Of a stretch of DNA of 38,742 nt, positions 1-38,742 are shown piece by piece. Each line of letters opens with the position of its first letter. Positions within the stretch are counted from its first letter, which is position 1. This stretch comes from an uncultured bacterium. GTDB lineage: Bacteria; UBP6; UBA1177; JAKLFG01. Location of the stretch: NCBI GenBank assembly GCA_937871295.1, contig CALMRE010000254.1:1-38742 (forward strand). Reading direction: 5' to 3'. Both the position numbers and the translations under genes were made by a program. The notes under the pieces are model-generated. The model saw only the letters and a program-made list of their open reading frames with translations. It had not been told where the DNA came from and searched no databases.

Positions 1-305
1 TTTTCTTCCTTCTCTCTTTTACCCTCTACCCATAGTTTCTGACGGAGAGCCATATATGAAACCGGTTCATCATTAATAAATGGCACATAACAGGTCGCGC
101 TTATTATTTGTGTTGGCGCGGGCATTTGTTCAACTTTATTGAGCAGGTCATCTATCTGGCATTTCTGAAGGGACTTGATCCCTTGCACCGTAACTTCCTG
201 ACCGGTACAGGTCGTGGTGTTCGACCACGGAAGTTTGTTGCATCCGACGAGGAACAGCGTCCCGGCGAGGACGATGACCGCGATGATGGAGAGGACCGCC
301 GCCAT
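1..305 (-). CDS. Small membrane-anchored/lipoprotein-like hypothetical protein, partial (3' end outside window), paralog of the adjacent gene
   Basis: Reverse-strand reading from ATG at 305 gives MAAVLSIIAVIVLAGTLFLVGCNKLPWSNTTTCTGQEVTVQGIKSLQKCQIDDLLNKVEQ..., open to the window edge. Hydrophobic N-terminus with a lipobox-like LVGC. Clearly similar to the product of 308..952. Confidence 0.6.
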   Translation of the reverse strand, partial: MAAVLSIIAVIVLAGTLFLVGCNKLPWSNTTTCTGQEVTVQGIKSLQKCQIDDLLNKVEQMPAPTQIISATCYVPFINDEPVSYMALRQKLWVEGKREKEE

Positions 306-307
306 GG

Positions 308-952
308 TTACTCCTTCTTCTCTTCGGCCTTCGGCAGACCGAGCAGTTCGCGGAGACGGTCGATATCTAGTTTTAACGGTTCGACATCACCGTGCTTAGT
401 GAAATCGTTAACCAACAACCCATCAAGGAAAGAGCTGAGAATATAGAAATCCCCCTTGTTGCTTATGCTTGAGCGAGTCGTTGTTCCATCGGCATAAGTG
501 ATGACGAGAAACACACCATGCTCCTTCGCGTTGGGGTTGCATTTGGCACAAAGCGTCGAAGTATCAAGCGACATTTTCAGCTTTGACTCGGCGAAGAGTC
601 CGTTGAAGAAATTTATGGTCTCGCTGATCGGCGTGGAGAGAAGGAAGTGATAATCGCTGCTGTATTTGGTGCGCTGACCGCACTTCGGGCAAACATAGTC
701 AAGCGCCTGCGGCATAGCGGGATCGTAGCACATCGCGTTCTTGACGACCTTCGGTTCCGGTTGGGCCTCAAGGTTGCGCAGCATATCCTCTATTTCACAC
801 TTCTGCATCGACTTGATACCTTTAGCCGTGACCTCTTTCCCCGTGCAGATGGTCGTTACCTTCTTTTCGACCGGCGCGGGCTTGTTGTCGGCGGCGAACA
901 GAAGAGCACCCGCGAGGACGATGACCGCGATGATGGAAAGGACCACCGACAT
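308..952 (-). CDS. Hypothetical envelope protein with hydrophobic N-terminus and CxxC pairs (zinc-ribbon-like)
   Basis: 214 aa ORF; N-terminal hydrophobic segment; CPKCG and CAKCN motifs; paralog of 1..305. Confidence 0.7.
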   Translation of the reverse strand: MSVVLSIIAVIVLAGALLFAADNKPAPVEKKVTTICTGKEVTAKGIKSMQKCEIEDMLRNLEAQPEPKVVKNAMCYDPAMPQALDYVCPKCGQRTKYSSDYHFLLSTPISETINFFNGLFAESKLKMSLDTSTLCAKCNPNAKEHGVFLVITYADGTTTRSSISNKGDFYILSSFLDGLLVNDFTKHGDVEPLKLDIDRLRELLGLPKAEEKKE

Positions 953-1030
953 GAAAGACCCCCGATATCCCCTGAAACGACACTACACTATAACAGGAAG
1001 GAAAATGAAGTCAAAAAGAAGTGCGGCTGC

Positions 1031-2284
1031 CTACTCGACAAAATCCCACGCCCGAAGATGCTTGATCCCCTCTTTATTGCCCAACGGCAGATCGTCGAGC
1101 GAGACCACGATCTTTTCGTGGTTGTCCGGTATCGCTTCGAGATTGCCGAATTCCCGCGCGATGACCGCCTCGTCGGAAAGCAGATAGGTCGCCTGCACAT
1201 AGAGCCGTTCGGCTCCCTTTTCGGCGATGAAGTCGATCTCCTTACCGCCGATGACGCCGGTATACACTGTGTAGCCGCGGCGCCGGAGCGTCAGATAGAC
1301 GACATTCTCCAGATAGCGGCTCACGCTGTTATCGAACGACGACGACAGATAGTGCTTGAATGCCGTGTCGTTGAGATAATACTTCCTTTCACCCGTGAGG
1401 ATACGCTTTCCTTTGATATCGTACCGCTCCGATTCATGCAGAAAAAAAGCGATCTTCAGGTATCCCAGATAACTGCCGACCGTTTCGCTGTTGGTCTTCA
1501 GCCCGTTGCTTTTAAGATAGTTGACGATCGAGTTGACCGAAAAAAGGCCGCCGACCGAATCAATGGCGAAGGCGACGACCCGATCGAGCAAGTACGGATC
1601 GCGTATCTGATGGCGGGCCATGATGTCGCGAAGGATGATCGAGTCGCGGAGGGTCGCCATGTAGTTGCGTCGTATCTCGGGCGAGTCAAGGTGGCACAGT
1701 TCCGGTATGCCGCCGTTCTGGAGATATTCGACGAAGGAGTCACGCCCTTTGGCCAGTTCCCGGAAGCCGCAGTATTCGGTGTAGCTGAACGGGAAGACCT
1801 CCAGCGTGAGATAGCGTCCGCTCAGTCGGGTGGCGAGTTCCCCCGAGAGAAGATGGGCATTCGACCCGGTGATGAAAAGCTCATAGGAGCGTTTGTAATC
1901 CTGCGAAAGCGAGTTGACGACCGTTTCCCATCCCTCTATTTCCTGCACCTCGTCGATAAAGATATAGGCTTTTCCGGTGACCTTCAGTTCTTTGCGCCAC
2001 TCGTTCACCGCCGCGATAAGGTCTGCCGCGGTCGCTATCGCCGAGAGTTCGCTCATCTCGCGGTTGATGTACAGGATATTCTGCGGCGGAGTTCCCGCGG
2101 CGATAAGTTGGCGGATAAGCATCCGCATGATGTAGCTCTTGCCGCCGCGCCGCTGTCCGAGGACGACCTTGATCAACCGATTCCCGAGATACCCGGTGAG
2201 CGCGTCGAGATAGCTTTGCCGGGTGAACCCGACAGGTATCTCGGCACCGTCCCAGAAATTGTACTTTTTAAGAATTTCAAGCAT
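1031..2284 (-). CDS. AAA_14 / DUF4143 family ATP-binding protein
   Basis: 417 aa; Walker A GQRRGGKS, Walker B-like YIFIDEVQEIEGWE, ITGSNAHLLSGELATRLSGRY, and a DUF4143-like C-terminus with GGKEIDFIAEKG. Confidence 0.9.
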   Translation of the reverse strand: MLEILKKYNFWDGAEIPVGFTRQSYLDALTGYLGNRLIKVVLGQRRGGKSYIMRMLIRQLIAAGTPPQNILYINREMSELSAIATAADLIAAVNEWRKELKVTGKAYIFIDEVQEIEGWETVVNSLSQDYKRSYELFITGSNAHLLSGELATRLSGRYLTLEVFPFSYTEYCGFRELAKGRDSFVEYLQNGGIPELCHLDSPEIRRNYMATLRDSIILRDIMARHQIRDPYLLDRVVAFAIDSVGGLFSVNSIVNYLKSNGLKTNSETVGSYLGYLKIAFFLHESERYDIKGKRILTGERKYYLNDTAFKHYLSSSFDNSVSRYLENVVYLTLRRRGYTVYTGVIGGKEIDFIAEKGAERLYVQATYLLSDEAVIAREFGNLEAIPDNHEKIVVSLDDLPLGNKEGIKHLRAWDFVE

Positions 2285-2365
2285 ACCTTAACCTTTTGCA
2301 AATAAACACCACAATTTCAAGTATAGCCGCAACTTTTCATATTTCAAGCAAAACTTTCAGGTATA
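2273..2365 (-). repeat. Four imperfect copies of a TATRCTTGAAATT-like 13-mer upstream of and across the ATPase start codon
   Basis: Minus-strand copies: TATACCTGAAAGT (2365-2353), TTTGCTTGAAATA (2352-2340), TATACTTGAAATT (2325-2313), TATGCTTGAAATT (2285-2273, includes the ATG). Confidence 0.6.
2320..2347 (-). promoter_or_regulatory. Putative sigma70-type promoter of the DUF4143 ATPase, built from iterated repeats
   Basis: Minus strand TTGAAA (2347-2342), 16-nt spacer, TATACT (2325-2320). Both elements lie inside copies of a 13-nt repeat. Confidence 0.5.
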
Positions 2366-2384
2366 AACGAAATTGCTCTGTCCC

Positions 2385-4880
2385 TTACCCGTGGCCGAAG
2401 AATTCGCCGACCCGCGCGGTGACCCGCCGCATCGGGAGCGATGCGAAGGTGATCCCCTCGGGGAGCGCCTGCAAAAAGACGCGGCCGTAACTTTTCTGCA
2501 TGAGCCGCCTATCGAGCACCACCACCACGCCGCGATCCGATTTGGTGCGGATGAGCCGCCCCACCCCCTGTTTGAACTTGAGTATCGCGTGCGGCAGGGT
2601 GAAGAGCGAGAAACCGTCCTCTCCCGTCCGCGCCTCGAGGTTGGCGACGAAGCGGATGATGAACGGATGCGACGGATAGCGGAACGGCAGGCGGACGATG
2701 ATGAGGTTGCGCAGAGAGTCGCCCTTCACATCGATCCCTTCCCAAAAGGTGTCGGTGGCGAGGAGCGAACTGTTGATATCGCCGCGGAACCGCTTCATGA
2801 CCGATGCGATGGCCGCTTCGCTCTGCGTGATGACCGGCAGGGGGAACTCTTTGAAGTATTTGCGCGCCGCCTCGCGGTGCTTGACCGAGGTGAACAGCAC
2901 CAGCGCCCCGCCGTTGGAGGCGAGGATGAGGTCGGCGGCCGCCGCGATGGAGGCCTCCTCGAACTCGGGGTCGTTCGGGTCGGGCATATCGGGCGCGGTG
3001 AAGGCGCGGAGGGCGTTGGCGTAGTCGAAACAGCCGGGGAGGTGCAGGTAGGCGGTCGGCCGGTCGGTGAGATCGAGTCCCGTTTCATGCTTGAGAAAAT
3101 CGAACCCCTCGGGACCGCGCGCCGTGGTGAGCGTTGCCGAGGTGAAGATGATGGTGCGCGCCTTTTCGTAGATGTTTTTGACGAATATCCGCTGGATGTC
3201 GATGGGGGTGATCGATATACGCAGATTGGTCCGCGACACGATCTCGCCCCAGAAGACCAGTTTTTCAGTATCGCTGCTGGTGAAGAAAAGTTCGAAGAGG
3301 TCGTGCATCGAATTGAGCCGCCGGACACAGCCGTTCACCTCGGTGAGGAGCGAGACGATGGTGTCCTCCTCCTTGGTGCGTCTCAGCGGGTCGTGCTCCA
3401 CCGCCTTGCCGATGCGGTCGGCTATCGGGGCGAGCCGTTCGTTGAGGGCGTCGAGGAACTGCGTCACCCGGATGAGCGCCTCGCGCAGTTCGGTGCGGAG
3501 CCGCAGATCGTCGAGTTGCAGATAGTTCTCCTTCTCCGCCTTGAACCGCTCCATGCATTCGGGAATGAGCGAATGGAGGTAGTACGGGATGAAGGCGGCG
3601 ATCTCCATGACCAGTTTCTCGATATCCTTCGCGGTCGCCTTGTCGGCGTAGGCGTCGAGGAGCCGCGCCAATAGCCCGGTGCCGCGCTCGTTGTTGAACA
3701 GGCGCCGGAGCAGTCGCAGGATCCCCGAGAGCGATACCGATTCGCCGAGAAAGCTGACCGCCGACTTGAAGAGATTGTGCGCCTCGTCGATGATGAGGAT
3801 GTCGTACGGCGGCAGGATCCCTCCCCCGTTCTCCTCCTCCATCCGCAGCGACACATCGGCCATGAGGAGGTGATGGTTCACCAGCAGTATCTGCGCGAAG
3901 TTCGCCCTGCGGCGCGACCGGTAGAAGAAACACTGCGGGAAGAAGCGGCATTTCGCCCGTTCGCACGAATGTTCGTCGGAACATATCTCGGCCCAGAGGT
4001 CGGCATCCATCGCGGCGGTCATGGCGCTTTTCGAGCCGTCGTGCGGCATCCCGATCCAGACATCCATCTCGTCGACGATATGACCCTGATCGCTCTTGCC
4101 GTCGAAGGGAAGGTCGAGGTTGCCGCGCCGGAACAGGTCGTATTTCCGCAGACACAGGTAGTTCTGCCGCCCCTTGAGGACCGCCACCGTTATCTTCTCG
4201 AACCCCAGCCGCTCCTTGAGGAACGGGATATCCTTTTCGGAGAGCTGTTCCTCCAGCGCGATGGTCGAGGTGGTGATGACCGCCTTGCGCCCCTCGTTCA
4301 TGGCCACATACAAAAGCGCCGGAACGAGGTACGAGAACGACTTGCCGGTCCCGGTCCCCGCCTCGGCCACGAGCATCGTCCCGGCGTTGACCGCAGCGGT
4401 CGCGGCGAGCGCCATCTCCAACTGCGGCGGCCGGAACTCGTAGTCGGGATAGGACTGCCAGAGCTTCCCCTTCTCGGCGAATATCTCCGTCACCTCTTCG
4501 GCCGTCACCGGATGGAACTCCTCCGCCTTGACCGGTATCCACCGGACTATCGGGAAGATGCGGGTGACGCCGTTGTCGACGATGTAGGAACCGACGCTCT
4601 TCTCGGCCGCCTCGGAGGCGACACTGATGTCGGCGTCGGAGGGACGGATATCGCCGCCGGGATGATTGTGGATGATGACGGCGCCGGGATGGGCCGCCTT
4701 GAGGACGGCGGGCACGGCCGAATCGGTGCCACGGCCGAACAGTTCGACCTCGTAGACGAAGCCGTCGGCGTTGACCGAACCGACGACAAGTACTTCATTG
4801 CCGTCGTTCGCTTCTATGTGATGTTTAAGTAAGGCTATCGCCTCGGGAAGCAGAAAGTCCTCGGGAGAGAATGAGGACAT
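2385..4880 (-). CDS. RadC-like JAB (JAMM) domain fused to DinG/XPD-type Fe-S superfamily 2 helicase
   Basis: 831 aa. N-terminal HNHPGGDIRPSDAD JAMM motif. Helicase motifs VAEAGTGTGKS and IIDEAHNL, a Cys cluster C-SDEHS-C-ERAK-C-RFFPQ-C of DinG/XPD type, TDTFWEGIDVKGD, and QGVGRLIRT. Confidence 0.92.
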   Translation of the reverse strand: MSSFSPEDFLLPEAIALLKHHIEANDGNEVLVVGSVNADGFVYEVELFGRGTDSAVPAVLKAAHPGAVIIHNHPGGDIRPSDADISVASEAAEKSVGSYIVDNGVTRIFPIVRWIPVKAEEFHPVTAEEVTEIFAEKGKLWQSYPDYEFRPPQLEMALAATAAVNAGTMLVAEAGTGTGKSFSYLVPALLYVAMNEGRKAVITTSTIALEEQLSEKDIPFLKERLGFEKITVAVLKGRQNYLCLRKYDLFRRGNLDLPFDGKSDQGHIVDEMDVWIGMPHDGSKSAMTAAMDADLWAEICSDEHSCERAKCRFFPQCFFYRSRRRANFAQILLVNHHLLMADVSLRMEEENGGGILPPYDILIIDEAHNLFKSAVSFLGESVSLSGILRLLRRLFNNERGTGLLARLLDAYADKATAKDIEKLVMEIAAFIPYYLHSLIPECMERFKAEKENYLQLDDLRLRTELREALIRVTQFLDALNERLAPIADRIGKAVEHDPLRRTKEEDTIVSLLTEVNGCVRRLNSMHDLFELFFTSSDTEKLVFWGEIVSRTNLRISITPIDIQRIFVKNIYEKARTIIFTSATLTTARGPEGFDFLKHETGLDLTDRPTAYLHLPGCFDYANALRAFTAPDMPDPNDPEFEEASIAAAADLILASNGGALVLFTSVKHREAARKYFKEFPLPVITQSEAAIASVMKRFRGDINSSLLATDTFWEGIDVKGDSLRNLIIVRLPFRYPSHPFIIRFVANLEARTGEDGFSLFTLPHAILKFKQGVGRLIRTKSDRGVVVVLDRRLMQKSYGRVFLQALPEGITFASLPMRRVTARVGEFFGHG

Positions 4881-4883
4881 CCG

Positions 4884-5162
4884 TTACTTCGTGTTGACCC
4901 GCTGAAGCAGATCCTTACCCGCCTTGAAGAACGGCAGACGCTTGCCGTCTATCTGTATCTTCTGACCCGTCCGCGGATTGCGGCCTTCATACTGGCCGTA
5001 ATGGCGGATGACGAAACTGCCGAACCCTCTGATCTCGATGCGTTCTTCTTTCCGCATCGCGTCGATCATGGCATCGACCATCAGGTTTACGAACTGTTCC
5101 GAGTTACGCTTCGAGAGCTTCGCCTTGTCGGCGAGCACATTGATAAGATCCGATTTGTTCAT
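4884..5162 (-). CDS. HU/IHF family DNA-binding protein
   Basis: 92 aa MNKSDLINVLADKAKLSKRNSEQFVNLMVDAM...IEIRGFGSFVIRHYGQYEGRNPRTGQKIQIDGKRLPFFKAGKDL; canonical GRNPRTG signature. Confidence 0.97.
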   Translation of the reverse strand: MNKSDLINVLADKAKLSKRNSEQFVNLMVDAMIDAMRKEERIEIRGFGSFVIRHYGQYEGRNPRTGQKIQIDGKRLPFFKAGKDLLQRVNTK

Positions 5163-5174
5163 CCACTCCTCCAG

Positions 5175-6350
5175 TTACTCACTGATCCGTGAACTGCCGT
5201 CTTTCATATCGTCTTTTTTTATTTTTTCAAGTATTTTTTGTACCTTCGGGTTTTTTACGACACTGAACGAGTAAAGCACCCCCATGTCCGAAAGCACATA
5301 AAAAGAACCCTCCGCCCATACCCCGCCGCTCGAAACGCCCTGCGGGATACGGGTGCCGGTCAGCCGGCCGGTGAGCGCTCCGTCCCAGACCGATACCGTG
5401 CCGAGAGAATCGGTAAAAAAGGCATACTCTCCTCCGGCGACATAGCCGGTCACGAAACCGGTCGTGGCGAACAGGCGCCGGGAGACCGTCCCGTCCTTCG
5501 CGAGCAGCAACACCCCTCCCTCGCCGTACGCGAGCACCTCGCCGCCGGCAAGTTCGACGAGCGTAAGATTCCGCATCTCGGCCCGCTTGGTGACCGACCC
5601 GTCGGCCACCTGTATCGCACCGCCCCCTTCGCCGTTCGAAAAAAGCAGGTTCCCTTCGGCTCCGGGCAACAGCGAGAAAATATCATGGAACTCCTTTTTG
5701 TCGAAAACAGCCGCCGACCCGCCGGTCTGGTACTTATAGTACGGAAGCAGTTCCTCGACGCCGCTCGACGCATCCTTCTTCAGCAGGAAGAAGATGATCT
5801 GACCGTTCGAAAAACCGAAGGCGGTCTTGTCGCCGTAAACGACCGGCCGGCCAAGTAGCGCGTAGGAAAGCGGATCCTCCCCGTAAAAAGTATAGTTGGC
5901 GCGTATGGCGCCGGTGAGCGGGTCGACCAGATAAAGGGTGTTCTCGGCGAACTGGAGGAATATACCGCCGGATGACACCAGCGGCGACGAAACGATCGGC
6001 GACTTGCCCGGCACATTCCAGATCTCGGTCAGATCAGGCTTGAGCAGGCGGACCGTATTCGATTCACAGACAAGGATGCCTCCCGGGGCCGCGACCGGCG
6101 GAATAAGGAACTCGCCGCTGAAACGCCGTTCACCCAACCGCCGGCCCTCGCGGTCGAACGCGACGATACGGCCGCTCCGGAGCGCCGCATAGAGATGCCC
6201 CTCGTGGTAAAACACCCCCGCGTACTCACGTTTTTTTATGCTGGCGAATTCGTTCTTGAGCGGCGCCGCCCAGTTGACGAGCAACTCCTCGGCCGCCGCA
6301 GGCGCGCACCACAGCAGGGTCAGCAGTATGATGGAGAAAAGTCTTTTCAT
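5175..6350 (-). CDS. Exported PQQ-type beta-propeller repeat protein (BamB-like)
   Basis: Start at MKRLFSIILLTLLWCAPAAAEE (signal peptide); repeated AFDREGRRLGE / LVDPLTGAIRANY / LLAKDGTVSRR propeller-blade patterns. Confidence 0.75.
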   Translation of the reverse strand: MKRLFSIILLTLLWCAPAAAEELLVNWAAPLKNEFASIKKREYAGVFYHEGHLYAALRSGRIVAFDREGRRLGERRFSGEFLIPPVAAPGGILVCESNTVRLLKPDLTEIWNVPGKSPIVSSPLVSSGGIFLQFAENTLYLVDPLTGAIRANYTFYGEDPLSYALLGRPVVYGDKTAFGFSNGQIIFFLLKKDASSGVEELLPYYKYQTGGSAAVFDKKEFHDIFSLLPGAEGNLLFSNGEGGGAIQVADGSVTKRAEMRNLTLVELAGGEVLAYGEGGVLLLAKDGTVSRRLFATTGFVTGYVAGGEYAFFTDSLGTVSVWDGALTGRLTGTRIPQGVSSGGVWAEGSFYVLSDMGVLYSFSVVKNPKVQKILEKIKKDDMKDGSSRISE

Positions 6351-6360
6351 CCGGCGACCG

Positions 6361-7134
6361 CTACGACGCCTTCTTTTCTTCGGGCTTCTCTTCCTTCTTC
6401 TCTTCGGGGAGACGACCGGCCACCTTCGAAACAAGGGGGCTTTCGGGGAACTCGGCCTTGAGTTTCGTGAAATATTCGACCGCCTTGGCCGGATCGTTCA
6501 TGCGATCATACGCGGTACCGATGTAATAAAGGGCAAAATCCCTGTAAAGTTTCGCATCCTTGATCGTGTAGTAACGCTCCCATACTTTTATCGCTTCGGC
6601 ATGATCGTTACGGTCGAGATGGCAGTAAGCCTCCCCTTCGTAGGCGCCGAAACGGATGTCGGCCGGTATCTTCGAATCACCCTGCAACTGCTTGAACAGC
6701 GTGATCGCCGAGTCGAACTCCTTGAGCCGGTAGTGCGCCTTGGCTTTATAGAAGAGCGACACATCGCCCATGAAGGAGCCCTTGAGCGTGGAAGCCGCCT
6801 CGTCGAACTTCGCGAGCGCCTGCTTCATGCGGCCCGTTTCATCCAGCGCCGCCGGAGCCTCTTTTTCCGCGTCGCCTTCCCAGAGCGCCAGCGCCTGCAC
6901 GAACGGGGTCGCTTTGGCTTCGCGCGCCTCGGCGAACCAGTTGGAGATCAGTATCGCTATGACCACCGCGCCGATGACCCCCGCGACCGAACCGATGATG
7001 AAATAGGGATGGTTGGCCAACTGATCCATCATTTTCTGGCCGCCTTCCTGAAAGGCATCCTTCTCGGCGAAATTCTTCTCGCTTTCCTTCTCGGGTTTGG
7101 GCGCCCTGAAACCGCGCGTCTTCAGATACGACAT
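6361..7134 (-). CDS. Single-pass membrane TPR protein (YfgM-like)
   Basis: 257 aa; TM helix HPYFIIGSVAGVIGAVVIAILISNWFA after a short N-terminus, then TPR-like helical repeats (KAHYRLKEFDSAITLFKQL, ALYYIGTAYDRMNDPAKAVEYFTKLKAEFPESP). Confidence 0.75.
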   Translation of the reverse strand: MSYLKTRGFRAPKPEKESEKNFAEKDAFQEGGQKMMDQLANHPYFIIGSVAGVIGAVVIAILISNWFAEAREAKATPFVQALALWEGDAEKEAPAALDETGRMKQALAKFDEAASTLKGSFMGDVSLFYKAKAHYRLKEFDSAITLFKQLQGDSKIPADIRFGAYEGEAYCHLDRNDHAEAIKVWERYYTIKDAKLYRDFALYYIGTAYDRMNDPAKAVEYFTKLKAEFPESPLVSKVAGRLPEEKKEEKPEEKKAS

Positions 7135-7180
7135 CGGAGACCTCCTTATCTAGGCATCATTCATCGCACAAGCGGAGACC

Positions 7181-7209
7181 TTTATAATGATAAGGGCGGA
7201 CAATGTCAA
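7181..7209 (-). promoter_or_regulatory. Putative sigma70 promoter for the TPR / propeller / HU / JAB-DinG operon
   Basis: Minus strand TTGACA (7209-7204), 17 nt, TATAAA (7186-7181), upstream of the start at 7134. Confidence 0.7.
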
Positions 7210-7241
7210 CAATTTATCGGCGGTGAAAAGCGCTCTCCCGG

Positions 7242-7270
7242 TTGACTTTCGGCGGCATCTCTGTTATTCA
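7242..7270 (+). promoter_or_regulatory. Putative sigma70 promoter for the plus-strand genes starting at 7313
   Basis: TTGACT (7242-7247), 17 nt, TATTCA (7265-7270); divergent from the promoter at 7181-7209. Confidence 0.5.
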
Positions 7271-7312
7271 TTGCGAGGTATCGCTCACGAGTCATGGAGG
7301 AGATGCCGTCCC

Positions 7313-7789
7313 ATGGAAGGCGACCGGCCGCGCGCACTGTTTTTTGTACTGGCACTACTCGCGATGCTGGCGGTGCTTTATTTTATCCATCTCCGCAACG
7401 AAGCGGCGCGCATCGCGGCAACGGTGGGAAGTAAAAAAGCGACCACCGTCTCATCACTACTCGCGTTGCTGGGCGACGATACTCCGACCGCAACGATGCC
7501 TTCACGGCCCGAGCTCCAACCTCCGCAACATATCGCGGTGCGCGTCGAAGGGAGCGAACTGCGCGCCACCGGACCGGTCCGTATCGGCAACATGCCGACG
7601 GCCGATGCCCGTTTCATTTTCCGCGAAGAGGCAGGGTGGCTTATCGTCGAAAAAGTACGGATCGGTGCGACCGAACAGCCCTGCCGGGGCATCATGAAAA
7701 AGAGCGGTCATCGCCTCGCACTGGGCCGTTGCGGGGAGAAGGCTGAAAAAACCTCGAAAGAAATGAACAAAAACTTGATAAATGAATAA
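7313..7789 (+). CDS. Hypothetical membrane-anchored protein
   Basis: MEGDRPRALFFVLALLAMLAVLYFIHLRNEAARI...; N-terminal TM helix; good start spacing after the promoter. The ORF could begin earlier. Confidence 0.6.
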   Translation: MEGDRPRALFFVLALLAMLAVLYFIHLRNEAARIAATVGSKKATTVSSLLALLGDDTPTATMPSRPELQPPQHIAVRVEGSELRATGPVRIGNMPTADARFIFREEAGWLIVEKVRIGATEQPCRGIMKKSGHRLALGRCGEKAEKTSKEMNKNLINE

Positions 7790-7843
7790 TTTTGTATTAA
7801 ATGGTCGAGACATTTTGTTAAGTCTCTGGCAGGAGGAGCGGCT

Positions 7844-9229
7844 GTGAAAAGGCTTTTGATCGTCGGGCTGTGTGTACTCTTCACCTTACCGCTATTCGGG
7901 AAGAAGATCCTTCTCATGGAGCCGATCATCAAGGATGTCGGCAGCGAAAGCAAGATATCCAAAGAGATAGAAAAGGTCTTCAAGAAGAAATACGACTATG
8001 TTTCCCACAAGGATGTAAAGTCGAAGTTGCTGGACAAACTCAAAAAATGCGGCAGCAAAACCGATTGCTGGTACGAAGAAGCGGGCGACGCCGACTTCGA
8101 CTACGCGGCGCTGTTCCTCATCAAGGAAGATGACGACGAGGTGCTCGTCCGTCTTCTGGTCATCGATATCGACGGCGAGTCGAGTGTCGCCGATGAGAAA
8201 AAGTCGTTCGGATCGGTGGACGATCTGTCGGCCGGATCCCTGTATAAGAAACTGGTGAAGAGCGCTTTCGCTCCCATCGCCAAGAAGATAACAAAGAGCG
8301 GCGGCGGCGGCGACGACGACGACGACGACAGCGGCGACGACGAGGACAGCGGTATGTCCAAGCGTGAGATCGAACGGAAGAAACGCGAAGCGGAACTCGC
8401 CCGCAAGGAGCGTGAAGCCGAAGAGCGGCGCGAACGTCTGGCCGAAGAAAAGCGTCAGCGCGAGGAGGAACTCGAGCGGAAACGCGAAGAGGCCGAGCGG
8501 AAACGCCGTCTGGCCGAGGAAAAGAAACGTGAACAGGAAGAGCGCGAACGGGCCCGGCTCGAAGAGGAGCGCGAGCGCCGCGAGAAGGAGCGCGAAGAGA
8601 CCAACGCGCGTAAACGCGACCAACTTGAGAAGAATCAGGGGAAACTGGAAAAGGCCCGCGAACTCGTCCTGAAGATGTGTTCTCAAGGGAAATATAACGA
8701 GGCGATACAGGCCATCGTCAAGGTCAGCCAGCTCAAATGCGAGTGCGAGGAGGACGCCAAGGTCCTTGCGCTTAAGAGCCAGCTCTTGAACTTCAATAAG
8801 GTGCGCGACAAGATACTCGAGGGGGTCAACCTCCTCAACTACAGCCTTATTCTCGACAACCTCGAGGCGGCAAAGGCGCTCGATACCGAGATCGTCCCGG
8901 GCGGCACCGAGTTCTCCCAGCGGATCGACAGCATCTACGCGATCGGTTATTACGCCAAGGCGCTCGACATGGAGAAGAAGGACAACTATGTCGTCGCCAA
9001 CGAGAATTACGAGAAATGTCTCCAGAAGGATCCCGACAAGAAAGAGTGCAAGCAGTGGAACGACGACAAGGATAAAACCGTCAAGAAACTCTTCGACAAG
9101 GCGAAGGTCATGAAGAACTTCAACCCGACCAAGGCGAAGGATCTCTTCCGCTCCATCCTGAAACTGGTCACCGCCGAGCACGAATTCTACAAGCAGGCCG
9201 AGGTCGAACTCAAGTCGATGGAATACTAA
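7844..9229 (+). CDS. Exported protein with poly-Asp linker, long charged ER/K helix and C-terminal helical (TPR-like) domain
   Basis: RBS AGGAGG before the start; signal peptide MKRLLIVGLCVLFTLPLFG; GGGGDDDDDDSGDDEDSG, then about 100 residues of E/K/R-rich sequence. Confidence 0.85.
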   Translation: MKRLLIVGLCVLFTLPLFGKKILLMEPIIKDVGSESKISKEIEKVFKKKYDYVSHKDVKSKLLDKLKKCGSKTDCWYEEAGDADFDYAALFLIKEDDDEVLVRLLVIDIDGESSVADEKKSFGSVDDLSAGSLYKKLVKSAFAPIAKKITKSGGGGDDDDDDSGDDEDSGMSKREIERKKREAELARKEREAEERRERLAEEKRQREEELERKREEAERKRRLAEEKKREQEERERARLEEERERREKEREETNARKRDQLEKNQGKLEKARELVLKMCSQGKYNEAIQAIVKVSQLKCECEEDAKVLALKSQLLNFNKVRDKILEGVNLLNYSLILDNLEAAKALDTEIVPGGTEFSQRIDSIYAIGYYAKALDMEKKDNYVVANENYEKCLQKDPDKKECKQWNDDKDKTVKKLFDKAKVMKNFNPTKAKDLFRSILKLVTAEHEFYKQAEVELKSMEY

Positions 9230-9240
9230 GAAGCGCTCTT

Positions 9241-10188
9241 GTGCTTCTGAAACTCCCCCGCCACCTTCTTTTTTTGTTTCCCTCCGTGATGGCTCTTGTT
9301 TCCTGCGGCAACGAAACGACGCTCTGTGAAGGGGACGATTGCGCCGCGCTGACCCAATCGGCTCTTTTCGTGCGCCTTGAAAACGGCAACGACCGGCCGC
9401 ACTGGCATCGTTTCACCGGTTCCGGCCTGACCGCGCTGGAGGGCATGTATCCCGGATCGACACCGCTCGCCTATCATGCGGGGCTTGATCTGCTGGCGGC
9501 CAAATCGCTGTCGGGCGACGGGATGCGGCTCACGCTGTATCGCGGCGGCGGCGGGGTACTCACAGAGGAGACGACCCGCAATCAAGCGAACACCGACGAG
9601 ATGAGCGCCTTGTGCATGACCGGCGACGGCCACCTCTGGCTGCTGCACCGCGGCCGGTATGACGAGGAGGACCCGCGGGCCGGCCGGTATATCTTGAGCC
9701 GCGGATCCACGGCGCTCAAAGAGTGGGACAATTTCTTCCTCACCGGCGACAGCGAGGAAGATACCCTCTACGGCAGCGTCATCGAAAAGCCGGTCCATCT
9801 CTTCTGCGGCGAGGACGGCCGCGAGGTTTTCCTTACGACCTTTCTCTATTCGGGAGAAACGGAACGGAGCCTTCTGCGCCTGCCGCGCCTCTCGCTTCTG
9901 CAGGTGTATCTCTACCGGTTCGACCCTGCCGAGCGGCTTTTGCAGCCTGTCGCCGGTTTCACGCCGCGCGGCAACGGACCGGTGCGGGCCCACTACGACA
10001 GCCGTTCCGGCCGGTTCGCGGTATTCCAGAACGGACGGCTCTCTCTGCAGAAGGGACTCGGTTTCCCGGAAGAGCGCGAATATCCGGAAAGCAGCGAGGC
10101 GCTTTTCTCACAGGAGGGGGGACCGTTCAGACTTTTTCTTATCAGCAAGGACCGCCGCGGTATCCGGGGCCGGATCGAACGCCCGTAG
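9241..10188 (+). CDS. Hypothetical lipoprotein
   Basis: 315 aa; signal peptide with lipobox-like ALVSC; begins 12 nt after the upstream stop codon. Exact start uncertain. Confidence 0.7.
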   Translation: MLLKLPRHLLFLFPSVMALVSCGNETTLCEGDDCAALTQSALFVRLENGNDRPHWHRFTGSGLTALEGMYPGSTPLAYHAGLDLLAAKSLSGDGMRLTLYRGGGGVLTEETTRNQANTDEMSALCMTGDGHLWLLHRGRYDEEDPRAGRYILSRGSTALKEWDNFFLTGDSEEDTLYGSVIEKPVHLFCGEDGREVFLTTFLYSGETERSLLRLPRLSLLQVYLYRFDPAERLLQPVAGFTPRGNGPVRAHYDSRSGRFAVFQNGRLSLQKGLGFPEEREYPESSEALFSQEGGPFRLFLISKDRRGIRGRIERP

Positions 10189-10193
10189 GAACG

Positions 10194-11423
10194 CTACTTC
10201 GCGGTGTAAAGTTCGATTATCTTCAGGATGACCGCGGTCGCCTTCTCCATCGACTCGACCACCACATACTCAAGCTTGCCGTGGAAGTTGTGGCCGCCGG
10301 CAAAGATGTTCGGGCAAGGCAATCCCATGTAGGAGAGCCGCGAACCGTCGGTGCCGCCGCGTATCGGTATCACATGCGGTTCGACGCCGCACAGTTCCAT
10401 CGCCTTCTTGGCCGTCTCGACGATATGGAATACCGGTTCGACCTTCTCGCGCATATTGAAATACTGATCCTTGAGTTCGAGCGTGACGGTGCCGGCGCCG
10501 TATTTCTTGTTGATGAACTCGACGGCGCGGGTGATGAACTCCTTCTTCTTGCCGATCTTGGCTCGGTCGTGGTCACGGATGATGTATTTCATCGTCGCCT
10601 TTTCGACCGATCCGTCGAACTTCATGATGTGGTAGAACCCTTCGTAGCCGACGGTGAACTCGGGCCGCTGATCGACCGGCAGGAGATCGTTGAGTTCCAT
10701 GCCGATGAGGATGGCGTTCTTCATCCGGTCCTTCGCGTAGCCGGGATGGATGTTGCGTCCCTGAATGGTGATGCTCGCCATCGTCGCGTTGAAGTTCTCA
10801 TACTCGAGTTCCCCCACCGCGCCTCCGTCCATCGTGTAGGCGAAATCGGCGCCGAACTTCTTGACATCGAAATTGTCGACGCCGCGGCCGACCTCTTCGT
10901 CGGGGGTGAAGCCGATCTTTATCGGGCCGTGCTTCACTTCGGGATGCTTGACGAGATATTCGACCGCCGTCATGATCTCGGCGATGCCCGCCTTGTCGTC
11001 GGCGCCCAGCAGGGTCGATCCGTCGGTGGTGATGAGCGTCTGCCCCTTGTACTGCTTTATCTCGGGAAAGTCGGCGGTCGTGATGACGATGTTCTTCTTT
11101 TTGTCGAGGACCACATCCTTCCCGTCGTAGTTCTTGATGATGCGCGGCTTGATGTTGACGCCCGGCATATCGGGACTGGTGTCCATGTGGGCGATGAAGC
11201 CGAGGGCCGGGACCTTCTTCTTGATGTTCGACGGCAGTTCGGCCATCACATAGCCGTACTTGTCGAGCGACACATTCTTGAGCCCGAGCGCCTTCAACTC
11301 CTTCACCAGAAGTTTGGCGAGGTCGAGCTGTTTGGCCGATGACGGCGAACTCTCCGAACTTTCATCCGACTGGGTGTCGATAGCGACATAGCGCAGGAAC
11401 TTCTCGGTAACGCCCTGATGCAT
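10194..11423 (-). CDS. pepT: Peptidase T (tripeptide aminopeptidase, M20 family)
   Basis: [23 protein letters not shown]...; [86 protein letters not shown]. Confidence 0.96.
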
Positions 11424-11460
11424 GGTGGCCTCCGTTGCGGTTGTTCTCGTTGCCGCCCCT

Positions 11461-11489
11461 ACACTAACAAAGCACCGCGTCGAAGTCAA
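11461..11489 (-). promoter_or_regulatory. Putative sigma70 promoter for pepT
   Basis: Minus strand TTGACT (11489-11484), 17 nt, TAGTGT (11466-11461). Confidence 0.45.
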
Positions 11490-11516
11490 GAAGGCGCTGC
11501 TGTTGATCGCTGTTGA

Positions 11517-13268
11517 CTAAAGTATCAGCGAACAGCCGCCTGATCCCTCTTCATAGAGCGCCGGCGCCGCGTCGTCGGGAGCGGCGGCCTGCTCATCAAG
11601 CGCGATCCCGTCGTCCGGGACGGCGCCGTCATCCTGAGAAGTCTCGTCGGACGCAACGCCGGTATCGTTCTGCGGATCGACGTCGAAAAAGGTATCGTCG
11701 GGTGCGCCGTCGTCGGGCTGAGGAGCGTCGTCTGAACCGCCCGATGTCACGCACAGGCCGTTATGGCATGTTTCGCCGGGGTCGCAGTCGTCGTCTATCG
11801 TGCATTCGGGACTCCCGCCGCAGAGTCCGCTTTTCGCGTTCTCCACCATCGCCCGCACATCGAGTAGCCCGGCGCCGTAGCAGGCGGCGGCATTGCCGTA
11901 GGGACAGGGCTGGAGCGCGCCCGCCGCCGCCGACAGTTTCACGCACTGGATCGCCTGCTGGGCGGTAAGATAGGGCGCCGCCGAAAGCATGAGCCCGACC
12001 GCACCCGCAACCACCGGCGAAGCGGCCGAGGTGCCGTTGAAATATTTCGTGTAACTCAGATCGGGCAGATCGGGATAGCCGTTCTCGCTGTAGATGGGGT
12101 TGAAACCTTTATTGGCCGCGGTCGCATCGGTGGTCGTCAGACCGACGATGTCGCTTTCGTCGCCCCCCGCCGGCGCGGCGATATCGATCGCGACGCCCCA
12201 GTTGGAATAGTCGGTGATGGTCCCGTCCTTGCGCAGGGCGGAGACGGTGAGGATGTCGTCGGTGGCGAGCGTCGCATTGAGCGCGGTGTCGCAGTGTGAA
12301 TTGCCCGACGCCCAGACCATGACGGTGCCGAGGCCGCCGCGACCGTTCTGAAGACCGTAGGCGATCGCCTCGCTCATGAAGTTGTCGGCCGCCACCGCGA
12401 TGCAGTTCCCGGAACTGTCGGTGTCGGACGCGGCGCTCCACGAGTTGTTGACGACCCACGCCCCGTTGTCGACCGCCCATTTGAGCGCGTCCAGTTTGCG
12501 GTTGGCCGCCACCTGCCCGAGTTCGTTGCCGATGTATTTGATGGGCAACAGACCGCAGTTCCAACAGACGCCGGCCACCCCGATACCGTTGTCGCCGGTG
12601 GCGGCCGCCAGTCCCGAGACGGCGGTCCCGTGGGCCATGATGTAGGGGTTCGGTTCGAGAAGCGTTCCGTTCATATTGGGATCGACATAGGGTTCCGAGG
12701 GGACGAAACTCAGGCCGAGGAGCAGATGGCTCCAGAGATCGGGATGCTGGGTGTCGACCCCGCTGTCGACCACCGCGATGACCGAGGCGGGGTTCCCCGT
12801 TTCCAGTTCCCATGCCGCGTCCGACCGGATCATCGGATGGTGCCACTGTTCGACATAGAACGTGTCGTTCGGCGCGGTCGCGTGGAGGCGGGGTCGTTCC
12901 ATCCACACCGGCTGGGCCCACCGGACCAGCCCGCGCTCCACCAGTCGCCGCGACAGCGCGAACAGGTCGGTAGCCGCCGCCGGACGGGCCACGCCGTAGA
13001 CCGGCCAATCGGCGTGCGGGCGGATCATCGTAAGGCCGAACCGCGCCAGTTCTTTCTCCTGCGCCGCGACGCTCACCCCGTCAGGGAAGCGGATCGCCAC
13101 CTCGCCGGTCAGCGGCATCGCCGCGCCGCCCGCCACGGAGACCGCCGCCCGCGACGCTTCGACCCGCAGTTCCAGGCACCGTTCCGAACCGTGGAAATAG
13201 TAGCAGGCATCGGCGGCCTGAAGGATCGCGATGCTGAAAAAGAGAAAGAAAAAAGATACGGATCGCAT
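11517..13268 (-). CDS. Secreted subtilisin-like (S8) serine protease with Cys-rich module and acidic C-terminal tail ending GGCSLIL
   Basis: GAGGAGG RBS upstream of 13268; signal peptide; catalytic motifs VIAVVDSGVDTQHPD, HGTAVSGLAA, FNGTSAASPVVAGA; ECTIDDDCDPGETCHNGLCV; D/E/A/P-rich tail. Confidence 0.93.
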   Translation of the reverse strand: MRSVSFFFLFFSIAILQAADACYYFHGSERCLELRVEASRAAVSVAGGAAMPLTGEVAIRFPDGVSVAAQEKELARFGLTMIRPHADWPVYGVARPAAATDLFALSRRLVERGLVRWAQPVWMERPRLHATAPNDTFYVEQWHHPMIRSDAAWELETGNPASVIAVVDSGVDTQHPDLWSHLLLGLSFVPSEPYVDPNMNGTLLEPNPYIMAHGTAVSGLAAATGDNGIGVAGVCWNCGLLPIKYIGNELGQVAANRKLDALKWAVDNGAWVVNNSWSAASDTDSSGNCIAVAADNFMSEAIAYGLQNGRGGLGTVMVWASGNSHCDTALNATLATDDILTVSALRKDGTITDYSNWGVAIDIAAPAGGDESDIVGLTTTDATAANKGFNPIYSENGYPDLPDLSYTKYFNGTSAASPVVAGAVGLMLSAAPYLTAQQAIQCVKLSAAAGALQPCPYGNAAACYGAGLLDVRAMVENAKSGLCGGSPECTIDDDCDPGETCHNGLCVTSGGSDDAPQPDDGAPDDTFFDVDPQNDTGVASDETSQDDGAVPDDGIALDEQAAAPDDAAPALYEEGSGGCSLIL

Positions 13269-13367
13269 AGGACCTCCTCGGTCTGTTTTCCGGCAACGCA
13301 TCCCGGCGTCTTATCTCTGACCGACGAACGGGAAAAAAAGTTCCGGTGGAAAGGGGGGAAACGGAGG

Positions 13368-15860
13368 TCAGATGAGGATAAGCGCGCAGGCGGCGTCTTC
13401 TTCTTTCGGTTCCGGCATCGTGAAGGGTTCGTCAGGCGTTTCGCCGTCGGGCAGGGGCTCCTCTTCCGCGACCTCGGCATCGGGTGCAACCCAATCGTAC
13501 GGAACACAACGACCCTCTTCATTGCAGTAGGCGTCGTCGGCGCCATCGATGCCGCCGATGCATTCGCCGTCGCCGCGGCACGGGCGGAAGCAGACCCCCT
13601 CTTTTCCCTGCCAGCGGACATGACATTTGTAATAGTCGGCCTCGGGACGGCAGTCGTCGTCGCCGGTGCAGGATCCGGCGCAGATATAGGCGCGGGAACG
13701 GGAACTGTAGATGCACTTGGCGTCGTCGGGGCAACCGTTGTCGTTCCACTGATCGCACTGCGTGAAACAGTAGCCCCCCGGCTTGGAGGTGTCGCAGTAG
13801 GCGCCCGAATGGATGCAGTCCTCCTCGCTCTGGCAGGGACCGCCCACCGGCGAGGGATCCATGCGGCAGCGCGACTCGATGTCGCAGTAATTCCCTTCGG
13901 GGCAGTCCTTGTCGGTATCGCAGTAGGGCAGACAGACGCCGTAGATATCGTCGGTGCAGTAATAGCCTTCGCGGTCGCAGGGGGAAAGCGCTCCGCATTC
14001 GCGCAGGCAGACCAGTACCCCCTGATCGACCGTGAGGTACGAACCGTCGGGACAGGGCTCCGCCTCGGGCCACAACAGACAGTAATTGTTCGGCATCGTG
14101 TAGCCCATGACCTCTCCGACGCAGGCCACCTGTTCGGGCAGAAAATCCGGCATCAGGCAGTCGGCATCGTCCGTGCAGGCATGCCCCACCGTGAATTCCC
14201 CCTTCAACCCCTCGTCGACCCAGCCGTCGCAGTCGTCGTCCAGTCCGTTGAGTGTCTCTTCCCCGACCAACAGCGGGTCGCACATCGGGTAGCCGAGCGC
14301 CAGACGCGCCGCCTTGTGGAGATTGACCCGGCCGTGGCCGAATTTCGGCGAGAAGCCCGCCTCATTCCAGAACCCGGTCTCGGGATGTATCTTGTCGGCG
14401 CTCGTGTAGAGGATATTCACCGCCTCCTCGAGCGTGAGTTCGGGATTGAGCGAGAAGATGAAACCCATCGCGCCGGTGGCGAAAGGGGCCGCCGCCGAGG
14501 TGCCGCTGAAGGTGGCGGTCCAGTCGTCGCCCAGTCTGCCCGCGCCGGGGATGTGGGTCGTCGCGATGCCGATGACCGGATAGGAAGAGAGCGACGGCGT
14601 ACTGATCCCTAACTCCATTCCCCAGTTCGAGTAGTCGATGTGGGTGTCCCACGCCGAGGTGGCGCCGACGATGATGAGCCGGTGGGAGACCGGCACCCCG
14701 TCGCGTTCGAATTCAAAGATATGCTGGAACATACCGTCATAGTGGGCGTTGACCCCGTCGTTGCCCGAGGCGTAGAGTATCGCGCCCCCCTTGCCGTTGC
14801 GGCCGTTCTTCATGAAATGGGCGTGCGACTCCTCGACGCCGGGCATCATCGGCACTTCGCCGTATTCTGAGGTGACGCCGAAACTGCAGTTGACCGCGAC
14901 GATCGCGGGATCGGCCACCAGCCGGTCGTAGGTCTTGAGATACATCTCTTCGCTGATGGCGCTCCCCTCGACCCCTTCGAGCGCAAGCACCGGATAGATA
15001 CCGCACCACGGACAGACGCCGGTAACGCCGATATCGTTCGATTCGGCCGCCGATATGCCGGCGCAGTCGGTGCCGTGCGCGTAGGTCGCCAGCGCGTAGC
15101 CGGTGGTCCCGTCGGGGATATGCGGATCGCCGCCGTCGACATCGCGGATGGCGTCGTAGCCTGGATCCATCTTGCCGCCGTCGCCGACGAGGTCGGGATG
15201 GGTCGTCACGACGCCCGAATCCATGATCGCCACTTTGGTCGCGTACTTCGCCGGCTCGAACTGTACTTTCATCAGGAAGCGCAGGGCATCCTCGAAGCGG
15301 ATATCGGCGCGTGCGAGCGTTTCGACCGGATCACCGTAGGCGTCGATGTAGGCACCGCGGTTATGGAGCGCCCACTGATATTCCGCGTAGAACTCGTCCT
15401 GCGGCAGGGCAAGCCGCGGACGAACCTCTCGCACGAGGTTCGGGAAGGCCCATCCGCGTCGCGCTTCGGTGATGCGCCGTGCCGTTTCGACCGCATCCCC
15501 CGCGACGGTGAATTTGTATAGGTTGTAGCCGGGCAGTATCTCGGCGAGCGTCAGACCGAAATCGCGCGCAAGCACGGCGATGTCGCCCGTTCCCCGCCAG
15601 AAAAGTTCGGCCCGCGCGATGAGGTAGGCCGCGCCGTAGCGGTAGACCGGCAGGCCGCCGTCCCGCGCCAGCAGCGTGTAGCGGTCGGCGCCGGCATTCC
15701 AACGCCCGACGACCGGCTCATCGTTCGCAACCCCGCCCAGCACCACCGACATACCCTCGACGCGCTCCAGTGCGGTCGCCCTGCCGTCGGCATGGTAGAC
15801 CGGCGCGGCGGAAAGCGAGAAAGCCGCCGCAGAGAGCAGGCACAACAGGAACATTCTCAT
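13368..15860 (-). CDS. Secreted subtilisin-like (S8) serine protease with MopE-type motif and multiple Cys-rich modules, ending AACALILI
   Basis: Signal peptide; VAIMDSGVVTTHPDL, YAHGTDCAGISA, FSGTSAAAPFATGAM; NGLDDDCDGWVDEG; repeated C-x(n)-DC...YCD...C modules. Confidence 0.93.
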   Translation of the reverse strand: MRMFLLCLLSAAAFSLSAAPVYHADGRATALERVEGMSVVLGGVANDEPVVGRWNAGADRYTLLARDGGLPVYRYGAAYLIARAELFWRGTGDIAVLARDFGLTLAEILPGYNLYKFTVAGDAVETARRITEARRGWAFPNLVREVRPRLALPQDEFYAEYQWALHNRGAYIDAYGDPVETLARADIRFEDALRFLMKVQFEPAKYATKVAIMDSGVVTTHPDLVGDGGKMDPGYDAIRDVDGGDPHIPDGTTGYALATYAHGTDCAGISAAESNDIGVTGVCPWCGIYPVLALEGVEGSAISEEMYLKTYDRLVADPAIVAVNCSFGVTSEYGEVPMMPGVEESHAHFMKNGRNGKGGAILYASGNDGVNAHYDGMFQHIFEFERDGVPVSHRLIIVGATSAWDTHIDYSNWGMELGISTPSLSSYPVIGIATTHIPGAGRLGDDWTATFSGTSAAAPFATGAMGFIFSLNPELTLEEAVNILYTSADKIHPETGFWNEAGFSPKFGHGRVNLHKAARLALGYPMCDPLLVGEETLNGLDDDCDGWVDEGLKGEFTVGHACTDDADCLMPDFLPEQVACVGEVMGYTMPNNYCLLWPEAEPCPDGSYLTVDQGVLVCLRECGALSPCDREGYYCTDDIYGVCLPYCDTDKDCPEGNYCDIESRCRMDPSPVGGPCQSEEDCIHSGAYCDTSKPGGYCFTQCDQWNDNGCPDDAKCIYSSRSRAYICAGSCTGDDDCRPEADYYKCHVRWQGKEGVCFRPCRGDGECIGGIDGADDAYCNEEGRCVPYDWVAPDAEVAEEEPLPDGETPDEPFTMPEPKEEDAACALILI

Positions 15861-15889
15861 GAGACACCTCCGACCGTTGTATCGGGGTC

Positions 15890-15917
15890 ATTGTAGCGAG
15901 TCGCCGGATTTTTGCAA
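15890..15917 (-). promoter_or_regulatory. Putative promoter for the large subtilase gene
   Basis: Minus strand TTGCAA (15917-15912), 16 nt, TACAAT (15895-15890). Confidence 0.4.
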
Positions 15918-15921
15918 AGAG

Positions 15922-17601
15922 TTATTCGCCTTTGTATTCATCGGCGGTGACGGTCGCCTTTTTCCCGCTCCAGATGCCGATGTAACGAATACCGCCGTCG
16001 GAGTCGTTGGGCGCCTTGAACGAGCCGTCGATGCCGATCTGGAGCGCGCCGCCGCCGCGCAGGTAGAAATCGTTGCCGCCGGCCCCCGGCCAGTAGCGCC
16101 GCGCGATGCCGGAAAAACCGCTCTCCTTCTTGAAGCCGTACAGGCCGGTCGCCTCGTTGGCGACAAGAGCGATGCGGAAGTTGGTAAGCATCTTGGCGGT
16201 GTCGAGTTCGGGGTCGATGTACTTCTGAATGACCGCGTCATAGTCGCGGTCATCGTTATACTCGCTCTCGATGATTTCACGGTAGAGCGCGGTCCCCTGC
16301 CCCGAGTGGATGCGCAGGTACTGGTGGAACAGGTAGGTCAGCGCGTAGTTGCCGATGATGTCCTGACTGGTGTATTCCCAGTAGGTGACCGACATGCCGT
16401 TGGCGATCGAATCATTGGAATTGTAGGTGCTCTTGTAGTCGCTCTGGAAGCCGCCGTAGACATGTTCGCCGCTGGTGGACATCCCCTCCATGACCCACGT
16501 GTTCATCTGGGGGAGCTCCTCGACCAGTTCGTCGCGGTTGTTATGGACCAGATGGGTGAATTCGTGGGCGATGATCCCGACCGCATAGTCGCCCCACTGC
16601 GCCGTCATCTCCTCGATGTAGATCATGTCGGTCCTGTTCGAATCCTCGAAATCGTAGAGTTCGTAGGAACTGAAATAGCCCCCCGCATTACCGCCCGCGT
16701 CGAGGAAGAAGATCGTGATCTTGCCGTTCTGATCGACATCGGAGGCCTCGTAGAAGGTCTCGGTGATGAGACCGTAAATGGTGTTGTCGAACTCCTTGCC
16801 GATATCCTGCGCGGCGTAGGTGGAGACACGCACCGGGAGTTGGGCCCACATGATGCACTTTTCGCCGACATACACCGCCTCGGCCTCGCTCTCATAACGG
16901 TCGCCGGTATTGAAATTATAGGCCCAGAAGTATTTACGGTCGCCGACCACCGGGTCCGGTTCCGGCTCGATGAAACGGTTCACGCCCAGCCGCCGGTCGG
17001 GTGTCGCGTGGGCCGGCAGCGGGATGACGCGGTCACGGAACGCCGGTCGTGTCGGCGGCTCTTCGACGCTCGCCGTAGCGGGCACGCTCTTCATCAGGAG
17101 CGTTTCGGGCATCGTACCGATGAAGGCCTGATTGTTCCCGTCGGCATCCTCGTTGACGATAAGCAGCAGGTCGCCGTTATATGTGGACCCTTCGAAATCG
17201 TACTTCGGTACGCAGAGTTTGTCGTCGCTGGTGGGGACATAGCCGTTGGCGCAGGTGCAGACATAGGCCCCTTCGGTATTCTCGCACGATGCATAGGAGG
17301 CATCGCCGCATATCCCCGGCTCATCGGCGCATTCGTCGGTATCGACGCAGTCGGACATATCCCAGCCGGAGCAGTCCTCGTAGCAGGTCGCGGTGCCGCT
17401 GTAGCCGACCGTCACCTCGGTGCAGTCGGCCGTGTCGCCCGGCTCGCAGACCTCATCTTCCGCGACCGTACCGTCTCCGCAGGCGGCAACGACGGTGTCG
17501 GTATCGGCAACGGCGGTATCATCGGGCATTTTGGTCTGTGCCGCATCGTCGCAGGCGATGAAAGCGCCGATCATCAGGAACATCAGAAACACTCTTTGCA
17601 T
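15922..17601 (-). CDS. Lipoprotein zinc metallopeptidase (HExxH, hyicolysin/M30- or M6-like) with Cys-rich repeat and calcium-binding EGF-like module
   Basis: Lipobox-like MIGAFIAC; CGDGTVAEDEVCEPGD (Myxococcus Cys-rich repeat style); DTDECADEPGICGDASYASCENTEGAYVCTC (cbEGF); IIAHEFTHLVHNNRDE...WVMEGMST. Confidence 0.85.
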   Translation of the reverse strand: MQRVFLMFLMIGAFIACDDAAQTKMPDDTAVADTDTVVAACGDGTVAEDEVCEPGDTADCTEVTVGYSGTATCYEDCSGWDMSDCVDTDECADEPGICGDASYASCENTEGAYVCTCANGYVPTSDDKLCVPKYDFEGSTYNGDLLLIVNEDADGNNQAFIGTMPETLLMKSVPATASVEEPPTRPAFRDRVIPLPAHATPDRRLGVNRFIEPEPDPVVGDRKYFWAYNFNTGDRYESEAEAVYVGEKCIMWAQLPVRVSTYAAQDIGKEFDNTIYGLITETFYEASDVDQNGKITIFFLDAGGNAGGYFSSYELYDFEDSNRTDMIYIEEMTAQWGDYAVGIIAHEFTHLVHNNRDELVEELPQMNTWVMEGMSTSGEHVYGGFQSDYKSTYNSNDSIANGMSVTYWEYTSQDIIGNYALTYLFHQYLRIHSGQGTALYREIIESEYNDDRDYDAVIQKYIDPELDTAKMLTNFRIALVANEATGLYGFKKESGFSGIARRYWPGAGGNDFYLRGGGALQIGIDGSFKAPNDSDGGIRYIGIWSGKKATVTADEYKGE

Positions 17602-17689
17602 GGGATCCTCCGTTTATCCAAACCTCTCACCTATGCTACCAGCAAAAGGCTCGCCGCGCTTTTTTGCTAAACGATAACAGCATGTTGAT

Positions 17690-20011
17690 CTATTTGAACT
17701 CGACGATGGTCGCGCCGTCACCCCCCTGTTCCACCGGAGCGGGACGCGCGGTGAAGTGATAGCGTTTCGCCAATGAATTCAAATGCTCCCGCACCGCCTT
17801 TTTAAGCACCCCCGTCCCGTGACCGTGCACGATGATGAGACTGAGACTCCGGGCGGTGTAGGCGGTGTCGATCGCCTTCTCGACCAATCCCCGCGCCTCT
17901 TCGGCGTCGACGCCGCGGACATCGCACCGTTCATTGTAGGCCGCCTCGGTGGCGACCGCGCCCGACGAAACCTTCTTCGCCCGTTTCCCGCCGATGACGA
18001 TGAGCCGCTCGACCGGCACCGACACGCTCTTGCCGCTCGCCATGATCTCCGCGTTCTTTCCTTTGACCGCGACGAGCGTCCCCTTCAGTTTCATGAGTTT
18101 GTCGTACACCAGCGTTTCGCCCGGCACTACCCCCTCCGCCGTGCTGAGCGGAACCCCCTTGGTCTCATCCTGTTTCGCTTTCTCGCGGTCTATCGCCTGA
18201 CTCAGGTTCTCCTTCTCCTTGCGGACCACCGCTATCCGTTCGGCGATCTTCTTGGCGTCGATCTCCTCGACCCGGCGGCGCAGTTGCGTCTCTTCGAGTT
18301 CGGTCAGCCGCTTGAGCATCTTAAGACGCTCCTGCTCGAACCCGCGCTCTTTCTGGGCCAGTTTGTGGTGCAGCGCCTCGATCTCCTCTTTCTGCTTGAC
18401 CGTCTCGGCCTTCAGCGCCTCCAGCTGCTCCTTCTCCTCGTCGAGTTCCTGCTCTTTCTGACGCAGGCGGTTGAGAAGCGGTTCGACCGACTCCTCGCGG
18501 GTCGAGAGCAGTTTTTCAAGGTTGCGAACGAACTCGGCGGGGAAGTCTATCTGTTTGACCAGCGCCAGCGCGTTACTGCCGCCGACGAGGTTATAGATGA
18601 AGCGGTAGTTCGGGCGGTCGCGCTTTTCGTCGAAGCCCATCGCGACCGGCACGAAGGCGGCATCCTCGAGCGCTATGGCCTTGACCTCGGCCAGATGGGA
18701 GGTGACGAGGGTGAAGCATCCCTTGTCGCGCAGGAATTCAAGGAAGGCGCGGGCGATGGCGCCCCCCTGCTGGGGATCGGTCCCGGTCCCGATCTCGTCG
18801 ATAAGGACCAGCGACCGTTCGGCCGCCGTATGAGCGATACCCGACAGACTGCGGAGGTGGGCCGAGAAGGAGGATTCCCCCTCGTTGGCGTCCTGCTGGT
18901 CGCCGAGGACAAGGAATATATCGTCGAAGAACGGCAATTTCGCCCGCTTCGCCGGCACCGGGAAACCGCACCGCGCCAGTTCCGCCACCGTGAAAAAGGT
19001 CTTGAGCGCCACCGTCTTGCCGCCGGCGTTGGGACCGCTGACGACCATGATCCGCTCCCCCTCCTTAAAGGTAAAGGCGTTGCGCACCGTCTTGTCGCCC
19101 ATCGCCGCAAGGACCGGCGGGTACCACGCCTCCTCGACCGCTGTCCCCTCGTCGGAAAATTCGGGGACCGCACAGTCGTAGGCGCGCATCCAGCGGTCGC
19201 GGGCATGGAGCGATTCGACCCGAAGCGCCAGCGCCACACATTCATCGACCGCCGCCCGCTTGCGGCCTAAAAGCCCGCGCAGTTCGCGCAGTATCTTCCG
19301 TATCTCCTCGTGTTCATGGGAGGCCAGCAGACTCAGCCGGTTATTGAGTTCGACCAGCGGCAGCGGCTCTAAAAACGCGGTCAGGCCGGTCCGCGAGAGG
19401 TTGTGGATGACCCCCTTCATGACCTTCTTGAACTGCGTCTTGAACGGCAGCACATAGCGGTCGTCGCGTATCGTGAAGTAGTCCTCCTGCAGCATCGCGC
19501 CGACCGTCGGGTCGATGAGCATCGTCTTTATCTCTCGCGAAATGAGCTGGTGCGTATCGGCAAGATGCCGCCGGATGCGGGCCAGTTCGGGACTCGCCTC
19601 GGAGTTTATCTCCCCTTTCTTATCTATCGTCTGCTTGATGGTCATCTCGAGCGACACATCGGGTTCGAATGCGCCGAAGAGCACCGCGAAATCCTTCACC
19701 CAGGTCTGGCGCGCCACTTCGCCTTTGGCGAGGCGTACCTGTTCGAGGAAGTCGCCGACGGCGCGGTAGTCAAGCGATTCCAACGGCTCGTCGTGATCGA
19801 AGCGGTAGAGGATATCGCTCAGGCGGTCGAGGTCGTAGTTGAAGATGCGGACACCGGCGTCGTGGAGCGTCCCCGCCTCGGCGATGAGCCGGAATTCGCG
19901 GTCGGCCCCCTCGCGGGTCAGCGTCTTCGCCTCACGGATATGCCGTTTGGCCGCCGCCGAGAAGCACCCCTCGGCGATAAGATCGAGTATCTGTTCCCAT
20001 TCGTGCTGCAT
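17690..20011 (-). CDS. mutS2: MutS2 family protein with C-terminal Smr domain
   Basis: 773 aa; VSGPNAGGKTVALKT, LVLIDEIGTGTDPQQGGAIARAFLE, long coiled coil, Smr CDVRGVDAEEAR...LIIVHGHGTGVLKKAVREHL. Confidence 0.96.
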   Translation of the reverse strand: MQHEWEQILDLIAEGCFSAAAKRHIREAKTLTREGADREFRLIAEAGTLHDAGVRIFNYDLDRLSDILYRFDHDEPLESLDYRAVGDFLEQVRLAKGEVARQTWVKDFAVLFGAFEPDVSLEMTIKQTIDKKGEINSEASPELARIRRHLADTHQLISREIKTMLIDPTVGAMLQEDYFTIRDDRYVLPFKTQFKKVMKGVIHNLSRTGLTAFLEPLPLVELNNRLSLLASHEHEEIRKILRELRGLLGRKRAAVDECVALALRVESLHARDRWMRAYDCAVPEFSDEGTAVEEAWYPPVLAAMGDKTVRNAFTFKEGERIMVVSGPNAGGKTVALKTFFTVAELARCGFPVPAKRAKLPFFDDIFLVLGDQQDANEGESSFSAHLRSLSGIAHTAAERSLVLIDEIGTGTDPQQGGAIARAFLEFLRDKGCFTLVTSHLAEVKAIALEDAAFVPVAMGFDEKRDRPNYRFIYNLVGGSNALALVKQIDFPAEFVRNLEKLLSTREESVEPLLNRLRQKEQELDEEKEQLEALKAETVKQKEEIEALHHKLAQKERGFEQERLKMLKRLTELEETQLRRRVEEIDAKKIAERIAVVRKEKENLSQAIDREKAKQDETKGVPLSTAEGVVPGETLVYDKLMKLKGTLVAVKGKNAEIMASGKSVSVPVERLIVIGGKRAKKVSSGAVATEAAYNERCDVRGVDAEEARGLVEKAIDTAYTARSLSLIIVHGHGTGVLKKAVREHLNSLAKRYHFTARPAPVEQGGDGATIVEFK

Positions 20012-20026
20012 GAAAACCTCTAAGAG

Positions 20027-20545
20027 TTACTTCTCGATGCCGTCGCGGGCCTGAACGCCCTTGGTGTAGTAATGTTTCTCCTCGCGCATCTCGGTGACCA
20101 GATCGGCCGCGTCGATGAGTCCCTGCGGCGCATAGCGGCCGGTGACGACCACCTCGACCTGCGGCGCCCGTCCGTTGATGGCGGCGAGCAGTTCGTCGAG
20201 CGTGAAGAGATTATAGAAAAGCGCAATGGATGCCTCGTCGAGTATCACGAGGTCGTGCGCCCCCTTCTTCAGGATGGCGGACACCTCGGTCAGCCCCTGC
20301 CGTGCGAGGTCGATGTCTGCCTGCTCCGGGCTCTTCACGATGAAACAGTCGCGGCCGTAGCGACGCAGTTCAAGGCCGTCGAGTTTTTCGAGCAGGTTCA
20401 GTTCGCTGTAGCGCATCCCTTTGACGAACTGGGCGATGAAGACCTTCTTCCCGGCGCCGAGGGCGCGCACCGCGAGGCCGATGGCGGCGGTCGTCTTCCC
20501 CTTGCCGTTGCCGGTGTAGAGTTGCACCATGCCCCGTTCGGTCAC
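20027..20545 (-). CDS. cobO: Cob(I)yrinic acid a,c-diamide adenosyltransferase (CobA/CobO/BtuR family)
   Basis: MVQLYTGNGKGKTTAAIGLAVRALGAGKKVFIAQFVKG...; AHDLVILDEASIAL; VVVTGRYAPQGLIDAADLVTEMREEKHYYTKGVQARDGIEK. Confidence 0.95.
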   Translation of the reverse strand: MTERGMVQLYTGNGKGKTTAAIGLAVRALGAGKKVFIAQFVKGMRYSELNLLEKLDGLELRRYGRDCFIVKSPEQADIDLARQGLTEVSAILKKGAHDLVILDEASIALFYNLFTLDELLAAINGRAPQVEVVVTGRYAPQGLIDAADLVTEMREEKHYYTKGVQARDGIEK

Positions 20546-20548
20546 CCC

Positions 20549-21826
20549 TCACCCCTCCTTCAGAAATCTATCTTCGAGCGACCGGCGGTAGTTCGCCGCG
20601 TCGAAATGGGCCACGCGGGCCACCCCTTCGGCCACCGCCGCCTCGGCCACGGCGCACGCCTCCTCGACGAGCACCCGCAGGTCGAACGGTTTGGGTATCA
20701 GATAGTCGCGACCGAACGAGAGTTCCTTAAGACCATAGGCCCTGAGCACCGCTTCGGGGACCGGCAGACGGGCGATCCGGGCCAGCGCCCGCGAGGCGGC
20801 CACCTTCATCCCGTCGGTTATCGCCAAGGCGCGGACATCGAGGGCGCCGCGGAATATGGCGGGGAATCCCAGCACATTGTTGACTTGATTGGGATAGTCG
20901 CTGCGGCCGGTGCCGGCAAGAGCGTCGGGCCGCACTTTCTTGACCACATCGTAGGGGACCTCGGGATCGGGATTGGCCATCGGCAGGACGATGGGATCCT
21001 TGGCCATCGAACGGAGCATCGCCTCGTCGACGACCCCCGCCGCGCTCACCCCGATGAAGATGTCGGCGCCGCGCATGATGTCGGCGAGCGTCCGCGCATC
21101 GGTCTTGCGGAAGAGGATGTCGTGCCACGGACTGACGCGGTTGGCGCGCCCCTCGTAGAGCACTCCGCTCCGGCCGGCGGCGAATATCTGTTCCGGCGCC
21201 ATGCCGAGTTCGACCAGATGCCGCGCGATGGCTACCCCCGCGGCGCCGGCGCCGCGCATCGCAACGCGGACATTGCGGATATCCTTGCCGATGATGTCGA
21301 GCCCGTTGAGTATCGCCGCGGCGGCGATGACCGCCGTGCCATGCTGGTCGTCATGAAAGACCGGTATCTTCATACGCGCCTTGAGCCGCTCCTCTATCGC
21401 AAAACAGCGAGGCGAAGCAATGTCCTCGAGATTTACGCCGCCGAACGACGGTTCGAGCGCCGCGACGATATCGATGAAACGATCGACCTCTTTTTCGGCG
21501 ACTTCCAGATCGATCGCATCGATCCCGGCGAACCGCTTGAAGAGGAGCGCCTTCCCCTCCATCACCGGTTTGGCGGCGAGCGGACCGATATCGCCGAGCC
21601 CCAGCACCGCCGTACCGTCGGAGATGACGGCGACGAGGTTACCGCGACCGGTATATTCGTAGACCGCGTCGGGCCGCTCGGCTATCTCGCGGCAGGGCCA
21701 TGCGACACCGGGAGTATAGGCCAGAGACAGATCCTCCTGCGTCGCGCAGGGCTTTAAAGGAACGATGCCGATCTTGCCGGGGAAGGGGTTCCGGTGATAC
21801 TCAAGAGCGCGTTGTCTCAGATCCAT
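20549..21826 (-). CDS. NAD(P)-dependent malic enzyme
   Basis: [122 protein letters not shown]. Confidence 0.96.
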
Positions 21827-21834
21827 GATCCACC

Positions 21835-22680
21835 TCAAAAAGAGAGGAAACGATATAGAGCCGCTTCATCGACGAACAGCAGGATGATGCCGCCGAGCGC
21901 GAGGAAAGGACCGAAATAGATGACGCGGTCGAGATCGGCCTCGGAGCCTTTTATATCGTCGGTCGTGATCGAGTTCGCTATCCGGCCTCGACGGAACACG
22001 ACACGCATGATCAGATAGAAAAGGATGCCGCCGACCGAAGCGATGAAAAGGACCGGCGCCAGTTTCGCGGGTCCGAGATAAGCGCCGATCATGCCGAGGA
22101 TCATCACATCACCACCGCCCATTCCGATCTTTTTTGTCACGAGATAGAAACCCACGATGACCATGAGCAGCGTGCCGCCGCCGATAAGAAGTCCCGACAC
22201 GGCATACAGAAGATCCCGTTCCGGCGCCAGATATGCATAGAGAAGACCGCACGCCATGCCGGGTATCGTCAGCACATGCGGCACGATCTGCGCTTTGATG
22301 TCGATACCGGCGATGATGATGAGAAGTGCCAGATAGATCAGGATGAAGAGCAGGTCGAGCGAGATGTTCCACTCGATGTAGGCCATCAAAAAGAGAAATC
22401 CGGTCAGCAATTCGACCATCGGATATTGGATCGATATGGGCGCCTTGCACCCCGAGCAGCGCCCGCGAAGCAGAAGCCACGACAGGACGGGGATGTTCTC
22501 ATACCAGCGGATAGCATGACCGCACAACGGACAGCCGCTCGGCGGATAGACGATCGATCTGCCCAGCGGGATCCGGTAGATGCAGACATTGAGGAAACTG
22601 CCCACCGTCATGCCCAGCAGAAAAAAGAATACGGCAAAGGTCTGCCGGAATACCGGATGATAGAGATAGAGATCAGGCAT
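21835..22680 (-). CDS. pilD: Prepilin peptidase (type IV leader peptidase, A24)
   Basis: GMTVGSFLNVCIYRIPLGRSIVYPPSGCPLCGHAIRWYENIPVLSWLLLRGRCSGCKAPIS; GMGGGDVMILGMIGAYLG. Confidence 0.95.
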   Translation of the reverse strand: MPDLYLYHPVFRQTFAVFFFLLGMTVGSFLNVCIYRIPLGRSIVYPPSGCPLCGHAIRWYENIPVLSWLLLRGRCSGCKAPISIQYPMVELLTGFLFLMAYIEWNISLDLLFILIYLALLIIIAGIDIKAQIVPHVLTIPGMACGLLYAYLAPERDLLYAVSGLLIGGGTLLMVIVGFYLVTKKIGMGGGDVMILGMIGAYLGPAKLAPVLFIASVGGILFYLIMRVVFRRGRIANSITTDDIKGSEADLDRVIYFGPFLALGGIILLFVDEAALYRFLSF

Positions 22681-24061
22681 CGCCGCTTCCCTCTTTCAGG
22701 TCCAGTTTGTCCATCCGGTAACGCAACGACCGCTCGGTGATGCCCAGCAGCATCGCCGCCTCCTGCCGGTTACGCCCCGTCTTTTCGAGCGCTGCGGCGA
22801 TATAGCGCCGCTCGGTATCGGCCAATATCTCATCGAGTTCGACCGGATCGGTCAGCAGGATATGACCCTCGACCGGAGCGCCGGAACGCCGGACCGATAT
22901 CTCCCGCATCGTGATAAGGGGACCGGAGGAAAGGACAAAGGCGCGTTCGATGATGTTGTGCAGTTCCCGCACATTACCGGGGAAGTGATATTCCAGCAAA
23001 AATCGTTTAACCTCCTGATCGAGGAGGACCTTGCGGCCCGCCTTGGCGGACATGGCGGAGAGGAACTGATCGGCGAGCGGGATGATATCGTCGCGTCGCT
23101 CGCGAAGCGGCGGCACATGTATCTCGAACACATTGAGGCGGAAATAGAGATCCTCGCGAAAGGCGCCGCGCTCTACTTCCTTGTGGAGTTCCTTGTTGGT
23201 CGCCGCGATGAGGCGGGCGTGCGTCTCCAGTTTCTCGACACCGCCGACCCGCATGAATATACGCTCCTGCAGCACGCGGAGAAGCCGGACCTGCATATTC
23301 TCGGAAACTTCCCCCACCTCGTCGAGAAAAAGAGTGCCGGTGCCCACCACCTCGAAATAGCCGCGCTTGATCTTGTCGGCGCCGGTGAAGGCCCCCTTCT
23401 CGTAGCCGAACAGTTCACTTTCCTGCAGGCTCTCCGGTATCGCGCCGCAGTTGATCGGATACCAAGGGGCGTTACGGCGAGCGCTGTTGTTGTGGATATG
23501 GCGGGCGACGATCTCTTTGCCGACACCGCTTTCGCCGGTGATGAGCACCATCGAATCGGTCGGAGCCACCTGCGCCGCATACTGAAGAACTTTTTTCATC
23601 GCGGGGCTTTCGGCAACCACGGAGAGCTCCCCCGCGGTGCCGGCGCCGCCCGCCGCACCCTCCGGCGCCGGAGCTGCCGCGGCATGTCCCTGATACTCTG
23701 CGGCGGCCCGTTTCACGATATCCTTGATCTGCGCGACATTAAAGGGCTTGGACACATAGTCGAGGGCGCCCATCTGTATGGCCTTGATCGCCTGTTCGGT
23801 GGAAGCGTACGCCGTTATGATGATTATTTGACTCGCCGGCCGGAGGCGGCGGAGTTTGTTGAGCAATTCGACGCCGTCGATGCTTTCGGGCATGTTATAA
23901 TCCATGAGTATGACCGGAAAATCGCCCTTCTGGAGTTTCTGAAGCGCCGCGGCTCCGTTCTCTGCGGTAACGACCTCGTAGCCCTCCTTTTTCAGGAGTA
24001 TCTCGAGGAACTGCCGCATGCTGAGTTCGTCATCAACGACCAGTATCCGCGTCCTGTCCAC
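22673..24061 (-). CDS. pilR: Sigma-54-dependent response regulator PilR
   Basis: Receiver ILVVDDELSMRQFL; AAA+ GESGVGKEIVARHIHNNS, GAFTGADKIKRGYFE; C-terminal HTH RNRQEAAMLLGITERSLRYRMDKL. Confidence 0.93.
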   Translation of the reverse strand: MDRTRILVVDDELSMRQFLEILLKKEGYEVVTAENGAAALQKLQKGDFPVILMDYNMPESIDGVELLNKLRRLRPASQIIIITAYASTEQAIKAIQMGALDYVSKPFNVAQIKDIVKRAAAEYQGHAAAAPAPEGAAGGAGTAGELSVVAESPAMKKVLQYAAQVAPTDSMVLITGESGVGKEIVARHIHNNSARRNAPWYPINCGAIPESLQESELFGYEKGAFTGADKIKRGYFEVVGTGTLFLDEVGEVSENMQVRLLRVLQERIFMRVGGVEKLETHARLIAATNKELHKEVERGAFREDLYFRLNVFEIHVPPLRERRDDIIPLADQFLSAMSAKAGRKVLLDQEVKRFLLEYHFPGNVRELHNIIERAFVLSSGPLITMREISVRRSGAPVEGHILLTDPVELDEILADTERRYIAAALEKTGRNRQEAAMLLGITERSLRYRMDKLDLKEGSGDA

Positions 24062-25634
24062 GCATCACCTCCTGACGATAGGGAAAAACGACCCTGAACT
24101 CGGCGCCGCCCTCCACATTTTTCACACTGATCGTGCCGCCGTGCATCTTGACCACATTGTAGACCACCGCCAAGCCGAGGCCGGTGCCACGTTTTTTCGT
24201 CGAGAAGAAGGGATCGAAGATGCGCTCTATGTGCGCCAGCGGTATACCGCCGCCCCGGTCCCTGACCAGCAGAGCGCACGAAGACTCTCCCCGTTCGGTG
24301 CGGAGGAATATCGCCCCCTCCTTCTTCATCACCTCGATGCTGTTGAGCAGCAGATTCCAGAGCACCTCCCGCAGGCGGTCGGCATCGCCTTCCAGAGAGA
24401 CATCGTCCAACACCGTCTCTATGCGTATCGCCGGATAGGAAAGAGAGAACACGCGACAGATGTCCTCCACGAGCGGTTTTAACGCTACGGTCGTTATCGT
24501 AAGCTGCCGCTCTTCAGTCGAAGAGAAGAGACTGTCCAGCAGTTTCTTGACCCGCTCTCCCTCCCGGGAAATGATCTCCATAAGGCGCTGTGAATCCTCG
24601 TCGGGATGCTGTACGGTCGAGAAGATGACCTCGCTTGCACCGACCAGGCTCGCGATCGGGTTCTTTATCTCATGGGCTATCGAGGCGGTCAACTGACCGA
24701 TGGCCGCCATTTTCTCGCGACGGCGGTTCTCCTCTTCGCGCAATCGCAACTCGGTGACATCGGAGAAAATGAGCACCTCCTGATTGTCCACATACTGCTG
24801 TACCGAACAGTAGAGCATCCTCCCCTCCCAGCGAAGTTCCGACCAGTTCGCGTAGGTGTAGGGCTCTCCCAGTATGTGCTCAACGAAGGCCTCCATGCGC
24901 AGACAGGTGTTGCGGGCGAAATCGTTCGCATAGACCGGTTTTTTGTCGCGGGTGATCACAAAACCCATAGAGAGGGAACTGAAAATGGCGTAAAAATGGG
25001 TCTTCATCTCCCGGGCCATCAGTTCGCGTTCGAACAACTCACGATTGACCCGTTGCATGGAGCGGGCGACCCGCGTCGCGATGAGGCCGGCTACGGAAAA
25101 GAAAAAGAGGTAGACGAACAGTTGGGTGAAGAACTGCGGCCAGCGCAGGGCGTACAGATCGATGAGTTCCACCGATATGATGGGGAGGACCGACGACTTG
25201 ATGAAGAAAGCCATGAGCAACAGCAGGGAGAAACTGGAAACGGTGGTGAAAAGCGCTCCCTTCTCATCGAGGATGAACCCTGAATACATGATCGTGATCA
25301 CCACGACGTAAAGATAGGGGGAAGATATCCCGCCGGTGAGGTAGGCGACCAATATCCAGAAAAAGAGTTCCAGAAAGAATTGCAGATAGGCGAACAGCCG
25401 AAGCCATCTCTGTTGATTGATAGTACGATTGACGATCAGGGAAACAAAATTGAGAAGTATGAAAAAGAATATGATGACAAGGAGAATCTTGTTGCGGAAA
25501 GAGAACAGATCGGTCTGTTCATTGATGAAGGGAAAAAGGAAAAAGGCGAAGAACAGCGCCGCAAGGAAGAAGAACCGGATAATGAAGAAGGAATAGAGAT
25601 TCTTCCGGAGATCCTCGGCGCGGAAGATATCCAT
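24033..25634 (-). CDS. pilS: PilS-type sensor histidine kinase with N-terminal TM domain
   Basis: Multiple TM helices; SIAHEIKNPIASLVGASEV H-box; LWNLLLNSIEVMKKEG N-box; FFSTKKRGTGLGLAVVYNVVKMHGG G-boxes; immediately upstream of pilR. Confidence 0.92.
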   Translation of the reverse strand: MDIFRAEDLRKNLYSFFIIRFFFLAALFFAFFLFPFINEQTDLFSFRNKILLVIIFFFILLNFVSLIVNRTINQQRWLRLFAYLQFFLELFFWILVAYLTGGISSPYLYVVVITIMYSGFILDEKGALFTTVSSFSLLLLMAFFIKSSVLPIISVELIDLYALRWPQFFTQLFVYLFFFSVAGLIATRVARSMQRVNRELFERELMAREMKTHFYAIFSSLSMGFVITRDKKPVYANDFARNTCLRMEAFVEHILGEPYTYANWSELRWEGRMLYCSVQQYVDNQEVLIFSDVTELRLREEENRRREKMAAIGQLTASIAHEIKNPIASLVGASEVIFSTVQHPDEDSQRLMEIISREGERVKKLLDSLFSSTEERQLTITTVALKPLVEDICRVFSLSYPAIRIETVLDDVSLEGDADRLREVLWNLLLNSIEVMKKEGAIFLRTERGESSCALLVRDRGGGIPLAHIERIFDPFFSTKKRGTGLGLAVVYNVVKMHGGTISVKNVEGGAEFRVVFPYRQEVMRGQDADTGR

Positions 25635-25636
25635 CC

Positions 25637-26833
25637 CTAACCGACCGCTTCGCCCATCTTGAACATCGGCAGATACATCGCGACCATGACCGTGCCGACA
25701 ACGCCGCCGATGATGACCATCATGATCGGCTCGAGCATCGCGGTGAGATTGCCGACCGCCACATCGACCTCGTCATCGTAGAAGTCGGCGATCTTCGCAA
25801 GCATGGTGTCCATCGCGCCGGTCGCCTCGCCGACGCCGATCATCGAAACGACCATCTGCGGGAATATCTTTGCCGCGACCAGAGGGGTGGTCATATCCTG
25901 CCCCTCGATGACCCGATCGCGCACATACTTGATCCCGTTCTCGATGACCTGATTGCCGGCGGTCGACGAAACGACGAGTAGTCCGTCGACCAGCGGCACG
26001 CCTGAACTCAGCAGGGTGCCCAGCGTCCGGGTGAACCGGGCGACCGCGGTCTTCTTGATGAGATCGCCGAAGACCGGCGAGGCCAACGCCACCTTGTCGA
26101 AGGTGTATTGCGCCTGGGGGTTTTTCATCAGGATCTTGAACCCGATTATGATCCCGGCGGCGATAATGCCCATGATGATGATATTCGCCCTGAACCAGTC
26201 GGAGATATCGACGATCATTTTAGTGATGCCGGGCAGATCCTTCCCCTGTCCTTGGAACATGGCGGCAAAGGTCGGTATGACGAAGACCATCATGACCGAG
26301 ATAAGACCAACGACCACGACCATGATGATGATGGGATAAGAGAGAGCGCCCTTTATCTTCTTGACGATCTTGTCGTTTTTCTCGAGGAACGCCGCCAGAC
26401 GGTCGAGGATCGTATCGAGGATACCGCCCACCTCGCCCGCAGCCACGAGGTTCACATAGAGATTGTCGAACACATTGTTATGCTCGCGCAGCGCGTCCGA
26501 CAACGACTTCCCCTCCTCGACCGCCTGCTTGATCTTGCGGATGACCCTGCGAAAAGAGGGATTCTCGGCATTCGCGCCGAGGATGTCCAGCGACTGTATG
26601 ATCGAAAGACCGGCGCTGATCATCGTGGAGAACTGTCGGGTGAAGACGACCATGTCCTTGCTTGTTATCTTCTGGGCGCCGAGTTCTATCCGCGTCCAAT
26701 CCTTCTTTATCTCATCGGCCTTGATGTTCTGGGCGTAGAGCGCCTGCTGGGCACTCTTTTCATCGTCGGCTTCGAGCAGTCCCTTGACGATCTCTCCCTT
26801 CTTATTGGTGCCCTTGTACTTGTAATAGGTCAT
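25637..26833 (-). CDS. pilC: Type IV pilus inner-membrane platform protein PilC (GspF family)
   Basis: YYKYKGTNKKGEIVKGLLEADDEKSAQQAL...; FTRQFSTMISAGLSIIQSLDIL; GNLTAMLEPIMMVIIGGVVGTVMVAMYLPMFKMGEAVG. Confidence 0.96.
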   Translation of the reverse strand: MTYYKYKGTNKKGEIVKGLLEADDEKSAQQALYAQNIKADEIKKDWTRIELGAQKITSKDMVVFTRQFSTMISAGLSIIQSLDILGANAENPSFRRVIRKIKQAVEEGKSLSDALREHNNVFDNLYVNLVAAGEVGGILDTILDRLAAFLEKNDKIVKKIKGALSYPIIIMVVVVGLISVMMVFVIPTFAAMFQGQGKDLPGITKMIVDISDWFRANIIIMGIIAAGIIIGFKILMKNPQAQYTFDKVALASPVFGDLIKKTAVARFTRTLGTLLSSGVPLVDGLLVVSSTAGNQVIENGIKYVRDRVIEGQDMTTPLVAAKIFPQMVVSMIGVGEATGAMDTMLAKIADFYDDEVDVAVGNLTAMLEPIMMVIIGGVVGTVMVAMYLPMFKMGEAVG

Positions 26834-26848
26834 GACATCCCCCGCCCG

Positions 26849-27931
26849 TTATTTTGCCCGCGACATCAGACTGACGAACTCCTCGAGACTCGGCGCCACC
26901 TGTTGCGCCTCTTCCATACTGACGATATCCTTCTGAACGAGCCGAACCAGATCCTGCGTCATGGTCTGCATATGATGCTCTCGCTGACCGGACTGCATCG
27001 TGGAGTATATCTGCTGCAGTTTGTTCTCCCGTATCAGGTTGCGTATCGCCGGGGTCGGCACCATGATCTCGCAGCACACGGTCCGGCCGCCGCCGTATTT
27101 TTTGGGCAACAGTATCTGCGCAAGAATTCCCTGCAGGACGAAACTGAGCTGAGTGCGCACCTGCGACTGCTGATTCACCGGGAACATGTCGATAATACGG
27201 TTGATCGTTTCGATGGTGTTGTTGGTGTGAAGCGTCGCGAAGCACAGATGCCCCGTTTCGGAGACCGCGAGCGCCGTTTCCATCGTTTCGATATCGCGGA
27301 TCTCGCCGATGAGCACCACGTCGGGGTCCTGCCGCAGAATGACCCGGAGCGCCTTGGCGAACGAGGCGGTATCGGAGCCGACCTCGCGCTGATTGACGAT
27401 ACAGCTCTTATGAGTGTGAATGAACTCTATCGGATCTTCGATGGTAACGATATGGCCCTTGCGATTCCGGTTGACGTAATCGATCATCGAGGCGAGCGTG
27501 GTCGATTTGCCGCTGCCGGTCGGTCCGGTGACGAGCACCAGTCCCTTCGGTTTCTTGGCTATCTCCTCTACCACCTCGGGCAGACCGAGCGTTGTGAAAT
27601 CGAGTATCTTATAGGGAATGACGCGGATGGCGGCGGCGACCGCGCCGCGTTGCATGAAGATGTTCGCGCGAAAACGGCTCAAGTTCTTGACGCCGAACGA
27701 CAGGTCGAGTTCGTTGGCCTCTTCGAACTGTTTCTTCTGCCGTTCGGTGAGGATGCTGTACGCCAGCCGCTTGGTGTCGGTGGGCGACAGCGGCGGCAGG
27801 CTCACCTGCCGGAGATTGCCGTCGATGCGAAGCTGCGGCGGACTGCCGGAGGTGATATGAAGATCCGAAGCGCTCTGCTCGATCAACAGGGTCAGCAGAT
27901 CCTGTAACGATACGCTTGAGGCGTCTACCAT
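26849..27931 (-). CDS. pilT: Twitching motility retraction ATPase PilT
   Basis: GPTGSGKSTTLASMIDYVN, IVTIEDPIEFIHTHKSCIVNQREVGSDTASFAKALRVILRQDPDVVLIGEIRDIETMETALAVSETGHLCFATLHTNNTIETINRIIDMFP. Confidence 0.97.
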   Translation of the reverse strand: MVDASSVSLQDLLTLLIEQSASDLHITSGSPPQLRIDGNLRQVSLPPLSPTDTKRLAYSILTERQKKQFEEANELDLSFGVKNLSRFRANIFMQRGAVAAAIRVIPYKILDFTTLGLPEVVEEIAKKPKGLVLVTGPTGSGKSTTLASMIDYVNRNRKGHIVTIEDPIEFIHTHKSCIVNQREVGSDTASFAKALRVILRQDPDVVLIGEIRDIETMETALAVSETGHLCFATLHTNNTIETINRIIDMFPVNQQSQVRTQLSFVLQGILAQILLPKKYGGGRTVCCEIMVPTPAIRNLIRENKLQQIYSTMQSGQREHHMQTMTQDLVRLVQKDIVSMEEAQQVAPSLEEFVSLMSRAK

Positions 27932-27956
27932 CGGGTACCTCGCTGGTATTCAGGCA

Positions 27957-29705
<1,749 letters not shown>

Positions 29706-29740
29706 CGTGCGGCACCCCGCATAGTCACAAGTTCGCGGCG

Positions 29741-29769
29741 AGTATATTCGCCCCTCGTGTCCGAGTCAA
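29741..29769 (-). promoter_or_regulatory. Putative sigma70 promoter of the pilB operon
   Basis: Minus strand TTGACT (29769-29764), 17 nt, TATACT (29746-29741). Confidence 0.65.
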
Positions 29770-29802
29770 GAAAACCGCATGGTTTTTCGGATGCGGGAAA
29801 AA

Positions 29803-29831
29803 TTGATTTCTCCGCGCGGGACAAAGATACT
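29803..29831 (+). promoter_or_regulatory. Putative sigma70 promoter of the divergent 2H phosphoesterase gene
   Basis: TTGATT (29803-29808), 17 nt, GATACT (29826-29831). Confidence 0.5.
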
Positions 29832-29854
29832 GTGGTGTCCGTCGGGAGACCGCT

Positions 29855-30439
29855 ATGACCTTTCGACTCTTGCGCACCTACGCCGTCATCGGCCTTTTTG
29901 ACAAACAGGGAGAACGGTTCATTACGGCGCTCTGGGAACGGCTGGGAGAAGCAGGCATCCCCTGCGGCGTTCAGGAATACCGTGGCGCGCGACCGCACGT
30001 GACCTTTTCCATATTCACCGGCTGCGGAAAAGAACGGGCGATCGCGACGGTCGCCGGTATCGCGAAAGACCTACGCCCGATGCGACTCGAATTAGACCGG
30101 ATCGGCCTGTTCGCCATCGAAGGGCTATCGGCTTTTCTCGGTATCACGCCCACCCGGCCGCTGCTCGCGCTCCATCGCCGCATCGACGCGGCGACCGGCT
30201 CGTGCGCCGATCGATCGGTACCCTACTACCGCCCCGAACGCTGGATACCCCACTGCACCCTTTCCACGGCGCTTCAGAAACAGCATGTCCCCGCGATACG
30301 ACGGATCGGCAAAGAGTTATCCCTGCCGCGACGTTTCAGACTTTGCGGACTGGGCTTCACCGAACTTGATCATGAACGGCAGCGGTGGTCGTATGAACGC
30401 GACTTCCCCTTCGGCGGGCAGGGCTCGCTATCCGAATAG
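29855..30439 (+). CDS. 2'-5' RNA ligase / 2H phosphoesterase superfamily protein
   Basis: 194 aa with two HxT/Sx-type motifs: RPHVTFSIF and WIPHCTLSTAL. Confidence 0.8.
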   Translation: MTFRLLRTYAVIGLFDKQGERFITALWERLGEAGIPCGVQEYRGARPHVTFSIFTGCGKERAIATVAGIAKDLRPMRLELDRIGLFAIEGLSAFLGITPTRPLLALHRRIDAATGSCADRSVPYYRPERWIPHCTLSTALQKQHVPAIRRIGKELSLPRRFRLCGLGFTELDHERQRWSYERDFPFGGQGSLSE

Positions 30440-32146
30440 TTTCGCCATGAGTTCCGCCATATCGCGCAGGCGGTACGGCTTGCGGAGGCTTTCGCGGAAA
30501 CCGTAATCGGCGGGATGCGCCATGACCGGATCCTCGGAATAGCCGCTGGAAGCGGCCGCCAACACATCGGGGTCGAGGTTCCGCAATGCCTTCAGCGCAT
30601 CGACGCCGCCCACATCGCCCGGCACCGTCAGATCGAGCAGTACCGCATCGAACGGCGCACCGGACCGTTTCGCCTCGGCATAGCGCTCGACCGCCTCGTT
30701 ACCGCCTGCAACGACGACCGCCTGAAAACCGAGCGTGGAAAGCATCTCTACCGCCAGATCCCGTATGGCGGCGTCGTCATCCATGACCAGTATCCGTTCT
30801 CCCTTTTTGCTTTCCGGCAACGGTTCCGGCTCCGGCGGTGTCTCGAAAAGACGGCCTTCCGCTTCAGATGCGGGAAGGTATATCGTGAAAACGGTACCGC
30901 GCCCCGGGTCCGATTCGACATCTATGTGGCCGCCGTGTTTGCGGATTATCGAATGGGAGATCGCAAGCCCCAGACCGCTCCCTTTCGGTTTGGTGGTGAA
31001 GAAAGGGTCGAATATGCGCGGCAGAATGTCCCGCGGGATGCCGTTCCCCTTGTCGCACACCGTGACTCTTATATACTGCCCCGTTCGCAAGGAAGAGTCC
31101 TGCCCCTCCGGCACGACATGGTTCGCGGCCGTTATCTCTATGATGCCGCCGTGCGGCAGGGCATCCCGCGCATTGAGGACCAGATTGCTGATGACCTGCC
31201 CGATGTGGTTCCGGTCGAAATCGCACAGCCACAGATCATCGGGAAAAGAGCAGCGACAGGAAACGGTCGAACCGGCGAGCGAAAAATCGGCCGCGTGCTT
31301 AATCACCGGACCTATTTTCCCGATCTGCTTCTGCGGGATACCGCCCTTTGCAAAGGTAAGCAGTTGCTGCGTGAGATCGCGCGCCCGGTCGAAGTTCAGC
31401 AGCGCCTTTTCGAGCAGTTCCCGCATGCGGCCGTCGGGCGCCAGACCGCGCGCCATATCGACATAGCCGAACATCGCCGAAAGGAGGTTGTTGAAATCAT
31501 GCGCGATCCCCCCCGAAAGGACCGCGAGTTTGTCGAGATTCTGTATCCGCTGGATGCTGTCGAGCATCTGTTTGCGTTCGGTTATCTCACGCACCGCGCT
31601 GATGAAACCGATGACCCGGCGGCTATGTCCATCGAAGCGGGGATAGATGGTGTTGATGATCCAGTGCTGCTGTCCTTTTTTATCGATGATACGCCCCTCG
31701 CGCGCCACCGTCCGGCCGCCGAGCACTTCGGCGAAGGCTTTTTTCGCCATCTCGCGATCGTCGGGATGGAGTATGCCGACCCATTTTTCGAGCGTATCCA
31801 CTTCCGAAGGATCGTACCCGTATTCGCGGAACAGTTTGTCGGCGATCCATTCGCGATGGAACCGTCCGTCGGGCAGGAGAATGACGCTCGACGCCGAATC
31901 CATCGTCAGCTCCGAAAGGATCCGGTAGCGTTCCTCGGAACGGCGGAGCGCCTCTTCGGTCTCCTTGCGCATAAGGATATCCGTTTCGAGTTGACGGTTG
32001 CGCCGCTCGAGTTCGGCCGTCCGTTCGGCGACGAGCTGTTCGAGTTCCCGCGCCCTTTTCGACGCCGGGCCGGAAGCGCTTTTCTTTTTGGGCGTCTCGC
32101 CCGAAGAAGCCGTTTTCTTCTTCGGTGTGGTCCGTTTCTCGGCCAT
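30428..32146 (-). CDS. Hybrid sensor histidine kinase: coiled coil, PAS, HisKA/HATPase, C-terminal receiver
   Basis: PAS-like REWIADKLFREYGYDPSEVDTLEKWVGILHPDDREM; GGIAHDFNNLLSAMFGYVDMA; GSGLGLAISHSIIRKHGGHIDV; receiver ILVMDDDAAIRDL...DAVLLDLTVPG. Confidence 0.92.
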   Translation of the reverse strand: MAEKRTTPKKKTASSGETPKKKSASGPASKRARELEQLVAERTAELERRNRQLETDILMRKETEEALRRSEERYRILSELTMDSASSVILLPDGRFHREWIADKLFREYGYDPSEVDTLEKWVGILHPDDREMAKKAFAEVLGGRTVAREGRIIDKKGQQHWIINTIYPRFDGHSRRVIGFISAVREITERKQMLDSIQRIQNLDKLAVLSGGIAHDFNNLLSAMFGYVDMARGLAPDGRMRELLEKALLNFDRARDLTQQLLTFAKGGIPQKQIGKIGPVIKHAADFSLAGSTVSCRCSFPDDLWLCDFDRNHIGQVISNLVLNARDALPHGGIIEITAANHVVPEGQDSSLRTGQYIRVTVCDKGNGIPRDILPRIFDPFFTTKPKGSGLGLAISHSIIRKHGGHIDVESDPGRGTVFTIYLPASEAEGRLFETPPEPEPLPESKKGERILVMDDDAAIRDLAVEMLSTLGFQAVVVAGGNEAVERYAEAKRSGAPFDAVLLDLTVPGDVGGVDALKALRNLDPDVLAAASSGYSEDPVMAHPADYGFRESLRKPYRLRDMAELMAKLFG

Positions 32147-32166
32147 GATCAACCTCGTCGTTGGTT

Positions 32167-32748
32167 CTATCGCTCCGTTCCGGTCAACTTCGTAAAAAGA
32201 CCCCGGTTCTTTTCAAGCATTTTTCCTTCCATCAGATCTTCCATCGCCGCCTCGTAGTGTTCCCGTTTGACGCCGGGAATGAGCCCGTCCCGGCAGATCG
32301 CCGCGAGAAGCGCGACATTCTGCATCCGCGTATCGGGCAGATCGTCGACCCGGACCCTGATGTTCTTCACTCTGCGGCGTTCGCATTCTTGCGCGATGGT
32401 CTCGGCCGCCACCTCGGGCGCCGCGCCGACGCGCACCTCAAGCGGCTGCCAGACGGTGTCGTACCAGACGAGTGTCCCGCCATCCTTGAGGGAACCATTG
32501 AGCGCCCGGAGCGCCTCGTGCCGTTCGAGCGCCACCGCGATGTCGGCCTGACCAACGGGGATAAGCGGCGAATGGACATCCTCGCCGATACGCAGATGCG
32601 ACACCACGATGCCGCCGCGCTGGGCAAGGCCGTGGGTATCGACCCCTTTGACCGTAAGCCCCGCATGATCGGCCGCCCGGATGAGCGCCTCCGAAAGCAT
32701 CCCGATCCCCTGTCCGCCGACCCCGGTGATATAGATATTCATCGTCAT
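32167..32748 (-). CDS. iorB: Indolepyruvate ferredoxin oxidoreductase beta subunit
   Basis: NIYITGVGGQGIGMLSEALIRAADHAGLTVKGVDTHGLAQRGGIVVSHLRIG; adjacent to iorA. Confidence 0.93.
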   Translation of the reverse strand: MTMNIYITGVGGQGIGMLSEALIRAADHAGLTVKGVDTHGLAQRGGIVVSHLRIGEDVHSPLIPVGQADIAVALERHEALRALNGSLKDGGTLVWYDTVWQPLEVRVGAAPEVAAETIAQECERRRVKNIRVRVDDLPDTRMQNVALLAAICRDGLIPGVKREHYEAAMEDLMEGKMLEKNRGLFTKLTGTER

Positions 32749-32758
32749 GGCTTGCTCC

Positions 32759-34630
32759 CTACGCTTTCGGTTTGATCGCCTTGGACGGACAGGTCTGCAT
32801 GCAGGAACCGTCGCCGATGCACAGGTCGGTATTGACCGTCACCTTTCCATTCGGGAGCCGCGTGAAGGTCGGGCAGGCGAATTTTTCGACACATTCATGC
32901 ACGCCGTCGCAGAGTTCGGGCGGCACCATGACCTGCTTCTCCTTGAAATCGGGCTTGCGGCGCTGTTCCCGCATATATTTCAGCATGCAGGGATGCTTCG
33001 CGATGACCACCGAGAACTCCGGTATCTCGACCGCCTGCTTCACCAACTCGATGAGTTTCCCCTGCTGGTAGGCGTCGACCTCGAAGATATGCTTGACGCC
33101 GAGTCCTTCAAGTACGCGGCGGACCGGTATCGCATCGGTGATCTCGTTGAAATTCTTTCCGACCGCCGGATGGTCCTGATGGCCCGTCATCGCGGTGGTG
33201 CCGTTCTCCATGAGGATAAGCGTCACCTTGTGCTTATTGAAGATCGCATTGATGATGCCGGGAAGTCCCGCGTGGAAGAAGGTCGAGTCGCCGAGGAAGG
33301 CGATCACCTTGCGCTCGGTCTGGAAGAGCGACAGCCCCGACCCCATCGGCACCGAGGCGCCCATGCACATGAGCAGTTCGTTCATTTTGTAGGGCGGCAG
33401 GAAACCGAGCGAGTGACAGCCGATATCGCCCACCCGGATATCGGCCGGAGCAAGCGCTTTCTTTATCGCGTAGAAGGCGCTCCGGTGACCGCAGCCGGGA
33501 CACATCTGCGCCGGTCGCTTCGGCGCGTAGGGCTGTTCGGCCGGCCGCGCCGCTTTCTCGGGAAGCATATCGGGCCATTCACTGCGCAGTATGCCGTATA
33601 CCTTGTCGGGGGTATATTCGCCGATCCACTCCTCGGGGTCGCGTTTGCCGCTGATGCGGGTCGTCAGTCCCTTGTCGTAGGCGAGCGCTTTGACCTGCGG
33701 TTCGATGATCGCGTCTAGTTCTTCGAGTATCTTCACCTCGCGGTGACTTTCCAGGAACGCCTGTATGAGCCCCGCCGGAAGCGGGTGCAGAGTACCCAGT
33801 TTCAGGATATCGGGCTTTTTCGCCACACCCTGCAGGACATCCATGAGCGAAAGATAGGTCGTGCCGAAGGTGATGACGCCGCGGTCGCGGTTCCGGTTGT
33901 CTTCGCTCCGGTTGAGCGGTGTCCGGTCGAAATCCGCGGCAAGCGCGGCAAGCCGCGCGAGGGCGCGCCGTTTCATCGGGAAAACCTCGGTCGTGATAGG
34001 GATGTAGGGACCGTTCTGCGGATCGAAGCGCGGCGTTTTGTCCCACGGCTTCGGACTCCAGCCGGAAAAAGATACCTTTTCCTTTTGATGGCAGACATGG
34101 GTCGTCAGCCGCAGCACCACCGGCATCCCCTTCTCGACCGATATGCGGGCCGCCTCTTTATAAAAGGAATAGACCTCCGCCGGGGTCGCCGGCTCGAGGA
34201 CCGGCGTATACGAAAGAAGCGCGAAGTGGCGGTTATCCTGTTCGTTCTGCTAGCTGTGGGCGCCGGGATCGTCGCCCCAGATGATGACCATCCCGCCGAT
34301 CAGGTTCATGTGGCCGAGCTGGACGAAGGTGTCGGCGGCGACATTGAGTCCGACGCTCTTGAAAAAGACGCACGACAGATGGCCGTTGACCGACGCGCCG
34401 TAGGCCACCTCGGTCGCCACTTTCTCGTTGGTGGAGAATTCGAAGTAGAAGGGGCGCTGGTCGGTCGGGAGGCTCTTTATCGCCTCGGCGATCTCGGGGG
34501 TGGGCGAGCCGGGGTAACTGGTCACCACCCGCGTTCCGGTCTCTATCATCGCCCGGACCACGGCGGTGTTGCCGATGACGATCTCGGAAAAGGGCTGCTC
34601 GGATAAAAGGAGCGTTCCTAACTGTTTCAT
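32759..34630 (-). pseudogene. iorA: Indolepyruvate ferredoxin oxidoreductase alpha subunit, interrupted by one in-frame TAG at 34250-34252 (pseudogene, sequencing error or readthrough gene)
   Basis: The ORFs 34250..34630 and 32759..34126 share one reading frame. Translating across gives ...IIWGDDPGAHS*QNEQDNRHFALLSYTPVLEPATPAEVYSFYKEAARISVEKGMPVVLRLTTHVCHQKE... TPP-domain and ferredoxin-type CIGDGSCMQTCP motifs are intact downstream. Confidence 0.93.
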
Positions 34631-36036
34631 ACGGGACCTCCGGCCGACGCCTCCTCAAGGTATATCGAGAGTATCTGTGTCAGGCCGGCCGCCGGCAGCA
34701 CCATCCCCGCACTATCGGGGATATCCACTACGGCATCCGCCTTGACTTTCCGTTGCTCCTTGACCGCGAACGATGCATCAAGCACGAAAACATCGGCCTG
34801 CCCGCTGTAACTTTCGAACCGGCCCCCCGAAACCGCGAGCTCCGCGGTCGCCGGCAACTTCAGTATGCTCCCGGGAGGATAGACGCCGGTGACGCCGATG
34901 AACGCTTCGGCGATCTCCCTTTTGAACGCCCCCATCCTGATGTTCCTCAAAATACTGCGCAAGGCTTCCGGTCTTGAAAAAAGAGGCCCGGTGTACGGAT
35001 AGCCGGCGGGCCATTCCCTCGTGACGGCGTCATAGTAGGCGACCACCTTGAGTATCTCCGCCGAAACGGTGCCGCAACTGCTGTTGGCCAACAACAGGCC
35101 CGTATCGGAAAAGTCCGTTATCCGGGCCGAGGCATTGAGGGCCGCTTCGACCCTGCCGTAGTGAAACTCATCCATCCGCGAGAGGACCGTGTAGCCCGTA
35201 TCGAGTTCCGCGGCAATGTATTGAAAATATGCCGCTATGGCGGTCCGCTTGATAAAGATATCGTCAAAGCCCAATTTCAGGGAGACAAGTAGCGACAGCA
35301 AGGCTCTGTTGGCCGCCGAAGCGCCTTTGACATCGCCTTGATATTCCGCGCTGGAAGCGAGGAACAGGAGGAGATCGTACACGGCGGTGCCGGCCGTATT
35401 GCGCGCTATCATTATCGCATCCTGCACGCTTCTTTCGATCATCCGGAGCGGTATGCTTTCGGAGGCCGACGCCATCTTCCCGTATTCGGCGAACTCGGAG
35501 GCCATTTTACGGTAGATCCGGCGACAGGACTGCGCCGGCGTATAGATCGGGAGGTTGCCGGACTCTTCCGGATCGTATGCGGATGTTTCTATGTGCGGCA
35601 TATCGGGCAGTTCCGATCTCACCCGCTGATAGACCTGCACCTTGGGCTCCCGCCCGACCGGATATTTCCCTATCACCCGGTAAAAATCGAGTATCTCCTT
35701 ATCGGTCACCCCCCGCTTGAAAACGACCCCCGACATACACAGGGAAAGGAACAGGTCGTAGATATCCTCGAAATACTTGTCATCCTGCCGTTGCCCGCGT
35801 ATACGCACCTTGTCGACCTTGACATCGATCCCGTCGAACAGTATCGAAACCTCATCCTTCTCTCTGAAAAAGAAATCCAGCACCTTCTTGAAAACGTCCA
35901 GTTCCTCGTCTATCCGGGCATTTTCGCTGCTGTACATCTTGACATTCTTCCAGAAGGTGAAGAACGACCGGGTCAGGTTGTAGCGCCACTTCTTGGGGGA
36001 ATTCTCGAATTCCGGCAGATTTCTTCTTTCTTCCAC
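34627..36036 (-). CDS. Hypothetical protein; N-terminal module shared with the upstream gene; GTG start
   Basis: 469 aa; contains VVFKRGVTDKEILDFYRVIGKYPV; stop overlaps the iorA start (ATGA). Confidence 0.8.
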   Translation of the reverse strand: MEERRNLPEFENSPKKWRYNLTRSFFTFWKNVKMYSSENARIDEELDVFKKVLDFFFREKDEVSILFDGIDVKVDKVRIRGQRQDDKYFEDIYDLFLSLCMSGVVFKRGVTDKEILDFYRVIGKYPVGREPKVQVYQRVRSELPDMPHIETSAYDPEESGNLPIYTPAQSCRRIYRKMASEFAEYGKMASASESIPLRMIERSVQDAIMIARNTAGTAVYDLLLFLASSAEYQGDVKGASAANRALLSLLVSLKLGFDDIFIKRTAIAAYFQYIAAELDTGYTVLSRMDEFHYGRVEAALNASARITDFSDTGLLLANSSCGTVSAEILKVVAYYDAVTREWPAGYPYTGPLFSRPEALRSILRNIRMGAFKREIAEAFIGVTGVYPPGSILKLPATAELAVSGGRFESYSGQADVFVLDASFAVKEQRKVKADAVVDIPDSAGMVLPAAGLTQILSIYLEEASAGGPV

Positions 36037-36037
36037 G

Positions 36038-37930
36038 CTATCCTCTCCCCTGTATGATGGCTTTCGTTTCCTTGTCGCCCTCCTTCAGAGCCTTCTCGAA
36101 CCATTTCTGTATCAGCGTGGAACGACCGCTTCGCGTTTTCATATGGTCGAAAACGATCTTCTTGAAAGGGGCGTATTTCTTCCTGTTGAAAAAACCGCCC
36201 CTGAGTTTGAAAACATACTCCAGCGCCTTCAAGACATCGGGCAACACCAACCCCTTGGCAAGACCCAACACCTGCTCTATCTCCTGTTTCTCAAGGGCGG
36301 CGAAATCTTCGCCCTTGACCCGCCGTTCGATCTGCTTCGAGATGGGGGCGAGGTCCTCCACCCGGCCGAGTCCCCGCAGTGCGATGCGGCGCAACTCGCG
36401 GTTATCGGAGAAGAGGAGATTCGCCGGAAGATCAAAGAATTCAGGACGCTGGGAGGCAAGTATCAGGTCGACATACTTTTCGTAATCGCCGATGTCGAAT
36501 TTACCCCTGTTCTCGGGCTTGAATATCTCGTTGAGTATCTGTTTCGCGGCGATACCCTTCATCTTGACCAGATTCTCAACCGCCAGAGCGCGCACCTCCT
36601 CGTCGGGCGAGAAGATCGCCCGGTGCCAATACTCTATATTCTCATCGGCATCGTAGAGGCTCAAGACCCGGGCCGCCTCGATCCGTACCTGCCTGACCTG
36701 ATGGTTCATCACCTGCCGGGCTATCGGAAGATAATCCTGCCGGTATATGTAGCGAAGGACGAATAAAAGATTTCTCAGGACATGCCAGTCGGTATGTTCC
36801 GCCAATCTTTTCGCCAGCGCCAGATCTTTGAGATTCTCGGCGATGACCTCCAGACAGTGAAGCCGGACCTCCTTCGATGAGAGTTCGACCAATTCGAGGA
36901 AAACCTGCTCAAAAGAACTTTGACTCGCGAAGTAGAGGAAATCGCCGAAACTCCGTATCTGTGACGGAGAAAGAGGCATCTTGGCGACGACATCGAAAAG
37001 CTGGCCCAAGAACTGTTCCGCAGTGATCTTCTCCAACGCGCTTCTGATCTGGCCCCTGCGGGGGTCTTCGGGTTCCTTTATCGCGCCGTCGAGCTGCTGC
37101 AGCGCGTTGATGAACGGGACCCCCGATTCGAAATCGCCCCTCTGCAGATTGGTCTCCGCGTATCCGCACAGTTTGGCAACAATGTTCTTTGACACGTCGC
37201 TGTTGGCGCTCAAAGCGAAATGAACCGTCTTTTCGAGATACCGCTGTACGGTGAACACCTTGCCCCGCTTGGCCAGCCATTCTTCGAACTCGCCGCTCCT
37301 CGTTTTCCCGATATTGTCGAACTCCCGGACGACATCGTACATCTCCTGCGGCTTTCTGATCGCCATCGCCATAAGCGCCGGGAAGTTCAGCGGAGGTCGT
37401 TCGCAGGCGAACTCCTCCTCCCTCCACGGTTCGGGATCGCCCATGTCGGGATCGGATATCGTGCCGATATGAGTGATCCCGTAGTCCCATAAACGGGTGT
37501 TGAAATCGTAGTCGACCAAGGTGTAATTTATCGTTTCCTGTATGACGGAGAAAAAGTTGAGGAACTCCTCCTTGGTGACCCCTTTTACGAAATAAAGTTC
37601 ACGGATCTCGTTGACCAGAAAGATGTTGCGGAATTTCCGCTCCCCTTCATCGAAGAGATTTACCCGTTTCTCCTGAAAGTAGAAACCGACCTTTTTGGTA
37701 ACGACCGACGCGTAGGGCAGGTTGTTATGGATAAGTTCCATGTTCTGTCCCAGCGTTTCGGTGAATTCTTCGAATATCTTATCCTTTATGGAGTACAGTT
37801 CGGTCATTTTGGATATCTTCACCAGAATGGCGATGACCGCGCGCACCCCCCGGTAAAGTTGTTGTTTCTTCTCGAGCGGGATCGATTTGAAATATTCGGT
37901 GAGTTCCTTTTTTTTACCGATGTAGAGCAA
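36038..37930 (-). CDS. HEAT-repeat-like hypothetical protein with N-terminal module; TTG start
   Basis: 630 aa; contains ELYFVKGVTKEEFLNFFSVIQE; helical repeats such as RQVMNHQVRQVRIEAARVLSLYDADENIEYWHRAIFSPDEEVRALAVENLVKMKG; GGGGGAG-like RBS. Confidence 0.82.
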   Translation of the reverse strand: MLYIGKKKELTEYFKSIPLEKKQQLYRGVRAVIAILVKISKMTELYSIKDKIFEEFTETLGQNMELIHNNLPYASVVTKKVGFYFQEKRVNLFDEGERKFRNIFLVNEIRELYFVKGVTKEEFLNFFSVIQETINYTLVDYDFNTRLWDYGITHIGTISDPDMGDPEPWREEEFACERPPLNFPALMAMAIRKPQEMYDVVREFDNIGKTRSGEFEEWLAKRGKVFTVQRYLEKTVHFALSANSDVSKNIVAKLCGYAETNLQRGDFESGVPFINALQQLDGAIKEPEDPRRGQIRSALEKITAEQFLGQLFDVVAKMPLSPSQIRSFGDFLYFASQSSFEQVFLELVELSSKEVRLHCLEVIAENLKDLALAKRLAEHTDWHVLRNLLFVLRYIYRQDYLPIARQVMNHQVRQVRIEAARVLSLYDADENIEYWHRAIFSPDEEVRALAVENLVKMKGIAAKQILNEIFKPENRGKFDIGDYEKYVDLILASQRPEFFDLPANLLFSDNRELRRIALRGLGRVEDLAPISKQIERRVKGEDFAALEKQEIEQVLGLAKGLVLPDVLKALEYVFKLRGGFFNRKKYAPFKKIVFDHMKTRSGRSTLIQKWFEKALKEGDKETKAIIQGRG

Positions 37931-37968
37931 GTACTCCCCCTTTTTCAGACATTCGTCCCGAACGGGCG

Positions 37969-37998
37969 ATTATAGCGTACAAGGCCCTCCGAAAGCAA
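37969..37998 (-). promoter_or_regulatory. Putative sigma70 promoter of the HEAT protein / iorAB / histidine kinase operon
   Basis: Minus strand TTGCTT (37998-37993), 18 nt, TATAAT (37974-37969), followed by a short leader to the TTG start at 37930. Confidence 0.65.
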
Positions 37999-38113
37999 GA
38001 CATTTTTTCTTTTAATTCTTTTGTTCTAATGTGAAAAAGGTGGTCAGTGCGGCTGAGTCCCCGCTCCTTCTTTTCTCCGCGCGCCGTTCACTTTTCACGA
38101 CTCACGAAAGGTC

Positions 38114-38368
38114 CTATGTCGAGGAGCCCGCCAGCGGCGCCATATCCCACTTCATTTCACAGGTCATGTCGCCGCTGTTGCTCTGCGCTTCGACGCCGGG
38201 AAGAGCGATGGTTGATTTCGCGGTGTTTCGATAGTTCAGGTGGTAGCTGTATTTCCGGCCGATTGAAAGATCATAGGTACGGATAGCGGAAAGATACCAA
38301 AGGATAAGACCGGAAAGAAATACTAAAGCAACAAGTGTTGCAAAAAGGATTTTTGGGGGGGTCATCAT
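38114..38368 (-). CDS. Small hypothetical protein with N-terminal TM/signal segment (possibly truncated)
   Basis: 84 aa MMTPPKILFATLVALVFLSGLILWYLSAIRTYDLSIGRKYSYHLNYRNTAKSTIALPG... Confidence 0.5.
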   Translation of the reverse strand: MMTPPKILFATLVALVFLSGLILWYLSAIRTYDLSIGRKYSYHLNYRNTAKSTIALPGVEAQSNSGDMTCEMKWDMAPLAGSST

Positions 38369-38375
38369 TGGGAGG

Positions 38376-38742
38376 TTACTGGCATTTTTCGGGAGTTTGT
38401 TCGTCCGCGCTATTTCCGGTAATGATCAAATCGCTGTTATTCTCTTTTATTTTCTCGAATTGGGACAAATCGACAATACAGTTCCCCCATATAGAAAGCA
38501 TATTAAGAGATGTTGTCTTATATAAAGGAGAAATGTCCTTTATGTAGTTTCCATTAACATAGAGCGAAGTTAAAACTGAAAGTTCCCCTATGGGTTCTAA
38601 ATCATTTATTTTGTTGTTGCTAAGTTTCAGCCATTCTAGTTTCGTCAGAGTGCGGAGCGGTTCGAGTGATTCAATTTGGTTGTCGCTTGCACCAATTTCT
38701 TCGAGATTAGGCATGTTTTCTATCCCTTTCAGATTCGAAACC
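38376..38742 (-). CDS. Leucine-rich repeat protein, C-terminal part (5' end outside window)
   Basis: LRRs of LxxLxxLxLxxNxIxDLxPI type: LTKLEWLKLSNNKINDLEPIGELSVLTSLYVNGNYIKDISPL; frame stays open to the window edge (..VSNLKGIENMPNLEE..). Confidence 0.8.
   Translation of the reverse strand, partial: VSNLKGIENMPNLEEIGASDNQIESLEPLRTLTKLEWLKLSNNKINDLEPIGELSVLTSLYVNGNYIKDISPLYKTTSLNMLSIWGNCIVDLSQFEKIKENNSDLIITGNSADEQTPEKCQ

Follow-up and report, generated by a model that had tools for sequence, protein, structure and literature searches.

Described relatives of the fusion

The role of DinG-type helicases on DNA is well understood, and RadC has, to our knowledge, no settled function to date. RadC fusions to DinG/RAD3-like helicases are mentioned by Iyer et al. 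2017 (PMC5512222), who draw in part on such fusions to propose a nuclease activity for RadC (see also PMC3482391). Where the chemistry of a JAB domain is known, it is that of a peptidase acting on ubiquitin-like proteins (PMC5512222, PMC300881). The fused proteins were named as a subgroup, 'RadC-like DinG', by Cheng 2025 (PMC11981726), who modelled the protein of Desulfuromonas soudanensis, pointed to a Glu, two His and an Asp as the putative metal centre, gave the lack of HolC in the organism as a trait of the subgroup, and stated that no experimental work on it exists.

The protein analysed here is encoded in the window, by which we mean the whole stretch of 38,742 nucleotides that was examined (contig CALMRE010000254.1, from an uncultured bacterium). 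It shares with the RadC-like DinG proteins of Cheng an N-terminal RadC-like domain joined to a DinG helicase in one chain, the E/H/H/D centre (E29, H71, H73 and D84) and a YoaA-like helicase; it differs from them in nothing of kind and is a divergent member. The RadC-like DinG architecture is a genuine one that occurs widely among bacteria and has been described before, and the window protein adds one member to it. The initial annotation had implied novelty, which falls away insofar as the architecture is common and has been described (Iyer et al. 2017; Cheng 2025), and stands insofar as it has not been experimentally characterised. As the architecture has already been catalogued, our finding adds data and no new system; the new data are the JAMM conservation statistics, the spread of the fusion, its status as the single DinG, its co-occurrence with RadC, and the pairing of an HU gene with the fusion in the window's order.

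Other known proteins share parts of this arrangement. ExoDinG (the DinG of S. aureus and B. subtilis; TIGR01407, PDB 8zef) also joins an enzymatic N-terminal domain to a DinG helicase, but its domain is a DEDD exonuclease, whereas the window protein carries a JAMM domain; the exonuclease domain is absent from the window protein, in which the TIGR01407 match begins at model position 244 (Pfam, NCBIfam). YoaA and E. coli DinG (NF053712, PRK11747, 6fwr) have a like helicase core and Fe-S domain, YoaA giving the top profile match and DinG the top structural match, but they lack an N-terminal JAB domain, and the window protein falls below both equivalog cut-offs. RadC itself (TIGR00608, PF04002, 2qlc) has the JAB fold and the HNHP(S/G)G...PSxxD motif, but the fused JAB domain forms a separate branch.

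Domain content and predicted structure of the window protein

The gene lies at 2385-4880 on the minus strand as one open frame of 831 aa, a reading borne out by its Pfam domains, AlphaFold2 and Foldseek. The initial annotation had reported this continuous frame with no strand; the plus strand at the same positions does not contain it. Residues 1-135 (4476-4880, minus strand) form the N-terminal JAB/RadC-like domain, as identified by PF04002, AlphaFold2, Foldseek and conservation, and residues 136-831 (2388-4475, minus strand) form a DinG/XPD-type superfamily 2 helicase, identified by its DEAD, DEAD_2 and Helicase_C_2 matches and by residues conserved in 134 fusions.

Pfam places PF04002 (RadC) at residues 15-90 (25.8 bits, cut-off 22.1), DEAD at 160-222, DEAD_2 at 316-382 and Helicase_C_2 at 651-808 (128.5 bits). 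The top NCBIfam match is YoaA, a DinG-family helicase, at 488.6 bits against an equivalog cut-off of 680. As the protein scores above the cut-off for PF04002 and below that for TIGR00608, the model of RadC proper (16.9 bits, cut-off 133.85), the domain is RadC-like and not a RadC orthologue.

The sequence marks of a DinG/XPD Fe-S helicase are present, namely Walker A (K180), the DEAH box (365-368), motif VI (around R775/R778) and four Fe-S cysteines (C243, C306, C311 and C317). The motif HNHPGG...PSDAD runs from H71 to D84, with the Glu (E29) upstream, so that the JAMM/MPN+ signature E-Xn-H-(S/T/N)-H-X7-S-XX-D is complete within the JAB fold (E29, H71-N-H73, S81, D84). In the published form of this signature, E-Xn-H-x-H-X7-S-XX-D, Asn also stands between the histidines in distant relatives (PMC300881). 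Thus the N-terminal JAMM motif and the helicase with its four Cys had been recognised correctly, as had the position of the RadC-type domain, which is that of the exonuclease in ExoDinG.

The JAB domain was modelled with AlphaFold2 (23 sequences in the input) as a confident JAB/MPN fold (pLDDT 93.3), and its putative metal site, upstream Glu included, is intact. Foldseek ranked RadC first (2qlc, E = 1.3e-5), followed by Rpn11, CSN5, BubCD and AF2198; as the TM-scores are only about 0.45-0.6, the domain stands as a divergent branch within this fold. For the whole protein (pLDDT 85.9, pTM 0.82) the top match was E. coli DinG (6fwr, E = 1.6e-35), and the closest solved structures by sequence are E. 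coli DinG (6fwr) and S. aureus DinG (8zef).

Conservation and spread of the fusion

The JAMM site was compared among 134 full-length fusions, many of them retrieved by a scan with an IHNHPSG-type pattern, which biases the set for the His residues; the 65 fusions retrieved by whole-protein or profile search give the same picture. E29 is kept in 131 of 134, H71 and H73 each in 133, S81 in 132 and D84 in all 134 (97-100%). The initial annotation had allowed for degeneration of the site in homologs; this is not what we find, and a degenerate site is ruled out for the window protein, with losses in a few lineages elsewhere. Four Fe-S cysteines occur in 124 of the 134 fusions and three in the other 10. 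JAMM and Walker A lie at an almost constant distance from each other (median 101 aa, SD 1.5; readable in 128 proteins). The JAMM site of RadC-like DinG is probably catalytically competent and zinc-dependent.

The rare losses comprise two fusions in which the Glu is missing (G154, L152; G290, L154) and one in which both JAMM His are lost, RVYP replacing HNHP (G196, L153). As the fusion is retained in all of these, catalysis is not indispensable everywhere, and the same proteins are natural tests of helicase function without the hydrolase.

An N-domain profile search of 386 genomes gave matches at E <= 1e-20 in 66, of which 63 lie in ORFs of at least 650 aa; two of the three short ORFs reach a contig end, and the third (G003) is 79 aa long. 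With the exception of two N-domain fragments (G016 and G356), the other matches all have E >= 4e-9 and lie mostly in frames the size of stand-alone RadC. With matches split this cleanly, the JAB branch to which the window protein belongs is in practice restricted to DinG fusions.

All but one of the 24 other genomes in the window's order carry the fusion gene (two of them as fragments), and the same N-domain was found in 43 genomes outside that order (profile search, E <= 1e-20), in multiple phyla. Carriers include Geobacteraceae and other Desulfuromonadales, Spirochaetota (Treponema), Fusobacterium, Halanaerobium (Halanaerobiales), KSB1, Calditrichota, Hydrogenedentota, Acidobacteria, Nitrospirae and Myxococcota, and with most fusions from beyond its order the window protein shares 30-42% identity. 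Chance or a frame artefact is ruled out, as the same fusion repeats across the order and across phyla, and so is a MAG chimera, as the named isolates Geomonas limicola, Fusobacterium mortiferum and Halanaerobium also carry it. In one Hydrogenedentota MAG (L071), the JAB part, a 256-aa frame, adjoins the helicase part in a different frame, which may reflect a frameshift, an assembly error or a real split.

In 41 of 45 carriers, and also in the window's own genome, the fusion is the sole clear Helicase_C_2 (DinG-family) protein; the window's genome has a second match, which scores under the cut-off of the family. Of 46 carrier genomes, 37 hold a further gene for an ordinary RadC of about 240 aa, for which the fusion is thus no substitute. 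A different family of the window's phylum includes two genomes (G025 and G026; L156 and L157) whose DinG lacks the JAB domain, so that fusion and plain DinG coexist within one phylum. A quick tree, disturbed by long-branched plain DinGs, required three label changes, and a single fusion clade was not rejected (p-AU = 0.377).

Gene neighbourhood and candidate functions

Directly upstream of the fusion lies a gene for an HU-family DNA-binding protein (4884-5162, minus strand; PF00216), whose stop codon is separated from the ATG of the fusion by 3 bp; the two genes probably form one operon. Upstream of HU is a gene for a PQQ/BamB-like beta-propeller protein (5175-6434, minus strand; PF13360), with an uncertain start codon. 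The order propeller - HU - fusion is conserved in the window's order, HU and propeller each being found at 20 of 22 loci. Among the clustered neighbours within 8 kb of 68 loci, no partner gene is shared across phyla; the neighbourhoods consist of housekeeping genes that differ by lineage.

In our judgement there is an even chance that the window protein is a 5'-3' Fe-S genome-maintenance helicase, the sole DinG of its cell, with a JAMM hydrolase acting in cis from a fixed N-terminal position. By analogy with the DinG family, it would unwind DNA 5'-3' in an ATP-dependent manner. At stalled forks, R-loops or sites blocked by protein, the Fe-S motor would travel along single-stranded DNA, with the JAMM domain hydrolysing, in cis, something exposed or held where the motor works. 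That the domain brings a different coupled activity, as first proposed, is reasonable given a JAMM site that is intact and strongly conserved; the nature of this activity we only infer, as we do the activity, polarity, metal and substrate of the protein. Of the roles initially offered, repair or protein removal is possible for the fusion, and a plasmid or phage role finds no support, the neighbours being housekeeping genes and the fusion usually the cell's sole DinG. We lean weakly towards a nucleic-acid substrate, by analogy, because the JAMM domain sits at the position of the exonuclease in ExoDinG and of the endonuclease in EndoDinG; the lean is weak because JAB domains of known chemistry cleave ubiquitin-like proteins. 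As the domain is tied to a helicase and its catalytic residues are kept across phyla, the fusion is well suited to biochemical work on what RadC-type JAMM domains cleave.

The JAMM domain could instead be a peptidase or isopeptidase, which the helicase brings to DNA-bound or cross-linked proteins that are then clipped for passage of the motor or the fork, and we hold this to be a less probable but serious candidate. Its catalytic signature is identical to that of AfJAMM, CSN5 and Rpn11 (PMC300881), its fold matches include Rpn11, CSN5 and a bacterial BubCD entry, and the DALI search of Cheng 2025 (PMC11981726) matched JAMM peptidases but no nucleases. Iyer et al. (PMC5512222) argue, however, that RadC-type JAB domains have no groove for a ubiquitin-like tail, and no ubiquitin-like conjugation genes were seen among the scanned genes neighbouring the fusion. 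The adjoining HU gene in the window's order would suit a nucleoprotein substrate, but HU is an abundant protein, and the location of its gene may carry no meaning. The more specific proposal, a helicase-coupled JAMM peptidase clipping DNA-bound or cross-linked proteins with the HU pairing reflecting its nucleoprotein substrate, seems to us doubtful; if true, it would mean that bacteria have protease-assisted fork passage within a single chain.

We also consider it rather unlikely that the main role of the JAB domain is structural, or that of a dock for other proteins such as the replisome, with its JAMM residues kept for metal-supported folding. The contact of YoaA with HolC is an example of such docking, and both the nearly fixed distance to the motor and the retention of the domain in a few lineages without the full JAMM site are consistent with this. 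Yet inactive members are rare, and the best-kept residues include the Glu and the Ser, whose part in AfJAMM is catalysis rather than zinc binding (PMC300881).

A CRISPR/defence or mobile-element DinG is so improbable that we treat it as ruled out, for although the PADLOC typeIV_DinG profile gives 411 bits on the window protein and a downstream AAA_14/DUF4143 gene matches PDC-S01, the PADLOC matches reflect general DinG homology, NCBIfam Csf4 scores 91.1 bits against a cut-off of 400, the Fe-S cluster residues are intact, the window neighbours include pil, mutS2 and malic enzyme genes, no cas genes occur among the scanned neighbours of the window fusion, and none of the relatives checked, a genome of the same genus included, has the PDC-S01 gene next to the fusion.

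The PDC-S01 candidate, an AAA_14/DUF4143 ATPase (468 bits), lies just downstream of the fusion at 1031-2284 on the minus strand; it is probably a recent arrival, as that place lacks it in all relatives checked. Two adjoining genes for short proteins (3-305 and 308-952, minus strand), both without a Pfam family, share an N-terminal hydrophobic stretch (xxxVLSIIAVIVLAGxL) followed by a C-rich part, and have the appearance of tandem duplicates. A pair of adjoining subtilase (Peptidase_S8) genes, encoding 594 and 830 aa, occupies 11517-15860 on the minus strand.
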